Shown here: positions 1 to 64,000 of the stretch, one piece after another
Numbering within the stretch: the first letter of the stretch is position 1
Layout: each line of letters opens with the position of its first letter
Assembly (NCBI GenBank): GCA_947589215.1
Contig: CANQCL010000001.1
Coordinates: 62,001-126,000 of the forward strand
DNA length: 64,000 bases
Source: an uncultured Clostridia bacterium
Lineage (GTDB): Bacteria; Bacillota; Clostridia; Oscillospirales; Ruminococcaceae
Direction of reading: 5' to 3'
Position numbers and translations under genes: made by a program
The notes under the pieces: model-generated
Database searches by the model: none
The model's input: only the letters and a program-made list of their open reading frames with translations
What the model was told of the DNA's origin: nothing

Positions 1-1
1 C

Positions 2-1111
2 AAAGCGCTGACAGCTATCCTGATAGGAAACAATGTAGTCAATATACTGTCTGCGTCATTGGCAACAGTTATGTTTACCAAGTATTTCGGCGCAGGAAGT
101 GTCGGTATGGCGACGCTTGTTATGACGGTTTTAGTTCTTTTATTCGGAGAGATAATACCAAAAAGTCTGGCAAGCGAAAACGCCGAAAAGATGACGCTGT
201 TTATGTCGCCTATCCTCAGTGCGTTTATGTCTGTACTAAAGCCTGTAATATTTCTGATTACAAAGTTAAAAAACGGAGTAACCAAGCTTTTTGGAACAAA
301 CAAGGGAGAACCTTCTGTAACCGAAGAAGAGCTCAAATACATTATTGACGAAATTGAAGGCGAAGGTGTTTTAGAGGAACAGGAATCCGACCTTGTACGC
401 TCAGCGCTTGATTTTGATGAAATAACAATAAATGAGATTTTAATTCCGAGAGTTAATGTAACGGCGATAGATATTGAAAGCGACTTTGAACAAATTAAAA
501 ACACATTTTTAAATGAGCAATACTCAAGGTTTCCAATCTATAAAGACTCTGTGGACAACATAATAGGTATACTTCATCAGAGCGATTTTTTCAAGGTATA
601 TTTTAATAATACTACAGATAACACAGATATAAAAGCCATACTGAAAAAACCTATATACATTCCCGAGCATCAAAAAATATCGGTGACATTTAATCTTATG
701 CAAAAGCAAAAGGTTCATATGGCTGTTGTTATCGACGAATACGGCGGTACTATGGGAATAGTTACTCTTGAGGATATAATTGAGGAGCTTGTCGGTGAGA
801 TATACGATGAAAGCGATGAGGAGGACACCTCATTTATCCAGCTATCAACAAACAGCTATGAAGTATCTGCCGATTTATCTATAAACGACTTTTTGGACAG
901 ACTTGAGCTTTCTGAAGATACTATTGACAGCGACTGCACCTCAGTGGGCGGTTGGTTTATGGACGCACTGAATAAAATACCTGAATATGGTGACACTATT
1001 CAGATAGATAGGTTCACTCTTAAGGCTATAGAGGTAAACGATCAGAGACTTGAAAGAATATTTGTAACTATCAAGCCGGAAACTTATGAAACGAAAAGCA
1101 CTCAAGCTTAA
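2..1111 (+). CDS. CNNM/CorC-family CBS-domain membrane protein (5' truncated)
   Basis: The frame is already open at the left edge and codes for a continuing membrane segment, so the gene starts outside the window; the TTG at 59 is only an internal codon. Visible order: the end of the CNNM transmembrane domain with the family motif FGEIIPKSLA, an acidic helix (EEELKYIIDEIEGEG), a CBS-domain pair containing IDEYGGTMGIVTLEDIIEELVGEI, and a C-terminal CorC_HlyC domain. The family (hemolysin C/CorC, CNNM) is linked to divalent-cation transport, mainly Mg2+ or Co2+ efflux; the substrate here is unknown. An intrinsic terminator follows directly, so it ends its own transcript before pyrE. Family is confident, function inferred. 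Confidence 0.9.
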   Translation, partial: KALTAILIGNNVVNILSASLATVMFTKYFGAGSVGMATLVMTVLVLLFGEIIPKSLASENAEKMTLFMSPILSAFMSVLKPVIFLITKLKNGVTKLFGTNKGEPSVTEEELKYIIDEIEGEGVLEEQESDLVRSALDFDEITINEILIPRVNVTAIDIESDFEQIKNTFLNEQYSRFPIYKDSVDNIIGILHQSDFFKVYFNNTTDNTDIKAILKKPIYIPEHQKISVTFNLMQKQKVHMAVVIDEYGGTMGIVTLEDIIEELVGEIYDESDEEDTSFIQLSTNSYEVSADLSINDFLDRLELSEDTIDSDCTSVGGWFMDALNKIPEYGDTIQIDRFTLKAIEVNDQRLERIFVTIKPETYETKSTQA

Positions 1112-1138
1112 TACTAAAACTGCATATATTTATTAAAG

Positions 1139-1175
1139 CTGTCAAGTCGGTAGTCGTCTTGACAGTGTTTTTTTT
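1139..1175 (+). terminator. Intrinsic terminator after the CorC gene
   Basis: CTGTCAAG (1139-1146) pairs with CTTGACAG (1158-1165) across an 11-nt loop. A run of eight T follows at 1168-1175. Confidence 0.8.
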
Positions 1176-1230
1176 GTATGCTAAAATATTTTCATAAAAT
1201 ATTATGTAAAACTGAAAAGGATGTAAGGAA

Positions 1231-1884
1231 ATGACCTATAAAGAAGAATTTGTAAAATTTATGGAAGACAGCGGAGTTTTAAAGTTCGGCGAGTTCACGC
1301 TAAAAAGCGGGAGAAAAGCGCCGTATTTTTTAAATGCAGGCAGTTACTGCACAGGCGAACAGCTAGTAAAGCTGGGTCATTATTATGCACAATGCATCAA
1401 AGAACATAATGTTGAGTTTGACACTCTGTTCGGACCTGCATACAAGGGTATGCCCCTTGCCTGCTCGACGGCTATTGCGCTTTCAAACGACTTTGGTATC
1501 AACGCCAACTACTGCTTTGACAGAAAGGAGATTAAAGATCACGGCGAGGGTGGAATGTTTGTCGGAAAAAATCTTGAAGACGGCGAAAAGGTAATTTATA
1601 TTGAGGACGTTATGACCTCTGGCAAAGCGCTTCGTGAGACTTTGCCCAAATTAAAGGCTCAGGCTGATGTAAATGTTACTGCGATGTTTATATCAGTAGA
1701 CCGAATGGAAAAGGGCACAGGTGAAAAATCGGCAGTACAGCAAACCGCTGACGATTTCGGAATTCCGGTATATTCGATTGTGAATATATACGATATTATT
1801 GAATGTATTAAAAAGGGAATAATCGGAGGGAAAGAATATCTTGACGATATTATAGCTTATATTGAAGAATACGGAGCTAAATAG
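1231..1884 (+). CDS. pyrE: Orotate phosphoribosyltransferase
   Basis: Makes orotidine monophosphate from orotate and PRPP in pyrimidine synthesis; cytosolic. The 217-residue length is normal. The PRPP-binding motif is clear near residues 128-141 (VIYIEDVMTSGKAL), and the N-terminus carries the usual FGEFTLKSGRKAPYF segment that contacts PRPP and orotate. The ATG at 1231 follows a purine-rich GGATGTAAGGAA ribosome site. It lies between two terminators, so it is probably monocistronic, away from other pyr genes. No pyrimidine attenuator or PyrR-binding loop was recognised upstream. Confidence 0.95.
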   Translation: MTYKEEFVKFMEDSGVLKFGEFTLKSGRKAPYFLNAGSYCTGEQLVKLGHYYAQCIKEHNVEFDTLFGPAYKGMPLACSTAIALSNDFGINANYCFDRKEIKDHGEGGMFVGKNLEDGEKVIYIEDVMTSGKALRETLPKLKAQADVNVTAMFISVDRMEKGTGEKSAVQQTADDFGIPVYSIVNIYDIIECIKKGIIGGKEYLDDIIAYIEEYGAK

Positions 1885-1925
1885 AATAACACAAGATTTA
1901 ACAAAAGAAAATAAATAATATTATT

Positions 1926-1975
1926 TAAGTAAGTGAGTTCTGTTTTTTTACAGGGCTCATTTTACTTTGATTTAA
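1926..1975 (+). terminator. Imperfect hairpin after pyrE
   Basis: AAGTAAGTGAG at about 1927 pairs imperfectly with CTCATTTTACTT around a T-rich loop. The 3' tail is T-rich but interrupted. Probable pyrE terminator. Confidence 0.4.
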
Positions 1976-2081
1976 AATACATGGTTTAGTTTTGCTAAAA
2001 CATACTTATTTACACTCAAGTATTAAAGCTTGTTATTTCCATCTTTAGAACTGATGTTTTCTTTCTGCTGAAGAAAACAAT

Positions 2082-2117
2082 AAAATCGCCCGAGTATATT
2101 TGCTTTCGAGCGATTTT
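2082..2117 (-). terminator. Terminator of the GH5 gene
   Basis: AAAATCGC (2082-2089) and GCGATTTT (2110-2117) form the outer stem, with one mismatch further in. Read on the minus strand it ends in GATTTTATTGTTTTC, a U-rich tail. Confidence 0.65.
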
Positions 2118-2167
2118 GTTATACTTATTTTTTTATTTAAAATAACATTGTTAGTTTACTGATAAAA

Positions 2168-4216
2168 TCAACGACCATTAATATATCCGTCAACAATTGC
2201 CTCTGCAATAACCTTGCCATTATTAGTAATTACATTATTAGTTCTGTCGAATAATGCTGTACCGTCTATACCTGTTTCACCGTTATCCCAGTATGCTGTT
2301 ACTATGCCATGTAAAGATGCATAATAATTCAGCCAATAATCATAATTAGCTACTTGATCAATATTATTTTTATATGCAGGACCATATTCACCAATTAATA
2401 CAGACATACCTAATCCATCTGCAAAATTAGTTATTTTTTCAAACTGGCTATCCATGTATTCTTTTCCACCATATGTAGCATTTTCATCCCATGTAGTTGT
2501 GCCAAAATATCCGGCTATTGTAAAGTCACTAGGAGTATAATAATTGACACATATCATTAATCTGTTATCTGTTGGGTCTGTAGGCTTTTTAAATCCTGCG
2601 ATAGTCCAATCAATATCAGTATTATATCCAACAAGTATTAATACACGGTCTGTATTATTAGCTCCGCCTGCATTACGTACAGCATTAACAAATGCCTGGT
2701 TAATAGCATTGATATTTGCATATTCAGTTGGTGTTGGCGTTGCATTATAATCACCAGCACTATTCATAAGTTCATCAGCTGATTGAAATAGTACCTTTTG
2801 ATCATAACCTGTAAATGCTTGAGCAATATCTGCCCATAATGCTGCATACTTATTTAGTATCTGATTAAATGCATCACCAGTTGCATCAATATTTATCCAA
2901 TGATTAGCAAAACCTGTCATACTATCACCGTGTAAGCTGATTATTGAATACATACCCATATCATATGCATAGTCAACAACATCAAGAATTCTTTCCATGT
3001 AAACATCGTTTACAGTACCGTCTGTACCGATCATATCTAAAAAAGATACCGGTATTCTAATTGTGTTAAATCCGGCAGCTTTTACTGCCTGAATAAGCTT
3101 CTTGGTTGTTTTTGAATTACCAGTAGCCTTTTCATTAACTTTACCAGTTGCATCAACTACTTCAAGAGTATTGCCTAAATTCCATGCAAGACCCATGTTG
3201 TCCTTGATAGTTGTTGCTGTTTGACCTGATACAGGGTTTTCTGTATTCATATCAGTATTATCATACACGTGAATCTCTGTAACTGTGCAATCCTGATATG
3301 CAGCTATAAATTTTACAGTTGTATTAGGGATCTCTGTTGTGTACGTATACTGACCTGCTTCGTGCAATACGTAGTTAGGATCAGGCGTTGAGAATATTTC
3401 TTCGCCAGTTTCCGGGTCGATTGCACCTGTTGAAACTTCAATTTCAGCTTGTGAATAGTTAATTTCACCATCATTGTCTGTATCTGAGCTTGCTTCAGCG
3501 TATGTTACAGTAACGTCAACAGTTGGGTTTACCCATGCGCTGAGGTCAATTGCAGATACTTCAATGTTGTACTGACTTGCATTAACTGTTGCAGCTCCTG
3601 CAGGGTCAACTTTCATTGTACTTGCAGTACCCATTACATACTCACCTGTAATAGTAAATGGCTGCTGTACAAATGGAGTTGTTCCAGACACAAGCTTTAA
3701 TGATTCAATTGATACAACTGATGTACCAATTAAACCTGTCTGAATGTTGATACCATAAGGTTCTTGACCTGTTGAAAGCTTTTTCTCAATTACTTCAATA
3801 GGCACTCTTACCGTATAAACATGACCCTGTTCGGGTGCTACATCAGGATCAGCTGTTTGATCATAACCTAATGGACCTACAGTTGTCTTATCCCAGCCGC
3901 CCCAAGTTGAGTCGAATACAAGAAACTCGAAAGTATCATTGTAGCCAACATATTCGTCTACATTTCCTTGCTCATCTGGTACAGGTTTTGAAGGTGTTCC
4001 TACAGTATCATACTTAAATGATAATTCAAATGCAACATCTTGATAATAGTCTCCTCTATTATATGTCGCAATGTAAAAAGCATCTTCTGTGTAAGGACCG
4101 CCATTTGTGATAAGTGTAGTATCAGCGCTTGCACCTAATGATGCTCCTCCTACAATACCTGTAACTGCTAAAGTTGCAGCTGCTGCATAAGATAATAGCT
4201 TTTTAAACTTTTTCAT
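2168..4216 (-). CDS. Secreted GH5-family (GH5_4-like) protein with divergent active site
   Basis: The start is the ATG at 4216, preceded by AAGGAGGG; a longer reading to 4270 lacks a ribosome site. Residues 1-31 are a signal peptide (MKKFKKLLSYAAAATLAV...ASA). About 32-175 and 180-315 look like two beta-sandwich modules of unknown type. A GH5 TIM barrel covers roughly 335-680. Recognisable GH5 landmarks are WNLGNTLE, FNTIRIPVS (conserved Arg), SLHGD (His about 429), the predicted acid/base Glu about 482, the predicted nucleophile in IGEYG (Glu about 610) and AYWDNG. Two residues nearly invariant in GH5 differ: the usual Asn-Glu-Pro is Asp-Glu-Leu, and the usual His-Tyr-Tyr is Asn-Tyr-Tyr. The second His of the common His-His pair is Gly. 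It could be an altered-specificity glucanase or a non-catalytic binder. No dockerin or cell-wall anchor is visible. Family confident; activity uncertain. Confidence 0.85.
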   Translation of the reverse strand: MKKFKKLLSYAAAATLAVTGIVGGASLGASADTTLITNGGPYTEDAFYIATYNRGDYYQDVAFELSFKYDTVGTPSKPVPDEQGNVDEYVGYNDTFEFLVFDSTWGGWDKTTVGPLGYDQTADPDVAPEQGHVYTVRVPIEVIEKKLSTGQEPYGINIQTGLIGTSVVSIESLKLVSGTTPFVQQPFTITGEYVMGTASTMKVDPAGAATVNASQYNIEVSAIDLSAWVNPTVDVTVTYAEASSDTDNDGEINYSQAEIEVSTGAIDPETGEEIFSTPDPNYVLHEAGQYTYTTEIPNTTVKFIAAYQDCTVTEIHVYDNTDMNTENPVSGQTATTIKDNMGLAWNLGNTLEVVDATGKVNEKATGNSKTTKKLIQAVKAAGFNTIRIPVSFLDMIGTDGTVNDVYMERILDVVDYAYDMGMYSIISLHGDSMTGFANHWINIDATGDAFNQILNKYAALWADIAQAFTGYDQKVLFQSADELMNSAGDYNATPTPTEYANINAINQAFVNAVRNAGGANNTDRVLILVGYNTDIDWTIAGFKKPTDPTDNRLMICVNYYTPSDFTIAGYFGTTTWDENATYGGKEYMDSQFEKITNFADGLGMSVLIGEYGPAYKNNIDQVANYDYWLNYYASLHGIVTAYWDNGETGIDGTALFDRTNNVITNNGKVIAEAIVDGYINGR

Positions 4217-4278
4217 TTTAAGCCCTCCTTGTTTTGATTTAAATTTTACAATGGACAAATTATTATCCATTATTTACT

Positions 4279-4309
4279 ATTATAACACAAAATATGTATT
4301 AGTGTTATA
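4279..4309 (-). promoter_or_regulatory. GH5 promoter with an inverted repeat
   Basis: On the minus strand, a TATAAT -10 box (4279-4284) lies 17 nt from a weak TAACAC -35. TATAACAC (4281-4288) and GTGTTATA (4302-4309) are perfect inverted arms covering both boxes, so a repressor could dimerise across the promoter. The regulator is unknown. Confidence 0.45.
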
Positions 4310-4481
4310 TTTTTTATTTTTTTGTATGGTTGTACAAACTACTCACTCGGCTTTTGTTGCTTTTCACTATATTAATATATGAATACATCAGATATTTAAG
4401 AAAAATATGAAATGTTAGTTGTAACTTGAATTACAAATGCACAAAAATAACCTAACTAAAATAAGAAACAAAATTGTAAAT

Positions 4482-4512
4482 AAAAAACGCAGTACGTTTT
4501 TTGCATACTGCG
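4482..4512 (-). terminator. Terminator of the Rrf2 gene
   Basis: CGCAGTA (4488-4494) and TACTGCG (4506-4512) form a 7-bp stem. The minus-strand tail is TTTTTT. Confidence 0.8.
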
Positions 4513-4544
4513 CTGAAATTATTATTCTTAAACAATATATATAG

Positions 4545-4982
4545 TTATATCTCATAGCTTCCGCCATTCAAATTCTTTTGCATTTCAACTAAATCTTCAA
4601 GCGTTATGTTGTCAACAACGTCATTGATAGCATTGTAGAGCTTCTTCCATACAAATAGTGTAACGCAAGATTCGTTTCTTTCACAGTCGTTTTCCTCTCC
4701 ATCAAGACAAGCCACAGGAGCTAGACTGCCCTCAGTAAGCCTGATAATCATTCCCACTGTGTAATCCTTAGGACTTTTGGCAAGCCTGTATCCACCATTT
4801 GAACCCCGAACGCTTTTGACAAAGCCTGCCTTTGAAAGCAGCGTAATAATCTGCTCCAAATACTTGTTAGAAATACCCTGCCGCTTTGAAATCACTTTCA
4901 ATGAGATGTATTCGCCGTTATTATTTGCCGCTAAATCAACCATAAGTCTTAGTGCGTATCTTCCCTTTGTAGAAATCTTCAT
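4545..4982 (-). CDS. Rrf2-family transcriptional regulator (IscR-like, three Cys)
   Basis: 145 residues with an N-terminal winged helix-turn-helix typical of Rrf2 (MKISTKGRYALRLMVDLA; recognition region ISNKYLEQI; wing VRGSNGGYRLAK). About residues 92-106 carry three cysteines in the pattern Cys-x7-Cys-x5-Cys, the region where IscR and related sensors bind a [2Fe-2S] cluster. A redox or Fe-S sensing role is therefore plausible, though the first spacing differs from E. coli IscR (x5). No isc, suf or cysteine genes adjoin it, so targets cannot be read from context. Start ATG 4982 is preceded by AAGGAA. It has its own terminator and probably its own promoter. Confidence 0.88.
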   Translation of the reverse strand: MKISTKGRYALRLMVDLAANNNGEYISLKVISKRQGISNKYLEQIITLLSKAGFVKSVRGSNGGYRLAKSPKDYTVGMIIRLTEGSLAPVACLDGEENDCERNESCVTLFVWKKLYNAINDVVDNITLEDLVEMQKNLNGGSYEI

Positions 4983-5197
4983 TATACTATCATTCCTTGA
5001 TTAAATGTAATTCATACTATATACCTAGATTATATATTATATTCACAAAAAAGTCAAGAAATCGTTTAAGAAACTGTTTACACATTAAATCAAAGAATTC
5101 TTATTCATAATTATATCTCATCTTAAAAATGGCAATAATAAAAACTCAAGTTTTCTCTTGTACTCCAAACGTCAACCTTGCGAAGATTGTACTTTGA

Positions 5198-5226
5198 TTG
5201 ACAAATAAGAGCTATAATGGTATAAT
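5198..5226 (+). promoter_or_regulatory. Consensus sigma-A promoter for the YfhO gene
   Basis: TTGACA (5198-5203), a 17-nt spacer, and TATAAT (5221-5226): a perfect housekeeping consensus 32 nt ahead of the chosen start. Confidence 0.85.
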
Positions 5227-5257
5227 TTATGCATTATAATATAAGGAGATGTATTTT

Positions 5258-8068
5258 TTGAATGCTTTAAAAAAAATTAGAAGTAACACATATGCTATGT
5301 ATACGCTTCTTTTTATAATTATAGCTTTTTTCTCTTTTTTTTGGTTTATAGTAATTGGTAAAACTTTTATATATATTTGGGACGGCTATTTACAGTATTA
5401 CAGCTTTCTGGTAAAACTGAGAAGATTTGTTGCAGACATATTTCATGGAAACGGCATTTCTCTTTGGTCTTGGGATGCAGGATATGGTTCTGATACTTTA
5501 GGAAATTTCGCAATCGTATTTTGCGATCCGTTTTCCTATATTGCAGCGGCATTCAAGCCTAAGTATATAGATATTGGATATACTATATCTGTAATTTTAC
5601 GTCTTTACGCTGCGGGAACGGCTATGATAGCTTTTTTACGTTACAGAGGAAAGAATTTTTTACAATGCATTATAGGTGGAACAACTTATGCGTTTTCTGC
5701 ATGGGCAATAAATGCCACAGTACAAGTTTTCTTTCTGAATCCGCTAGTATTTTTTCCGCTTATAATTCTGGGTATAGATAAAATTGATAAAGAGAAAAAA
5801 CCTTTTGTTTTTGTTGCAGCTGTATTTTTATCGTTGATAACCAGCTTTTACTTTTCTTATATGTCAGCAATTTTAGCTGTTACTTATATTGTTATTAAGT
5901 ACTTCTTTGAAAATGAAAACAAAAAAAGTAGTGCAGACTTTTTTAAAAGGTTTATAAAGTTCGTTTTTTATGCACTTCTTGCTCTTTCCATTGCAGCACC
6001 TATTTTAATACCAGTATTCTATACACTTATTAATGCAACTAAGTCAACAGGTGTAGAATTTAATTTGCTCTTAAATTTGAAAGAATTTTTGAGGTATATA
6101 CTAAGCTTTATATCCAATATAGAAATAAGCAGCAATTATTCGTATACAACTCTTTCTATGATTTGCCTTGCTATGGTTCCTGCGGCAATAATTGACTTTA
6201 AAAATAAATTCAACCGTTTTCCATCACTTATGGCTTTAATATGCGTTATTATGGCGGCGTTCCCGATTTTTGGCAGCATATTTAATGCTTTAAACTATCC
6301 TGTCGGAAGATGGTGTTATATGCTTGCATTTTTCTTTATATGGGCAAGTGTCAGTGCTCTGGATTTAGACAAGTTTAAGGATACTGAGTATAAAAGGCAA
6401 TATAAAACAATACTTACTGTGATAGAGATTATTTTCGCTGTAACGCTTCTTTCTGCAAGAATGATATTTAATGTGCTATCCGATGAAGTTATGTTCATTG
6501 GACTAATAAATCTAATGTTCTTAATTATTTTCGGTTATATTGTTTGCAGTAATGAGAAAATCCGCAGGTTATCAAAGAGTGCAATTGTAATTATATTTGT
6601 AGCTGCAAATTTAGGGGTAATGTATTTTGTTCAATATTCTCCAAATTTATCTAGATTAGCCATATATACTAATGCAGGTCAATCTTATGAACAATATTCA
6701 AACGCTGCCCAGAGAGTGGGAACAACAATTGACGATAATGATTTTTATAGAATAGATCAGGTTCAAAATTCCATAACGAATGGAAATGATTTAACTTTTC
6801 TTCGTGTGCCTGCTAATGAAAATTTATTTTTCGGAACTCGTTCTATATACAGTTATATATCAACCATTGATCACAGAATTTTTGATTACAACAAAGTTCT
6901 ATGCAACAGTGCCGGCTATCACCGAAGAATTTGCTTTAATTCTAATGACAACCGAAGCCGCATAAATTTCTTACAGGGAGTTAGGTATTTTATAGGAGAT
7001 GATAAGAACAAAAATTCAAAGACTTCTCAATATGCAAGCTATAAATTTAAAAAATATAAAACAGTTGACGGCGTTGAAATATTAAAAAACAAATATAAAG
7101 CGTCTCTGGGCTATGTGTTTAAAAATACCATTAGCAAAAATGATTTTATGAAATACGACTATTTAGACCGTGAGCAAATAATGATGCAGGCATGTGTGGT
7201 TTCTGATGGCAATAAAACTAACGCAACTAAAATTAATGAAAACGCAATAACTTTAGATGCTCGAAATGTAGATTATAAAATTGAGTCTAAAAGCGGTTTA
7301 AGACTCAGTAAAGACAAAATCAAAGTAATGTCTGATACTTCTCGATTAACAATTAGCACAGGTATAATAAATAACAGTGAAGTATACATTGTTATTAAAA
7401 ATTTAAAGAAAAAACCTTTCTCGTATCAGGAGTATAAGGATTATTGTCTAAACGAAAACATCAATTCAAAACTTGAATCGTATAAATTTGATGCTAAAAA
7501 TATATCGTATTCTCCTTACAAAAATATTAATGTTTTTATACAAAAATCACATACCGTAAGAAGACTAATGAATGCGGCAGGCGAAAATCAAGCATTTACA
7601 GATGTAAAAGACTATATTGCAAATCTAGGTTATTATAAATCTACAAAAGGAAAAATCACTATTGATTTTAAAGCAATAGGTGATTACACCTATGACTCAA
7701 TCGAAGTAGTTGCGGTATCTCAGGAGAACTATGATACTCAGGTTAAAATACTTGAAAATAACAGATTAAAGGTATCAACAATGCACGATAACTACATTAA
7801 AGGAACAGTTAATGCCGAAAATGACGGTCTGCTTTATTTAAGCATACCTTACAATGACGGCTGGAAGGTATATATTGACGGCAAGGAGCAGGAAACTTTT
7901 GTTGCGGATATTGCCTTTACAGGAGTTAACATTGATAAGGGCAAACACACCGTTGAGCTTATATACAGACCTGTAGGTTTTAAAGCCGGATTGCTTATGA
8001 GTATTACAGGGATAATAGTACTTGCGGTTATATTGATTTATAAAAGGATGAAAAGAAAAATAAAATAA
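5258..8068 (+). CDS. YfhO-family multi-pass membrane protein
   Basis: About 936 residues. I chose TTG at 5258 because AAGGAG (5243-5248) abuts the upstream ATG at 5249 but sits 9 nt from the TTG. The N-terminal half holds about a dozen hydrophobic segments with the family opening (an early aromatic IWDGYLQYYSF loop after the first segment). The C-terminal part is a large extracytoplasmic region ending in a last membrane segment and a KRMKRKIK tail. The family is GT-C-like; B. subtilis YfhO is implicated in lipoteichoic-acid glycosylation, and other members in sugar transfer from lipid-linked donors. The substrate here is unknown. It is monocistronic between a consensus promoter and a strong terminator. 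Confidence 0.85.
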   Translation: MNALKKIRSNTYAMYTLLFIIIAFFSFFWFIVIGKTFIYIWDGYLQYYSFLVKLRRFVADIFHGNGISLWSWDAGYGSDTLGNFAIVFCDPFSYIAAAFKPKYIDIGYTISVILRLYAAGTAMIAFLRYRGKNFLQCIIGGTTYAFSAWAINATVQVFFLNPLVFFPLIILGIDKIDKEKKPFVFVAAVFLSLITSFYFSYMSAILAVTYIVIKYFFENENKKSSADFFKRFIKFVFYALLALSIAAPILIPVFYTLINATKSTGVEFNLLLNLKEFLRYILSFISNIEISSNYSYTTLSMICLAMVPAAIIDFKNKFNRFPSLMALICVIMAAFPIFGSIFNALNYPVGRWCYMLAFFFIWASVSALDLDKFKDTEYKRQYKTILTVIEIIFAVTLLSARMIFNVLSDEVMFIGLINLMFLIIFGYIVCSNEKIRRLSKSAIVIIFVAANLGVMYFVQYSPNLSRLAIYTNAGQSYEQYSNAAQRVGTTIDDNDFYRIDQVQNSITNGNDLTFLRVPANENLFFGTRSIYSYISTIDHRIFDYNKVLCNSAGYHRRICFNSNDNRSRINFLQGVRYFIGDDKNKNSKTSQYASYKFKKYKTVDGVEILKNKYKASLGYVFKNTISKNDFMKYDYLDREQIMMQACVVSDGNKTNATKINENAITLDARNVDYKIESKSGLRLSKDKIKVMSDTSRLTISTGIINNSEVYIVIKNLKKKPFSYQEYKDYCLNENINSKLESYKFDAKNISYSPYKNINVFIQKSHTVRRLMNAAGENQAFTDVKDYIANLGYYKSTKGKITIDFKAIGDYTYDSIEVVAVSQENYDTQVKILENNRLKVSTMHDNYIKGTVNAENDGLLYLSIPYNDGWKVYIDGKEQETFVADIAFTGVNIDKGKHTVELIYRPVGFKAGLLMSITGIIVLAVILIYKRMKRKIK

Positions 8069-8105
8069 CCTAAAGCGGTCTTAATAAATTATAATGTAAA
8101 AAGTC

Positions 8106-8134
8106 AACCGGTAAGGATAACCTTACCGGTTTTT
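8106..8134 (+). terminator. Strong terminator between yfhO and relE
   Basis: AACCGGTAAGG (8106-8116) pairs perfectly with CCTTACCGGTT (8121-8131) across a 4-nt loop, followed by T. It probably also serves the convergent toxin gene. Confidence 0.85.
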
Positions 8135-8152
8135 AAATCTGAATATTTTTCT

Positions 8153-8425
8153 TTATTTATCATAGATATTTCGCCTGTGTCCAACATTTAAAACTAAGAT
8201 CGTAACCTGTTTATCTTCAATTTCGGCAATCAGCCTGTAATTTCCAACACGATACCGCCATTGACCCGACCTGTTAGCAGTCAAGCCTTTTCCAAAACTT
8301 CGTGGATTAGTACATCCTTCAAGATTCTTTTCAATCCACCCTATAATCAATGACGCTGTATGTTTGTCCAATTTTTTCAGATCTTTTAATGCTCTGTCAG
8401 AAAAAACTACCCTGTAGCCATTCAT
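8153..8425 (-). CDS. RelE/ParE-superfamily toxin
   Basis: 90 residues with the type II toxin signature: N-terminal YRVVFSDRALKDLKKLDK, central RSFGKGLTANRSGQWRYRVGNYRLIAEIEDKQVTILVLNVGHR. The basic residues and the RYRVGNYRLI strand match RelE-type ribosome-dependent mRNA interferases rather than ParE gyrase toxins, but family alone does not settle the target. The ATG overlaps the antitoxin stop by four bases (ATGA), giving translational coupling. The gene appears intact. Confidence 0.88.
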   Translation of the reverse strand: MNGYRVVFSDRALKDLKKLDKHTASLIIGWIEKNLEGCTNPRSFGKGLTANRSGQWRYRVGNYRLIAEIEDKQVTILVLNVGHRRNIYDK

Positions 8426-8640
8426 ATACCTAACTCCTTTTTAACTTCATCAATAGAATAGGTTATAGGATTTTTTCTGTGTTCTGCAATGGCTTCCTCA
8501 TAGCACTTTAAATCGTATTCATCTTCAATTTTTTCCATTACCGCATTTCTGATCAAGTCTGATAATGAAATATTATTAAGCTCCGCATATTTTTTAAAAA
8601 GCTCTGTATCTTCATCATTTAATCTTACCGAAATAGTCAT
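8422..8640 (-). CDS. RelB-like ribbon-helix-helix antitoxin
   Basis: 72 residues. The N-terminus (MTISVRLNDEDTELFKKYAELNNISLSDLIRNAVMEKIEDE) is a ribbon-helix-helix DNA-binding fold of the DUF6290/RelB-like type; the C-terminal tail is expected to wrap the toxin. It is first in the operon, as usual for type II antitoxins. A 19-bp palindrome overlapping its promoter is the likely autoregulatory operator. Confidence 0.88.
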   Translation of the reverse strand: MTISVRLNDEDTELFKKYAELNNISLSDLIRNAVMEKIEDEYDLKCYEEAIAEHRKNPITYSIDEVKKELGI

Positions 8641-8655
8641 AGTATCAGCTCCTTC

Positions 8656-8692
8656 TGTAATACATTGTATTACATTTTTTAAGATTTGTCAA
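8656..8692 (-). promoter_or_regulatory. Toxin-antitoxin promoter and operator
   Basis: The perfect palindrome TGTAATACATTGTATTACA (8656-8674, 9-bp arms, one central base) overlaps a minus-strand -10 TACAAT (8664-8669). A TTGACA -35 lies 17 nt upstream (8687-8692). This is a classic site for repression by an antitoxin or antitoxin-toxin complex. Confidence 0.85.
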
Positions 8693-8842
8693 TAATATTT
8701 TATACTTTTTTATCGTTTATTTTCATTTATAACGTACCTGTTTTTTACTTATAATAAAAATATCCAATTAAGGTATTTCTTTTTTGTATAATTTATGTTA
8801 TACTTATTGTAAGTATAAAAATAATACTGCGGAGGTTTAATA

Positions 8843-9112
8843 ATGAGAGCTATAGTTACCGTAATAGGAAAAGACGATATAGGTATTCTGGCTAAGGTTT
8901 CGTCAGTTTGTTCTGAATACAAAGCAAATGTTATAGAGGTTACTCAATCTGTATTGCAAGATATGTTTGCTATGATTATGCTTGTAGATATTTCAAAGCT
9001 GAATATTCCTTTTGCAGAGTTAAGCGATAAAATGTCGGAACTGGGAAAAGAACTCGGGCTTTCGATAACCGCAATGCACGAGGACGTTTTTAACTGTATG
9101 CACCATATTTAA
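8843..9112 (+). CDS. ACT-domain protein (UPF0237 type)
   Basis: 89 residues forming one ACT domain (MRAIVTVIGKDDIGILAKVSSVCSEYKANVIEV), a fold that usually binds small effectors such as amino acids. Stand-alone members of this type sit next to DUF711/UPF0210 genes in many Firmicutes, as here, but the joint function is not established. Start ATG 8843 follows a GGAGGT site. The intergenic gap to the DUF711 gene carries a copy of the interspersed repeat, so co-transcription would run through that element. Confidence 0.85.
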   Translation: MRAIVTVIGKDDIGILAKVSSVCSEYKANVIEVTQSVLQDMFAMIMLVDISKLNIPFAELSDKMSELGKELGLSITAMHEDVFNCMHHI

Positions 9113-9118
9113 TTGACC

Positions 9119-9188
9119 GGTGAGCCACCGGTGGCTCTGCTGCCTTTGGAGAATTTGTACAATGTGATAACTTTGTACAACGGCAGAT
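9119..9188 (+). repeat. Interspersed structured repeat, copy A
   Basis: Starts with the perfect 16-bp palindrome GAGCCACCGGTGGCTC (9122-9137), then GCTGCCTTTGGAG, two TTTGTACAA direct repeats, and a closing AACGGCAG. GCTGCC and GGCAG can pair as a closing stem. The same layout recurs at 18677-18744 (plus strand), 18818-18890 and 31554-31626 (both minus strand). Confidence 0.7.
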
Positions 9189-9236
9189 CTATCAATTGAT
9201 AAATAATAATTGACAATGGATATTGGAGGTTGAGTA

Positions 9237-10592
9237 ATGCTTAACGCATATGATATACTTGAGACTATTCGTATGATACAGGACGAAAATCTTGACATTC
9301 GTACAATTACAATGGGAATTTCGCTGCTTGACTGCATAGACATTGACATTGACAAAGCTTGCGGAAAGGTTTATGAAAAAATAACAAGATGTGCTAATGA
9401 TTTAGTCAAAACCGCAGATGAAATTTCAAAGGAATTCGGTATACCTATTATAAATAAGAGAATTTCAGTAACTCCTATCGCCATAGTATCAGCCGCATGC
9501 AAATGCTCGCCCGTACCGTTTGCGTTAGCTATGGATAAAGCGGCACAGGCTGTCGGTGTAGATTTAATTGGCGGATATTCTGCACTTGTTCAAAAGGGCT
9601 TTTCGGCAGGTGATATTGAACTTATAAACTCTATCCCTAAGGCACTGAATTCAACAGAAAAGGTATGCTCGTCTGTAAATATCGGCTCAACTAAAACAGG
9701 TATAAATCTTGACGCCTGCAAGCTAATGGGCGGTATTGTAAAACAATGTGCAGAGGAAACTGTAGATAAAAACTGCTTCGGTGCGGCAAAGCTTGTTGTG
9801 TTCTGTAATGCCGTTGAAGATAACCCGTTTATGGCTGGAGCCTTTCACGGCGTCGGAGAGCCTGATTGTATGATAAATGTGGGCGTATCAGGACCGGGAG
9901 TTGTGCGTTCTGCCCTTTCAAAGTACCCTGATGCAAATATCACAGAGATTTCGGATATAATAAAAAAGACTTCCTATAAAATAACAAGAATTGGTCAGCT
10001 TGTGGGCGTGACCGCCTCAAAGCGACTGGGCGTTCCGTTTGGAATAGTTGACCTGTCCCTTGCCCCCACCCCAGCTGTCGGAGACAGCGTTGCTCACATT
10101 TTAGAAGAAATAGGTCTTGAGCAGTGCGGAACTCACGGCACGACTGCAACTCTTGCTCTTTTAAACGACGCCGTTAAAAAGGGCGGTGTAATGGCTTGCT
10201 CAAGAATAGGAGGACTTTCTGGTGCGTTTATACCTGTATCTGAGGATTCGGGTATGATAGCGGCAGCAGAAAGCGGGGTTTTAACTATAGAAAAGCTGGA
10301 GGCTATGACTGCTGTCTGCTCGGTAGGACTTGATATGATAGTTATTCCCGGAGACACTTCTCCTGATACAATAGCGGCGATTATTGCAGACGAAGCGGCG
10401 ATAGGTATGGTAAACACAAAGACGACTGCCGTAAGAATTATACCTGCTATCGGCAAAGATGTAGGAGATGAGCTTGACTGGGGCGGACTTTTCGGTCACG
10501 CACCTGTTATGGCTCTGAAAAAAGAATCTCCTTCTCGTTTTATAAATCGAGGAGGTCAGATCCCTGCACCTTTACACTCACTAAAAAACTAA
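9237..10592 (+). CDS. UPF0210/DUF711 (PFL) family protein
   Basis: 451 residues, normal for the family. Start ATG 9237 follows GGAGGT with a 6-nt spacer. The sequence is rich in glycine-containing turns ([70 protein letters not shown]) typical of this conserved cytosolic family, which is structurally related to glycyl-radical-like barrels but lacks a confirmed reaction. It pairs with the upstream ACT-domain gene. It extends to KN at the stop without degeneration, so it is intact. Confidence 0.9.
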
Positions 10593-10641
10593 TTTATATA
10601 CAATAATTTTAGCCTGTTAAGATTATAACAGAGAAAGGAAT

Positions 10642-11577
10642 ATGGTCAATAAAATGAAAAAAACATCATTATCCGTTATGTTAATAATCCTATGCATTTT
10701 CACAACAATTCTTTGCTCATGCACCGAAGCAAATAAGACAAAGACTTCCTCAAGGAATGACAGTGCAACTGTGTCAAAAGATTCAACAAAAATAACCGAG
10801 CTTTCTGTTTTCGACGAAAAGACCAATTATATTGACTCAGTTGAAGAGATAATTTCCGGTAAAGTATATACAATCAAGGGAATGCTTAAATCAGGTACTA
10901 TGGGACTTATTACCGAAAGCCCTATAACGATTTCTGTAAAGGATGAAAGCAACTATTACTACTCTGTACAAACAGTATCGTCTTATCAAGAATACCTGGT
11001 ATTAAACGGTACTGCATACATTCTTAATTCAAAAGATGAGCTTTACGCTGTTTCAAAGAATAAAACCGCAGAAAGTATAAAAACAACCATTGACACATAT
11101 TTTCCCTCAAAAAGCCTGCTTAGATATGAAGACACCTACAGCGTAAGCTATAATAATGAAAATTATATTCGAGAAAGATATAAATTCAATGACTCTAATG
11201 GTACTGATCAGACGGTAGCATATTTCTTTACGGATCAAAATCTTAAAATGATTCAGTATACTAATCAGGTTATGGAGATGAAAATCGACTCATATCTTAG
11301 TATTGATGAAATAACTCTTGAAAGTGATAACAGCTATTACAACAAATTAAAGAAATATAAGAAGGTTTCCGAAGATGATCTTAACGATTCTTTGAACAAT
11401 TCTGCTTCGTCAGACGAATACATTCTTGAACTGCTCGACTCAATGGGCATCACCAATGATGATTTAAAAGATATGGGATACACAAAAGATGACATTTTGA
11501 AAATGGACGATAACCAACTCAGCATTTTCCTTGCTGGTCTTTACGGCGAAGATGTTGCAGACAGCGACAATGAATAA
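10642..11577 (+). CDS. Predicted lipoprotein of unknown function
   Basis: About 311 residues. The N-terminus (MKKTSLSVMLIILCIFTTILCSC) is a lipoprotein signal with a cysteine lipobox, so the protein is probably anchored on the outer face of the membrane. The mature part has no recognised catalytic motif; a low-complexity Ser/Thr/Lys linker precedes a mixed beta-rich region. The C-terminus (residues about 260-300) carries an EYILELLDSMGITNDDLKDMGYTKDD helical motif. AGAAAGGA is very close to the ATG at 10642; the ATG at 10654 is an alternative start. A strong terminator follows. Confidence 0.75.
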   Translation: MVNKMKKTSLSVMLIILCIFTTILCSCTEANKTKTSSRNDSATVSKDSTKITELSVFDEKTNYIDSVEEIISGKVYTIKGMLKSGTMGLITESPITISVKDESNYYYSVQTVSSYQEYLVLNGTAYILNSKDELYAVSKNKTAESIKTTIDTYFPSKSLLRYEDTYSVSYNNENYIRERYKFNDSNGTDQTVAYFFTDQNLKMIQYTNQVMEMKIDSYLSIDEITLESDNSYYNKLKKYKKVSEDDLNDSLNNSASSDEYILELLDSMGITNDDLKDMGYTKDDILKMDDNQLSIFLAGLYGEDVADSDNE

Positions 11578-11602
11578 CTGATAATTTTTGTTATATAACT
11601 AT

Positions 11603-11632
11603 AAAACCCCCTATTGATGATAGGGGGTTTTT
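11603..11632 (+). terminator. Bidirectional terminator
   Basis: AAAACCCCCTAT (11603-11614) pairs with ATAGGGGGTTTT (11620-11631), and the A/T flanks suit both directions. It lies between the convergent genes at 10642-11577 and 11645-12175. Confidence 0.85.
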
Positions 11633-11644
11633 AATAGTTATTAG

Positions 11645-12175
11645 TTATTTTATAAGCCTGATTTTTCCTATGATGGGAAGTTCCTTTGCCTTGCCCTGAA
11701 CTGCATTTACAATACCAATAATAGCTAAAACGATAATAAGAATTCCGACTGCCCAATTAATAACTAAAAAAATTTTTCCTAACGGATCAGCTATCGCTTC
11801 CATAACATTCTTTACAATAGATAATGCAATGCTTAAAATTACATTTACGATCAACAAAGTCAAGCCTTGATTGGAATGAAATTTTGCAAATTTTGAATTC
11901 GGTGCAGCTAAAATCGGAATCAGTACCAAAATACCAAGATATGCTAATGCTGCAAACGCCTTGTTATTGGTTATATCCGTCTGATCGTATTCAGATGTGT
12001 GATCAGGTGTATTATTAAAATCGGCAATTTTAGCTCCTAAATCCCCTACGGAATCAGAAATATTTTTTGCTTTGTTTGTATCCTGTGATGCCGTATCGCC
12101 AACAGGTGCGCCGCATTTATCGCAAAACTTACTTCCGTCTGTAAGCTGGTTGCCGCATTTTGAACAGAAAGCCAT
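11645..12175 (-). CDS. Zinc-ribbon membrane protein with DUF4870/Tic20-like domain
   Basis: 176 residues. The N-terminal zinc ribbon is FCSKCGN...FCDKCGAP (four Cys, residues about 4-22). A polar linker follows, then three or four membrane segments: AFAALAYLGILVLIPILAAP, a segment around LTLLIVNVILSIALSIV, and IFLVINWAVGILIIVLAIIGIV. DUF4870 proteins are common small membrane proteins of unknown role. Expressed alone; ATG 12175 follows AGGAAT. Confidence 0.8.
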   Translation of the reverse strand: MAFCSKCGNQLTDGSKFCDKCGAPVGDTASQDTNKAKNISDSVGDLGAKIADFNNTPDHTSEYDQTDITNNKAFAALAYLGILVLIPILAAPNSKFAKFHSNQGLTLLIVNVILSIALSIVKNVMEAIADPLGKIFLVINWAVGILIIVLAIIGIVNAVQGKAKELPIIGKIRLIK

Positions 12176-12362
12176 TGTTACATTCCTCCAATATTAAAGT
12201 ATATATAAATTATATCATATGCAAAATTATAAGTCAATTTTTTCTTCTTATATTCGACTAAATCTATAAATAAATTATAACTCGTAATTATTTTATCTTC
12301 ATATGACATAATTTATAACTCGAAGCATATATTTATTAAAAATATATGAGAAGGGTTAAACT

Positions 12363-12998
12363 ATGGAAAACAATAACTATCCGTTTAAAAATACTCCTTT
12401 GCCTTATAACTACAGCGCCCTTGAACCGTTTATTGATGAAAAGACAATGTACTTACATCACGACAGACATCTTCAAACCTATATTGACAATCTAAACGGC
12501 GCATTAGAGAAACACCCCGAACTGCAAAAGCTGTCTCTTGAACAGCTTATAAAAATCTCCGGCAGACTCCCCAAACAGCTTCAGACTGCTGTGCGGAACA
12601 ATGCAGGGGGAGTATACAATCATCGTTTCTTTTTTGAAGGACTTACTAACCCCGCTAAAGGAGAACCTTACGGCAGGCTTGCTCAGGCAATAAAACAATG
12701 CTTTACTGATTATGAAAACTTCAAAACAGAATTTAAAAAAGCGGCGCTGTCAGTTTTTGGCTCAGGCTACGCATGGCTTGTTTACATCAGACATCAACTG
12801 AAAATTGTTACTACACCGAACCAGAACAGTCCCATAGAGCAGGGCTTATGCCCTATTCTATGCATCGACGTATGGGAACACGCATACTACCTTAAGCATT
12901 ACAACCTACGAGCAGACTATATCGACGATTGGTTTAATATAATCAATTGGGATAATGCAGAACAAAACCTTATAAAATGCATAAAAAACAAGAGGTAA
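12363..12998 (+). CDS. Superoxide dismutase, Fe/Mn family
   Basis: 211 residues, cytosolic. Converts superoxide to hydrogen peroxide and oxygen. Metal ligands are visible at the family positions: His in MYLHHDRHLQTYI, His in GGVYNHRFFF, and Asp and His in CIDVWEHAYYLKHY. The sequence does not let me decide Fe versus Mn. It ends in a terminator shared with the convergent sirtuin gene. Upstream, two near-copies of TTATAACTCG (about 12275 and 12313) could be regulatory, but no regulator is known. Adjacent to the redox-linked operon at 13.1-17.2 kb. Confidence 0.93.
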   Translation: MENNNYPFKNTPLPYNYSALEPFIDEKTMYLHHDRHLQTYIDNLNGALEKHPELQKLSLEQLIKISGRLPKQLQTAVRNNAGGVYNHRFFFEGLTNPAKGEPYGRLAQAIKQCFTDYENFKTEFKKAALSVFGSGYAWLVYIRHQLKIVTTPNQNSPIEQGLCPILCIDVWEHAYYLKHYNLRADYIDDWFNIINWDNAEQNLIKCIKNKR

Positions 12999-13035
12999 TA
13001 CAATTACTGCCTCATATAAAATGAAAACCACTAAC

Positions 13036-13067
13036 TCCGCAGATTTATAAATCTGCGGAACTTTTTT
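13036..13067. terminator. Terminator between sod and the sirtuin gene
   Basis: A perfect 24-bp palindrome (13036-13059; arms TCCGCAGATTT and AAATCTGCGGA) followed by TTTTTT. Serves the plus-strand sod gene and may also end the minus-strand operon. Confidence 0.85.
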
Positions 13068-13937
13068 CTACAGTATATCCTCTATAACTTTACCTATATC
13101 GCTGTTTAAACAGATTGATCTCTCTTCAATATCAGACGGACAAAAGGATTCTCCGTAATTAACACATACATAGAAAGCGTTTTTATTTTCAGCAGTCATC
13201 TTCCAGAACGGATATTTTATAATTACAGGAGTATTCATACCAACGCCCAACTCAAGGAACAAAACTTTCATATTTCTGTGCCTGCGTAAGAATTCAGAAT
13301 ATCTCTTGCTCGCTTTGTGCCAGCCCTCATCTTCCACAAACTTGTTATCTGAACGCAGATTCATTGTCATAGGCCTTCCGCAATGCGGACAAATCGGCAG
13401 TAACTTTACAGGAACACGCATATCCCTTTGATTCTCAACCATTTGGCATACAATATCTTCATTGTCAAAGGTCTCATTACAACAAGGCTCACTGCACTGT
13501 AACAGACCGTAATCACCTTGTGTATAAAACAATCTGCGCTTATCAAAGCCTGCTTTCTGAAAGCAATGGTCTACATTTGTGGTTATTACAAAATAGTCTT
13601 TAACTTTTACCAATTCAAAAAGTTCCTCATAGACAGGCTTAGGTGCATTCATATAACGGTTTACATATATGTGTCTGCTCCAATAAGCCCAAAATTCCTC
13701 CAGCGTTTCAAAAGGATAAAATCCTCCCGAATACATATCAGTAATGCCGTATTTTTCTTTGAAATCTGAAAAATACCTATCAAAGCGCTCTCCTGAATAG
13801 GAAAAACCTGCTGAAGCAGAAAGTCCTGCTCCTGCCCCGATAATAACAGCGTCTGAATTTTTAATTATATACTTTAATTTGTCTATATTATCCGAGTAAC
13901 TGCCTGTAGATGTGCAGATCCTTCTCTGTAAAAACAT
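13068..13937 (-). CDS. SirTM-type (class M) sirtuin, putative protein ADP-ribosyltransferase
   Basis: 289 residues. The NAD-binding Rossmann motif is VIIGAGAGLSASAGFSYSG (about 31-49). The sirtuin core is TTNVDHCFQKAGF (Asn and Asp of the catalytic loop), followed by YTQGDYGLLQCS. A zinc ribbon is formed by CSEPCC and CPHCGRP. Divergence from deacetylase sirtuins and adjacency to a macrodomain gene match the SirTM class, which ADP-ribosylates lipoylated GcvH-L in some Firmicutes and lactobacilli. No gcvH-like or lplA-like gene is in this neighbourhood, so the target here is unknown. Start ATG 13937 has AAGGTGAT upstream and lies 50 bases inside the macrodomain gene. Last gene of the operon. 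Confidence 0.85.
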   Translation of the reverse strand: MFLQRRICTSTGSYSDNIDKLKYIIKNSDAVIIGAGAGLSASAGFSYSGERFDRYFSDFKEKYGITDMYSGGFYPFETLEEFWAYWSRHIYVNRYMNAPKPVYEELFELVKVKDYFVITTNVDHCFQKAGFDKRRLFYTQGDYGLLQCSEPCCNETFDNEDIVCQMVENQRDMRVPVKLLPICPHCGRPMTMNLRSDNKFVEDEGWHKASKRYSEFLRRHRNMKVLFLELGVGMNTPVIIKYPFWKMTAENKNAFYVCVNYGESFCPSDIEERSICLNSDIGKVIEDIL

Positions 13938-14655
13938 TAAATATCACCTTGATTTGATTTTGTCTTTGAAAATCTATTACCGTTTTAACTGCAATTTCCG
14001 CCGCCTTATCATTCGGAAAATGAAATTCTCCTGTTGATATACAGCAAAATGCAATGCTTTTAATGCCATTTTTTACGGCAAGCTCTAAGCAAGAGCGATA
14101 ACAAGATGCAAGCATTTTTTTATCTGCTTCTGTAACCGTACTTGAAATAATCGGTCCAACTGTGTGAATTACATAATCACACGGCAGATTATATGCTTTT
14201 GTAATCTTAGCATTTCCCGTCGGTTCGGCACAACCCTGCTTTTTCATTATTTCAGAACATTCAAGCCGAAGCTGTACTCCTGCATAAGTGTGAATAGCAT
14301 TATCTATACACCCATGACAAGGAGAATAACAGCCTGTCATGCCGCTGTTGGCAGCATTTACGATTGCACAACATTTCAGTGTTGTAATATCTCCCTGCCA
14401 TAAATATATATTGTTCTTAATCGGCTTAAGATCGACAATATCAGTTATACCTTTATTTGCGATTTCCTCTTTCATATATGCGTCCTGCAATGTCAGAAAC
14501 TCTTTGCTTGCAGCTTTCGGCGGACGGATATTTACTAGACTTCGAAACAGCTTAAACTGTTCTGTCTCATTATCGGGAATTACCATATTACTAAAGGCTG
14601 AATTCTCTATAAGCAGATATTCTATCAAATAAAAAAGTCTTTCGTTTTGAGTCAT
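13888..14655 (-). CDS. Zinc-dependent macrodomain ADP-ribosyl hydrolase
   Basis: 255 residues: an N-terminal helical extension, then a macrodomain from about residue 85 (IYLWQGDITTLKCCAIVNAANSGMTG). The insertion CYSPCHGCIDNAIHTYAG supplies Cys and His in the pattern of zinc-containing macrodomains, which reverse SirTM-type modification. Later motifs are CDYVIHTVGP and IAFCCISTGEFHFP (the ADP-ribose phosphate loop). ATG 14655 follows the previous stop by one base (TAG-T-ATG), and its end overlaps the sirtuin gene, so the writer and eraser are translationally coupled. Confidence 0.87.
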   Translation of the reverse strand: MTQNERLFYLIEYLLIENSAFSNMVIPDNETEQFKLFRSLVNIRPPKAASKEFLTLQDAYMKEEIANKGITDIVDLKPIKNNIYLWQGDITTLKCCAIVNAANSGMTGCYSPCHGCIDNAIHTYAGVQLRLECSEIMKKQGCAEPTGNAKITKAYNLPCDYVIHTVGPIISSTVTEADKKMLASCYRSCLELAVKNGIKSIAFCCISTGEFHFPNDKAAEIAVKTVIDFQRQNQIKVIFNVFTEKDLHIYRQLLG

Positions 14656-14656
14656 A

Positions 14657-15274
14657 CTAACCTCGTTTCTCTACCGCATTTGCTGGACATACCTCATAGC
14701 AATTTCCGCAATGCAGACAATGCTCTTGCTGTATACAATAAGGGTTTCCCGACTCAATACATCGCTGAGGACAGCTTTTCAAACATCTTCCGCAGCCTAT
14801 GCAGTATTCTGTAATCTTATAACCCCTGAATGATATTCGTCCGTTTCCTATGGTGTAGCTTTCCCGAAAAATAGGCTTAACGCCAAGATTGAAATACTCA
14901 ATTTCAGCATCGGTTATCTGAAAAACTATACCTGCCAACTTTCGTGTGTCACCTGGATATACATTATAAAGATAAGGCTGCTCTTCAAATATTGTATTAA
15001 TCCATTGTTCCTGCTCATCTTCTTTAACAGGCTTTGCCCTCGCAGAAAGACGAATCATCTCTTTATACTTCGTATATCCCAGAACCTGAACACGTCCGTC
15101 TGTTAAAAGCTCTTTGCAAAACGCTTTACCCTTTGCAGTAAAGAAATACATTGCTTCAGGCTCATAGTGAATAGCGCTGATATTGCGTATTTGTGGATTT
15201 CCAAATTCGTCAACTGTTGCAAACGCCAGAACCCCTACAAATTTAAGTTTTTGTAAACAAGTTTTTGCGTCCAT
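14657..15274 (-). CDS. Flavin split-barrel protein fused to a 2[4Fe-4S] ferredoxin
   Basis: 205 residues. Residues about 1-135 are a pyridoxamine-5'-phosphate-oxidase-like split barrel (LAFATVDEFGNPQIRNISAIHY), a fold that binds FMN or F420. Residues about 155-205 hold two ferredoxin motifs, CIGCGRCLKSCP and CLHCGNCYEVCP, each fit for a [4Fe-4S] cluster. The fusion suggests electron transfer between a flavin and ferredoxin. It lies 9 bases after the nitroreductase gene and one base before the macrodomain gene. It could feed electrons to the radical SAM enzyme or to another enzyme of the operon; that is inference. Confidence 0.85.
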   Translation of the reverse strand: MDAKTCLQKLKFVGVLAFATVDEFGNPQIRNISAIHYEPEAMYFFTAKGKAFCKELLTDGRVQVLGYTKYKEMIRLSARAKPVKEDEQEQWINTIFEEQPYLYNVYPGDTRKLAGIVFQITDAEIEYFNLGVKPIFRESYTIGNGRISFRGYKITEYCIGCGRCLKSCPQRCIESGNPYCIQQEHCLHCGNCYEVCPANAVEKRG

Positions 15275-15283
15275 AATCTACCC

Positions 15284-15862
15284 TCATTCAATAATTTTAC
15301 TTCTGTTTGCTTTTCTCGGTTTAGGCTTAGGATATTCTCCATCACAGTAACCGAGCGTGACAAAGCACCGTGCAATATAGTTCTCAGGTATTTCCCATTC
15401 TTTTAAAAGCTTAGCACCGATTTCATTATCAAAAGTTTCCTCTGCTCGGGAAACAATGCAGGAAGATATGCCGAGATCAAATGCTTCCATAAGCATTGTT
15501 TCTGCACAACAAAAAGCGTCGGGAATTCCGAACATAAAATCCTTTTGTGCAAACACAATGCAAAGTGCAGGCGCACCATAAAAACCACTCTTGATATTTG
15601 GGTCGTCGATAACGCTCGGCTGCTCTTTTGAAACATACGAGCCAATTAGTCGACTGCGGTCAAAATGCGACATATTCATTTTGCCGAGCATATCTACAAG
15701 CTTCGCATTTCGTATGCCTACAATCATACTCCGTTGACCACCGCCTGCATTTGAAGCATAAATACCTGCCTCAATTATTTTCTCCAAATCCTCTCTCGGA
15801 ATCTGTTTGTCCTGATATTTTCTTATTGATCTTCTGCTTTTGATTGCTTCTAATAACTCCAT
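15284..15862 (-). CDS. Nitroreductase-family FMN oxidoreductase
   Basis: About 192 residues. I take ATG 15862 because it overlaps the radical SAM stop as TAATG and begins the family N-terminus MELLEAIKSRRSIRKYQDKQI. Other landmarks: ASNAGGGQRSMIVGI, a FGIPDAFCCAETMLMEAFDLGISSCIVSR stretch, and the C-terminal VTLGYCDGEYPKPKPRK. The family uses FMN and NAD(P)H or ferredoxin for two-electron reductions; some members act as dehydrogenases on RiPP peptides. Substrate unknown; its position between the maturase and the flavin/ferredoxin fusion suggests a shared redox step. Confidence 0.88.
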   Translation of the reverse strand: MELLEAIKSRRSIRKYQDKQIPREDLEKIIEAGIYASNAGGGQRSMIVGIRNAKLVDMLGKMNMSHFDRSRLIGSYVSKEQPSVIDDPNIKSGFYGAPALCIVFAQKDFMFGIPDAFCCAETMLMEAFDLGISSCIVSRAEETFDNEIGAKLLKEWEIPENYIARCFVTLGYCDGEYPKPKPRKANRSKIIE

Positions 15863-16917
15863 TATATCACATCTTTCCAGCATTGTGGGTCAACGTCATA
15901 GAAATTGCCGATTTTTCCGCTTGCAACAGCAGGACAACCCCTGCACCACGCTTTAAGATCACATCTGCCACATTTTTTAAACTTGTCATATTCCCGATAG
16001 GCTTCCATTTCACATACCCAAACATCGGCAATCCTGTCCTCAAACACATTGCCGACCTTGCTATTCTGAACTCGTCGACAGGCATAAATATCTCCCGTAG
16101 GAAGAATCGTCAAATGACAATTTCCGCAGTTACAACCTCCATATATCATTCCATCCTCCAACGCATCAGGAATTTTAAATGCCCCTGTTTCATACTCATA
16201 TAAAGTCCATAAGTGATCTTTTTTATTGAAGTAGGTTTCACAGCCTTTTGCCTCATATTCCTTGAATTTTCTATCGCAATCTTCTAACAACTTTCGATAG
16301 CGTAAAGGCTCAATATCAGTATCCTTTTCCTCGCTTGTAGGACAATAACGAGCAAAGGCAAATACATCTGCCTTATGAGCAACGACAGTATCAATTATAT
16401 CAGGTACTTCTTCAATATTAGTTCCTGACACAGTTGTCATTATTACACTGCGAATACCCGCATTCTTTATACAAGCAATCTTCTCAAGTGTGCAGTCAAA
16501 TGAACCGGGTTTTCTAAACCAGTCGTGAGTTTCCCTCATTCCGTCAATGGAAAGCTGATATTTCTGACAGCCGTATTCTTTTAATCTTTGGCAAACATCA
16601 TCGTTCAAATGGAACGGGTTTCCCATAATAGTAAAAGGTATGCCATGCTCTTTCATCAGTCCAAGCAGTTTCCAAAAATCAGTATGTAGAATAGGGTCTC
16701 CGCCCGTGATGTAGAAATAGGGCGATCGGTTGTACATCTCGCAGAAGTCAAGACAATTGTAGAAAGTTTCCTGCATTTGCTCCCAATTCATAGAGTCTAG
16801 CTTTTTGCCGTTATTCTCCGAAAAAATATAGCAGTGTTTGCACCGCTGGTCGCATTCATCTGTAATGTGCCATTGAAAAGCAAAGTATTGCTTCGCTTTA
16901 GAAATATATTGTTTCAT
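15862..16917 (-). CDS. Radical SAM/SPASM peptide maturase (ACGX-system type)
   Basis: About 351 residues from ATG 16917, chosen for the GAGGATAACAAT ribosome site; a longer reading to 17001 runs through an intergenic hairpin. The radical SAM cluster motif is CDQRCKHC (CxxxCxxC, about residues 22-29), with YITGGDPILHTDFW next. The C-terminal SPASM region is Cys-rich: CNCGNCHLTILPTGDIYACRR, then CGRCDLKAWCRGCPAVASG. SPASM enzymes modify ribosomal peptides, often forming thioether bonds from Cys. Immediately upstream is a Cys-rich repeat peptide, the expected substrate. It resembles the bioinformatically named 'ACGX system' maturases (from memory; not checked). Confidence 0.9.
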   Translation of the reverse strand: MKQYISKAKQYFAFQWHITDECDQRCKHCYIFSENNGKKLDSMNWEQMQETFYNCLDFCEMYNRSPYFYITGGDPILHTDFWKLLGLMKEHGIPFTIMGNPFHLNDDVCQRLKEYGCQKYQLSIDGMRETHDWFRKPGSFDCTLEKIACIKNAGIRSVIMTTVSGTNIEEVPDIIDTVVAHKADVFAFARYCPTSEEKDTDIEPLRYRKLLEDCDRKFKEYEAKGCETYFNKKDHLWTLYEYETGAFKIPDALEDGMIYGGCNCGNCHLTILPTGDIYACRRVQNSKVGNVFEDRIADVWVCEMEAYREYDKFKKCGRCDLKAWCRGCPAVASGKIGNFYDVDPQCWKDVI

Positions 16918-16950
16918 ATTGTTATCCTCACTAAAATAGTATAGATATAT

Positions 16951-17008
16951 AAAATCGGTTTTACCGAGTAGAATTTCAAATGTTTCGGTAAGAATTCTCA
17001 CCGAAACA
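16951..17008 (-). terminator. Two hairpins between precursor peptide and maturase
   Basis: TGTTTCGGT (16981-16989) pairs with ACCGAAACA (17000-17008). A second small stem TCGGT/ACCGA (16955-16967) is followed on the minus strand by TTTTATAT. They could act as a leaky terminator or mRNA-stability element favouring the peptide over the enzymes. Confidence 0.55.
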
Positions 17009-17022
17009 ATGTCTGGAATGGA

Positions 17023-17208
17023 TTACTTGTCTCCAGCACCACAAGCTGAACCACAAGCAGAATTAGCCTCTTCAGGCTTATCGCCTGCACCGCAGGCTGA
17101 ACCGCATGATGCAGGAGTTTCTTCCGGCTTGTCAGAAGCGCCGCAGGCTGAACCGCAAGCAGAAACAGCCTTATCCTCAGTCCATCCGGCGAGATTAGAA
17201 AGTGCCAT
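17023..17208 (-). CDS. Cys-rich ACGX-repeat peptide, putative RiPP precursor
   Basis: 61 residues from ATG 17208, behind the strong site AAAGGAGG. Residues 1-16 (MALSNLAGWTEDKAVS) look like a short leader. The rest is three near-copies of ACGSACGAGDKPEE separated by short linkers, ending in AGDK at the stop. Each unit places two Cys four residues apart and an Asp four after the second (Cys-x3-Cys-x3-Asp). Six Cys in all. Cys-x3-Asp spacing is the crosslink pattern of the ranthipeptide freyrasin, but no modification is proven. Low-complexity Gly/Ala/Ser composition makes a globular fold unlikely. The maturase follows 105 bases downstream. Confidence 0.82.
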   Translation of the reverse strand: MALSNLAGWTEDKAVSACGSACGASDKPEETPASCGSACGAGDKPEEANSACGSACGAGDK

Positions 17209-17261
17209 TGTTATGTCCTCCTTTAAAGTATTCAGATCAGCGTTTGCTCTCTGTACTTACT

Positions 17262-17289
17262 ATTATAATGATATTTTTTACACTCACAA
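17262..17289 (-). promoter_or_regulatory. Probable promoter of the ACGX operon
   Basis: Minus strand: TATAAT (17262-17267), a 16-nt spacer, and TTGTGA (17284-17289). Nearby GTAC and GTTAC repeats (about 17250-17345) between the operon and the divergent HxlR gene are candidate operators. Confidence 0.5.
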
Positions 17290-17418
17290 GTACGCACTTT
17301 TTTGTTCCGTAGTTACCTTGAAGTTACTTTTAGACAGTTACCAAAATGAAACTATTGAATAATTTTTTACCTTTTATCAATAAAATGATAAATGTTAATT
17401 TTCTATGAATATTTGCAC

Positions 17419-17448
17419 TTGACTTCTAAATGGTATGTATGGTATAAT
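17419..17448 (+). promoter_or_regulatory. Promoter of the HxlR gene
   Basis: TTGACT (17419-17424), an 18-nt spacer and TATAAT (17443-17448). Repeated GGTAT/GTATG motifs (17432-17455) overlap the -10 and could be an autoregulatory site. Confidence 0.65.
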
Positions 17449-17490
17449 TAGTATGTAAATTTCTATTTGATACTAAAGGAGTTTTGATAT

Positions 17491-17826
17491 ATGTACAAAC
17501 AGAAAGATTTGAAAGAGCTTCCCGCTTGCCCTGTGGAAACTACTTTAATGCTTATCGGTAATAAGTGGAAGGTACTTATCCTTCGTGACCTCTTAACAGG
17601 TAAAAAGCGATTCGGCGAGCTGAAAAGATCAGTTGGAAACGTATCACAAAAGGTTCTGACTGCTCAGCTTAGAGCAATGGAGGAAAACGGCCTGCTGACA
17701 CGTAAAGTATATGCCGAAGTTCCTCCCAGAGTGGAATATTCGCTAACCGAGCTTGGACAAAGCCTTAAACCTATACTTGACGCTATGCATAATTGGGGCG
17801 AAGTGTATAAATCTTCTTCAAATTAA
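17491..17826 (+). CDS. HxlR-family transcriptional regulator
   Basis: 111 residues, a winged helix of the MarR/HxlR type. The N-terminal CPVETTLMLIGNKWKVLILRDLL includes the conserved Cys that senses electrophiles or oxidants in relatives such as HypR and YodB. The recognition part is KRFGELKRSVGNVSQKVLTAQLRAMEENGLL, and the wing contains VPPRVEYSLTELG. It is divergent from the ACGX operon and shares its intergenic region, so it is the obvious candidate regulator of that operon. Start ATG 17491 follows AAAGGAG. Confidence 0.9.
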   Translation: MYKQKDLKELPACPVETTLMLIGNKWKVLILRDLLTGKKRFGELKRSVGNVSQKVLTAQLRAMEENGLLTRKVYAEVPPRVEYSLTELGQSLKPILDAMHNWGEVYKSSSN

Positions 17827-17828
17827 AA

Positions 17829-17863
17829 CGGCAATCATCAAATTACGATGACTGCCGCTTTCT
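17829..17863 (+). terminator. Terminator of the HxlR gene
   Basis: CGGCAATCATC (17829-17839) pairs with GATGACTGCCG (17847-17857), with one A-C mismatch; the tail is CTTTCTTTA. Confidence 0.65.
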
Positions 17864-17878
17864 TTATATTAACCAAAA

Positions 17879-18547
17879 CTAACTGAATGATGGCGGAGTA
17901 ACATTTGTATGCGAAAAGCTGTTGTCTGACGGTGACGGCTCCGACATACTGAAATACATTTTTGCCGCTTTAGTCGTTCCAAAGTCACGGTTTGAACCTG
18001 TTTCCTGAACCTTGTTAAACGCCTCTCTGAACAACGCGTTATGCGCTTCTTCTCTGTTTAGGAGAAAATCTATCGTCTCTTTTACCTTCTTATCGTCAAT
18101 CTGTCTATAGAGATATTCGTAAACTACCTTTGCCCTCTGCTCAGATGCTATATTTGAAAGCAGATCTGCACACAGATCCCCTGTCACCGAGACATAATCT
18201 CCCGTCCACGAATAGCCCGACGCATTTATCAGTCCCGGATTCAACCCTAAAAGGACGTGAGTCTCAATTTCTCCCACAGGCACAGATTGAGCGTCTACAT
18301 CGTGACCGTTTAGCAGATTGATTGTCTCTGCCACCATTTCCATATGACCCAGTTCCTCCGCCGCAATATCAAGAAACAAATCCTTAATATCAGGGTCCTT
18401 AATCCTGAAACTCTGTGACATATACTGCAAAGCCGCCTTCAGCTCTCCGTTTGCTCCGCCAAGCTGCTCCTGCATCAGCGCCGCATACTGTGGATTTGGC
18501 TTTTCAACTTCTACCGGATGAAATAACTGTTTCTCGTGCTTGAACAT
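17879..18547 (-). CDS. Manganese-catalase-family protein (CotJC-like)
   Basis: 222 residues forming a ferritin-like four-helix bundle. Dimanganese ligand candidates occur in GANGELKAALQYMSQ, AAEELGHMEMVAE, SEQRAKVVYEYL and NREEAHNALF. The Pro/Ser-rich tail is normal for Mn catalases and spore-coat CotJC relatives. Expected reaction: hydrogen peroxide to water and oxygen. If this strain sporulates it could be a coat protein, but cotJA/cotJB are not adjacent. The position beside sod and the redox operon favours an oxidative-stress role. ATG 18547 follows AAGGAAGG. Confidence 0.88.
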   Translation of the reverse strand: MFKHEKQLFHPVEVEKPNPQYAALMQEQLGGANGELKAALQYMSQSFRIKDPDIKDLFLDIAAEELGHMEMVAETINLLNGHDVDAQSVPVGEIETHVLLGLNPGLINASGYSWTGDYVSVTGDLCADLLSNIASEQRAKVVYEYLYRQIDDKKVKETIDFLLNREEAHNALFREAFNKVQETGSNRDFGTTKAAKMYFSMSEPSPSDNSFSHTNVTPPSFS

Positions 18548-18676
18548 ATAAACACCTTCCTTTTAATTTTTTATTATTATTTCCTGAATTATCCGAAATA
18601 TACAAAATTCACATTGTACAAATAAATACATTATAACTGAAATGGCTGACTGTAACTAGAGGCAAGAGGCAAGACC

Positions 18677-18744
18677 GCCGAGCCGGCAGTGGCACTCTGC
18701 CTTTGAGAAATTTGTAAAATTTGTTTATTTTGAGCAACGGCAGA
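18677..18744 (+). repeat. Interspersed structured repeat, copy B2
   Basis: Same layout as copy A: GAGCCGGCAGTGGCAC, CTGCCTTTGAG, ATTTGTAAAA and a closing CAACGGCAG. Preceded by a GAGGCAAGAGGCAAGA short direct repeat (about 18658). Lies head-to-head with copy B1 in an otherwise gene-free stretch, 18548-18889. Confidence 0.6.
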
Positions 18745-18773
18745 CTAGTACCTTGATGCAAGAAAGGCAAGCT

Positions 18774-18801
18774 AAAAGCGTTCGGAAGATTTCCGAACGC
18801 T
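18774..18801 (-). terminator. Strong terminator of the CAP-domain gene
   Basis: AGCGTTCGGAA (18777-18787) and TTCCGAACGCT (18791-18801), 11 perfect base pairs with a 3-nt loop. The minus-strand tail is TTTTAG. An almost identical hairpin lies at 31499-31523. Confidence 0.75.
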
Positions 18802-18817
18802 CTTGTTTAGCTATGTG

Positions 18818-18890
18818 CGACCCGCCGTTTATCAAATTTTAACATTTATCAAACTATCCAAAGGCGGCTGTACCTGCGGCGGCTCGCCGC
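18818..18890 (-). repeat. Interspersed structured repeat, copy B1
   Basis: Minus strand, directly after the CAP-protein stop: GCGAGCCGCCGCAGG, GCCGCCTTTGG, two TTTGATAAA repeats, AACGGCGG. The closing stem is GC-rich where copy A has GCTGCC/GGCAG. About 80% identical to copy C by eye. Confidence 0.7.
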
Positions 18891-20224
18891 TACTTCGTCT
18901 TTTTCTTAACTACTTTAGACCACTTACCAAAATACCTTCTACCGTTTACAGCCTTATAGGCTCTTACCCGTACATAGTATGTCTTTCCTCTCTTTACCTT
19001 CTTTCCCTTGACGACTGCCCTAGTCTTTTTTGTAAACTTATCAAATATTATCTTCTTTTTGAACCTCTTATTTCTGGATACCTGTACTCGATAGCCTGTA
19101 GCATTATCTACTTTCTGCCATTTTATAATTAACTTCTTTCCCTTTGCTTTTACGGTTAGTTTTTTGACTTGTGCTAGTTTTATAGATGGTTTTGTTATTT
19201 GTATTGGACTTTTAGACGGTTCTGTTGCCTTAGTTGGATTTGTTGATAAATTTTTAGACGGTCTTGTTTCCTTAGTTGGGAACGTAAATGACATTGTTGA
19301 CTTGGTTGGGTTAGTAGGCGATTTTGTTTTTGTTTGGTTAGTATATGAAGCTGTTGTCTTGGTTTGATTACTAGGTGTATTTGTCACTGAATTACCACTT
19401 CTGACAGCTATTTCTTCGCTATAGCTTTTACTCGAATCAGCCTTTAACTGAACGCTTACCCTTGCTGTACCCTCACCAATCGCTGTAAACTTACCATTAG
19501 AATCTATACTTATTACTGACGAATTACTTGAGGAAAATGTATAGTCGCTTGCAATGCCCGGACAATAAGTCGAACTCCAGCCCTGATTGACAATACCATA
19601 ATTAAAATATCCTGTTTCATTTACTTCCATATAACTTGCATACGCTCTGCTTTTAACCGTGTGGGCATACAACGTAACTAATGACTTTTGAATAGCAACA
19701 GTGTTAGTTTTTTCAACAGTTCCCGATTTACCGGGTACACTTTCAGCAGCTCTGTTACTAAAAGATTGAACCCAGTAATAAACAGAATTGCTTTTAAAGC
19801 AGCCGATGCCTATCGATTTAAAATTTGTACTCAAAATATTGGCTCTATGACCCGTTGAATTCATCCAGCCGGTCATAACAGACTCCGGTGACTGATAATT
19901 TACAGCAATATTTTCACCGTTCATTTTACTTAAAATCGTAAAGCAAGAATCTCCGTTTGGACGGGTGTGCGAATAGTATATACCCGTTTCCATAGCCCTG
20001 TCCATTGCCGCATTAAGCAGTTCGGTATCCATTGTTAAAGCGCTTAGACCGTTTTCACTTCGTCTCTGATTGACAATATTTAAAATTTCATTTGCTTTGG
20101 TATAATCGCATACGCCTTTTACCTGAATGTTGTATGTTTCACTTGCTTTGGCAGTTATATTAAGACCTATAGCTAATGAAAACATCATAGAAATAGATAA
20201 AGCTATACTTAATAATTTTTTCAT
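18890..20224 (-). CDS. Secreted CAP-domain protein with Ig-like and Fn3 domains
   Basis: 444 residues. Signal peptide 1-28 (MKKLLSIALSISMMFSLAIGL). A CAP/SCP domain at about 40-160 has ANEILNIVNQRRSENGLSAL, YYSHTRPNGDSCF and NSTGHRANILS, typical of bacterial CAP proteins (YkwD-like). About 175-275 looks like a bacterial Ig-like (BIG2) domain ending in GEGTARVSVQL. A Thr/Pro/Lys linker with recurring NPTK and TKPS units (about 285-350) follows, then an Fn3-like, strongly basic C-terminal domain ending [12 protein letters not shown]. No LPXTG or SLH motif. Molecular function of bacterial CAP proteins is mostly unknown; a surface or secreted role is inferred. A different secreted gene at 31625 shares its 3' flank. 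Confidence 0.85.
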   Translation of the reverse strand: MKKLLSIALSISMMFSLAIGLNITAKASETYNIQVKGVCDYTKANEILNIVNQRRSENGLSALTMDTELLNAAMDRAMETGIYYSHTRPNGDSCFTILSKMNGENIAVNYQSPESVMTGWMNSTGHRANILSTNFKSIGIGCFKSNSVYYWVQSFSNRAAESVPGKSGTVEKTNTVAIQKSLVTLYAHTVKSRAYASYMEVNETGYFNYGIVNQGWSSTYCPGIASDYTFSSSNSSVISIDSNGKFTAIGEGTARVSVQLKADSSKSYSEEIAVRSGNSVTNTPSNQTKTTASYTNQTKTKSPTNPTKSTMSFTFPTKETRPSKNLSTNPTKATEPSKSPIQITKPSIKLAQVKKLTVKAKGKKLIIKWQKVDNATGYRVQVSRNKRFKKKIIFDKFTKKTRAVVKGKKVKRGKTYYVRVRAYKAVNGRRYFGKWSKVVKKKTK

Positions 20225-20365
20225 ATTACTTCTCCGAATTTTTTTATTCTTATTACCCTTTGTTTCGATTTAATAATATAATTTTCTAACTTCTTATAAT
20301 AATTATATGTTTTTTTACTTTTTATATTAAAATTTTTTATAGTAAATTTTTTCTTATAACCGAGC

Positions 20366-20404
20366 AAAAACGGCTGGCACGTTATTCTATGTCAACCGTT
20401 TTTA
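20366..20404 (-). terminator. Terminator of the LRR gene
   Basis: AAAAACGG (20366-20373) pairs with CCGTTTTT (20396-20403); further pairs inside the loop are weaker. The U-rich end suits either strand. Confidence 0.55.
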
Positions 20405-20413
20405 TATTTTTTG

Positions 20414-21910
20414 TTACTTAACTTTCTTCTTAACAACCTTGCTCCACTTTCCAAAATACTTATTACCGTTTGCAAGTTTATATGCTCTTACCTTTACAAA
20501 ATACTTTTTCTTAGATTTCAGTCTCTTTAATGTTACCTTGTTCTTTTTAACTGTGACAGTTTTTTTGTTCTTGGTAAATTTATTGTTAGTCGCATACATT
20601 ACCTCATAGCCTGTTGCTCCACTTACCTTTTTCCATGAAACATTCATCTTCTTTTTCTTTGTGGTCAGTTTAATTGATTTTACTGTGGCGGGTTTGGTTA
20701 CGGTAACTTTGTTTGTGCTTGGTGTTGTCTTTTTGTTACTTGTTTGACTGACGGTTTTATTTGGTTTGGTTGAGTTGTTGTTTGGATTGTTGGGTGTATT
20801 TGAGCCATCTAAAAGCTCATAATTAAAACCGTTATCCTTAGCATACTGTTCTCCTGCTGTACCAGCATAGCAATAAATTTTAAAATTATTAAATTTAACT
20901 ATTTCCTCAATTTCAAAAATAGAATCGTTATCCCAATACAAATTCAAATAAAAACCAAAAGCATCATAACCAATATCCGTAACATTTTTTGGTATAGTTA
21001 CGCTTGTTAATCTCCCACAACCAAAAAATGCTTCATCTCCAATGCTTTTTACACTATCAGATATTGTTATACTTGTTAAACTTTTACAATCCTCAAACGC
21101 ATAATCTCCAATGCTTATTACGCTGTTTGGTATTGTTATGCTTGTTAAACTTTCACAATCCTCAAATGCACTATCTCCAATACTTGTTACGCTATTTCCT
21201 ATTGTTACACTTGTTAAACTGTTACAATAATAAAACGCATAATCTCCAATGCTTATTACGCTGTTTGGTATTGTTATGATTGTTAAACTTTCACAACCCT
21301 CAAACGCACCAACCTCAATACTTGTTACGCTATTTCCTATTGTTACACTTGATAAGCTGTCACAATCATAAAACGCACTTTCTCCAATATTTGCAACGCT
21401 ATTTGGTATTGTTACGCTCGTTAAACTGCCACAACCCCAAAATGCGTTATCCCAAATGCTTTTAACACTATTTGGTATCATATAAGTTGCTTGTGTTTTA
21501 CCTATTGGATATTGTATAAGTTCTGTTTTGTTATAATTAAATAAAACTCCATTTTCAGATGAATAATTTGTATTATTAGAATCGACATTTATTTCTATTA
21601 AATTTTCACAATACAAAAACGCAGCTTCTCCAATACTTGTTACGCCATCAGGTATTTTTATGTTTGTTAAAATACTACAACGAGCAAATGCACCTTCACC
21701 AATACTTGTTACTGCTTTTCCATCAATTTCACTAGGGATTTCAATTTCAGTTTCACTGCCAGTATATCCTGTTATCTCAACCGTACCGTCTTCTAAAACA
21801 GTATACTCGTAATCACCAGAGGTCTCTGCTGATGCTGCAACCGAAGGTAATATGCCCACCAAGCTGATTGCCATAATCAAAGCTGTAACTAAACTAAAAA
21901 ACTTTTTCAT
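20414..21910 (-). CDS. Secreted BspA-type leucine-rich-repeat protein with Fn3-like C-terminus
   Basis: 498 residues. Signal peptide 1-27 ([21 protein letters not shown]). About 60-325 is a BspA/LRR_5 array of 23-residue units of the form [22 protein letters not shown]. An Asn/Thr/Ser/Lys linker leads to an Fn3-like domain (about 400-498) with [13 protein letters not shown] and the basic ending [12 protein letters not shown]. BspA-like LRRs often mediate binding to host or food-matrix proteins or to other cells; that role is inference. ATG 21910 follows TAGGAGGAAGG. Its C-terminal 95 residues are close to those of the protein at 31625, including the DNA, so part of the gene was duplicated. 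Confidence 0.87.
21010..21450 (-). repeat. 69-bp coding repeats in the LRR gene
   Basis: Successive 23-codon units repeat every 69 bp. Units with PNSV and GNSV alternate, and copies 138 bp apart are almost identical at the DNA level (around 21117 and 21255), suggesting duplication in two-unit blocks. Confidence 0.8.
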
Positions 21911-22077
21911 CTTGCCTTCCTCCTAAATATAAAATATTATCCTAATTACATTTTACTCAATTTGGGTTATAAAGTCAACCATTATAAAAAACCAAATCAT
22001 ATTTACATCTTATCACCCTCGTATAATAATTATTTTAAAATACATATGTTATAGCTGTCTGAGTACAATATTATTAT

Positions 22078-22117
22078 AACCTGTTTCAGGTTAAATGTCA
22101 ATACCCTGTTTCAGGTT
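22078..22117 (+). promoter_or_regulatory. Twin operators ahead of the XRE regulator
   Basis: AACCTGTTTCAGGTT (22078-22092) and ACCCTGTTTCAGGTT (22103-22117) are inverted repeats (CCTG-ttt-CAGG) 25 bp apart. The second abuts a TATAAT -10 box (22117-22122). Likely autoregulation. Confidence 0.75.
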
Positions 22118-22145
22118 ATAATATAATTATTCTGAGGTGAGGAAT

Positions 22146-22394
22146 ATGTACAAAAGAATACGTGATTTGCGGGAGGATCACGACCTCACACAGAAGCAAA
22201 TTGCGGAAATTCTCAATATGTCACAGACGGGATATTCCAAGTATGAAACAGGCGAAAATGATTTGCCTACAGTAGTTTTGATAAAACTCGCAAACTATTA
22301 TAATACAAGTATTGATTACCTTTTAAACAGAACAAACACTTTCAAACCCTATCCAAAAATAAAAGCAGAAAACAAAACGGCTGACACAGAATAA
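22146..22394 (+). CDS. Small XRE/Cro-type DNA-binding regulator
   Basis: 82 residues. I chose ATG 22146 over the GTG at 22137 because GAGGTG lies 6 nt upstream of the former. The helix-turn-helix is TQKQIAEILNMSQTGYSKYETGENDLP (about 19-45), a standard XRE fold; IDYLLNRT ends the domain, and a polar tail follows. No neighbouring phage or toxin gene explains it, so it probably controls itself through the two operators upstream, and other genes elsewhere. Confidence 0.88.
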   Translation: MYKRIRDLREDHDLTQKQIAEILNMSQTGYSKYETGENDLPTVVLIKLANYYNTSIDYLLNRTNTFKPYPKIKAENKTADTE

Positions 22395-22408
22395 TGTGCC
22401 AGCCATTT
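22379..22408 (+). terminator. Terminator overlapping the XRE stop
   Basis: GGCTGACAC (22379-22387) pairs with GTGCCAGCC (22396-22404), one mismatch, followed by ATTTTATT. May also end the convergent purA transcript. Confidence 0.6.
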
Positions 22409-22416
22409 TATTATAC

Positions 22417-23691
22417 TTATCTTATAATAATATCGTCTCTCTTTGGTCCGTTTGAAATCATCTTTATCGGATAGCCTATATGCTCCTCGCAGAACTCTAT
22501 ATACTTTCTGCAATTTTCGGGCAAGTCGAAGTAATTCTTAATTCCTCTTATGTCGCATTTCCAGCCGTCGAGAACCTCATAAACAGGCTTTGCCTTTTCA
22601 AGCTTAGTTGTCACAGGGAAGTCAGTCGTAACCTCACCGTCTATCTCATACCCAACGCAGACAGGTATTTTATCGAGATATCCCAAAACGTCAAGAACAG
22701 TAAACGCAACCTCAGTTGTACCTTGAAGCCGACAGCCGTATTTTGAAGCCACGCAATCAAACCAGCCCATACGTCTCGGGCGACCTGTTGTTGCGCCGTA
22801 CTCTCCGCCGTCGCCGCCTCGACGTCTTAGCTCGTCAGCCTCCTCGCCGAAAATCTCAGAAACAAACGCTCCTGCCCCGACTGCCGACGAATATGCCTTG
22901 CAAACCGTTACGATTCCCGTTATTTCATAAGGAGGTATTCCTGCCCCTATAGCGCCATAAGCCGCCAATGTTGAGCTCGAAGTAACCATAGGGTAAATTC
23001 CGTGATCGGGATCTTTAAGCGTTCCTAGCTGACCCTCAAGAAGAATATTTTTGCCCTCCTTGATAGCGTTTGAGAGGTAGAGCGAAACGTCACAGACATA
23101 AGGCTCAACCATTTTTTTGTATTCCATTAAGGTATTAAAAAGTTTATCTATATCGAGTGCAGGCTTGTGATATAGGTTCTCAAGCAGAACATTCTTCTGC
23201 GGTGCGATTCTCTCCAAATGGGCTCTTAAAGCGTCCTCGTCAAAGAGCTCCTGAACCTGAAATCCCAGCTTTGCGTATTTATCTGAATAGAAAGGTGCGA
23301 TGCCCGATTTTGTAGAGCCGAAGCTTGACTTGCCCAGCCTTTCCTCCTCGTATTCATCGAATAAAATGTGGTACGGCATAACCATTTGCGCTCTGTCAGA
23401 CACAAGAATTTTAGGTCTTGGAACACCCTTACTTACGACCTGCTCGATCTCATTGAAAAGAACAGGTATATTTAGTGCAACTCCGTTGCCGATAATATTC
23501 GTGGTATGGTTATAAAAAACACCCGACGGCAGAGTATGTAACGCAAACTTTCCGTAATCATTTACGATAGTATGTCCCGCATTTGCTCCGCCCTGAAATC
23601 TGATTACAATATCAGATTCTCTGGCTAACATATCGGTTATTTTTCCCTTACCTTCGTCTCCCCAGTTAGCGCCAACGATTGCATTTACCAT
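22417..23691 (-). CDS. purA: Adenylosuccinate synthetase
   Basis: 424 residues, normal length. Joins IMP and aspartate with GTP to form adenylosuccinate, the first AMP-specific step. Motifs: the GTP P-loop GANWGDEGKGKITD at the N-terminus, QGGANAGHT (IMP-binding His), FGSTKSGIAPFYSDK, and GATTGRPRRMGWFD near residue 300. It stands alone, away from other purine genes. ATG 23691 follows CTGGAGGAAAT. No purine riboswitch was recognised in the 23692-24023 gap. Confidence 0.97.
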   Translation of the reverse strand: MVNAIVGANWGDEGKGKITDMLARESDIVIRFQGGANAGHTIVNDYGKFALHTLPSGVFYNHTTNIIGNGVALNIPVLFNEIEQVVSKGVPRPKILVSDRAQMVMPYHILFDEYEEERLGKSSFGSTKSGIAPFYSDKYAKLGFQVQELFDEDALRAHLERIAPQKNVLLENLYHKPALDIDKLFNTLMEYKKMVEPYVCDVSLYLSNAIKEGKNILLEGQLGTLKDPDHGIYPMVTSSSTLAAYGAIGAGIPPYEITGIVTVCKAYSSAVGAGAFVSEIFGEEADELRRRGGDGGEYGATTGRPRRMGWFDCVASKYGCRLQGTTEVAFTVLDVLGYLDKIPVCVGYEIDGEVTTDFPVTTKLEKAKPVYEVLDGWKCDIRGIKNYFDLPENCRKYIEFCEEHIGYPIKMISNGPKRDDIIIR

Positions 23692-23809
23692 AAATATTTC
23701 CTCCAGAATGTAAACATTGAATTTGTATATTCCGTTTTTAGAAAATACTTTATAAGTATACCATAAATACAGGCTTTTGAAAAGGGTAAAAATACAAGTT
23801 CACAATATT

Positions 23810-23971
23810 TTAATAATAAATACTAATTCTATGTCTTGCCTCTCCGCAATCGCCAGAATCAGTATTAGCCGATACAATTATAGCACCTGTAATATCTGAC
23901 ATATCTAATTGACGCAAAAAGAAGATTTGAATAGACTCTTTTAAGCTTCGAGGTTTTATTATAAAAAAATC
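23810..23971 (-). pseudogene. Possible remnant of an unknown gene
   Basis: In the gap upstream of purA, a minus-strand frame stays open for about 50 codons, with the stop at 23810. It reads KESIQIFFLRQLDMSDITG then AIIVSANTDSGDCGEARHR. It has no upstream start or ribosome site, and its beginning overlaps the ferritin terminator. I do not recognise the family. Could be a decayed 3' end or chance. Confidence 0.25.
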
Positions 23972-24000
23972 ACGCTCCTTATAATGTGGAACGTGATTTT
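23966..24000 (-). terminator. Terminator of the ferritin gene
   Basis: AAATCACG (23967-23974) pairs with CGTGATTT (23992-23999); on the minus strand TTTTTTTAT follows. Confidence 0.75.
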
Positions 24001-24023
24001 ATTATTACTATGGTATTAAGTTT

Positions 24024-24533
24024 TTACAGCACAAGTGACGGAGCAGAATGTACTCTTGAAGCAAGTTCATTATTAAGCATATAAAGTCCCTTAGGGTCAG
24101 AGCCGAACAGTTCAAACTTTGTAATCATATCCTCAGCGTTCTTCTCCTCCTCGCCCTGCTCTTTAACAAACCAGTCTAACATCTGCATTGTACGAAAATC
24201 CTTGACTGCAAATGCAGCGTCATAGATATCGTTGATAAGCGAGGTCACATACTTTTCATGCTCAAGACCTGCTTTTAAAGGTGCTAAATTGTCGTTAAGC
24301 TCAATATTAGGCTTTGCAATAGCGTCAAGAGTTACCTTCTCCCCGTTATTGTGAAGATACTGATAAAAGAGCATTGCGTGATCCATTTCCTCCTGAGCCT
24401 GAACCTTGTACCAATTTTCAAATCCGTCTAAACCTGCTTCAGCATAGTAATTAGCAAAATCCAAGTACAAGTAAGCTGAATAAAATTCCTTGTTCACCTG
24501 TTCGTTAATAAGCTTTGCTACTTTACTGTCCAT
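24024..24533 (-). CDS. ftnA: Ferritin, non-heme (FtnA type)
   Basis: 169 residues, a four-helix bundle that oxidises Fe(II) and stores iron in a 24-mer. Ferroxidase ligands are recognisable: Glu in NKEFYSAYLYLDFA, Glu/His in QAQEEMDHAMLFY, Glu in LEHEKYVT, and the third-site Glu/Gln in KEQGEEEKNA. ATG 24533 follows AAGGAGTG. It is monocistronic with its own promoter and terminator. Adds to the iron and oxidant-handling genes nearby (sod, Mn catalase). Confidence 0.94.
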   Translation of the reverse strand: MDSKVAKLINEQVNKEFYSAYLYLDFANYYAEAGLDGFENWYKVQAQEEMDHAMLFYQYLHNNGEKVTLDAIAKPNIELNDNLAPLKAGLEHEKYVTSLINDIYDAAFAVKDFRTMQMLDWFVKEQGEEEKNAEDMITKFELFGSDPKGLYMLNNELASRVHSAPSLVL

Positions 24534-24608
24534 AATAAAACACTCCTTGTTGTATATTTTCTGAATTTTTCACAGAACAAGAAACAAGTAAAAAACTTGT
24601 CTAATTTA

Positions 24609-24636
24609 ATTATAGTATATTTTTCAAATAAGTCAA
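24609..24636 (-). promoter_or_regulatory. Promoter of the ferritin gene
   Basis: Minus strand TTGACT (24631-24636), 16-nt spacer, TATAAT (24609-24614). A short inverted repeat (ACAAGT ... ACTTGT, about 24583-24600) just downstream in the 5' UTR might be a regulator site. Confidence 0.65.
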
Positions 24637-24673
24637 TATAATATTTAACTTTACTTTTTTTAAAAATATATGT

Positions 24674-25840
24674 CTATCTGGCAAGTATTTTCTTTCTAAG
24701 GTTTTCCAAGCGATTAAGTGCCTCAAACAAAGTCTCATCTTTTTTTGCAAAATGCAAACGAATAAGATTATTGACATTTTCTTTGAAAAAGCTTGAACCA
24801 GGAACTGCTCCCACGCCTACATCTCTGGCAAGCGCCTCGCAGAATTCCAAATCAGATTCAAAACCAAATTCGGATATATCCAGCAAAACATAATATGCTC
24901 CCTGAGGAACAGTATGAACTATTCCTATATCGTCCAAGCCCTTAAGAAACAGATCTCTCATTTTTGTGTACTTTTCCTGAAGCCGCTTGTAATAATCGTC
25001 TGGAAAATTAAGACCCGTCACCGCTGCCTCCTGCAATGGAGCTGCTGCCCCGACAGTCAGAAAATCGTGTACTTTCTTTGCCACATCAACAATTTTGAAA
25101 GGCGCAATAATATACCCTAGTCTCCAGCCTGTTATAGAGTAGGTTTTTGATAACGAACTGCATGAAATCGTCCTCTCCCACATTCCGGGCAGAGATGCAA
25201 AATAAACGTGCTTATTAGGCTCATAAACGATATGCTCGTAAACCTCATCGGTAATAACAAATGCATCGTATTTTTCAGCCAAATCAGCTATTATTTTTAA
25301 TTCATCGTAGGTAAACACCTTGCCGCAGGGATTGGAAGGGTTGCAAAGGATCAAAGCCTTAGGTTTCTGTTTGAAAGCAGCCTCAAGCTCATCAACATCG
25401 AAATTAAACTCCGGCGGATGAAGCGGAACGTAAATCGGCTCTGCTCCGGAAAGAATTGTATCTGCGCCGTAATTTTCATAAAACGGCGAGAAAACAATTA
25501 CCTTATCTCCGGGATTCGCCACCGTCATCATTGCTGCCATCATTGCCTCCGTACTTCCGCAGGTAACAACGATCTCACTGTTCGGGTCAATTTTTCTTCC
25601 CATAAGCCGAGATTGCTTTTTTGCCAAAGCCTCTCGGAAATTCTGCGCTCCCCATGTAATGGAATACTGGTGAAAGTCCTCTTTTGTTACTTCGGCAAGC
25701 CGATCAAGAATTTCCTTAGGCGGGTCAAAATCAGGAAAACCCTGAGACAGATTGACTGCGCCGTATTTAAGAGACACCCTCGTCATACGGCGGATAACCG
25801 AATCCGTAAAGGTTTTTGTTCTGTTTGATAATGCAGGCAT
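24674..25840 (-). CDS. Class I PLP aminotransferase
   Basis: About 388 residues. ATG 25840 is preferred because GGAGGT lies 8 nt upstream, whereas the GTG at 25849 overlaps it. Fold-type I landmarks: VNLSQGFPDFDPP, VTCGSTEAMMAA, ILCNPSNPCGKVFT, ITDEVYEHIVYE, and SSLSKTYSITGWRLGY with the PLP Lys. It most resembles the broad-specificity aspartate/aromatic/methionine aminotransferases. Last gene of the oxidoreductase operon, 15 bases after the ligase gene. In context it probably converts the 2-oxoacid made or used by the oxidoreductase to an amino acid; the substrate is inferred. Confidence 0.9.
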   Translation of the reverse strand: MPALSNRTKTFTDSVIRRMTRVSLKYGAVNLSQGFPDFDPPKEILDRLAEVTKEDFHQYSITWGAQNFREALAKKQSRLMGRKIDPNSEIVVTCGSTEAMMAAMMTVANPGDKVIVFSPFYENYGADTILSGAEPIYVPLHPPEFNFDVDELEAAFKQKPKALILCNPSNPCGKVFTYDELKIIADLAEKYDAFVITDEVYEHIVYEPNKHVYFASLPGMWERTISCSSLSKTYSITGWRLGYIIAPFKIVDVAKKVHDFLTVGAAAPLQEAAVTGLNFPDDYYKRLQEKYTKMRDLFLKGLDDIGIVHTVPQGAYYVLLDISEFGFESDLEFCEALARDVGVGAVPGSSFFKENVNNLIRLHFAKKDETLFEALNRLENLRKKILAR

Positions 25841-25855
25841 CAAAGCCACCTCCGC

Positions 25856-27196
25856 TTAAATGTTGTAATCGAGATTGCGCTCGTCGATTATTCTTCTTGA
25901 TTTATGCTCTGAACGAGTGTCCAGTCCTCCGTCTGGATGGACTACAACTTTATATGGCTTAACGCCTATTCTTGCCTTCAGCGCAGTTGAAACCTTTGAA
26001 GCAACTGCTTCATCTGACTCTGTATTATCACTCTTTTTCTCAATTTCAATTGAATATTTGCAAGTAAAGTCTTTCTCAAAAACACGAATTAGATATTCTC
26101 CTGTGATGCCAGAAAGCTCACGTACAACTGCCTCAATATCACTTGGAAATACATTGACTGCTGAAACAATAAACATATCGTCTTTTCTTCCATTTATGTG
26201 AATTCTTCCGTGAGTGCGTCCGCAGGAGCAAGGCGTGTTATCTATCCAGCCAATATCCCCTGTACGGAAACGGATAAGCGGTCTTGCGTGCTTACGCAAG
26301 GTGGTAAATACAAGCTCGCCAACCTGACCGGGCTCCAAAACTTCACCTGTATGTATGTCAACAGTCTCAACCAGAATGTGATTTTCTGCGATATGTAAGC
26401 CGTCTTTCGCCTCACACATTGCGGCACACGCGCCAAAAATATCAGACAGACCGTAGAAATCGTACACCTCTGCTCCCCACAAATCTTCAATAGCCTTTCT
26501 GGTCGATTCAATAGAGCCGCCAAGTTCGCCTGCAACTATGATTTTTTGAATGTTTAAATTCTTCTTAGGGTCAATGCCGCTTTTCAGCGCCTTTTCACCT
26601 AACTGCCAAGCATATGACGGACTGGTCCAGATGACAGTTGGCTGATAAGCCTTTAGAATAAACAGCAAACGCTCGCTGGGAAGCGTGCCTCCCCATATGC
26701 AAAGAGCGCCAAGATTTTGCGCACCGATAACGTCAGGTCCTCCCACATACAATGAAAAGTTCAGTGCGTGTACGTACCTGTCGTTTGGTCTCATACCAAC
26801 CTGCCAAAACCAACGGCTCTCGGTATCCTGAAACTCGTCAAAATCCTTTTTTGTAAACGGACTCATTGTGGGAATGCCTGTAGAACCCGATGAAGTCGAA
26901 ACAAAAATCACATCCTCCTCAGGTACTGCACAAAGCTCTCCGAGAAAAGAACCTACACCCTGCGTATCACGCTGCGTCTTTTTGTCGATAAACGGAAACT
27001 TCTGAATATCAGAAAGCGTTTTAATATCCTCCGGTTTAACTCCCGCCTCATCAAATGAACGCTTGTAATAAGGTGCATTGTCGTATGCAAATTTTACAAT
27101 TTCCTTTAAGTCATTAAGCTGGCGTTTTTCAAGTTCCTCTCTAGGAAGTGTTTCAAGTTCCTCGTCCCAGTATTTATTGTTAATATCTCTGCTCAT
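25856..27196 (-). CDS. Phenylacetate-CoA ligase-family (AMP-forming) enzyme
   Basis: 446 residues, close to PaaK length. Motifs: the P-loop VSTSSGSTGIPT, the adenylate-binding segment EVYDFYGLSDIFG, LIRFRTGDIGWID, and a C-terminal domain with INGRKDDMFIVSAVNVFPSDIE. PaaK-type enzymes make aryl-acetyl-CoA from arylacetate, ATP and CoA. The start follows the oxidoreductase beta-subunit stop by 12 bases. Ligases of this type beside ketoacid:ferredoxin oxidoreductases occur in archaea and anaerobes, where they activate acids for reductive carboxylation. The true acid here (phenylacetate, indoleacetate or a branched acid) cannot be told from sequence. Confidence 0.88.
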   Translation of the reverse strand: MSRDINNKYWDEELETLPREELEKRQLNDLKEIVKFAYDNAPYYKRSFDEAGVKPEDIKTLSDIQKFPFIDKKTQRDTQGVGSFLGELCAVPEEDVIFVSTSSGSTGIPTMSPFTKKDFDEFQDTESRWFWQVGMRPNDRYVHALNFSLYVGGPDVIGAQNLGALCIWGGTLPSERLLFILKAYQPTVIWTSPSYAWQLGEKALKSGIDPKKNLNIQKIIVAGELGGSIESTRKAIEDLWGAEVYDFYGLSDIFGACAAMCEAKDGLHIAENHILVETVDIHTGEVLEPGQVGELVFTTLRKHARPLIRFRTGDIGWIDNTPCSCGRTHGRIHINGRKDDMFIVSAVNVFPSDIEAVVRELSGITGEYLIRVFEKDFTCKYSIEIEKKSDNTESDEAVASKVSTALKARIGVKPYKVVVHPDGGLDTRSEHKSRRIIDERNLDYNI

Positions 27197-27208
27197 AATA
27201 AATTCCTC

Positions 27209-28102
27209 CTAATTGTTTCTAAAATTTTTATTTAAAGCTTCCCATTTTAAATCACGTGAACGTTTAATGGTTTCTATATCTTCTTCCGTAAGATGCCTAA
27301 ATCTGCTTTGCTTTTTCAGATATTCCTCAACATCTGAAAATTCCTTCGGCTTATGGTTCAGAATATACTCGCCGTTTTCATATTCAGCCAGATACCACAG
27401 ACCGCAGTCCACAACCTCTTTGGCAATATTCACCGTCTCATCAGTAGGTATTCCCCAGCCCGTAGGGCAGGGCGCTATAATATGAATGTATTTTGTTCCT
27501 CGTATTTTTGAAGCCTTTTCTACCTTTTTTATGAAGTCGTTTAAGTAACCAACGCTTGCAGTCGCAGCATATGGAATACCGTGCGCAGCAACGATCTCAA
27601 ACATATTCTTCTTTGGTCTGAGGTTGCCCCTTATATTCTTTCCGGCAGGTGTTGTTGTAGTCTTTGCACCAAACGGTGTGAGTGAGCTCTTTTGAATACC
27701 GGTATTCATATAAGCCTCATTATCGTAACATATATACAAAATATCGTCGTTTCGGTCTATAGCGCCAGATAATGCCTGCAAACCGATATCTGCCGTTCCG
27801 CCGTCTCCGGCGAAACCTACTGCTTGAAAATCGGTGATCCCCTGCGCTCGCAGCCCTGCCTCAATTCCAGTCAGCATTGAAGCTGTTCCTGCAAATGTGG
27901 AGATAATAGCATTGTTTCCAAAGCAAAGCTGAGGAAAGTTAAATCCAACAGCCGACATACATCCGGCAGGAAGAACTGCGATTGAACGCTCTCCTAAAAC
28001 CTTTAAAGCAATCCGTACTGCCAGACTGCCGCCGCAGCCGGCACAAGCCTTATGTCCATAGAAGAACTCTTCTTCATTGAGTGTTTTTGCATTCAGACTC
28101 AT
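27209..28102 (-). CDS. 2-oxoacid:ferredoxin oxidoreductase, beta (TPP) subunit
   Basis: 297 residues. The N-terminus has HKACAGCGGSLAVR, cysteines for the catalytic [4Fe-4S] cluster, and VLPAGCMSAVGFNFP. The TPP-binding motif is GFAGDGGTADIGLQALSGAIDRNDDILYICYDNEAYMNTG (Mg2+ Asp and Asn). KSSLTPFGAKTTTTPAGK and a HIIAPCPTGWG segment are typical of VOR/POR/KOR beta subunits. It binds the ketoacid and thiamine diphosphate. ATGA overlap (4 bases) with the alpha-subunit gene. Confidence 0.92.
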   Translation of the reverse strand: MSLNAKTLNEEEFFYGHKACAGCGGSLAVRIALKVLGERSIAVLPAGCMSAVGFNFPQLCFGNNAIISTFAGTASMLTGIEAGLRAQGITDFQAVGFAGDGGTADIGLQALSGAIDRNDDILYICYDNEAYMNTGIQKSSLTPFGAKTTTTPAGKNIRGNLRPKKNMFEIVAAHGIPYAATASVGYLNDFIKKVEKASKIRGTKYIHIIAPCPTGWGIPTDETVNIAKEVVDCGLWYLAEYENGEYILNHKPKEFSDVEEYLKKQSRFRHLTEEDIETIKRSRDLKWEALNKNFRNN

Positions 28103-29265
28103 TTCAAGTCACCTCCCACGCTTAAAAACCGCACCTTAAATTTTTCCTGTTTTAGGTCATAAAATATGGTTTCAATCTCAGCCTGCGAGATGTTTTTTCC
28201 GCCTAAACCGCCGATATAATTGGACGTTGGAATAGAAATTTTCGACTTCTGCAATGCAGAATTGACGTTTGTATAAACGGTACCCTCATTTCCGAAAGAG
28301 ATATCTTTTTCCAAAACAGCAACCGCCTTTGCATTTTTCACAGACTCGGCAATTTCCTCATTCGGAAACGGGCGTAGATAGCGAAGTCTAAGCAAACCGA
28401 CCCTTTCGCCTTTTTCTCTTAGCTTATCAACCGTTTCCTTAACCAGTCCTGCTATGCTTCCTAAAGTAATAAGTATGTAATCAGCATCTTCTGTAAAATA
28501 ACTTTCGGTTAGTCCTGTATAACGTCTTCCGAATATCTCTGCAAATCTTTCCTCAGCATCGGCAACCGCTTTTTTCACATTCAGCATACCTATGTGCTCT
28601 TTGTATTTAAAAGCCGTATTGTGCTCAGGTCCCGCCGAGAATGCAAGATTTTTAGGTTTTAATAGATCCAATTTGTTTTCCGTTTCATACGGCGGAAGAA
28701 AAGCGTCTGCCTGCTCAGATGAAGGAACATCTACAACTTCATAGGTGTGTGTTAGGACAAAGCCGTCCAGATTCACCATAAACGGCGTTGATACCTGCTT
28801 TTGCTCAGCAATGTAATAACTCATAAGAGCAAAATCAAGACTTTCCTGAGCATTTTCCGCATAAGCCTGGATCCATCCGCTGTCAAGCTGAGAAATTGAG
28901 TCCCTCTGATCACCGTAAATATTCCAAGGAAGAGCAGTAGAACGGTTAGCGTTCATCATAACAATTGGAAAACGTCCGCCTGAAGCATATACAAGGCATT
29001 CCGCCATATAGAGAAGTCCTTGAGATGAGGTTGCAGTAAAAGCTCTTGCTCCGACAGCCGATGCGCCCATAGCGCAGGAAAGCGCCGAATGCTCCGATTC
29101 AACGTGTATAAACTCACTTTCAAGACTGCCGTCCTCCACCATTTCTGACAGTTTTTCAACTACTATAGTCTGTGGGGTTATCGGGTAAGCGGAAATAACC
29201 TGAGGCTTTGCAAGTCGGATTCCGTAAGCAAAAGCTTCATTACCCGATAAAAATCGTTTTGCCAT
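28099..29265 (-). CDS. 2-oxoacid:ferredoxin oxidoreductase, alpha subunit
   Basis: 388 residues. Shows the pyrimidine-binding domain (GNEAFAYGIRLAKPQVISAYPITPQTIVVEKLSE, with HVESEHSALSCAMGASAVGARAFTATSSQGLLYM), then NRSTALPWNIYGDQRDS and SGWIQAYAENAQE, and a C-terminal half carrying ITLGSIAGLVKETVDKLREKGERVGLLRLRYLRPFP. This matches PorA/VorA proteins. Forms the TPP active site with the beta subunit. Its ATG overlaps the delta-subunit stop as TAATG. Confidence 0.93.
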   Translation of the reverse strand: MAKRFLSGNEAFAYGIRLAKPQVISAYPITPQTIVVEKLSEMVEDGSLESEFIHVESEHSALSCAMGASAVGARAFTATSSQGLLYMAECLVYASGGRFPIVMMNANRSTALPWNIYGDQRDSISQLDSGWIQAYAENAQESLDFALMSYYIAEQKQVSTPFMVNLDGFVLTHTYEVVDVPSSEQADAFLPPYETENKLDLLKPKNLAFSAGPEHNTAFKYKEHIGMLNVKKAVADAEERFAEIFGRRYTGLTESYFTEDADYILITLGSIAGLVKETVDKLREKGERVGLLRLRYLRPFPNEEIAESVKNAKAVAVLEKDISFGNEGTVYTNVNSALQKSKISIPTSNYIGGLGGKNISQAEIETIFYDLKQEKFKVRFLSVGGDLK

Positions 29266-29555
29266 TATTTTTCCGCCTCCATTCTAATTGCTCCAACTTT
29301 ACAGATCTTTTTACAGATACCGCAGCCCTTGCAAAAATCATAGTCAACGGCAACCTTTCCGTTATCTTTATATATCACACCGTCGGGACAGTGTAAATAA
29401 CATTGCAAACAGCCAACGCATTTCTCCTTATCAATTTCAGGGCGAACATTCCGCCAGCCGGCATTCTTTGTCACCAGATATCCAGCCTCATAAGCAGTGA
29501 AATCAGGAATTTCTGACAGTTTTTGAGGTAACTTATCTCTCAAATACGGTTTCAT
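29265..29555 (-). CDS. 2-oxoacid:ferredoxin oxidoreductase, delta (ferredoxin) subunit
   Basis: 96 residues. After an N-terminal segment with AGWRNVRPEIDKEKC come two [4Fe-4S] motifs: CVGCLQCYLHCP and CKGCGICKKICK. It passes electrons between the catalytic subunits and external ferredoxin. The start overlaps the gamma-subunit stop by four bases (ATGA), so all four subunits are translationally coupled. Confidence 0.93.
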   Translation of the reverse strand: MKPYLRDKLPQKLSEIPDFTAYEAGYLVTKNAGWRNVRPEIDKEKCVGCLQCYLHCPDGVIYKDNGKVAVDYDFCKGCGICKKICKVGAIRMEAEK

Positions 29556-30088
29556 ATGTCAGACCCCTTTTTGATAGACTTAGCAGCCGCCGTAACAACT
29601 GCGATATTTTTTCTATGCAGTTTTTGCGGCATATTCTCATTTATGGCTTTTTCAATATCAGAAAGATCGATCCCATCAAACACTGCTGCAAAAGCACCCA
29701 GCATCACTGTGTTTGTGATAGGCAGTCCTAAAATATCGGCTGCAAGCGTATCTCCGTCTAATGTGATTACTCTCTCATCGTTAATGTGACGCTTTGTGTT
29801 GAGCAATATTTTACCTTCCGGCTTCAGTTCTGAAAATGCGTTGTCTGAAAACAGAGTGTCATCAAGAAATATTATGTAATCTGCTTTTTGAATTTCGCTA
29901 CGATCGCCTATAGGTTTATCGGCAAACTTTGTAAATGCACGGATAGGTGCTCCTCGCCGTTCCGGTCCGAATGACGGGAACGCAAGAGCATAGCTGTTAT
30001 CATCACGCAGTGAATATGCAGCACCGAGCAGTCTTGCCGCTGTGAATGCCCCCTGGCCGCCTCGACCATGCCATAGTATTTCGGTCAT
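29552..30088 (-). CDS. 2-oxoacid:ferredoxin oxidoreductase, gamma subunit
   Basis: About 178 residues from ATG 30088, chosen for AAAGGAGAAATAATT upstream; a longer reading to 30154 crosses a terminator hairpin. It begins MTEILWHGRGGQGAFTAARLLG, the family Gly-rich motif, followed by GPERRGAPIRAFTKF and ADYIIFLDDTLF. The gamma subunit binds CoA or the acyl-CoA side of the reaction. First gene of the operon gamma-delta-alpha-beta-ligase-aminotransferase. Confidence 0.93.
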   Translation of the reverse strand: MTEILWHGRGGQGAFTAARLLGAAYSLRDDNSYALAFPSFGPERRGAPIRAFTKFADKPIGDRSEIQKADYIIFLDDTLFSDNAFSELKPEGKILLNTKRHINDERVITLDGDTLAADILGLPITNTVMLGAFAAVFDGIDLSDIEKAINENMPQKLHRKNIAVVTAAAKSIKKGSDI

Positions 30089-30111
30089 AATTATTTCTCC
30101 TTTTACTTTGA

Positions 30112-30292
30112 TTAAATAAACATAAAAAATGGAAGCTTGATTTTCAGCTTCCAAAGACTGTGTTCATCGATCAATGTCAGCAGTGATACTAAAATATCAC
30201 ATTCGGGACATACTCCACCGTATGATACAGCAATCTTTGAACCGCATCTTGCACATAAACATATTATATTTACCGAATCTCATTTTCATCAT
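30112..30292 (-). pseudogene. Frameshifted small zinc-ribbon ORF upstream of the oxidoreductase operon
   Basis: AAGGAG leads into ATGATGAAAATG (starts at 30292-30281), but that frame stops after about 32 codons. A second frame (+1) reads CLCARCGSKIAVSYGGVCPECD, a clear CxxC...CxxC zinc ribbon, then LTLIDEHSLWKLKIKLPF to a stop at 30112, with no start of its own. A single-base slip joins them. Either a broken gene, a programmed +1 frameshift, or a base error. Its 3' end runs through the terminator hairpin ahead of the operon. Confidence 0.5.
30124..30153 (-). terminator. Terminator ahead of the oxidoreductase operon
   Basis: TGGAAGCT (30130-30137) pairs with AGCTTCCA (30146-30153). On the minus strand TTTTTTATG follows, 42 nt before the gamma-subunit start. 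It would stop transcription from the promoter at 30319-30348 unless it is leaky or controlled. Confidence 0.7.
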
Positions 30293-30318
30293 CTTTTACT
30301 CCTTAGTTTTCTTTTAAT

Positions 30319-30348
30319 ATTATATCCTACGATTTTCCTTTTGTCTAA
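30319..30348 (-). promoter_or_regulatory. Possible promoter for the leader and operon
   Basis: Minus strand TTAGAC (30343-30348), 18-nt spacer, TATAAT (30319-30324), just before the AAGGAG of the small ORF. Confidence 0.45.
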
Positions 30349-30365
30349 TATCATATAAATATAAT

Positions 30366-30390
30366 AAGCTATAGGTTTTACCTATAGCTT
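30366..30390 (-). terminator. Terminator of the LysR gene
   Basis: AAGCTATAGG (30366-30375) pairs perfectly with CCTATAGCTT (30381-30390), with an A/U-rich tail on the minus strand. Confidence 0.7.
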
Positions 30391-30398
30391 AAAGTGTT

Positions 30399-31331
30399 TT
30401 ATTCTTTTTTTGAATTCTGTTGCAGATAGTTTCTAATTTCCCTAATGTAGAGTTCCCCCATTTTGCTAAGAATGATATTCTTCTTTATTATATAGCCTAT
30501 TTCCATTACACTATTAGGGTTATCGCTGTCATCTCTGAATGGGACTGCAACATAGTCTGTACCGTTCAATTCCTCGCAGATTATTCCCGAACAAAGGGTA
30601 TATCCATTTAATCCAATCATAAGATTCAGCATTGTTGCTCGGTCGTTTGCCTTGATAGTTCGGGGATACTCATTTGTACTGAGTATTTCCTCTGCAAAAT
30701 AGAATGAACTGTCACTGCCCTGTTCAAATGACAGACAGGGATAATTTTCAAGCTGTTCAAAACAAATTGAACTGCACTTTGCAAGAGGATGTCCTCTCCA
30801 CAAATATACATACGCATTGCAGTCAATAAGCTTGTGAAACTCAAGGTCATTTGCCTTAAGAAGATTAGTAATTACCTTTCTGTTAAAATCGCTTAAATAT
30901 AAAATTCCTATCTCGCTTTTCAGTGTTTTTACATCATCAATAACCTCTCGTGTTTTTGTTTCACGAATGGCAAATTCATATTCGGACGTGTTGAAATTCT
31001 TAACCATCTCCACAAAGGTTTTTACCGCAAAAGAGTAATGCTGTGTTGATATCCCGAATTTCTTTTTCAGATTTCCTGATTTTCCGTACTTATCCAAAAG
31101 CATTTCGTATTGATGATAAACCTGTCTGGCATAAGAAATAAATTCAACACCGTCGTTTGTTAAAGATACACCTCTTCCGCTTCGGTGAAATATTGTAATA
31201 CCAACCTCACGCTCCAAGTCCTGAAGCGCGCTAGTCAATGACGGCTGAGATATATACAAAACTTCCGAAGCCTTATTTAACGATCCAGTTTCTGATATAG
31301 TAATAACATAGTGCAATTGTTGAAGTGTCAT
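30399..31331 (-). CDS. LysR-family transcriptional regulator
   Basis: 310 residues. The N-terminal winged helix (MTLQQLHYVITISETGSLNKASEVLYISQPSLTSALQDLEREVG) is textbook LysR, followed by LTNDGVEFISYARQVYHQYEMLLD and an effector-binding domain. It is upstream of, and on the same strand as, the oxidoreductase operon with only the small frameshifted ORF between, so it is a reasonable candidate regulator, though LysR genes are more often divergent. ATG 31331 follows AGGAGAAGG. Confidence 0.9.
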   Translation of the reverse strand: MTLQQLHYVITISETGSLNKASEVLYISQPSLTSALQDLEREVGITIFHRSGRGVSLTNDGVEFISYARQVYHQYEMLLDKYGKSGNLKKKFGISTQHYSFAVKTFVEMVKNFNTSEYEFAIRETKTREVIDDVKTLKSEIGILYLSDFNRKVITNLLKANDLEFHKLIDCNAYVYLWRGHPLAKCSSICFEQLENYPCLSFEQGSDSSFYFAEEILSTNEYPRTIKANDRATMLNLMIGLNGYTLCSGIICEELNGTDYVAVPFRDDSDNPNSVMEIGYIIKKNIILSKMGELYIREIRNYLQQNSKKE

Positions 31332-31430
31332 AAAATCCCTTCTCCTATTTCCTATTTACTAAGTAGGTTTTAATTATAGCTTTTACTCAGCCTTTTGTCA
31401 AATATTAAATTTTTATCTGAACAGCGGAAA

Positions 31431-31460
31431 CGAGAACCGGCAGTGGCGTCAGCTGCTACA
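31431..31460 (+). repeat. Truncated fragment of the interspersed repeat
   Basis: ACCGGCAGTGGCGTCAG resembles the 5' part of copy B2, then diverges; an ACTAGAGGCAAGAAACAAGA tract at 31465-31484 matches the tract before copy B2. Lies in the gene-free stretch 31332-31624, which otherwise holds only the terminator and copy C. Confidence 0.35.
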
Positions 31461-31494
31461 AGAGACTAGAGGCAAGAAACAAGATACTAAAGTC

Positions 31495-31523
31495 AAAAAG
31501 CGTTCGGAAATATTCCGAACGCT
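31495..31523 (-). terminator. Terminator of the secreted gene at 31625
   Basis: AGCGTTCGGAA (31499-31509) pairs with TTCCGAACGCT (31513-31523); minus-strand tail TTTTTGAC. Nearly the same sequence as 18777-18801. Confidence 0.75.
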
Positions 31524-31553
31524 CTTGTGTTTTAACATCTATGTACTATGTAC

Positions 31554-31626
31554 GACCCGCCGTTTATCAAATTATAACATTTATCAAACTGTCAAAAGGC
31601 GGCAGTGCCTGCGGCGGTCAGCCACT
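31554..31626 (-). repeat. Interspersed structured repeat, copy C
   Basis: Minus strand, directly after the stop of the gene at 31625: GACCGCCGCAGG, CTGCCGCCTTTTG, two TTTGATAA repeats and AACGGCGG. Close match to copy B1 in both sequence and position relative to the upstream stop. Confidence 0.7.
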
Positions 31627-32557
31627 ACTTTGCTTTCTTTTTAACGACCTTTGACCACTTTCCAAAATACTTATTACCATTTGCAAGCTTATATGCTCTT
31701 ACCTTTACAAAGCATTTCTTTTTTGATTTTAACTTTTTAAGAGTTACCCCATTTTTCTTAACTTTAACCGTCTCTTTATTCTTAGTAAATTTATTGTTTG
31801 TTGCCGATACTACTTCATACCCTGTTGCTCCGTTTACCTTTTTCCACGATACATTAAGTTTCTTTTTCTTTGCCTTTAGTTTTACGTTTGTTACCTTTGC
31901 AGGCTTAGTTACGGTTGTTGTAGAAGTTGGCGTTATAACTTTAAATTTTGATGTTGTTTGCGCTTGTGTAAATTTATTATTTGATGTGTTATTTGCAAGT
32001 ACAGATGAAATATCAATATAATTCATTTCAAGTTCAACATATTTGCTAGAAGGTGTTGGTTCAAAAGCAGGATCAGATGTTATATATTCGTTTTTCACAC
32101 CAACACTCAGCCTTGAAAAATCAACATTCTTGACATCAGCTTTTTTTAATTCAATTATATCAGTAACATATTCTACAGTGAAACTTCTAGGATATTCCCA
32201 TAATGCGCTATATGATATACTTAAAGTATTATCAGAACTCTTGACAACTGATTTATTTGTATATACATCACAAGCACACATATCATTAAAAATATAATTC
32301 ACCAAAAGCATATTGTCATTAAAGAACTCTTGACTTTTCTCCTTAAGACCACAATCTGTATAATCCTTGTAGTTGTCAATTACAAAGTAATAATTTTTCT
32401 CTGCATCGGCATCAAGAAACTCAAATCGAATATTTGTAGTTATCGTACTGTTATAGTTCAAAGAATCATCAGCAGAAGTTAAAAATGCCGTCAATGATAG
32501 AGATGTTATTACCATAACGCTCGAAACAATAACACTTAATAACTTTTTCATTTTCAT
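31625..32557 (-). CDS. Secreted protein of unknown function with Fn3-like basic C-terminus
   Basis: 310 residues. ATG 32557 follows AAGGAGGT. Signal peptide 1-29 (MKMKKLLSVIVSSVMVITSL...). Residues 30-195 are an unrecognised, mostly beta domain with three Cys (CGL, CACD). A Thr/Ser linker (TSTTTVTKPAKV) leads to an Fn3-like domain (about 218-310) with SWKKVNGATGYEV and the ending [12 protein letters not shown]. This domain is nearly the same as that of the LRR protein at 20414, while the 3' flank matches that of the CAP protein at 18890. No wall-sorting motif. Confidence 0.75.
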   Translation of the reverse strand: MKMKKLLSVIVSSVMVITSLSLTAFLTSADDSLNYNSTITTNIRFEFLDADAEKNYYFVIDNYKDYTDCGLKEKSQEFFNDNMLLVNYIFNDMCACDVYTNKSVVKSSDNTLSISYSALWEYPRSFTVEYVTDIIELKKADVKNVDFSRLSVGVKNEYITSDPAFEPTPSSKYVELEMNYIDISSVLANNTSNNKFTQAQTTSKFKVITPTSTTTVTKPAKVTNVKLKAKKKKLNVSWKKVNGATGYEVVSATNNKFTKNKETVKVKKNGVTLKKLKSKKKCFVKVRAYKLANGNKYFGKWSKVVKKKAK

Positions 32558-32711
32558 TTTAATACCTCCTTATTTTAACAAGAACATATGTCTCTTTAAG
32601 GTAATTTAATTATACAAAATTTCGACAAAATTGTCAAGCTTTTTTATTTTTGTTATTGTTTTTATTAATTTTTATGCATCTTACACAAAAATCCTCTACA
32701 TATTTGCAAAG

Positions 32712-32729
32712 GGCAACGTCACCGTTGCC
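32712..32729 (-). terminator. Hairpin overlapping the stop of the membrane protein gene
   Basis: GGCAACG (32712-32718) pairs with CGTTGCC (32723-32729) around a GNRA-type GTGA tetraloop on the minus strand. The tail (CTTTGCAAAT) is weakly U-rich, so it may stabilise RNA ends rather than terminate. Confidence 0.4.
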
Positions 32730-33625
32730 TAACTAATCCCTAAAAATTCAAAGTAATTCTTTTCAGGGAGAACAACATAGGTTTCCTCGATCTTTGAGCT
32801 TCCTCTCGCCTGATATTCAATCGTGGAGTTATCCTTCCATGCCACCAGCGGAACTTCACCACGCTCAAAATTATAAACAGTTTTCTTAATTCCCTTTTGC
32901 TTTAAGCTGAAAAATCTGAAATTCTTATCCTGACCATATGGAACAACATATAGAGCAACCTTTCCAATGTTATTGTCCTGAACATCAGCAATGTAAAACT
33001 GCATTTTTCCGTCAGGTGAAATTGTATTGTCAATATAGTTTCCGTTAGCGTCCTTTTCAAAATCTGAATCGCTTCCGGTATTAGTAGTTGTTTTAAAATT
33101 AACTCTGTTGATATCGTCTATCTGCTCAACATAAATAGAATATACCTCAGGGTAATTTGCTAAATTTGAATCCAGTCTTGTTTCGACATTAGAACCGCCG
33201 AATAAGAAGTTAATAACAAAGAAAACAATTAGTCCCAAAACATAAATAAGCAAATAAACGGTTCCCAAAATAACCTTTAAAGTTTCGTAATTTGAAGCTG
33301 CAAAGAATATAACTATAGCAACAATGAACGGTGGAATAATCAACACCCAGTCGCCTAGATTAAATATTACAAACAAAAATACAAGAGGAGGCAGTATGAT
33401 TCCTACGACTTTTGTAATAAACTCATCTTTGGTTAAAATCATAAGCGTTAAGAACACTCCGTTTACGATTACATATCCAAGTAAGAAGGAAAACTGCGCA
33501 CCGGGTTTAAATTCAAGCTCATAAAGAAACGTAGCATATGTCAACACTGCAATAACAGCAACATAAGCTAAATTAACTAAAGAGATAACTCGTTTAACCC
33601 AAATATTCTGAAAAAAACTTTGCAT
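32729..33625 (-). CDS. Predicted membrane protein with C-terminal extracytoplasmic domain
   Basis: 298 residues, family not recognised. Four or five membrane segments fill residues 12-145 (for example LVNLAYVAVIAVLTYATFLY, FSFLLGYVIVNGVFLTLMIL, VLLIYVLGLIVFFVINFLFG-like stretches). A soluble beta-rich domain of about 150 residues follows (SPDGKMQFYIADVQDNNIGKVALYVVPYGQ). ATG 33625 follows ACGGAGGAT. Neighbouring hisA is on the same strand 56 bases upstream, so they might share a transcript. Confidence 0.7.
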   Translation of the reverse strand: MQSFFQNIWVKRVISLVNLAYVAVIAVLTYATFLYELEFKPGAQFSFLLGYVIVNGVFLTLMILTKDEFITKVVGIILPPLVFLFVIFNLGDWVLIIPPFIVAIVIFFAASNYETLKVILGTVYLLIYVLGLIVFFVINFLFGGSNVETRLDSNLANYPEVYSIYVEQIDDINRVNFKTTTNTGSDSDFEKDANGNYIDNTISPDGKMQFYIADVQDNNIGKVALYVVPYGQDKNFRFFSLKQKGIKKTVYNFERGEVPLVAWKDNSTIEYQARGSSKIEETYVVLPEKNYFEFLGIS

Positions 33626-33680
33626 ATACGATCCTCCGTTTTATTTTCTATAATTATTTTACCTCTAATTTGCCAAAAAA

Positions 33681-34505
33681 TCAAGTATGTCCATTGTATT
33701 TAGAAACATCCTCAAATTTAATATTTCCTCCGAATAGATCCAGTGCAGAACCGATAGTAAAATCAATTCTCCCATTACCCACTTTTTCAATCTGTACAAT
33801 ATCGTCAAGAGAGGATATCCCACCGGCATAAGTTATAATATTTCTGCTTATATCCTGCTCTGTCGCAAGCAGCTCAGCAGAATCCGCAAGAATATCTAAA
33901 AGCTCTGTATCTATTCCTGATAATTTCCCCTCAACATCAACAGCGTGTATCAAAAACTCATCGCAGTATTTATAAAGCTCTAAAAATGTCTGTGCAGTCA
34001 CTTGCGTCTCAGTAAACCTCTGCCACCTATCGGTTACAATATAGTAATTGCCCTCACGTTTACTGCAAGACAAATCCAACACAATCTTGTCCTTTCCCAC
34101 AGCATTGACAAGAGTCTTGAGGTTCTCTATATTAACCTTGCCGTCTTTGAAAACATAAGATGTAACTATTATATGGCTTGCACCCATTTTGATAAAATTC
34201 AAAGCGTTAGACGGCGTTATGCCGCCGCCAATTTGAAGCCCATTCGGAAAACACTTAAGCGCAAGCTCCGACTGCTTTAAATCCTCTTTATACTCACCCG
34301 TTCCGGTTTTGTTGAGCAAAATTATATGACCGCCATCTAGATTGTGACTTTTATAAAGCTCGGCAAAATAATCAGCATCATAACTTGATATAAAGTTTTC
34401 ATCTGCACGGGAGTTTCCGCTATCGGCTTCGGTGTCGCAAAGACTTCCGCCTACTATCTGCTTTACCTTTCCGTTGTGAATATCAATGCACGGACGAAAT
34501 CTCAT
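33681..34505 (-). CDS. hisA: ProFAR isomerase HisA, eukaryotic (HIS6-like) type
   Basis: 274 residues, longer than standard bacterial HisA (about 240). Isomerises ProFAR to PRFAR in histidine synthesis. The barrel strands carry FRPCIDIHNGKVKQIVGGSL (Asp), GGHIILLNKTG, LQIGGGITPSNALNFIKMGASHIIVTSYVF, KIVLDLSCSK (second Asp), HAVDVEGKLSGID and ITYAGGISSLDDI. The insertions and EYKEDLKQ-type segments fit the eukaryotic-type HisA model rather than the ordinary bacterial one. No other his gene is in the window. ATG 34505 follows CGGAGGACAT. Confidence 0.85.
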   Translation of the reverse strand: MRFRPCIDIHNGKVKQIVGGSLCDTEADSGNSRADENFISSYDADYFAELYKSHNLDGGHIILLNKTGTGEYKEDLKQSELALKCFPNGLQIGGGITPSNALNFIKMGASHIIVTSYVFKDGKVNIENLKTLVNAVGKDKIVLDLSCSKREGNYYIVTDRWQRFTETQVTAQTFLELYKYCDEFLIHAVDVEGKLSGIDTELLDILADSAELLATEQDISRNIITYAGGISSLDDIVQIEKVGNGRIDFTIGSALDLFGGNIKFEDVSKYNGHT

Positions 34506-34538
34506 TTTATGTCCTCCGTAGTTTTTTAGTTATAATAT

Positions 34539-35468
34539 TTATCCGATGTACTTTTTCACAAACTCGTCTATTGAATTGTCGTCTCGCCTGTCAAACGTAT
34601 CGTCGCATAATTTAAGCTCCCAATTTTCAATATGTGTCAAAACTTCATCGGGTTTAATTTCTTTAAGCTCTCCTAATGACTCAATTTCCATCATAAAAAA
34701 GTTTGTGAAAACCTCGCAGTTGCAGTTGTTATCAGGATAATATGCACCCTCATTATAAGAAAATCTCTTTATAAAAAGCTGTCCTTTATTAAGACTTGCA
34801 AGCCAGCCTTTATCGTCATTAAAACCGATTTTGATGTTTGTATCAGCGTTTGGAACCTGCTGAAGCGTAAGATACTTATTGCCTATATACAACCTGTCGT
34901 CGGTCAAATCGGTGTAGGGCCAAACAGTGAAGTTTCTGTTTGAGAGAAGCCCCGTTTCCTTTTCAGACTGAGGCATAATAGAAACTGCATTTTTGTCAAC
35001 AACAGTCATTGCCCAAGGAGCTATTTTCATACTTGTTTTACCTATGTTCTTGATTCTGTGAGTGACAGTGGCAGCGGCGTCTTTCTCCGATAACTCAATC
35101 TCAAGATAAAACTGCATATCAGTTTCAATCTGTGGCGGAGGCGTTAAAGTAACCTTATTGCCTTCAATTACATAGCTAACCTTTTCATTGTCAGGATAGT
35201 AGCTTTTAGGGTCATGCTCTGGAGACACCCAAAGTCTATGACCTCCATAGATAAACCACTTCTTATCGTCTCCGAACATATCGGCAAACTTACCGCCGGT
35301 CATTATAGTCTGCTCGCTTTTGTCCTCGCACATTATATTTTCTTTTCCATTAAGCTTAAAAGAAATAACTCTCGGTCCTTTTTCAATCATAATAAGCATT
35401 GTGCACTTATCATTCTCAAGCTCTAAACATCTGCCGAAATAATCGTAATCAATTTCTCTGTACTTCAT
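34539..35468 (-). CDS. DUF4380 aldose-epimerase-like protein
   Basis: About 309 residues. ATG 35468 (MKYREIDYDYFGRC) is preferred because GGAGGATAATATT precedes it. The sequence is a beta-rich fold like galactose mutarotase, with the DUF4380 signature YGGHRLWVSPEHDPKSYYPDN and PWAMTVV. These proteins are thought to bind sugars or polysaccharide ends, but no reaction is established. Gene lies 14 bases after tmcAL. Confidence 0.8.
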   Translation of the reverse strand: MKYREIDYDYFGRCLELENDKCTMLIMIEKGPRVISFKLNGKENIMCEDKSEQTIMTGGKFADMFGDDKKWFIYGGHRLWVSPEHDPKSYYPDNEKVSYVIEGNKVTLTPPPQIETDMQFYLEIELSEKDAAATVTHRIKNIGKTSMKIAPWAMTVVDKNAVSIMPQSEKETGLLSNRNFTVWPYTDLTDDRLYIGNKYLTLQQVPNADTNIKIGFNDDKGWLASLNKGQLFIKRFSYNEGAYYPDNNCNCEVFTNFFMMEIESLGELKEIKPDEVLTHIENWELKLCDDTFDRRDDNSIDEFVKKYIG

Positions 35469-35482
35469 AATATTATCCTCCG

Positions 35483-36658
35483 TCAAATATTAATCTTTTC
35501 TACTTTAACCGAATATTCATTAGGCTCATTGCTTGCAACACTCTGGCACATCTTTGCAAAATCACTTGTACGAGCGTCTAACTCAGCAAGTCTTTTGTTA
35601 TTACCATTCTTATGCTCCAACTCTTTCAGCGACGTTGAAATATCAATCCTGCCCAATTTCTTTGCCATTGATATAACCTCTGTCCCCCTGTCGTTGAACG
35701 CCAAAACTCTGGCATACGGCTTAAGCTTAAAATCACTGCTTTTTATCCCCAAAACAGCATACATAATGACCCGCCTGATACGTGCTAAAGTAAATGCCTT
35801 TGTCTTTATATTAACCAGCAGATCGTCGTAGCTCTGCGAAGTTTTCAGCGCCTTTGCAATTCTGTCAGCCAAATCTCCGCTGCAATCGGGAACTTCTCTT
35901 AAATGCTTCTTACCCATTTTTATAAGGCTGAACAAAATTCCTTTTTGCATATTTCTTATATCCCTGATATCTGCGTGGTTTCCCTTATACGGAAGCAGAC
36001 CCCTATCAAGTGTTCCGCTTTTTAAAAGCTCTCTTATTTTTGAAGCGCTTGCATAATCTCCGTGAATATAATCATCGTTATGCCCCGCTCCCTTTCTGAG
36101 TATAGGCATAGGTTCTATTTCTGTTTTCTTTAAAGCTTTCAGATACTCAACTGCCAAAGTGTTATTCGGACTGTTAAAAACCTCTGCAACCTCTCCGCCG
36201 GCAAATGCCTCAGCCGTTTTGGATAGCGCAGCAGGATAGGAGTTACCCTCTTTTAGAAACCTTTTTAACTGCTCAGATTCACTGCTTTTTTCGCCATATT
36301 GTGAAAGCCTGCTTGAAAGTTCCGCCGCTTTAGTGAGAACATCTAAATCATCATTCTCACAGCCGAAGCATAGACAGTCGCTTCCTAAAGCGTTTGCAAT
36401 ATATACTCCACTTTTTGCAAAGCCCTCAGCAGAGGAAATACAAAACGGCGCAGGAAGTTCAACAACCAAATCAGCGCCGTTAAGTATTGCCTGTTTTGCT
36501 CTGAAATGCTTAGAGTAAATCGCAACATCTCCGCGCTGAACCGCATCTCCGCTCATAATTGAAACTATATGAGCAGCACCTTTTTCCCTTGCCTTTTCAA
36601 TTAGGTATTTATGCCCGTTGTGAAAAGGATTGTATTCACAAATAATTGAAGTAATCAT
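35483..36658 (-). CDS. tmcAL: tRNA(Met) cytidine acetate ligase TmcAL (YlbM family)
   Basis: 391 residues. The N-terminal nucleotidyltransferase motif is SIICEYNPFHNGHKYLIEKA (HNGH), with MSGDAVQRGDVAIYSK and GADLVVELPAPFCISSAEGFA typical of the family, which makes acetylated cytidine at the wobble base of elongator tRNA(Met) from acetate and ATP. The acetate-kinase gene is the next gene upstream, divergent. First gene of the minus-strand group tmcAL-DUF4380-hisA. Confidence 0.92.
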   Translation of the reverse strand: MITSIICEYNPFHNGHKYLIEKAREKGAAHIVSIMSGDAVQRGDVAIYSKHFRAKQAILNGADLVVELPAPFCISSAEGFAKSGVYIANALGSDCLCFGCENDDLDVLTKAAELSSRLSQYGEKSSESEQLKRFLKEGNSYPAALSKTAEAFAGGEVAEVFNSPNNTLAVEYLKALKKTEIEPMPILRKGAGHNDDYIHGDYASASKIRELLKSGTLDRGLLPYKGNHADIRDIRNMQKGILFSLIKMGKKHLREVPDCSGDLADRIAKALKTSQSYDDLLVNIKTKAFTLARIRRVIMYAVLGIKSSDFKLKPYARVLAFNDRGTEVISMAKKLGRIDISTSLKELEHKNGNNKRLAELDARTSDFAKMCQSVASNEPNEYSVKVEKINI

Positions 36659-36766
36659 TATCTATTCCTCTTAGTATAAAGTCTATACTATGAAAAGTAA
36701 ATATTGGTATTATGCTTGTCTTGACAGAAAAGGGTTAAAAAATTTACTAAAAAGCCTGCCAAAACC

Positions 36767-36795
36767 TTGAAATTTCGATAAATATATTATATTAT
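36767..36795 (+). promoter_or_regulatory. Possible ackA promoter
   Basis: TTGAAA (36767-36772), 17-nt spacer, TATTAT (36790-36795). The AT-rich region gives several alternatives. Confidence 0.4.
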
Positions 36796-36853
36796 ATAGT
36801 AATGGTATAAGTCAAGTACACAAAATATTTAATATATCAAAGGAGAACGAATT

Positions 36854-38056
36854 ATGAAGATTCTAGTAGTAAACGCAGGAAGCTCATCGCTGAAGTATCA
36901 GCTTCTTGATATGGAAAATGAAAAGGTAATTGCAAAGGGAAACTGCGACCGCATTGGTATAGGCGGTCATGTATCTCATAAAACCTTCGACGGCAGAACT
37001 ATTGATGAAGACTGCGATTTCCCCACACACACAGAGGCTTTTGAAAAGTTAGTCGAAGTTTTGACAAGCGGTGATGCATCTGTTATTAGTTCTATGGCTG
37101 AGATCTCGGCTGTTGGACACAGAATAGTACAGGGAGCAGAGATTTTCAATAAAACCTGCATTGCAACAGATGAAGTAATTGATAAGATCGACTCGCTGGC
37201 AGAGCTTGCGCCCGTACACAACCACCCACACGCATTAGCTCTCAGAGCCTGCAAAAAGGTAATACCAGAAGGTGTGCCTCAGGTTGTTGTGTTTGACACT
37301 GCTTTTCATCAGACAATGCCTCCAAAGGCATATATGTTCGGACTGCCATATGAGGACTATAAAAACTATTCAGTAAGAAAATACGGCTTTCACGGAACAT
37401 CTCACAGATTTGTCACAGCGGCTCTTGCAAAAGCGATGGACACTGACATCAGAGACTTAAAAATAGTTTCCTGCCACTTAGGCAACGGCTCGTCCATAAC
37501 AGCGGTTGACGGAGGAAAATCAGTCGACACGTCAATGGGCTTCACTCCCCTTGACGGCGTTCTTATGGGAACAAGGACCGGAAGCGTCGACCCTTCTGCT
37601 GTGACATTTGTACAGGATAAGCACGGTTTTACGCCAAGCGAGATGAGCGACTATATGAATAAAAAGTCAGGATTTCTCGGTGTTTCGGGCATATCATCCG
37701 ACAACAGAGACATTACCGCAGCAGCTGAAAAAGGTGACAAAAGAGCGCAGCTTGCAAGTGAAATGCTCGTATATCAGATAAAGAAATACATCGGCTCATA
37801 TGCCGCTGTTATGAACGGTCTTGACGCTATCATTTTCACAGGCGGCATCGGCGAGAATGCTACTGACGTAAGAGCAAAGGTATGCGAGAATATGGAATAC
37901 TTCGGCATTGAAATCGACCCTGAAGCAAACGCTAAAAGGGGTGTACTTACAAGACTTTCAACGCCTAAATCAAAGGTTCAGGTTTGGGTAGTTCCGACCA
38001 ATGAGGAGCTTCTTATCGCAAGAGATACCTTAGAGCTTATTTCAAATAAACTTTAA
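36854..38056 (+). CDS. ackA: Acetate kinase
   Basis: 400 residues. Transfers phosphate from acetyl phosphate to ADP, giving acetate and ATP; main ATP source in acetogenic fermentation. Motifs: VVNAGSSSLKYQLL (N-terminal phosphate loop), FDTAFHQTMPPKAYMFG, YGFHGTSHRFV, SCHLGNGSSITAVDGGKSVDTSMGFTPLDGV, GTRTGSVDPS and IFTGGIGENA. ATG 36854 follows AAAGGAG. No pta gene is nearby. A terminator follows. Confidence 0.97.
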   Translation: MKILVVNAGSSSLKYQLLDMENEKVIAKGNCDRIGIGGHVSHKTFDGRTIDEDCDFPTHTEAFEKLVEVLTSGDASVISSMAEISAVGHRIVQGAEIFNKTCIATDEVIDKIDSLAELAPVHNHPHALALRACKKVIPEGVPQVVVFDTAFHQTMPPKAYMFGLPYEDYKNYSVRKYGFHGTSHRFVTAALAKAMDTDIRDLKIVSCHLGNGSSITAVDGGKSVDTSMGFTPLDGVLMGTRTGSVDPSAVTFVQDKHGFTPSEMSDYMNKKSGFLGVSGISSDNRDITAAAEKGDKRAQLASEMLVYQIKKYIGSYAAVMNGLDAIIFTGGIGENATDVRAKVCENMEYFGIEIDPEANAKRGVLTRLSTPKSKVQVWVVPTNEELLIARDTLELISNKL

Positions 38057-38073
38057 ATTATGAGCAAACGTTT

Positions 38074-38110
38074 AACTGGCATCGCATGCTGCGGTGTCAG
38101 TTATTTATTT
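38074..38110 (+). terminator. Terminator of ackA
   Basis: AACTGGCATCGCA (38074-38086) pairs, with two mismatches, with TGCGGTGTCAGTT, followed by ATTTATTTTA. Confidence 0.65.
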
Positions 38111-38210
38111 TACATAACTTGATATAACAAAAAATGCCGTTATAATTATTTGACAAAAGCAAAAATTAATTATATAATAACTTAAATATTCAACTTAAAG
38201 GAGAATGTAT

Positions 38211-39104
38211 ATGAAAAAAAGAATATTTGCAGTTTTATTGTCGGCAATGATGGCTGTGACCGCATTAGCAGGCTGTATGCAGGAAAAGATAAACGTAACG
38301 ATAAATTCAAACGGTTCTGTAACACTAAACGGAGTTATTAAGATTCAAAAAGAGTATTATGAAAATCAAATGGGTATGGAAGGCAATGAGCTGTCTAGTG
38401 AATTAAAGCAGGAATCACCTAATGCAACAGTTAAAGAATATGAGGAAACAATAAAAGGTGAAACATATAAATGTTTTAATATAAGCGAGCCTTTCTCCAG
38501 CATTAAAAAATTAAAAAAAGAATTAATTAGCGGTGATATAGGTATTTTCAATTCAGGTACTATTACAAGGAAAAAGTTTGTAGCTGAATTAGGAGCGTTT
38601 GACTCTTCTACAGACGAAATACTAAACGAATCTATGAACATTTCAAAAAGCGATATGAAAGCAATGCAAGATATGGTAAAACTTACATTCAGCATTACAT
38701 TTCCTCAAAAAATAGTTTACACAAACGGAAAGCTTTCAAAAGACAAAAAGACCGCAACGTGGAATCTGTTAAAGTTAATCAGCGGTGCGTCAATATGCGC
38801 ATACACAAATAAAAAAGATATTAAATCAAGTTCGGTTTCCGGATTAAATGCCAAGAACAACGGACAAACAACTGCTGTTAAATGGCAAAAAGCATATAAG
38901 GTATCTGGTTATCAAATAAAACTGGGTACAAACAGAGGTCTTTCTCAAGACAAAAAAACTGTTAATATTAATAAAAATACTTCTAAAACCAGTATCAAAG
39001 GTTTAAAGTCAAAAAAACAGTATTTTATAAAAATCAGATCGTATATTAAAGTCGGTTCAAAGAAGTATTATGGTAAATGGTCAAAGGTCAAAACGGTGAA
39101 ATAA
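38211..39104 (+). CDS. Lipoprotein with Fn3-like basic C-terminus
   Basis: About 297 residues. ATG 38211 is chosen because AAAGGAG ends at 38203, too close to the ATG at 38205. The N-terminus MKKRIFAVLLSAMMAVTALAGC has a LAGC lipobox, so it should be membrane-anchored. Residues 25-195 resemble no family I know (VTINSNGSVTLNGVIKIQKEYYENQ). The C-terminal 95 residues are Fn3-like with VKWQKAYKVSGYQI and end YYGKWSKVKTVK, related to the tail of the three secreted proteins at 18.9, 20.4 and 31.6 kb, although less basic. Followed by a strong terminator. Confidence 0.78.
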   Translation: MKKRIFAVLLSAMMAVTALAGCMQEKINVTINSNGSVTLNGVIKIQKEYYENQMGMEGNELSSELKQESPNATVKEYEETIKGETYKCFNISEPFSSIKKLKKELISGDIGIFNSGTITRKKFVAELGAFDSSTDEILNESMNISKSDMKAMQDMVKLTFSITFPQKIVYTNGKLSKDKKTATWNLLKLISGASICAYTNKKDIKSSSVSGLNAKNNGQTTAVKWQKAYKVSGYQIKLGTNRGLSQDKKTVNINKNTSKTSIKGLKSKKQYFIKIRSYIKVGSKKYYGKWSKVKTVK

Positions 39105-39113
39105 GTATTATCA

Positions 39114-39150
39114 AAAACTGACATCGCAGATTTCGGTGTCAGTTTTGTTT
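39114..39150 (+). terminator. Terminator after the lipoprotein
   Basis: AAAACTGACA (39114-39123) pairs with TGTCAGTTTT (39137-39146), then GTTTT. Confidence 0.75.
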
Positions 39151-39182
39151 TAGCCGGTAAAAATTTAAACACAGGTGATAAA

Positions 39183-39848
39183 ATGAAAAACATAATGATT
39201 ATAGACGATGACGTTCACATAGGCAATATGCTTGAGGAAACGCTTTCAAAAGAGGGCTATAAAATTTCCCGTGCATACTCCGGCACGGAAGCTCTGTTGT
39301 TTCTTTCCTCACATAAGCCCGATCTTGTACTTCTTGACCTTATGCTTCCCGGCTTAAATGGAGAGGAAGTACTTCCGCAAATCAAGGACACACCTGTTAT
39401 TGTGGTGAGCGCCAAGATAGATGTAAACGATAAGGTAAAACTGCTTATGGGCGGTGCAGTCGATTATATCACAAAGCCGTTTGACACTAAGGAACTTCTT
39501 GCAAGAATTGCAGTTGCACTCAGAAACAATTCTGCAAAAGAAAATGAAAATGTCCTTAATTTTAAGGATCTGAGTTTGGACAACTCACAGCATACTGTAA
39601 CTGTATCGGAAAAGCTGGTAAAACTCACAAAAACTGAATTTGCTATATTAAAGCTTCTTATGCAAAGTCCCTCTCAGGTAATAACAAAATCAGCTATTCT
39701 CGACCGTATAAGCGTGGATACCCCAGACTGTATGGAAAGCTCTTTGAAGGTTCATATAAGCAATTTACGAAGAAAGCTGCGTGAAATTAACGGCAAGGAT
39801 TACATAGAAGCAGTATGGGGCATTGGCTTTAAAATGAAAGAGGATTAA
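39183..39848 (+). CDS. OmpR-family response regulator
   Basis: 221 residues: an N-terminal receiver domain (IMIIDDDVHIGNMLEETL; phosphoacceptor Asp in LVLLDLMLPGLNGEEV; VISAK-type and ITKPFDTKELLAR switch residues) and a C-terminal winged-helix DNA-binding domain ending SSLKVHISNLRRKLREI and YIEAVWGIGFKM. It starts the operon with the ABC transporter and the kinase gene at 42707. CTTAAC repeats at about 39872 and 39897 ahead of the transporter are candidate binding sites. Confidence 0.92.
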   Translation: MKNIMIIDDDVHIGNMLEETLSKEGYKISRAYSGTEALLFLSSHKPDLVLLDLMLPGLNGEEVLPQIKDTPVIVVSAKIDVNDKVKLLMGGAVDYITKPFDTKELLARIAVALRNNSAKENENVLNFKDLSLDNSQHTVTVSEKLVKLTKTEFAILKLLMQSPSQVITKSAILDRISVDTPDCMESSLKVHISNLRRKLREINGKDYIEAVWGIGFKMKED

Positions 39849-39949
39849 CAAGTTCAAATCTTTACTGTATCTTAACTCTTTTCTTTACCGCTTTCTTAAC
39901 CTTTTGCTGATAAACTTTAATCAACAAATTAATTAAAGGAGGCAAAATT

Positions 39950-40864
39950 ATGGAGTATGTTTTACAAACTAATTCTCTTAGCAAAAGCTACCGACGCTTT
40001 AAAGCGTTAGACGAACTTTCAATGAACGTACCAAAGGGAGCAATTTACGGCTTTGTAGGTAAAAACGGCGCCGGAAAAACCACGCTTATCCGACTGATAT
40101 GCGGACTTCAGGAGCCGACCAGCGGCACATATTCTCTCTACGGAAAAGACTACAAAGAAAAGGGTATAGTTAGATCCCGACGGAGAATGGGAGCGGTCGT
40201 AGAAACGCCGTCTATTTATTTGGATATGTCAGCGGAGGATAATCTAAAACAGCAATGTCTTATTCTAGGCTTGCCGTCTTTTGATGAAATACCGGAAATT
40301 CTAAGGCTCGTAGGGCTTGAAAACACAGGCAGAAAACACGCAAGACACTTCTCTCTGGGAATGAAACAGCGTTTAGGCATAGCCGTTGCACTTATAGGTG
40401 ATCCTGATTTTTTAGTTCTGGACGAGCCCGTAAACGGACTTGATCCGCAGGGTATTATTGAAATTAGGGAGCTTATTTTAGAGCTCAACCGCAAAAGGCA
40501 AATAACTGTGCTAATTTCCAGCCATATACTTGACGAGCTTTCACGAATCGCCACACATTACGGCTTTATCGACAACGGACATATGGTCAAAGAAATAAGT
40601 GCTAAGGAACTTGAAGCGTCCTTCCGAAAGTCTATACAGGTAGAAGTAAGCAATACAAAAGCACTCGCTCTTGTACTTGACAAAATGAACGTCGAGTATG
40701 AAATCATTTCAGATACAACCGCTAATATATACGGCGAGATTGTCCTGTCCCAGCTTGTTCTTGCACTCAACAATGAGCATTGCGAGCTTATTTCCTCTCA
40801 CGAGCAAAACGAAAACCTCGAAACATATTTTATCAATATGGTCGGAGGTGAGCGTAATGAGTAA
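39950..40864 (+). CDS. ABC transporter ATP-binding protein (BcrA-like)
   Basis: 304 residues. Walker A GFVGKNGAGKTTLIRLICGL, signature HFSLGMKQRLGIAVAL, and Walker B FLVLDEPVNGLDPQG are all intact. The C-terminal 80 residues resemble bacitracin/lantibiotic-type BcrA extensions. It powers the two membrane proteins that follow. ATG 39950 follows AAAGGAGG; its stop overlaps the start of the first permease gene. Confidence 0.93.
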   Translation: MEYVLQTNSLSKSYRRFKALDELSMNVPKGAIYGFVGKNGAGKTTLIRLICGLQEPTSGTYSLYGKDYKEKGIVRSRRRMGAVVETPSIYLDMSAEDNLKQQCLILGLPSFDEIPEILRLVGLENTGRKHARHFSLGMKQRLGIAVALIGDPDFLVLDEPVNGLDPQGIIEIRELILELNRKRQITVLISSHILDELSRIATHYGFIDNGHMVKEISAKELEASFRKSIQVEVSNTKALALVLDKMNVEYEIISDTTANIYGEIVLSQLVLALNNEHCELISSHEQNENLETYFINMVGGERNE

Positions 40865-41783
40865 ACTTCTTTATGCAGGCATTCGCCGTTATTTAAAAAG
40901 TATAATATTCTGGCTAGCAGTTATAGCAACAGCTGCAATCGCTGTCGATTTCGGATATTGGACAAGAAATAATTATATTGACGATGTTTATTTTCTTGCT
41001 GAATTTATTGTACTGGCAATTCTTTTTACCTGGCTTGTGGGTCGGGAGTTTGACGAGGGTGTTTTTCGCAACAAGATGATCTGCGGTCATACAAAAGGTA
41101 CTATCTTTCTTTCCGAACTGATTTTGAGTGAGATAAACTGTATATTTCTATTTTTGATTTTCTCTGGTATCTTTGTAGCTTTTAACGGATATATCTTCTC
41201 AAATATCCCTGCAAACGTACTGATTAGGATTTTCATTGGCTGTCTGCTTTCCAATATGGCATTTACTGCAATTTTTGTGACAATAAGCTGTCTTATTCCT
41301 CACAGAGCTATTATTGCCGTGATAAATATTTTATTGATTTTTGGTATAACATTTGTTTCAAATGATATTGATTATTCACTGTCTAATGAAAAATATAATA
41401 TTGTATATGATACTGAGACCAAAGAAACGGTTGATGAATACGGCGAATATATAGAAGAAGAAATAGAAATACCCGGAACAGAGCGTAAGGTTATAAATCC
41501 TAATTATGTTGGCGGCTGGAAACGCTCTGTATTAAAGGTAACCTATCGCATTATGCCAATATCTTATATAGAAGATAGCGTAATGCGAACATATAACTGC
41601 TTCGGCTATAATGATGAGTACAGAAATAACGGATTAACATATGAAGAAGATCCTTATGCAAAGTTCTCTATAACAAAGGCTGATAATAAAGCATTAAGCG
41701 TTGATCTTGTATATATGCCGATTCTCACAATTGTAATTATAGCGGCGGGGTATGCCCTGTTTCGGCGCAGAGATTTTAAGTGA
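40857..41783 (+). CDS. ABC-2-type permease subunit 1
   Basis: 308 residues from ATG 40857, behind GGAGGTGAGCG; the frame is open further upstream but that part lies within the ATPase gene. Six membrane segments typical of BcrB/ABC-2 permeases: KSIIFWLAVIATAAIAV, FLAEFIVLAILFTWLVGREFDEGVFRNKMICGHTK, and further helices ending in YALFRRRDFK. A soluble loop (ETKETVDEYGEYIEEEIE) lies between the last two helices. Pairs with the next gene. Confidence 0.88.
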   Translation: MSKLLYAGIRRYLKSIIFWLAVIATAAIAVDFGYWTRNNYIDDVYFLAEFIVLAILFTWLVGREFDEGVFRNKMICGHTKGTIFLSELILSEINCIFLFLIFSGIFVAFNGYIFSNIPANVLIRIFIGCLLSNMAFTAIFVTISCLIPHRAIIAVINILLIFGITFVSNDIDYSLSNEKYNIVYDTETKETVDEYGEYIEEEIEIPGTERKVINPNYVGGWKRSVLKVTYRIMPISYIEDSVMRTYNCFGYNDEYRNNGLTYEEDPYAKFSITKADNKALSVDLVYMPILTIVIIAAGYALFRRRDFK

Positions 41784-41813
41784 TTATTGGGTCAAAACAG
41801 GAGGTAACATCAG

Positions 41814-42665
41814 ATGAACAAGTTATTATTTGCAAATTTTGCACGTCTTAAAAAAAGCAAAATCTTTTGGCTGTGTGCAATCATTATGTTTGGTTTTGGA
41901 GTTTTCCTATCTGTAAGCACATATTATGATGCTAAAGCCTTTGAATACAAAGCCTGTCTTGATGATATATTTTTCACTTACGCACCATTAATCGGAATTA
42001 TATGTTCTGTATTTATCAGTTTGTTTTTGGGTACTGAATACAGTGACCGCACAATGCGAAACAAGCTGATTATAGGAAGAACTAGAAGTACAATATATTT
42101 TTCAAACCTAATTGTAAATATTGCTGCCGCAGTTGTAATATGTCTTTTCTATATTGCAGCAATATGTGCATTCGGAATTCCCCTTATCGGTGTTTTTCAG
42201 AGTGATGCAAGTATAATTGCTGAGTATCTTTTTGGAACATTTATGATGATAATTTCATTTTGTGCAATCTTTACGCTTATAGGTATGCTTATCCAAAATA
42301 AAGCATTGATAGCTGTTATTAATGTAATATTGGCATTTGCTCTTATCATCATATCCTCCGCTGTTATTGATTCATTGCAGCTTAATGTAGAAACTTACCC
42401 TGAATACACACATACAAATTACTCTGTTGAAAACGATATTGAATACAGCGATGACGGTTCCTCGCCGCCGGATAAATTTATTATCAAAGGCGTAAAGCTT
42501 GACATTTATGAATTTTTAATTGATTTTCTGCCTATGGGTCAAGCAATACAGTATCGTTATAAAATAGCAGACGAGCCGTATAAAATGCCGCTATATTCAC
42601 TGGGAATCACCATTGTAACTACAGGAATTGGAATATTTGTATTCAGAAAGAAAAACATAAGATAG
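41814..42665 (+). CDS. ABC-2-type permease subunit 2
   Basis: 283 residues, six membrane segments, with TEYSDRTMRNKLIIGRTRSTIYFSNLIVN matching the GREF...RNKMICGHTKGTI region of its neighbour, so the two genes are paralogues from duplication. Likely a heterodimeric BcrAB-like exporter that removes a peptide antibiotic or other membrane-active compound. ATG 41814 follows AACAGGAGGTAACATC. Confidence 0.88.
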   Translation: MNKLLFANFARLKKSKIFWLCAIIMFGFGVFLSVSTYYDAKAFEYKACLDDIFFTYAPLIGIICSVFISLFLGTEYSDRTMRNKLIIGRTRSTIYFSNLIVNIAAAVVICLFYIAAICAFGIPLIGVFQSDASIIAEYLFGTFMMIISFCAIFTLIGMLIQNKALIAVINVILAFALIIISSAVIDSLQLNVETYPEYTHTNYSVENDIEYSDDGSSPPDKFIIKGVKLDIYEFLIDFLPMGQAIQYRYKIADEPYKMPLYSLGITIVTTGIGIFVFRKKNIR

Positions 42666-42706
42666 CAGTTCTATAAAACCTCATCTGCAAGAAACGGAGA
42701 TTTATT

Positions 42707-43618
42707 ATGGAAGTATATTTATGGGTAACAACATTTATCCTTATTGCGGTTGTAATTTTACTAACGATAAAAATACATCTGTTACAAAAATCAGCTAAAG
42801 AAATTAAAACAGCAATATCAGAAAAACTAAAAACTGATACAAATACCCTTATTGACATATCAAGCCATAATAAACATATGAAAAGCCTTGCAGAAAGCAT
42901 TAACTTACAGCTTAGAGAGCTTAGAAAAGAACGATTACATTACCAACATGGAGATTATGAACTTAAAGAAGCGGTTACTAACATCTCGCACGATTTAAGA
43001 ACTCCCCTGACTGCGATATGCGGTTATCTTGATTTGCTCGAGCAGACGGAAAAATCAGAAGAAGTTACACGTTATCTTGAAATAATCAGAAACCGAACAG
43101 AAATTCTTAAACAGCTTACCGAAGAGCTTTTCAGATACTCTGTATTTATATCGGTATCAGATAACACATCATATGAAAACGTAGCTCTCAACAGCGTTTT
43201 AGAGGAAAGCATATCGGCATACTACGCGTCGCTTAAAGAGCAAAATATCACTCCGAAAATATCCATTCCCGACGTCAAAATAGAACAAAACCTTAACAAA
43301 AACGCATTGTCTAGAATTTTCGGTAACGTTATCAGCAATGCGATAAAATACAGCGACGGCGATTTAAATATCACACTGCTTGAAAGCGGTGAAATAGTAT
43401 TTTCAAACAAGGCTTCCTCTCTTGATGAAGTACAAACAGGCAGGCTGTTTGACCGTTTCTATACAGTAGAAACGGCGAAAAAGTCAACAGGTCTGGGGCT
43501 GTCAATTGCAAAGGCTCTTACAGAACAAATGAACGGAAGCATTACCGCAAAATACATTGACGGCTCAATTTACATTCATATTACCTTTGCAAATGAGGAA
43601 AATAAAACAAACCTGTAG
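42707..43618 (+). CDS. Sensor histidine kinase (intramembrane-sensing type)
   Basis: 303 residues. One or two short N-terminal membrane segments (TTFILIAVVILLTI) and no extracytoplasmic domain, then a HisKA domain with the phospho-accepting His in VTNISHDLRTPLTAICGYLD, and HATPase with RIFGNVISNAIKYSD and STGLGLSIAKALT. Partner of the response regulator at 39183. As in Bce/Bcr-type systems it probably senses through the transporter. Separated from the permease by 41 bases. Confidence 0.92.
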   Translation: MEVYLWVTTFILIAVVILLTIKIHLLQKSAKEIKTAISEKLKTDTNTLIDISSHNKHMKSLAESINLQLRELRKERLHYQHGDYELKEAVTNISHDLRTPLTAICGYLDLLEQTEKSEEVTRYLEIIRNRTEILKQLTEELFRYSVFISVSDNTSYENVALNSVLEESISAYYASLKEQNITPKISIPDVKIEQNLNKNALSRIFGNVISNAIKYSDGDLNITLLESGEIVFSNKASSLDEVQTGRLFDRFYTVETAKKSTGLGLSIAKALTEQMNGSITAKYIDGSIYIHITFANEENKTNL

Positions 43619-43635
43619 AAAACATTAAATAATAG

Positions 43636-43680
43636 AAACGGTGCTAGGCAAATCGACTGACTTGCTTAGCACCGTTTTTA
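43636..43680. terminator. Terminator between kinase and thioesterase genes
   Basis: AAACGGTGCTAGGCAA (43636-43651) pairs with TTGCTTAGCACCGTTT (one mismatch), flanked by A and T runs. Works for both convergent transcripts. Confidence 0.85.
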
Positions 43681-43682
43681 TA

Positions 43683-44084
43683 TTATGCTTTTAATTTCTC
43701 ATTACACTTTTCTTGAAATCTTTTGCCGTACACAACCATCCTTGTGTGCTCAGCTTTACCGATAGGACCGCATTCATCAAAGGCATTAATATCAAAGTCT
43801 ATTTTTCTGCCGTCCGCCCTGACAATTTTAGCAACAGCATAAATCCGCATATTTAAGGGCGTTGCAGACGTATGAGAAACAGAAATCATCGTTCCGACGG
43901 AGGTTTCGTCATTGTCGCTCTCTAAAAATTCATCAAGACAGCAAAGTGCGGCGTTTTCCATCAAGGCTATAAGCATAGGGGTTGACAGAACATTTGCTTT
44001 GCCGCTTCCTACCGTTGACGCCAGCATAGTTTCATCAACCATACGCTCGACCTTGAACTCTTTACCTATCAAAATTTCTTTCAT
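43683..44084 (-). CDS. Hotdog thioesterase (FlK-like)
   Basis: About 133 residues from ATG 44084 (GGAG upstream; a TTG-initiated reading four codons longer is less likely). Single hotdog fold like fluoroacetyl-CoA thioesterase: helix STPMLIALMENAALCCLDEFL with the catalytic Thr/Glu/His neighbourhood, VGTMISVSHTSATPLNMRIYAVAKIV. The relatives cleave small acyl-CoAs; substrate unknown. Follows the HAD gene by 17 bases. Confidence 0.83.
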   Translation of the reverse strand: MKEILIGKEFKVERMVDETMLASTVGSGKANVLSTPMLIALMENAALCCLDEFLESDNDETSVGTMISVSHTSATPLNMRIYAVAKIVRADGRKIDFDINAFDECGPIGKAEHTRMVVYGKRFQEKCNEKLKA

Positions 44085-44101
44085 ATTATTCTCCAATCAT
44101 T

Positions 44102-44749
44102 TTATATAAGCTCATTGTAGCTTGTTATATACCTATCGCAAAGCGAAATCATCTCATCACGGTAATGAATATTCTTTTTGCATAAAACGGCAACCGTTTT
44201 AAAACCGCCCTTTTTTGCTCCCTCTATCCCCTGTAAAATATCCTCGAAAACAACGCATTTTGGCACCAAAAGTCCAAGCTTTTCAGCAGCTTTCAAATAA
44301 ATATCGGGGAATCCTTTAGGACGTGCCACCTCTGAAGCTGTAGTAATATCATCAAACAAATCAAGAACATTGTTATTTTCCAAAACAGGTATTGTTAGCT
44401 CCAGATTGTTTACAGTCGCCACGCTCAGCTTCTTTCCTTTGCTTTTTAAATATCTTAAATACTCCTCCGCACCCTCAAACAAAGAAATCTCAGTTGCAAA
44501 TATATCTCTTACAATATTATTCCACTCATTTATGACTTCATTCACCGTGCGATTCAACTTAAATCTGTTTATAGTATATTCCGCCGCCAATTCAAAGCCC
44601 ATTCCTGCTATTTCCCTATCATAATCTTCCGGCGTTTCCAAACCGTATGACGAAAGAAAAATATTATCTACTCTGTGCCATGCGTTTGACGAATCAATAA
44701 GCGTTCCGTCCAAATCGAAAATATACCCGTCAAAATTATCTAAATCCAT
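44102..44749 (-). CDS. HAD-superfamily hydrolase (phosphatase/PGM-like)
   Basis: 215 residues. Motif I FDLDGTLIDSSNAW (nucleophile Asp plus acid Asp), motif II VATVNNLELT, and motifs III/IV KCVVFEDILQGIEGAKKGGFKTVAV. The helical cap between 20 and 85 places it in subfamily I with beta-phosphoglucomutase and phosphoglycolate phosphatase. Substrate not determinable. Confidence 0.88.
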   Translation of the reverse strand: MDLDNFDGYIFDLDGTLIDSSNAWHRVDNIFLSSYGLETPEDYDREIAGMGFELAAEYTINRFKLNRTVNEVINEWNNIVRDIFATEISLFEGAEEYLRYLKSKGKKLSVATVNNLELTIPVLENNNVLDLFDDITTASEVARPKGFPDIYLKAAEKLGLLVPKCVVFEDILQGIEGAKKGGFKTVAVLCKKNIHYRDEMISLCDRYITSYNELI

Positions 44750-44842
44750 ACGATGAATGTCCTTTCTAAGGTTATATTAGATCAGTCTTACCGAAAAATG
44801 ATAACACAAAACCGTCTTTTTGTAAAGAAGCGAGTTTCAAAT

Positions 44843-44871
44843 TTGACTTTTTTACAAATATAAGATAAAAT
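44843..44871 (+). promoter_or_regulatory. Promoter of the lipid kinase gene
   Basis: TTGACT (44843-44848), 17-nt spacer, TAAAAT (44866-44871). Confidence 0.65.
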
Positions 44872-44910
44872 ATTACTGAATTGAGTATAATTGACAGGAA
44901 GGAAATTATC

Positions 44911-45906
44911 GTGAAAAAGAAATTACTTTTTGTTTATAATCCAAACGCAGGCAAAGGCTTGCTAAAGTCCAGTCTTTCGGATATCATTGACCTTTTTACA
45001 AAGGACAATTACTTTGTCACAGCATATCCCACACAAAAAAAATGCGACGCTCTAAAGGTAATAGAGAAAAGCAATAACGAGGGATATGACCTTATAGTAT
45101 GCTCCGGCGGCGACGGTACATTGTCTGAATCTATAACGGGTCTTATGAATTGTGAAAACCGTCCTAATCTTGGTTACATACCCGCAGGAACAACAAACGA
45201 CTTTGCAAACAGCCTGAAGATTCCGAAAAATATGGTCAGAGCCGCAGAGAATGTTATACACGGCACACCGTTTGCTTACGATGTAGGCTCTCTTAATGAC
45301 AAGCATTTTTGTTACATTGCTGCGTTTGGTGTATTCACAGCAGTTTCTTATGAAACTCCCCAAACATCTAAAAACATTCTTGGGCATTTGGCTTATGTTC
45401 TTGAGGGAGCTAAAAGTCTCGGTAAAATACAGGCATACGATTTAAAAATCGAATACGATGGTAACATAATCGAGGACACCTTTATTCTTGGTATGGTTAC
45501 AAACACCACATCTGTCGGGGGCATTCTAAATCTCAAAAAAGAGGGCGTTCTTTTCGACGACGGACTTTTTGAGGTAACGCTTGTTAAGAAGCCGAACAAC
45601 CCAATAGAATGGACGTCGCTTATAACAAATCTTCCTGCCGCCGGTTCACAAAAGGCTCAGCTTAATCCGAAATATTTCTTGAAATTCAAAACTGCCAATC
45701 TCAAAATAACATCTGATAAAATGGTTGCGTGGACAATAGACGGCGAAAACGGCGGTTCATATACAGAGATGAACATTGTTAATCATAAACAGGCTATAAA
45801 TATTATCATTCCTCCTAGCGACATACTGGAAGAAAACGCCTCAAACATACAATCAGGAGAAAGCGAAATTGAAGCTGTTAAAAGCGCTTACATTGATAAT
45901 CAGTGA
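44911..45906 (+). CDS. Diacylglycerol/lipid kinase (YegS/DgkB family)
   Basis: About 331 residues from GTG 44911, preceded by AGGAAGGAA. Motif block: KLLFVYNPNAGKG, VCSGGDGTLSESI (ATP-binding GGDGT), IPAGTTNDFANSL. Phosphorylates diacylglycerol or a related lipid, recycling lipids from envelope synthesis. The GTG gives the canonical N-terminus; the TTG at 44881 precedes the ribosome site. Possibly in an operon with the small membrane protein at 45923. Confidence 0.88.
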   Translation: MKKKLLFVYNPNAGKGLLKSSLSDIIDLFTKDNYFVTAYPTQKKCDALKVIEKSNNEGYDLIVCSGGDGTLSESITGLMNCENRPNLGYIPAGTTNDFANSLKIPKNMVRAAENVIHGTPFAYDVGSLNDKHFCYIAAFGVFTAVSYETPQTSKNILGHLAYVLEGAKSLGKIQAYDLKIEYDGNIIEDTFILGMVTNTTSVGGILNLKKEGVLFDDGLFEVTLVKKPNNPIEWTSLITNLPAAGSQKAQLNPKYFLKFKTANLKITSDKMVAWTIDGENGGSYTEMNIVNHKQAINIIIPPSDILEENASNIQSGESEIEAVKSAYIDNQ

Positions 45907-45922
45907 GAGGAGTTGACTTAGG

Positions 45923-46273
45923 TTGAAGAAAACCAGAATAGCAGGCATTATTATGGCAATTATTGCAGTTGTGTTTGTTTTAATTGCACTTCAACATCCG
46001 GAATTGAGTTGGTCTTGGAGCCTTGAGGTAATGTATATTATTTACATTGCTTATGAAGTAATTACAATATCCTTACTTGTTTCACCTAATTTGAAAACCG
46101 CTAGAGGAATTGGTATAGTTATGGCAATAATAGCTGTTGTATTTATTTTATTTGCAGTTTCACTGCCTTTATTCAGTTGGTTTTGGCACAACATTACAGC
46201 ATATATTATTTATGCTTTATATTGGTTAGCAACTGTTATACTTATTGCTTTACCTGTTAAAAACAAAAAGTAA
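45923..46273 (+). CDS. Small four-helix membrane protein with internal duplication
   Basis: 116 residues, TTG start after GAGGAG. Two halves of about 58 residues align: RIAGIIMAIIAVVFVLIAL followed by LSWSWSLEVMYIIYIAYEVI, and RGIGIVMAIIAVVFILFAV followed by FSWFWHNITAYIIYALYWLA. Four membrane helices are expected. No family recognised; an internal tandem duplication is clear. 16 bases after the lipid kinase. Confidence 0.75.
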   Translation: MKKTRIAGIIMAIIAVVFVLIALQHPELSWSWSLEVMYIIYIAYEVITISLLVSPNLKTARGIGIVMAIIAVVFILFAVSLPLFSWFWHNITAYIIYALYWLATVILIALPVKNKK

Positions 46274-46287
46274 ATTAGGATATCATT

Positions 46288-46497
46288 ATGAAAAAACTTT
46301 CTTTTATAATATGTATGTTAGTTTTATTACTAACGGGATGTTCTACTCAAAAATCTACGAAGGACAGTTCTCAAGTTTCTGCGTATTTAGGCGACAAGAA
46401 AATTGAATTGCAGCAGGTTGATGTGAATACAGATGATTTGATTGATAAAGCTGCAAATCAAGATATTAATTTTGAGAATTGTATTAAAAGATTCTGA
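46288..46497 (+). CDS. Very small lipoprotein
   Basis: 69 residues: KKLSFIICMLVLLLTGCSTQ is a lipoprotein signal with lipobox LTGC. The mature 50 residues are polar and have no recognised domain. Could be the end of a shortened gene or a true small lipoprotein. 14 bases after the preceding ORF; ATG preceded only by a weak GGATATC. Confidence 0.6.
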   Translation: MKKLSFIICMLVLLLTGCSTQKSTKDSSQVSAYLGDKKIELQQVDVNTDDLIDKAANQDINFENCIKRF

Positions 46498-46595
46498 TAA
46501 AACATATGAATATGCATTTATACTCAATATTAAAAAGTAATAAATTAATTATTCAAATATAAAATGAAGATAGATATATACAAAGGAGAATTAAT

Positions 46596-46700
46596 ATGTT
46601 TGTAATAGATATACCAACTGCTATTAACACATCAATAAGTACATTTTTATTAATCTTTATAATAACTGTTATAGTAAGGATTATAATTAATAAAAAATAA
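46596..46700 (+). CDS. 34-residue single-helix membrane peptide
   Basis: ATG 46596 behind AAAGGAGAATTAAT. Reads MFVIDIPTAINTSISTFLL then IFIITVIVRIIINKK: one hydrophobic helix with a charged tail, in the size and layout range of type I toxins and small regulatory peptides. A terminator follows. No antisense RNA was found by eye. Confidence 0.55.
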   Translation: MFVIDIPTAINTSISTFLLIFIITVIVRIIINKK

Positions 46701-46710
46701 GTACATCAAT

Positions 46711-46743
46711 AAAGCTAAGCTACACAAGCGCTTAGCTTTTTAT
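46711..46743 (+). terminator. Terminator after the small peptide
   Basis: AAAGCTAAGC (46711-46720) and GCTTAGCTTT (46730-46739) form the stem, then TTTATTTT. Confidence 0.75.
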
Positions 46744-46749
46744 TTTAAC

Positions 46750-46775
46750 AAAAAAGCGGGCAAACACTGCCCGCT
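46750..46775 (-). terminator. Terminator of ilvE
   Basis: AGCGGGCA (46755-46762) pairs with TGCCCGCT (46768-46775); minus-strand tail TTTTTTG. Confidence 0.8.
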
Positions 46776-46792
46776 ATTTTAATATTATTATA

Positions 46793-47869
46793 CTATTCAA
46801 CATCAACAGGGACGATCCAGCCGAACTCGTCAGAAATAGTTCCCCATTGGATTCCTGTCATTGTATCGTAAAGCATCTGAGATACAGGACCGATTTTATT
46901 ATCATTTATCGTCATAATCTTATCGTTCCATTTAAGGTGACCTACAGGAGAAATAACAGCAGCCGTTCCTGTACCGAATACCTCGTCCAGCTTGCCCTCA
47001 TCATAAGCCTTTGCAACTTCCTCAATAGAAATTCTTCTCTCCTCAACCTCGTAACCACGTTTCTTGCAAACTTCTATTGCAGACTTTCTTGTAATTCCCG
47101 GAAGAACAGAGCCTGTAAGTGCAGGAGTAACTATTTTGCCGTCGATAACGAAGAAAATGTTCATCGAGCCTACTTCTTCAACATACTTTTGCTCTACGCC
47201 GTCGAGCCATAGAACCTGCTCATAATCCTGCTTGTGGGCCTCGTCCTGTCCTTTAAGAGAAATAGCGTAGTTAGCGGCAGTCTTGGCAAAGCCCGTACCG
47301 CCTCTTACAGCTCTTACATATCTGCTCTCAACATATATTTTAACAGGGTTAAGACCTGTTGAGTAATAAGCTCCCGACGGAGACAGGATTATCATAAACA
47401 TATAGTGATCGGCAGGACGAACGCCTACATAAGGGTCGGTAGAAATGATAAACGGTCTTATATATAATGACGCACCCTCTGTATGAGGAACCCAGTCCTT
47501 TTCAACCTTCAACAGAGCCATAAGACCGTCAAGGCAATCCTGCTCATTGATTTTAGGAATAACCATTCTCTCGTTAGAAACATTCATTCTCTTGAAGTTT
47601 TCATCTGGTCTGAAAAGCTGAATAGAACCGTCCTTTGTTCTGTAAGCCTTTAACCCCTCAAAAATCTCCTGACCGTAGTGCAGACACATTGCGGCAGGTG
47701 AAAGAGAAATATCTCCGTAAGGTACGATTCTGGCGTCATGCCAGCCCTTACCTGTATCATAATTCATAATAAACATATGGTCTGTAAAGATATTTCCGAA
47801 TCCTAGCTTTGATTCGTCTTTAGGTTTGTCTTTTAGCTTACTTGAAAGCTCATATCTAATGTCTAACAT
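46793..47869 (-). CDS. ilvE: Branched-chain amino acid aminotransferase
   Basis: 358 residues, fold-type IV (D-amino-acid-aminotransferase superfamily), the longer type II form. Catalyses the last reversible step of Leu, Ile and Val synthesis. Landmarks: MCLHYGQEIFEGLKAYRTKDG (with the phosphate-binding Arg), RGGTGFAKTAANYAISLKGQ (PLP Lys region), DGVEQKYVEEVGSMNIFFV and VFGTGTAAVISPVG. ATG 47869 follows AAGAGGT. Upstream 47870-48017 has no recognised T-box. Confidence 0.95.
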   Translation of the reverse strand: MLDIRYELSSKLKDKPKDESKLGFGNIFTDHMFIMNYDTGKGWHDARIVPYGDISLSPAAMCLHYGQEIFEGLKAYRTKDGSIQLFRPDENFKRMNVSNERMVIPKINEQDCLDGLMALLKVEKDWVPHTEGASLYIRPFIISTDPYVGVRPADHYMFMIILSPSGAYYSTGLNPVKIYVESRYVRAVRGGTGFAKTAANYAISLKGQDEAHKQDYEQVLWLDGVEQKYVEEVGSMNIFFVIDGKIVTPALTGSVLPGITRKSAIEVCKKRGYEVEERRISIEEVAKAYDEGKLDEVFGTGTAAVISPVGHLKWNDKIMTINDNKIGPVSQMLYDTMTGIQWGTISDEFGWIVPVDVE

Positions 47870-48017
47870 TTTATAATACCTCTTTCCAAAAAATATATAT
47901 CGTAACTATTATATACTTATTTATTAAAAAATGCAATATCTATTGCCGAATTATTCGTATTTTTATAAAAAACTTATATTTTCAGCCGAATTTAACATCA
48001 ATTTGCAGAAAACAAAC

Positions 48018-48051
48018 AGCCCAACCTTCATTTTCTTAACAAGGCAGGGCT
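48018..48051 (-). terminator. Terminator of the YebC-family gene
   Basis: AGCCCAACCTT (48018-48028) pairs with AAGGCAGGGCT (48041-48051), two internal mismatches; minus-strand tail GTTTGTTTTC. Confidence 0.6.
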
Positions 48052-48064
48052 TTATAACCTATAA

Positions 48065-48796
48065 TTATTCAGCAGGCATATCCCAGTTATGGTAAACCTC
48101 CTGAACGTCATCATTGTCCTCTAAAGCTTCCAAAAGCAGATTCATTTTCTTAACTGCCTCCTCATCGGTCAGCGAAACACGGTTTGACGGAATCTGCTCT
48201 GCCTCAGCAGAGAGAACCTTATACCCCAAGTCAGTCATTGCGTGGTTAACGTCCGAAACCTCGTTAGGCTCGCAGGTAATTTCAATAATATCGTCCTCTA
48301 TGCTGAAATCTGACGCTCCCGACTCCAGACAATCCTCCATTATCTTGTCCTCGTCCGCGCCGTTATTCTCAAGCACAACTATTCCCTTTTGTTCAAACAT
48401 AAAGGATACGCAGCCGGACGTTCCGAGATTTCCTCCGAACTTGTCAAAGTAGTGTCTTATATCCCCTGCCGTACGGTTCTTGTTATCTGTCAGACACTCA
48501 ACAATAACCGCAACGCCGTTCGGGCCGTAGCCCTCATAGACCATTGTTTCGTAGTTATTCTTGTCGCCCTCTCCGGCAGCCTTTTTGATCATTCTTTCAA
48601 TATTGTCATTAGGCACGTTGTTGCTCTTTGCCTTCTGAATCAAATCACGAAGCTTTGAATTGTTAGCAGGGTCAGGTCCGCCCTCTTTAACACAGACCAT
48701 CATTTCCCTACCTATTTTAGTGAAAATCTTAGCCTTTGCCGCATCGTTGCCCTCTTTTTTTCTCTTAATATTACTCCATTTTGAATGTCCTGACAT
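48065..48796 (-). CDS. YebC/PmpR/TACO1-family protein
   Basis: 243 residues. MSGHSKWSNIKRKKEGNDAAKAKIFTKIGREM is the conserved YebC N-terminus. The acidic C-terminal DALEDNDDVQEVYHNWDMP is also typical. Family members act as transcription regulators or translation factors at Pro-rich or stalling motifs; which applies here is not shown by sequence. ATG 48796 follows AAGGGAGCG. Single gene between terminator and promoter. Confidence 0.93.
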   Translation of the reverse strand: MSGHSKWSNIKRKKEGNDAAKAKIFTKIGREMMVCVKEGGPDPANNSKLRDLIQKAKSNNVPNDNIERMIKKAAGEGDKNNYETMVYEGYGPNGVAVIVECLTDNKNRTAGDIRHYFDKFGGNLGTSGCVSFMFEQKGIVVLENNGADEDKIMEDCLESGASDFSIEDDIIEITCEPNEVSDVNHAMTDLGYKVLSAEAEQIPSNRVSLTDEEAVKKMNLLLEALEDNDDVQEVYHNWDMPAE

Positions 48797-48950
48797 ATAT
48801 ATTTCGCTCCCTTTGGAGCGTTCCTCCCTTCATATGAAAACTATTCTTGAACATTTTTACTTCGTAAATTTTACCACAAAGAAAAAAAGATGTCAACACA
48901 CCATTTACACTAATATCGCCTTGACAGAAATGTAAAACAAAAAGCATTAA

Positions 48951-48979
48951 TTGACTTATCTATTTCTGTATGGTAAAAT
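48951..48979 (+). promoter_or_regulatory. Promoter of the hybrid-kinase operon
   Basis: TTGACT (48951-48956), 17-nt spacer, TAAAAT (48974-48979), 38 nt before the first start codon. Confidence 0.75.
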
Positions 48980-49017
48980 GAAGTAGATTAATCATCTTTA
49001 AAAGAAGGTGTTCGTTA

Positions 49018-51972
49018 ATGTCAAGGAACAAAGGCGTAACCATAAAAAAATGGTTTGGAAAATTATTGCCGTTATTTACGATATGTATAGTAGGCGTTGT
49101 TGCCATTATAATAGGTATCTTCTATTTTAATTTTATTTCTGAAAAAATATATAAAGATAGTACAGACCATCTGGGAGAGATCTACGGACAGGTAAATCGA
49201 TCATTTGGTGCCTTTGTCGAGAGAAACTGGGGACTTCTCAAAAGCTGGGACAATAATTTAAAAAGCTCTAATAAAGATGAAGTTTCTGATTTTATTGCAA
49301 AAGAACAGGACTACTGGGGTTTCTCAGACTTTTATTATATATCAAATAATAAGACCTGCATAACACAGAACGGAACTAAGGTCAACATGGTATTAGAAGG
49401 AGCATGGGATAGTCTTGCACAGCGAAAAGAGCCTATTATGGCGGGAGAAACATTGGCATCCGGTCAAGAGATCACTGTTTTTGCCGTACCGGTACAGCAT
49501 GGAAAATACAAAGGCTTTGACTATGACGCTATCGCCATCAGTTATACAAATAAAGACATGGCAAATTCTTTGAATGTTGACGCCTTTTCAGGTGAAGCCA
49601 AATGCTTCGTGATTCACAACGACGGAAATGTTTTGCTCTCCACTCAAGAAGGCGGCAATATATTCGGCAATTATCTTACCTATCTTAGAGCCGCTTCCGA
49701 TTTAGACGAAGAAAGTCTTAAAAAGCTCAATAACGACTGGATAAGCGGAAACTCCGGTCTGTTGCAATGCGAAATAGGCGGAGTCAGTCACTGTATTTTG
49801 TACCAGCCTGTGGGCTATTTGGATTATTTTCTGCTAAGCGCAGTTCCGCAGAGCGCAGTAAGCGCAGGTTTTCTGTCTGTTCAAAAAGCCACTATGAATG
49901 TTTTGTTTGTAATTTTTTTGCTGGTAAGCGTATCAGTTATTGCCCTGATTGCTTTGCGAAGCCACAAACAGTCACGCAAAAACCAAATAGAACTTCAGTA
50001 CAGAGAGCAAATGTTTGATGTGCTGTCCAACAGTGTTGACGACATATTTATAATGCTCGACTCTGAAAACAAAAGCGTTGACTATATCAGTCCTAATTTA
50101 GAGCGTCTGCTGGGTATAAAAGTAAAGGAAGCACGGGAAAATATCAGAGTAATGGAAAAATGTGCAATAAACTTTAACGTTGTTATTCCGGCAAATGAAC
50201 TTGAAAGTATTCCGCTTAACGAAAATCGCTTTTGGGAATGTGAATATATGCACCAAACCACCGGCGAACGCCGTTGGTACAGAATGACAATATATCATAT
50301 GAGTATTCAGGGGTTTAAGAAATATATCGTTGTAATGTCCGACCGCACACAGGAACAGCAAATGAATCAAAAGCTTCAAGAGGCGCTGACTGCGGCTAAA
50401 AGCGCCAACGATGCTAAAAGCAATTTCCTTTCTAATATGTCACATGATATCCGTACCCCGATGAATGCCATTGTAGGATTCTCGGTTCTTCTTGATAAGG
50501 ATGCTGATAATACTGAAAAGGTACGGGAATACACTCACAAAATTATGGCATCCAGTCATCATCTGCTCAGTCTTATAAATGATGTTCTGGATATGAGTAA
50601 AATCGAAAGCGGTAAAACGTCTTTGAATGTAGATCGTTTCAGCCTGCCGGAGCTTTTAGAAGAGCTGAATATAATACTTATGCCGCAGGCTAAAGCCAAA
50701 AATCAGAGTTTTACAATTCACGTTCAGGGAGCGCCGCCTGAGCAGATGATAGGAGATAAGCTGCGTCTTAATCAAATTCTTATAAATCTGCTTTCCAATG
50801 CTATTAAATATACACCGAACGGCGGACGTATTGAATTTTTAGTAAGCGAACTTCCAACGGCTCCGCATCATCAGTATGTTAAGCTGAGGTTTACCGTTAA
50901 AGACAACGGTATCGGAATGAGCAAGGAATTTCAAGAGCAGATCTTTGCGCCGTTCAGCAGAGAAGTCAGCTCGCTCACCAATAAAATTCAGGGAACAGGA
51001 CTTGGCATGGCTATCACTAAGAATCTGGTAGACTTGATGGGAGGTATAATTCAAGTTGAAAGCCGTCTGGGAGAAGGCAGTACATTTACTGTAGAGCTGT
51101 CTTTTACACTTCCGGAAAAAGAAGAATCGGATTCTTGGTACCGTCAAAAGATTACACGTATGCTTGTTGCAGACGACGAGGAAGATGTTTGTCTAAATAT
51201 CAAAGAAATGATGCGTGACACAGGTGTAGACGTATCATACGTGACAGACGGCTCAGCCGCTGTGGAGACGGCAATTCGGGCACACCGAAACGGTGATGAT
51301 TTCCATGTGATATTACTGGATTGGAAGATGCCCGGCTTAGACGGCGTAGAAACTGCCCGCAGGATTCGTGAACAGGTGGGAGAGAATGTCCCTATTCTTG
51401 TACTTACATCTTATGATTGGAGCGAAATTGAAACGGAGGCACGTCAGGCAGGGATAAACGCTTTTATGCCAAAGCCTTTCTTTGTATCTACCTTATGGCA
51501 AACGATAAAACCTCTGTTTTCAGATTACACCGAGCAAAAAGACAACGTCAATGAAGCATCAGAGAGCGTTATGGACGGAAAGCTGTTCCTTATAGCGGAG
51601 GACAATGAACTGAACGCAGAGATATTGACAGAGATGCTTTCTATGGAAGGTGCAAAATGCGAATTAGCAGTGAATGGTCAGGAAGCTGTAGATATGTTCA
51701 AAAAATCTGAACCAGGTTACTACGATATAATACTGATGGACGTACAAATGCCTGTGTTAAACGGCTATGATGCAACAAAGCAGATTCGTGCTTCCGACCA
51801 CCCTGAAGCATCAACTATACCTATTGTTGCTATGACGGCTAACACCTTTGCAGAAGATGTGCGTAATGCGCTGGACTCAGGTATGAATGGACATCTTGGA
51901 AAACCGATTGATATGGACGCTGTTAGAGAACTGGTGGGACGTCTTATCAGTGATAACAAGAACGAGTCATAG
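49018..51972 (+). CDS. Hybrid sensor histidine kinase with two receiver domains
   Basis: 984 residues. One membrane helix near 16-36, a large extracytoplasmic sensor (about 40-285, probably a double-Cache fold), a second helix (VLFVIFLLVSVSVIALIAL), a PAS domain (about 335-450), HisKA (phospho-His in FLSNMSHDIRTPMNAIVG), HATPase (KLRLNQILINLLSNAIKYTPNGG; GTGLGMAITK), and two receivers: one beginning RMLVADDEEDVCLN with Asp in VILLDWKMPGLDG, another beginning LFLIAEDNELNAE with Asp in IILMDVQMPVLNG. No HPt domain, so phosphate may go to the separate HPt at 56731. First gene of a three-gene operon. Confidence 0.92.
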   Translation: MSRNKGVTIKKWFGKLLPLFTICIVGVVAIIIGIFYFNFISEKIYKDSTDHLGEIYGQVNRSFGAFVERNWGLLKSWDNNLKSSNKDEVSDFIAKEQDYWGFSDFYYISNNKTCITQNGTKVNMVLEGAWDSLAQRKEPIMAGETLASGQEITVFAVPVQHGKYKGFDYDAIAISYTNKDMANSLNVDAFSGEAKCFVIHNDGNVLLSTQEGGNIFGNYLTYLRAASDLDEESLKKLNNDWISGNSGLLQCEIGGVSHCILYQPVGYLDYFLLSAVPQSAVSAGFLSVQKATMNVLFVIFLLVSVSVIALIALRSHKQSRKNQIELQYREQMFDVLSNSVDDIFIMLDSENKSVDYISPNLERLLGIKVKEARENIRVMEKCAINFNVVIPANELESIPLNENRFWECEYMHQTTGERRWYRMTIYHMSIQGFKKYIVVMSDRTQEQQMNQKLQEALTAAKSANDAKSNFLSNMSHDIRTPMNAIVGFSVLLDKDADNTEKVREYTHKIMASSHHLLSLINDVLDMSKIESGKTSLNVDRFSLPELLEELNIILMPQAKAKNQSFTIHVQGAPPEQMIGDKLRLNQILINLLSNAIKYTPNGGRIEFLVSELPTAPHHQYVKLRFTVKDNGIGMSKEFQEQIFAPFSREVSSLTNKIQGTGLGMAITKNLVDLMGGIIQVESRLGEGSTFTVELSFTLPEKEESDSWYRQKITRMLVADDEEDVCLNIKEMMRDTGVDVSYVTDGSAAVETAIRAHRNGDDFHVILLDWKMPGLDGVETARRIREQVGENVPILVLTSYDWSEIETEARQAGINAFMPKPFFVSTLWQTIKPLFSDYTEQKDNVNEASESVMDGKLFLIAEDNELNAEILTEMLSMEGAKCELAVNGQEAVDMFKKSEPGYYDIILMDVQMPVLNGYDATKQIRASDHPEASTIPIVAMTANTFAEDVRNALDSGMNGHLGKPIDMDAVRELVGRLISDNKNES

Positions 51973-51993
51973 TAAAAAAGGAGGAAACAGAAT

Positions 51994-53268
51994 ATGAAAA
52001 AAAGGTGTTTTATCTTACTGTTAACGCTTACATCTGCGCTTTTCCTCACGTCCTGCAACGGAAATCATAATAAATCACAAGACAAAAATTCTTTGACAAT
52101 TATGGGCAGGAAAAGTGATATGGAAAAAAGCTATATGACAAGTATTTTTGAACAGTACGAAACTGCTACCGGTAACAAACTTGAAATTATAGAATTTGAC
52201 GACTCCGAATTTGAAGTGGACGCTTCTAAAAAATTTGCGGACGGAGACGCCCCTGATATATTCATGCATTTTAACAATGCAGATTTAAACCGCTTTGATG
52301 TTTCTGATAATTTCTATTATCTTAATAATGAGAACTGGGTCGCTGACCTTACAAACAGCTCCAAAGCTTATTGTCAGGATAAGGAAGGAAATCTTCTTGG
52401 TCTGCCATTTTGGGAAAGCTCTGTTTCAGGTTGTTTTTACAATAAAACATTGTTGGACAGTCTGGGGCTTAAACCGGCTTCCACACAAGCAGAATTTGAC
52501 GTTCTGTGTCAGGTTCTTGCAGATATTGGTTATACGCCTATATGCTGGCCCGCAGACGGCTGCACTTGGATGTTTCAATTCGGTTTGGATCCCATCTTTG
52601 CAGACGATCCGTCATTGCTTGAAAAGCTGAACAAAAATGAAGTAAACTACTCTGATATACCTGCCGTAACAAATATGGTTCAGTGGGTATCAGACGCTGC
52701 CGACAAAGGTTGGTTCGGATCAGATTATTTAGAAAACGGCTGGTCGGATATCAGTATGATCATGGGTTCAGGCAAAGCAGTTATGACATTTATATGGGAT
52801 ACTTGGTTTTATACTGATTTTGAGAAGGGAAATAAATATACCGTTGACGATTTTGCCCTAATGCCTGCGTTTATGAATACCGCAGACAGCGGTACTTATG
52901 AGGGCGGCAATTTGAATATGATGATGGTTAATAAAAACAGCAAAAAGCTGGATATGGCATTGGAATTTCTGTCTTTCTGCGCTTCTTCGGAAAACTATAA
53001 TATTGCGTTTGACGGAATTTCCACCGTGAGCTGTTTTAAAGGACAGACTACCAATATCCAATCATCTATGGTAACAAACGCCGGCGCGTCCATTGCAAAA
53101 AATGAACGTGTATCCACCGCTGCATCTAAGATAATCGGCTATAGCGCAGACGACGTTTCCGCAGCCTTTGACCGCCTGTTTAACAAAAAAACAGATGTTG
53201 CAGGCTGTGTAAGCCTTATGGACGATTACCGCATTAAAGAAGCAAAAAAGCAGGGAGTTGCTTTCTGA
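51994..53268 (+). CDS. Sugar-type (family 1) extracellular solute-binding lipoprotein
   Basis: 424 residues. Signal peptide with lipobox TSCN (MKKRCFILLLTLTSALFLTSC), so it is tethered outside the membrane. Mature part is a two-lobed family 1 binding protein: SLTIMGRKSDMEKSYMTSIFEQYETATGN, DAPDIFMHFNNADL, LLGLPFWESSVSGCFYNKTLLDSLGLKPA, GKAVMTFIWDTWFY. No ABC permease or ATPase gene is adjacent. Set between two hybrid kinases (21 and 51 bases away), it most likely serves sensing rather than uptake. ATG 51994 follows AAAGGAGG. Confidence 0.88.
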   Translation: MKKRCFILLLTLTSALFLTSCNGNHNKSQDKNSLTIMGRKSDMEKSYMTSIFEQYETATGNKLEIIEFDDSEFEVDASKKFADGDAPDIFMHFNNADLNRFDVSDNFYYLNNENWVADLTNSSKAYCQDKEGNLLGLPFWESSVSGCFYNKTLLDSLGLKPASTQAEFDVLCQVLADIGYTPICWPADGCTWMFQFGLDPIFADDPSLLEKLNKNEVNYSDIPAVTNMVQWVSDAADKGWFGSDYLENGWSDISMIMGSGKAVMTFIWDTWFYTDFEKGNKYTVDDFALMPAFMNTADSGTYEGGNLNMMMVNKNSKKLDMALEFLSFCASSENYNIAFDGISTVSCFKGQTTNIQSSMVTNAGASIAKNERVSTAASKIIGYSADDVSAAFDRLFNKKTDVAGCVSLMDDYRIKEAKKQGVAF

Positions 53269-53319
53269 TAAAAAATTAATTTTAGCTATTAAAAGATTAC
53301 CCCATAAGGAGGAGTGAAC

Positions 53320-55416
53320 ATGATGCGCAAATTATTATGGAATCTGCCTATTTTTGTCGTTGTTTTTATATTATTGTTTTATGCGGCAGTTCCGAAAGTT
53401 CAGGCAGAAAGTAAGCAGAGTGTATTATCGCTTACTGCTGAGGAGGAAAAATATATATCTTCCCATGAGTCACTCAAGATAGGCTATGTTCAGGATCGTA
53501 TACCCGTTTCTTTCTCCGATAAAAACGGAGAACTTGCAGGTATTTCCCGTTACATATTCGACCATGTGAGCGAACTGTGCGGGTTAAAGTTTGAATATGT
53601 ACCGCTTCCAACTAATGATGTTACCTACGATTACCTTTTAAACGGCGGCTTTGACCTTGTATCAAGCGTTGAATACAACAAAGAAAATCAAAAGGCTAAG
53701 GGTATACTAATAAGCAATCCTTACCTGTCCAGCCGTAAGGTCGTAGTTGCTCGTGACGGTCTGGATTTCAGATATGACGCCAACCTGTCGATTGCCGTAT
53801 CCACAGGCTCACAAACTCTTAAAAAAGTCCTAAGCGAATCTTACCCGAATTTCAAACTGGTTGACTATCCCTCCATCACTGCTTGCTTTGACGCAATAAA
53901 TTCAGGCAAAGCTGACCTTATGATACAAAATCAGCATGTTGTTGAACACTGGATATCTAAACCGATTTACGAAAAACTGAAAGTTATACCCGTTCTTGGA
54001 CTTGACGACCAGCTTTGCTTTTCTGCAGTTGTAGCTTTTGGAGGAGGCAACGGTCCTTCAGAAAAAGACGGACGTATTCTTATCAATATACTTAATAAAG
54101 CCATAGCAAGTATGACTGAGGACGAGATAGGAAGCTGCACAATACAAGGAATTATGGAAAACCAGTATAGCTTTACGCTGACGGACTTTTTATATCGTTA
54201 CCGCTACGCTGTGATAACACTTGCCATACTAATTTTAGTAATTCTGATATTAACGATTCTGTTCGTCCACCAACATATACGCTTAGCTGAAAACAAAGCA
54301 GACGCTAAGGTAAGGAGTCAATTTCTGTCCACTATGAGCCACGAAATTCGCACTCCTTTGAACGGACTTATAGGTCTTAACTATCTTATGACCCAAAAGC
54401 TGGACGATAAGGAACAGCTTAAGGATTATTTGCGCCAGTCCACAGTGACCGCGAATTACCTTTTGTCGCTGATAAACGATATGCTGGATATGTCAAGACT
54501 GCAAACACAAAATTTAGAATTAGATCTCCGTCCGGTAGATCTTGAGCTTTTGTTAAACACGGTAAGCTCCATAGCACAAAACGCCATGTCAGACAAAAGA
54601 TTGAAATATAAAGTAGACTTTGAACTCACATGGCCTCGTATTTTAGGAGACGAGGTCCGTATTCAGCAGGTATTGCTTAATCTGCTGGATAATGCAAGAA
54701 AGTTCACGCCAAAGGGCGGAAAAGTTGAGTTATCTCTCAAACAAAAGATGACAGACAGCGGCGAAGTGCTCACGACCGTTACTATAACAGATACCGGACG
54801 CGGAATGAGCGATGAATTTCAAAAACGCATTTTCGATACCTTCGCTCAGGAGCTTGACACTGTATCAAAGGGCAATCAAGGCACAGGGCTTGGGCTTCCA
54901 ATCAGCCGCCGTCTGGCGCTGCTTATGGGCGGTGACCTGACCTTCGTCAGCCAGAAAGACGAAGGAAGCTCCTTTACCTTCACCTTTACCGCAAAGCCCT
55001 CAAATAAAAACGACGATACAGCACAGCCTGCTGTTCAAAAGCAGCAGTGCTTGAAAATTCTTGTAGCGGAGGATAATGAACTCAACGGTGAAATTATCCT
55101 TGAACTGCTGAAAGGAGTCGGACTTGATGCTGAACTAGCGGAGAACGGGAAAGTAGCGCTGAAAATGTTTTCAGATTCTGAGCCCGGCACGTTTAATATT
55201 ATTCTTATGGATCTGCTTATGCCAGAAATGGACGGCTTTGAGACTACAAAAGCCATTCGAGCTTTAGACAGACCCGACGCTAAAACTGTTCGCATTTTCG
55301 CCTGCACTGCAAACTCTTTATCTGAAAACAGAGACAAGGCGATTAAATGCGGAATGGACGACTTTATCGAAAAGCCCGTTGACGTTAAAATACTACTCAA
55401 AAAAATCAACGAATAA
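53320..55416 (+). CDS. Hybrid histidine kinase with solute-binding (family 3) sensor domain
   Basis: About 698 residues from ATG 53320 (AAGGAGG with 6-nt spacer; the GTG at 53314 is too near). Residues 1-32 are an N-terminal membrane segment. Residues 55-275 form a family 3 solute-binding domain (ISSHESLKIGYVQDRIPVSFSDKNGELAGISRYIFDHV) facing outward. A second helix (YAVITLAILILVILILTILFVHQ) leads to HisKA (His in FLSTMSHEIRTPLNGLIG), HATPase (DEVRIQQVLLNLLDNARKFTPKGG; GTGLGLPISRR) and one receiver (ILVAEDNELNGEIIL; Asp in IILMDLLMPEMDG). A BvgS/EvgS-like architecture without HPt. Confidence 0.92.
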   Translation: MMRKLLWNLPIFVVVFILLFYAAVPKVQAESKQSVLSLTAEEEKYISSHESLKIGYVQDRIPVSFSDKNGELAGISRYIFDHVSELCGLKFEYVPLPTNDVTYDYLLNGGFDLVSSVEYNKENQKAKGILISNPYLSSRKVVVARDGLDFRYDANLSIAVSTGSQTLKKVLSESYPNFKLVDYPSITACFDAINSGKADLMIQNQHVVEHWISKPIYEKLKVIPVLGLDDQLCFSAVVAFGGGNGPSEKDGRILINILNKAIASMTEDEIGSCTIQGIMENQYSFTLTDFLYRYRYAVITLAILILVILILTILFVHQHIRLAENKADAKVRSQFLSTMSHEIRTPLNGLIGLNYLMTQKLDDKEQLKDYLRQSTVTANYLLSLINDMLDMSRLQTQNLELDLRPVDLELLLNTVSSIAQNAMSDKRLKYKVDFELTWPRILGDEVRIQQVLLNLLDNARKFTPKGGKVELSLKQKMTDSGEVLTTVTITDTGRGMSDEFQKRIFDTFAQELDTVSKGNQGTGLGLPISRRLALLMGGDLTFVSQKDEGSSFTFTFTAKPSNKNDDTAQPAVQKQQCLKILVAEDNELNGEIILELLKGVGLDAELAENGKVALKMFSDSEPGTFNIILMDLLMPEMDGFETTKAIRALDRPDAKTVRIFACTANSLSENRDKAIKCGMDDFIEKPVDVKILLKKINE

Positions 55417-55432
55417 ATTAAAGTATAAATTA

Positions 55433-55466
55433 AGCGCACTGCTAAAAAGCAGTGCGCTGTTTTTTG
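55433..55466 (+). terminator. Terminator of the hybrid-kinase operon
   Basis: AGCGCACTGCT (55433-55443) pairs perfectly with AGCAGTGCGCT (55448-55458), then GTTTTTTG. Confidence 0.85.
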
Positions 55467-55483
55467 CAAAAATATATTTATTA

Positions 55484-56623
55484 TTACTTATTATTACTTA
55501 TTATCTTTCCTTTAACATCATTATAGTACCTTATAGCAGATTTATCTTTTCCGCTGCTTTTTGCCTCATACAGAGCGTTATCTGCCTGACGGAACAGCGA
55601 ATCAAAATCTGTTACTTTGTCGTCAACAATAACTACTCCGATACTGCAGCTTACCTTAACTCCTATGCGCTCCTCCGATTTTTCTCTAAACCTTTCGCTT
55701 ATAAGGATGCACTTCTCAACCAAAACGTTCTCATCAATCAAGTCTTTAACAAGAACTATAAACTCGTCTCCTCCAAAACGTCCTATTATATCGTTTGAAC
55801 GAAAAATGCTGTTCAAAACTTCGCCGATACAACGCAGTACAATGTCTCCGTTATAGTGCCCGAGAGTATCGTTAATTCTTTTAAAATCATCTAAATCAAG
55901 AAAAAGCATAGAACAATTGACCGAAGAAGGGTTAATTTCAAGATACTTCTGCATTTGACTTTGACATCCCTGCTTGTTATAGATGCTTGGCAATAATGCA
56001 TCTCTGGTACTAAGATCTTTAAATTTAATACGAATTTGATACTCCCTTATTCGCAAGTGAATGATGATTATAGCTACAACGGCTGAAAAGCCAAAGCTAA
56101 CTATTGCACAAAAAACATCGTACTGTCCTATAGTAGGGTCTTTATATAACAATACTGTAATAATATAGATTATTTCAAAAAAACCAATTAGCCCTAAAGA
56201 TAAGGTAAGCGGAAAAATAAATAATGCGGGAAGAGCTACGCACAACATTGGCATAAAACAGCTAGGTTCTGCCTTATCGCTGAACACATCTATCAATATT
56301 ATGAAAACAAAAAGAATGCTTTCAAATAGTATACATAGTGCGGCAATACATTTTGGATTGTTAAAACCCTTTTTCTTATACAAAAAAGTTACCAAATAAA
56401 ATAGCAGAGACACCGGCAGGAAAATCATATGCTGAGGAGATGCTTTCCAACCTTTTATTATAAATGGTGTTAAAAAGAGAAAAAGTACAAGCAATATTAC
56501 TGTTGCTAAACAAAGTTTTTCCAATATACGCATATTTAGTTTTGCAATTTGGTATTCTTCTTGTCTAAAATATTGCCGTCTTTTTTTTATAGAGCTATTT
56601 AGATAGTTAAGTAGTTTTTTCAC
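55484..56623 (-). CDS. Membrane-bound diguanylate cyclase (GGDEF)
   Basis: About 379 residues. GTG 56623 is preferred: AGGAG lies 9 nt upstream of it but touches the TTG at 56632. Residues about 30-195 hold six membrane helices. The GGDEF domain has LDLDDFKRINDTLGH, RFGGDEFIVLV intact, and an RSND inhibitory (RxxD) site five residues before GGDEF, so product inhibition is likely. It makes cyclic di-GMP from two GTP. Next to a HD-GYP and a EAL gene, so synthesis and breakdown are encoded together. Confidence 0.92.
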   Translation of the reverse strand: MKKLLNYLNSSIKKRRQYFRQEEYQIAKLNMRILEKLCLATVILLVLFLFLTPFIIKGWKASPQHMIFLPVSLLFYLVTFLYKKKGFNNPKCIAALCILFESILFVFIILIDVFSDKAEPSCFMPMLCVALPALFIFPLTLSLGLIGFFEIIYIITVLLYKDPTIGQYDVFCAIVSFGFSAVVAIIIIHLRIREYQIRIKFKDLSTRDALLPSIYNKQGCQSQMQKYLEINPSSVNCSMLFLDLDDFKRINDTLGHYNGDIVLRCIGEVLNSIFRSNDIIGRFGGDEFIVLVKDLIDENVLVEKCILISERFREKSEERIGVKVSCSIGVVIVDDKVTDFDSLFRQADNALYEAKSSGKDKSAIRYYNDVKGKIISNNK

Positions 56624-56730
56624 ACCATACAACTCCTATTCCACTTGATTGAGTATAATCTTGAAAACAATTAGTAATAACATTGTAATTTAAAAAAGAT
56701 AAAACAATTTAGTATCAAATGTTTCCGAGA

Positions 56731-57087
56731 TCAATTCTTTCCATTTATTGCATTGACAACCTCATAATACGCTTTGGTGATATCAGGCATCATATCAACT
56801 GCGCTTTGCCAGTTGTCCGAACGTATAGCCCCTACCTGACACGCAAGCAAGTTAAAAAGAGTAGTCATCGAAAGATTGCCGCTCACGCCTTTTAATGTAT
56901 GTGAGGCGGTAAGCGCTGCTTCCTTATCATTTGCGGCAATGGCATCTGTTAGCTTTTGGTAGTTTTCGTCTGCCAAAAACTTGTTTAAAAACTTTTCCAA
57001 AAGACCTTCGTTCCCCATAAATCGTTCCAACGCAGCGTCTACGTTGATATTCGCATTACTTAATTGTTTTTTTCTTAAAGCATCCAC
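56731..57087 (-). CDS. Stand-alone histidine phosphotransfer (HPt) protein
   Basis: 118 residues, all helical. The phosphorylation motif is TASHTLKGVSGNLSM (His about 64). Start GTG 57087 follows TAGGAGG. An HPt relays phosphate between a hybrid kinase receiver and a final response regulator. Neither hybrid kinase in this window has its own HPt, and the REC-HD-GYP gene lies 12 bases upstream, so it is well placed to connect them. Confidence 0.9.
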   Translation of the reverse strand: MDALRKKQLSNANINVDAALERFMGNEGLLEKFLNKFLADENYQKLTDAIAANDKEAALTASHTLKGVSGNLSMTTLFNLLACQVGAIRSDNWQSAVDMMPDITKAYYEVVNAINGKN

Positions 57088-57099
57088 AATAAAATCCTC

Positions 57100-58197
57100 C
57101 TACATATTATTTTTAGCATACAGATGATGAAGCGTTTCTTCTGCTGAAAAGAAACAATCTAAAAGATGGGGATTAAACACTCCGCATTTACCGTCACGGA
57201 TCATCTCTAAAACCGTCTCACGAGGAAAAGCATCCTTATAAACACGCTTACAGCTAAGAGCGTCGTAAACATCAGCCAGAGAAACGATTTGAGCGCCAAG
57301 TGAAATCTCATCACCCTTCAGTCCATCAGGATATCCTCGTCCGTCCCAACGTTCATGGTGGTGCCGTGCAATATCATAAGCGTAATAATATATACCGTTT
57401 TCACGAAGCTGCGGTATCTTTTCCAATAATTGAGCGCCTTGTATCGTATGAGTTTTCATTATCTCAAACTCCTCCGACGTCAGCTTGCCGGGCTTGTTAA
57501 GAATATAATCAGGAATAGCTATTTTTCCTACGTCGTGCATAATAGACGCTAAAGCAATATTGTTTATATCATCTTCGCTTAGCCCATCGCCCATTTCCGT
57601 ATTAGTAAGCAAAAACTCGGTTATATCGTGAATACGTCGAACGTGCTCTCCAGATTCTCCGTTACGAAACTCAATAGCCGTTGACAATGCTTCTATCATA
57701 CCCTGATTAAGTTCGATAATTTTTTGTGATTTTTCAAGAAGCTCCAAACTCTGCTGTTCAACCTGATTTCCCAACCGCTTACGAACCTGAAACAGCTCCA
57801 CAATGGAGTTTACTCGTCGCAATACCAAATACGGCACGACCGGTTTTAATATAACGTCCATCACACCCAGTCGATAGGCTTCCTTAATCGTGCTGTCGTT
57901 TGCCTCAGCAGTTATCATAAACACAGGTATTTTCTTCTCAAGACCAGCCTCTTTTAAATGATGAAGAACTTCCAACCCGTCCATTTCCGGCATAATTACA
58001 TCTAAAAGAATCGCGCAGTATTTTTCAGGGTCATCAAGAACCTTTTTTAGACCGATTTTTCCGTTTTCCGCTTCCTCTGCAATATAATAATCACAAAAAA
58101 TATTGTCCAAAATACCGCGGTTTATCTCATCATCGTCAACGATAAGAATATGATCGCCGGATATATATCTGTTATTCTTCAATACAGAAGATCTCAT
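57100..58197 (-). CDS. Response regulator with HD-GYP domain
   Basis: About 365 residues from ATG 58197 (GAGGAG upstream). Receiver domain 15-140 (HILIVDDDEINRGIL; Asp in CAILLDVIMPEMDGLE). HD-GYP domain about 165-350 with NGESGEHVRRIHDIT, MHDVGKIAIP, HHHERWDGRGYPDGLKGDEI, all motif residues present. Such proteins hydrolyse cyclic di-GMP to GMP or pGpG. Likely end of the phosphorelay. Followed by the HPt gene at 12 bases. Confidence 0.92.
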   Translation of the reverse strand: MRSSVLKNNRYISGDHILIVDDDEINRGILDNIFCDYYIAEEAENGKIGLKKVLDDPEKYCAILLDVIMPEMDGLEVLHHLKEAGLEKKIPVFMITAEANDSTIKEAYRLGVMDVILKPVVPYLVLRRVNSIVELFQVRKRLGNQVEQQSLELLEKSQKIIELNQGMIEALSTAIEFRNGESGEHVRRIHDITEFLLTNTEMGDGLSEDDINNIALASIMHDVGKIAIPDYILNKPGKLTSEEFEIMKTHTIQGAQLLEKIPQLRENGIYYYAYDIARHHHERWDGRGYPDGLKGDEISLGAQIVSLADVYDALSCKRVYKDAFPRETVLEMIRDGKCGVFNPHLLDCFFSAEETLHHLYAKNNM

Positions 58198-58277
58198 AAT
58201 TTTCTCCTCACAAATCAAACACTACATTTTTCTTTATATTCTATTCTACACTATTTTTAATATTTTTTCAAATCGGT

Positions 58278-59207
58278 TTAATTCATAAAATCTTTTGCGC
58301 TCACATCTTCCTCTGCAAGCATTTCTTTCAAAGGCTCATAATAGTGATACGCAAAGCTGAGCTTTGAATACCCAAACCGCTCTTTAAGATTTTTCGCCGA
58401 TTTCCACAACGCTTCCAACCCTTCACCTGCGTAGGTATTGATGTCTTCTAAGTCATGTTCTTCGGCTTTTTGAAGCTCGTAAATACAAATAATATCTTTA
58501 TTATGTTCTCTTGATAATCTGACTTCTGCCTCAATTTGACCGTATTCGTCGCTTCGATTATAATTCATAACCGCTACGCCGTCACAAGCACCGTCAATTA
58601 AACCTTCCAAAATATTTTCACATACAACATCATAAAAAGTCGGCACACAAACAAAAAACTTTAAACCGTTTTCCTTAGCGTATTGATATGCATTCTTGAT
58701 ACACTCCAGATAATCTTCCATTAATTTATCACGGGTATCGCCTTCCTCGTCCCATTCATCTAAAAGATACGGTTCAACATCTACCATAACGCCAACAATA
58801 CTATTGTTTTTGTTATTTGAATTATACTCAGCAACACGCTTGATTTCTCCTATAAGAGTTTTAGCGTCAGTCTCATAAGCCCATTCAGCCTCACCTAACA
58901 GAGCGTATACCTGTATATTGTTTTCTTTTAGCCGTTTAACAAAGCCCTTTGCTTCTTCAGATTCTAACGTATCATCAGAAAACTGCTGATATATCTGTGT
59001 TACATTAGCCTGACGAATACATTGCCTCATATTTTCCTGTTCTTCTTCAGAAATTGCAGACGTATCCCAGCTAAACATTCCAAAGCCCTGCTTAGTCTGT
59101 GTATCCTGTGCTTTACTCTGCTTGTTATGATTAATTACAAAGACAACAGCAACAGCTGCACATATAGTAAGTATAATGCAAATCAAGAGCATAATTATCT
59201 TTTTCAT
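58278..59207 (-). CDS. Exported TIM-barrel glycoside-hydrolase-like protein
   Basis: 309 residues. N-terminal membrane anchor (MLLICIILTICAAVAVVFVI). Then a TIM-barrel-like sequence: GFGMFSWDTSAISEEE, VTQIYQQFSDDTL, NIQVYALLGEAEWAY, VGVMVDVEPYLLDEW, LKFFVCVPTFYD, DGVAVMNYNR. It looks like the hydrolase-like domains found with polysaccharide loci (PelA/GH114-like), but the exact family is uncertain. MVDVEPYL could hold catalytic acids. Context suggests it cuts or edits the exopolysaccharide. Confidence 0.65.
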   Translation of the reverse strand: MKKIIMLLICIILTICAAVAVVFVINHNKQSKAQDTQTKQGFGMFSWDTSAISEEEQENMRQCIRQANVTQIYQQFSDDTLESEEAKGFVKRLKENNIQVYALLGEAEWAYETDAKTLIGEIKRVAEYNSNNKNNSIVGVMVDVEPYLLDEWDEEGDTRDKLMEDYLECIKNAYQYAKENGLKFFVCVPTFYDVVCENILEGLIDGACDGVAVMNYNRSDEYGQIEAEVRLSREHNKDIICIYELQKAEEHDLEDINTYAGEGLEALWKSAKNLKERFGYSKLSFAYHYYEPLKEMLAEEDVSAKDFMN

Positions 59208-59226
59208 AAGTACCTCGATAGCAAAA

Positions 59227-61038
59227 TTATTGTTTCTGTTGTAATATTTCCGACTGAGCTTCCCATTCAGGAATAGGATAATGAAACCTAAAGCCCTGTA
59301 TTATATCGCAATCTATTTTTTGCAGTTCTGTTATTTGCTCGTCTCTTTCAATACCCTCTGCCAAGATAGTAAGATTCAACTCGTGACCAATCCCTGCCAT
59401 TGATTTTAAAATAGTCTTTCCTTTTTCGGTATTAATATTATCAACTAGATTTTTATCTAATTTTAAACCGTCAACAGGATATTCCTGCAAGTCAAAAAAT
59501 GAAGTAAACCCTTCGCCGAAGTCATCAAGCAGAATACGAATACCAAGCTCTTTCAGTTCATTTGCGTTTTTATGAACCTGAGATATGTTTCTTACCGAAG
59601 TGCTCTCGGTTATTTCAAACACCAGCATTTTTCTATCAAACTTATGTTTTTCTATAATTCCCTTACATTCCTTGACAAAATCGGCAGATGAAAAGGTTTT
59701 TCTTGAAAAATTACAGGAAAGAAAAAAGTTTTTAACTCCCTCCTGCGAAAGTTTATCCAAAAATGAACACGCCTTTTCAAGAGAATAGTAATCCATTCTG
59801 CTTATCATATCCTCACGTTCCATCAGAGGAACAAAACGTTCAGGGGTGAGAAAGCCCTTCTCGGGGTGCTGCCATCTTGACAGTGCCTCTCCTCCTACTA
59901 TCTTATAGGAGTGGGCGTCAACATAGAATTGAATATATAACAAAAACTCCTCATTCTCAAATCCTCTGCTTATATCAGCCTGAAGCTTTCTTTCTTCAAT
60001 AAAGCGATTCACCATCTCATCAGAGCAGATTTTATAATCCAGCTTTTCACGATAAGCCGACATAGCACTTTGCCATGAATTGAATATCATTTCATTCAAA
60101 TCACGGTCGTCCGACTTCAAATGATAAACACCCGCCGCAATATCACAAGAATACGCCTTTCCGTTATTTTCAGAAAAACTGCGTATACGCTCTAATGCAG
60201 GGATAATCCACTCATCTATGTCCTGCCCTTCAGACAATTTAAGAAGTATAAATCCAACTTCAGAAACTCTAGCCAGAACATCAGTTTCAAGAGTATAATC
60301 CTGCAAAATCATAGCAGTGTACTTTAAAAACTCATTTGTCTCCTGATGACTGCTCATACGCTCCATTCTGTCTGTGTCCACATAAAAGCAGAACATACTA
60401 TATAAAATCCTATTTTTGTCGTTCAAAAGAGAATTGTAATATCTGACAAGATGGTCTGTATTACCTATTGCAGTTATCTCGTCAGTTTCCTTATTCTGCT
60501 CATAAATTTTCAATTTATGGCGGTATTTTCTAACCAGCAATATTACAGCTGTTATAAGTATAAGTACAGCCAAAGACAAGCTGATAATTGAATCCAGTAT
60601 TAACGATCGTGACTTTATAGGCGTATGTTCCTTTACATCGACAAGTATTCCCGTTTTAACTTCCTGCGTAACACCCGCGAAGTAATTTTGCAAATCTGCC
60701 TTTAAAGACTTAGGTGCAACATCGGAAAAGTAAAGCTTATAAGACACAGGCTTACCGTTTTTGACAGTCTCAAAAACAACAATAGAATCATTATCAGTAT
60801 GCTCGAAAGACTCAGCGTCAACGCAGCCGGAAATCAAATCCACCTGTCTGTTAGCAGCCAACTGTGCTCTTTCGTCCTTGCTGACTTTATTATAGTATAT
60901 GATTTTATAGTTGCTTTGTTTTGAAAACTGCTCGAGCAGTTGAGGAATAACACCTTGATACGTTTCCGTATCCTCATCATAATACTCCATAGGATACAGA
61001 TCGGGATTTCCCGCAACATAGATAATTATTTCTTCCAT
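59227..61038 (-). CDS. Degenerate GGDEF plus EAL phosphodiesterase with truncated binding domain
   Basis: 603 residues; ATG 61038 follows CAGGAGAAATTAT. About 1-150 resemble one lobe of a family 3 solute-binding sensor (YVAGNPDLYPMEYYDEDTETYQG), without any signal peptide. One membrane helix (SIISLSLAVLILITAVILL) follows. The GGDEF domain has RVSEVGF in place of GGDEF, so it cannot cyclise GTP. The EAL domain looks active: GGEALSRW, CNFSRKTF, FEITES, LLDDFGEGF, GLKLDK, LAEGIERD, QGFRF. It would cleave cyclic di-GMP. Confidence 0.88.
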   Translation of the reverse strand: MEEIIIYVAGNPDLYPMEYYDEDTETYQGVIPQLLEQFSKQSNYKIIYYNKVSKDERAQLAANRQVDLISGCVDAESFEHTDNDSIVVFETVKNGKPVSYKLYFSDVAPKSLKADLQNYFAGVTQEVKTGILVDVKEHTPIKSRSLILDSIISLSLAVLILITAVILLVRKYRHKLKIYEQNKETDEITAIGNTDHLVRYYNSLLNDKNRILYSMFCFYVDTDRMERMSSHQETNEFLKYTAMILQDYTLETDVLARVSEVGFILLKLSEGQDIDEWIIPALERIRSFSENNGKAYSCDIAAGVYHLKSDDRDLNEMIFNSWQSAMSAYREKLDYKICSDEMVNRFIEERKLQADISRGFENEEFLLYIQFYVDAHSYKIVGGEALSRWQHPEKGFLTPERFVPLMEREDMISRMDYYSLEKACSFLDKLSQEGVKNFFLSCNFSRKTFSSADFVKECKGIIEKHKFDRKMLVFEITESTSVRNISQVHKNANELKELGIRILLDDFGEGFTSFFDLQEYPVDGLKLDKNLVDNINTEKGKTILKSMAGIGHELNLTILAEGIERDEQITELQKIDCDIIQGFRFHYPIPEWEAQSEILQQKQ

Positions 61039-61100
61039 ATAATTTCTCCTGTTTTTTCTATCGGTTTTGAATAGAAAATATAAATAAAATGTTATCGACG

Positions 61101-62504
61101 CTATTTAAAATTAATTTTATTTCTTTCAATTTTACCCCAGTTTTTCTTTTTCTTATGATATCCTATAAGAGATGTCATACGAACCCACGCCAGTATAAAC
61201 CTCAGGCAGGATACTTCAATCATACAGAAACCCACAGCTTTCAAAGTATCGATTACTGCAAGTTTCAAATCTATGGTATGGATACGAGCAAAAAATGCCG
61301 TTAGAGACAATATAGACGAATAAACCACATAGATAGCCAAATACAAAAGCATAAACGGTACATTCAGAAAATCGACCAAAGAAGCAAAAATCATAGTAAG
61401 CACGCCAAATACTTCTATGTAAGGTGAAAGCAGTTCATAAATTAGAAAGTACAAATATGATACAAAGCTTACAAAACCATATTTGATATTGCCCAAAATT
61501 TTTCTATGATTGATCATACTCTGAAACAATCCGATATGCCATCTTCTTCTCTGCTTACATAGATCCCTCATCTTTTCCGGCACTTGGGTCCAGCATATAG
61601 CGTCGGTAGCGTAGCGGATTCTGTAAGGGATTTCATTTTCACGGCAAAAAACGTGAAGCTTTACGACCAGCTCCATATCCTCGCCTACGGTATTAACGTC
61701 ATAGCCGCCGGCATTTACAACAACGCTTTTCTTAAACAGTCCGAAAGCTCCCGAAATTATTATACTTCCGTTAAACTTATCAAAAAGAATACGTGTTGCT
61801 AAAAAAGTACGGTCGTATTCCATGACCTGCATACATGATAAAATCTTATTTGGCATATGATACTGAACAACGTGTCCGTTTTCAATAGACGCTCCGTTGC
61901 ATGGACGTATCGAACCGCCTACCGCAACTACATTATTATCTTCCAATACAGGTCGCACTATTTTCTCAAGCGAATCCTCCTGCAAAACAGAATCAGCGTC
62001 CATACAGAGAAAGTACGGAAATTTTGATGCATTTATACCCATATTAAGAGCGTCCGCCTTGCCTCCGTTTTTCTTGCGTATAAGAGTTATTGGTACTTTA
62101 AAGCTCTTGGTCTCATACACTGACTCCACTGTTTGGCAGGGTATCATTCTTTGTATAGGGCGGTTTATATGCCGCATATTAAACGCTTCCCTGACCACCT
62201 TTGAGGTATCGTCTTCAGAACCGTCATCAACCACTATGATCTCATACAATTTATAGTTTTGAGCCAACAGGGATTTTATCGTAAATTCTATAGTTTTCTC
62301 CTCGTTATATGCCGGTATGATAATAGAAACTGGGACATAATAATCATTAAGAAGTTCATTTTTCAAAGTATTGCGGCGTTTAAGGCTGTAAAGAGATGAC
62401 GAACCGACTGCCACAGATAAAAACAGAAAGGTGGCATACCCGATTAAATACAAAACGAAAAAAATGCCGACAAAGTTAAAAAACATCTGAATTATATCTC
62501 TCAT
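61101..62504 (-). CDS. Processive family-2 glycosyltransferase (polysaccharide synthase)
   Basis: 467 residues. One N-terminal helix, catalytic domain with SIIIPAYNEEKTIEFTIKSLLAQNY, VVDDGSEDDTSKVV, NGGKADALNMGINASKFPYFLCMDADS (DxD), GEDMELVVKLH (acid) and QRRRWHIG (QxxRW-type), then three or four C-terminal membrane helices. These motifs define synthases like PgaC, hyaluronan or cellulose synthase. No PilZ domain, so cyclic di-GMP control must act elsewhere. Product sugar unknown. ATG overlaps the HEAT gene stop (ATGA). Confidence 0.9.
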   Translation of the reverse strand: MRDIIQMFFNFVGIFFVLYLIGYATFLFLSVAVGSSSLYSLKRRNTLKNELLNDYYVPVSIIIPAYNEEKTIEFTIKSLLAQNYKLYEIIVVDDGSEDDTSKVVREAFNMRHINRPIQRMIPCQTVESVYETKSFKVPITLIRKKNGGKADALNMGINASKFPYFLCMDADSVLQEDSLEKIVRPVLEDNNVVAVGGSIRPCNGASIENGHVVQYHMPNKILSCMQVMEYDRTFLATRILFDKFNGSIIISGAFGLFKKSVVVNAGGYDVNTVGEDMELVVKLHVFCRENEIPYRIRYATDAICWTQVPEKMRDLCKQRRRWHIGLFQSMINHRKILGNIKYGFVSFVSYLYFLIYELLSPYIEVFGVLTMIFASLVDFLNVPFMLLYLAIYVVYSSILSLTAFFARIHTIDLKLAVIDTLKAVGFCMIEVSCLRFILAWVRMTSLIGYHKKKKNWGKIERNKINFK

Positions 62505-63613
62505 ATTGTCGCCTCCTTTTCATCTTGCTCAATGCGGCGTGAATCCAGACGGTACATTATCATTTCTCTTGCATATCTATCCTTTCCGCCAACTACCTCT
62601 ATCAAATCTCTGTAATTCAAATGGTGATTTTCCAAACTTATCGAGGCATTGTACCTCACATACCAGTTAGAGCTGTGCATAGCCTCCATTAGCACATTTA
62701 AAACATCTTCTCCCTCATATCTCGCAAGAGAAGTCGCGCTTATAGCCGCATACTCCCAGTTGATAGGATTTTTGTCCGAGACAAAAGCGATCAATGGTTC
62801 TTTTGCCTTTTCATATATGTACTTTCCAAAATAACGTATAGCAGATAATCTTATCTCTTTATCCTTTGATTTATCCTGCATAATGTCAAACATTTCTTCG
62901 CAGTAATCTCCCGACTTAAAACGAATATAGTTAAGTATTGATAATTGTACTCTTTCCGAAAAATCTTCTATTTTGCCCCAAAGTATATGTATAAGCTTAT
63001 TATTATCTCCTGTATATGACAAAAGTCCGTCTGTCAGAATTTTCTCATGCATAAAAGAGTCGCTTCTGTCCAATATTGAAATAGCCTCTGCAACGCTTTC
63101 CTCATCTCCAAATGTGTAAAGTGCCTGAAGTGTGTTTATTCGGCAATACAGACTGTCTTTATTCATATACCCAATCATAACATTCTGTATGTCATTCATA
63201 TTCATATAATTTTTAAAGCTGTGCTTTTCAATAAAATATGCAAAATACGCACACTGTAAATTATCCCGCTTCTGATAAACTTCGGCAAGGTGCAGCATTA
63301 CAGGCTGTAAAAGACCCATATATTCCGCTATTGCCGGTTCATCATTTTGCAGAACGCTTTCCAATACACGGTCAAAAGCCATAAGCTTATGCACATGAGA
63401 AAGCTTTTTCTCAAGGTAAGTAAAGTGTTTTGACCTTACCTCTTTGCCGTCTTTGATTCTCTCAATTTGCTCTGAAACATACTTGTTGAATTTTTCACTT
63501 CTTTTCTTTAACCTACTATCGCTGCCTTTCATAATCATATTGTAAACGAAGTTAAAGATGATCATACTAACGCATACTGCTCCGTATCCGTAAAGCAATA
63601 TTTCAATTCCCAA
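62501..63613 (-). CDS. Membrane-anchored HEAT-repeat protein
   Basis: 370 residues, TTG start after GGGGTGA. An N-terminal helix (ILLYGYGAVCVSMIIFNFVY), a basic cytosolic linker, then alpha-helical HEAT/TPR-like repeats such as SVAEAISILDRSD, VRYNASISLENHHLNYRDLIEV and IRLSAIRYFGKYIYEKAKEPLIAFVSDK. HEAT proteins are scaffolds. Translational coupling with the synthase suggests it is an assembly or regulatory partner of it. Confidence 0.8.
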   Translation of the reverse strand: MGIEILLYGYGAVCVSMIIFNFVYNMIMKGSDSRLKKRSEKFNKYVSEQIERIKDGKEVRSKHFTYLEKKLSHVHKLMAFDRVLESVLQNDEPAIAEYMGLLQPVMLHLAEVYQKRDNLQCAYFAYFIEKHSFKNYMNMNDIQNVMIGYMNKDSLYCRINTLQALYTFGDEESVAEAISILDRSDSFMHEKILTDGLLSYTGDNNKLIHILWGKIEDFSERVQLSILNYIRFKSGDYCEEMFDIMQDKSKDKEIRLSAIRYFGKYIYEKAKEPLIAFVSDKNPINWEYAAISATSLARYEGEDVLNVLMEAMHSSNWYVRYNASISLENHHLNYRDLIEVVGGKDRYAREMIMYRLDSRRIEQDEKEATI

Positions 63614-63643
63614 AACACTTCACCCCGTTTCCTAAAATCTTAT

Positions 63644-64000
63644 TTATTTCAGTGATGTCCAGTAGTCTTTAAGCATATAGTATGATTTTTTAAGTCTCTC
63701 ATGATAAGTTACTGTTTTGCCCCAGCCCTTCAAAGCAAAGGGCGACATTTTTAATCTGTATTCTGCATTTTCTGACGAGCCGATACCTACATACATTTTG
63801 TCGATGTTCAAATTTTCAATGCCGTAGCACTCGTAATAGTCGTCGTGAATCATCATCTCCGACGGATTGCTGAAATTCAAAAGCTGCCATGGAATTCTTA
63901 TTTCAACATAATCACCTGAGAAGATAAAATCTGATAGAGAATCAAAATCCTCAGCGTCCGGATTGGCGTTTCCGTATCTCAGCTTGCCCGTCTCGAATTT
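63644..64000 (-). CDS. Partial protein (3' end only), probable surface or polysaccharide-locus protein
   Basis: The frame is open to the window edge, so about 119 C-terminal residues are visible and the start is outside. It reads KLRYGNANPDAEDFDSLSDF, YVEIRIPWQLLNFSNPSE, MMIHDDYYECYGIENLNIDK. The pattern resembles the beta-sandwich C-terminal domain of large envelope or polysaccharide-linked proteins, with no exact family recalled. The nearest gene downstream is the HEAT gene, 31 bases away, on the same strand. Confidence 0.65.
   Translation of the reverse strand, partial: KFETGKLRYGNANPDAEDFDSLSDFIFSGDYVEIRIPWQLLNFSNPSEMMIHDDYYECYGIENLNIDKMYVGIGSSENAEYRLKMSPFALKGWGKTVTYHERLKKSYYMLKDYWTSLK

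Follow-up and report, generated by a model that had tools for sequence, protein, structure and literature searches.

In the window, which is the whole stretch of 64,000 nucleotides analysed here, a gene for a small Cys-rich peptide and the adjoining gene for a radical SAM enzyme form a member of the ACGX system already named in NCBIfam, and they are followed by genes for two flavoproteins, a Zn-macrodomain and a class-M sirtuin. At the level of the operon, the best reading is that it probably serves the response to electrophile stress and that its peptide is an intracellular thiol peptide modified by the radical SAM enzyme. The following features bear on this reading:

17023..17208, reverse strand: ACGX-repeat precursor peptide, 61 aa, three C-x3-C-x3-D units (TIGR04341 match)
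15862..16917, reverse strand: radical SAM/SPASM maturase, 351 aa, ATG at 16917, Shine-Dalgarno sequence GTGAGGA (TIGR04340, PF04055, PF13186)
15284..15883, reverse strand: nitroreductase-family flavoprotein (PF00881)
14657..15274, reverse strand: PNPOx-like flavin domain fused to a 2[4Fe-4S] ferredoxin domain (PF01243 and Fer4)
13888..14655, reverse strand: Zn-macrodomain, an ADP-ribosyl hydrolase (PRK04143, 366 bits; PDB 8rsi, E 3.5e-78)
13068..13937, reverse strand: SirTM class-M sirtuin, an ADP-ribosyltransferase (PDB 5a3a, E 1.7e-72)
17491..17826, forward strand: divergent HxlR/DUF24 regulator with one Cys, C13 (PF01638)
17262..17289, reverse strand: promoter-like sequence by consensus reading, -35 TTGTGA at 17289-17284, 16-nt spacer, -10 TATAAT at 17267-17262
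17288..17299, no strand assigned: candidate palindromic operator AAGTGCGTACTT (as read on the reverse strand), overlapping the -35 box of the peptide promoter
16982..17007, reverse strand: 12-bp stem-loop between the peptide stop and the maturase start (fold z -4.5 in the window)

The open reading frame at 17208..17023 encodes MALSNLAGWTEDKAVSACGSACGASDKPEETPASCGSACGAGDKPEEANSACGSACGAGDK (61 aa), which starts with the leader MALSNLAGW and contains the units C18-C22-D26, C35-C39-D43, and C52-C56-D60. The second unit deviates in starting with SCGS, the third in lacking PEE. A strong Shine-Dalgarno sequence, AAAGGAGG, precedes the gene, with the promoter-like sequence farther upstream, and the source genome holds a single copy. 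The three Cys-x3-Cys-x3-Asp repeats read in the original prediction were thereby confirmed: one ORF in the window has at least four CGxx[CD] matches, and nothing comparable occurred in 20 shuffles of the window. The arrangement had also been called new, and this claim has to be withdrawn, since the peptide falls in the NCBIfam ACGX-repeat family, whose profile TIGR04341 covers it end to end (hmmscan against NCBIfam; E 7.7e-15, 55.3 bits, cut-off 28). The same prediction had overlooked the operon, that is, the HxlR regulator, the nitroreductase, the flavin/ferredoxin protein, the Zn-macrodomain, and SirTM.

The search for the repeat in other genomes that had been proposed at the time yielded 87 distinct homologous peptides, drawn from 80 loci of a genome collection and 16 GTDB genomes. 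They most commonly start with MAL(S)NLxxW and end with CGA(G/S/A)DK, and Cys makes up about 10% of their residues. Gly directly follows 550 of the 557 Cys residues (98.7%). At position +4, 287 of the Cys residues have an Asp and 246 another Cys (together 95.7%), and the resulting (C-x3)n-D runs mostly have two Cys (n=2, 226 runs), less often one (n=1, 58 runs, single-Cys units such as CGAxD) and rarely three (n=3, 3 runs). Judged by these sequences, the conserved core of the unit is its Asp-terminated part, and the extra Cys upstream is frequent yet optional. The C-x3-D spacing, which had been likened to that of freyrasin, is thus retained as the unit core across the homologues; it is the spacing that PapB crosslinks in PapA (PMC10470005). 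This conserved register supports a Cys/Asp-centred modification of ACGX peptides. The variant at one locus (L187 in genome G332, 3442-4746) diverges from this pattern: all its units are of the single-Cys SACGAGD type, the DKPEE linkers are missing, and the divergently oriented gene is LysR-like instead of HxlR.

A SPASM-type maturase had been proposed for the peptide, and a radical SAM/SPASM gene does adjoin it at 16917-15862. Its product scored 604 bits against TIGR04340 (rSAM_ACGX; cut-off 400; hmmscan against NCBIfam). Both components therefore exceed their curated cut-offs and their genes adjoin, so that the pair as such does not differ from the NCBIfam ACGX pair; the operon context and the register statistics are added here. 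Literature searches for ACGX, TIGR04340, and TIGR04341, as well as for rSAM/RiPP together with sirtuin or macrodomain, returned nothing relevant, and the operon setting of this already named system appears to be new. We place the maturase start at ATG 16917 with its Shine-Dalgarno sequence, rather than at the GTG with which the longest ORF opens, which leaves 105 bp to the peptide stop. The CX3CX2C radical SAM motif and the SPASM Cys residues are conserved at 0.97-1.0 among 97 homologues. An AlphaFold model (pLDDT 88) resembles most closely the PDB folds of SuiB, SkfB, CteB, and anSME, and it has no recognisable N-terminal RRE-like domain. No ACGX-like peptide was found near the distant maturase relatives at loci L020-L022 (37% identity). 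A defence system was considered and rejected: in PADLOC the maturase resembled viperin only weakly (61 bits), and the matches elsewhere were at trace level.

The operon flanking the pair is found across Lachnospiraceae and Oscillospiraceae. We counted its genes at the 80 loci of the genome collection, each denominator being the loci with enough flank. The peptide gene lies directly upstream of the maturase gene in 65/70 loci, and 53/60 carry a divergent HxlR gene. A nitroreductase is encoded at 34 of 52 loci, the PNPOx/ferredoxin protein at 32, the macrodomain at 21, and SirTM, counted within 5 kb, at 33. Loci without the nitroreductase usually have an MDR PIG3-like quinone oxidoreductase in its place; one or the other is present in 50/52, both together in none. 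No exporter/transporter or protease/peptidase family is conserved across the 80 loci, and none was found in the ORFs read around the peptide, in agreement with what had been noted originally. Because of this lack, the peptide product likely stays intracellular. Three further genes lie near the operon in the window: a superoxide dismutase gene (12363-12998, forward strand) and a Mn-catalase-like gene (17879-18547, reverse strand), neither conserved in other ACGX loci, and a ferritin-like gene (24024-24533, reverse strand). Two ACGX loci, L099 and L055, were binned as Candidatus Brocadia and Bacteroides; their maturases are 80-83% identical, and the contigs are probably mis-binned Clostridia.

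The divergent regulator has the conserved N-terminal Cys of the YodB/HypR type: C13 is invariant in 75/75 homologues. Its score against NF047364 (RrpB) is 145.8 bits, under the cut-off of 175. In B. subtilis, an N-terminal Cys lets the HxlR/DUF24 regulators YodB, CatR, and HypR respond to quinones, diamide, and HOCl, and the nitroreductase gene yodC is among the genes induced (PMC6943732). The operator candidate AAGTGCGTACTT was found with 0-1 mismatch at 50/66 loci compared to 1/66 shuffles, and many SirTM operons that have no ACGX are preceded by a similar motif. The source genome contains two exact sites; the second was taken as a chance match because it lies inside a PotA-like coding sequence. 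From the B. subtilis precedent, the invariant C13, and the operator candidate we infer a role in thiol/electrophile stress. As in the B. subtilis regulons, an HxlR protein with a conserved N-terminal Cys is found beside a nitroreductase or quinone reductase; the operon described here, with its putative redox regulator, adds a RiPP-like peptide and an ADP-ribosylation pair. At the RNA level, the stem-loop between the peptide and maturase genes recurs (z below -2 in 78/87 loci) and plausibly lowers maturase expression relative to that of the peptide. Positions 16850-17500 gave no Rfam match. The Shine-Dalgarno sequence of the maturase gene is preceded by a short CTCGGTAAAACCGAT element (16950-16975, reverse strand), which recurs in several other loci and may affect translation.

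We propose that the peptide is a precursor whose units would be modified by the adjacent SPASM radical SAM enzyme. Each unit would receive one thioether from Cys to the β-carbon of Asp, and the thiol of the extra Cys would stay free, bind metal or form a disulfide. The peptide gene would head the operon, repressed by the one-Cys HxlR protein at the palindrome over the -35 box, and derepression would follow once electrophiles, quinones or disulfide stress had modified the HxlR Cys. Kept inside the cell, the product would act as a thiol/redox peptide together with the nitro- or quinone reductase and the flavin/ferredoxin protein, and the SirTM/Zn-macrodomain pair would reversibly ADP-ribosylate some component of this stress response. 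For PapB, which is likewise a SPASM peptide maturase, stimulation by FMN is known (PMC10470005), which makes flavin partners plausible for the ACGX maturase as well. Several observations speak against the stress-operon reading. SirTM is missing within 5 kb at 19/52 loci and occurs without ACGX in 51 genomes, L187 carries a LysR-type gene in place of HxlR, and a maturase without recognisable RRE leaves leader recognition unexplained.

The SirTM and macrodomain genes overlap by 50 bp, and both products have the residues expected of active enzymes of their classes. SirTM has Gln in place of the catalytic His together with the conserved Asn and Arg of class M; these residues (N121, Q140, and R195) correspond to N118, Q137, and R192 of S. 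pyogenes SirTM and are present in 79/79 homologues. The macrodomain contains the Zn-loop CYSPCHGC (Cx4HxC), intact in 66/66 homologues, as well as NAAN and D-x3-H in the form DNAIH, as in Zn-macrodomains. In a survey of 391 genomes of the class, SirTM was present in 16/16 genomes with ACGX over the cut-off and in 51/375 without (Fisher 1e-13). Since these genome counts are phylogenetically non-independent, we also counted by genus as a partial correction, with 10/10 genera with ACGX compared to 35/213 without (5e-8). By comparison of coordinates, no more than 5 kb separate SirTM and the maturase in 13 of the 16 ACGX genomes. The only known SirTM substrate is lipoyl-GcvH-L, with Asp27 as the likely site (PMC4518038, PMC11490716). 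The source genome, which is 99.99% complete, gave no match to a lipoate ligase of the LplA/LipB family and lacks GcvH, its GCV_H matches being biotin carriers; a lipoate ligase is also absent from 15/16 ACGX genomes. SirTM must therefore target something else in the source genome, for which the ACGX peptide makes an attractive candidate.

The alternative that survives best, possible yet in our view unlikely, takes the peptide as the substrate of the SirTM/Zn-macrodomain pair, a thiol carrier matured by the radical SAM enzyme, in place of lipoyl-GcvH-L, that would be ADP-ribosylated at the unit Asp or at a Cys. By analogy to lipoyl-GcvH-L, ADP-ribosylation would silence the peptide and the macrodomain would free it under stress. 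Besides the shared operon and the missing lipoate pathway, this alternative draws on the conserved Asp that closes each unit, the known acceptor being an acidic residue, and on a logic parallel to that of the GcvH-L/LplA2/OYE/LLM/Macro/SirTM operon, with a thiol carrier, its modifier, flavoenzymes, and an ADP-ribose switch (PMC4518038). The extended SirTM operons of Lactobacillales and Staphylococcaceae (PMC4518038, PMC11490716) share the class-M sirtuin, the Zn-loop macrodomain, flavoenzymes, and the stress setting with the operon described here. They differ in that the source genome has an ACGX peptide and a radical SAM maturase instead of GcvH-L and LplA2, and a nitroreductase or MDR quinone reductase with the PNPOx/ferredoxin protein instead of OYE and LLM. 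Still more tentative is the full version of this idea, in which a thiol/redox carrier made by a radical SAM enzyme replaces lipoyl-GcvH-L, switched off by SirTM and on by the Zn-macrodomain under control of a thiol-stress sensor.

Against the peptide as substrate, SirTM is not within 5 kb at 19 of 52 ACGX loci, and about 35 SirTM genomes have neither ACGX nor a lipoate ligase over the cut-off, so that further SirTM targets must exist. Nor do the SirTMs of ACGX loci form a dedicated clade: linked and unlinked ones intermix in the tree (14 label changes, shuffled mean 27). At one locus (L151, genome G197), what seems to be a single deletion at about 8390-8630 joins the 5' part of the peptide gene to a segment from within the nitroreductase gene. 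This locus has thereby lost the maturase together with the greater part of the peptide, and the PNPOx/ferredoxin protein, macrodomain, SirTM, HxlR, and operator-like site are kept. The ACGX loci without SirTM within 5 kb and the common SirTM operons without ACGX indicate that the ACGX and ADP-ribosylation modules are separable. Together with the lack of a SirTM clade and with genome G197, these SirTM operons make it look as if an HxlR-linked ADP-ribosylation operon had gained or shed the ACGX module more than once, and the peptide may be a co-regulated effector instead of a SirTM target. SirTM/macrodomain operons without ACGX at six loci (L155, L156, L159, L161, L163, and L173) keep the PNPOx/ferredoxin gene, most of them with HxlR; we found no published description of this operon type.

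With respect to the chemistry, the repeated (Cys-x3)n-Asp units are the probable site at which the adjacent enzyme acts. A Cys-Asp thioether (-2 Da per link) is our first guess over a thiooxazole (-4 Da), because the Asp of the unit is conserved. The thioether proposed originally thus keeps its support from the CX3D register, but other chemistry is plausible too, given that the maturase scored 161 bits against SbtM and 63 against PapB. In the second of these comparisons it stays far under the cut-off of 340 and outside the PapB family (NF047865). SbtM (TIGR04082) is the next-best named family after its own, with 160.8 bits. Accordingly, an unlikely alternative holds that the maturase would form SbtM-like thio(seleno)oxazole heterocycles at Cys-Gly, by a reaction with loss of 4 H as known for SbtM (PMC11002830), and that the product would be a Cu(I)-binding or metal-buffering intracellular peptide. 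The near-invariant Gly after Cys fits this chemistry, and Cu(I) binding is known for thiooxazole peptides that carry KCG repeats, whose clusters can do without a protease (PMC12538549). However, the SbtM cut-off of 350 is not reached, the N-terminal 195 profile positions remain unmatched, the conserved Asp at +4 is left unexplained, and the conserved genes of the locus include neither a metal transporter nor a metal regulator. A search for SbtM relatives in 245 genomes of the class at 1e-60 gave no match; the controls gave none either, so that this result does not speak for an absence of such relatives. The search with PapB returned mostly one maturase per genome under the PapB cut-off, the source genome included, which we take to be of the SCIFF type.

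A secreted ranthipeptide like freyrasin, with an antimicrobial or signalling function, is improbable. The two systems share the repeated C-x3-D spacing of PapA (PMC10470005) and a SPASM-type maturase, whose modelled fold is nearest to the peptide maturases SuiB, SkfB, and CteB. In contrast to freyrasin, most ACGX units have a second Cys four residues earlier and Gly after nearly every Cys, the maturase lies outside the PapB family, no exporter or protease is conserved across the 80 loci, and the operon genes are of the stress and redox type. Least probable of all is an unmodified peptide that scavenges metals or electrophiles, with the maturase acting on another substrate: the Cys content and the stress-type operon would suit it, but the peptide gene lies just upstream of the maturase gene at nearly all loci and the radical SAM motif is intact in the 97 homologues.

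The ACGX system had been named, and we found no description of its setting or role. If the stress-operon reading is true, common Lachnospiraceae and Oscillospiraceae of the gut would be using a RiPP-type modification for redox defence inside the cell, and not for warfare or export. Should the peptide be the substrate of SirTM, a ribosomal peptide matured by a radical SAM enzyme would represent a new kind of target of reversible ADP-ribosylation in anaerobic gut bacteria.
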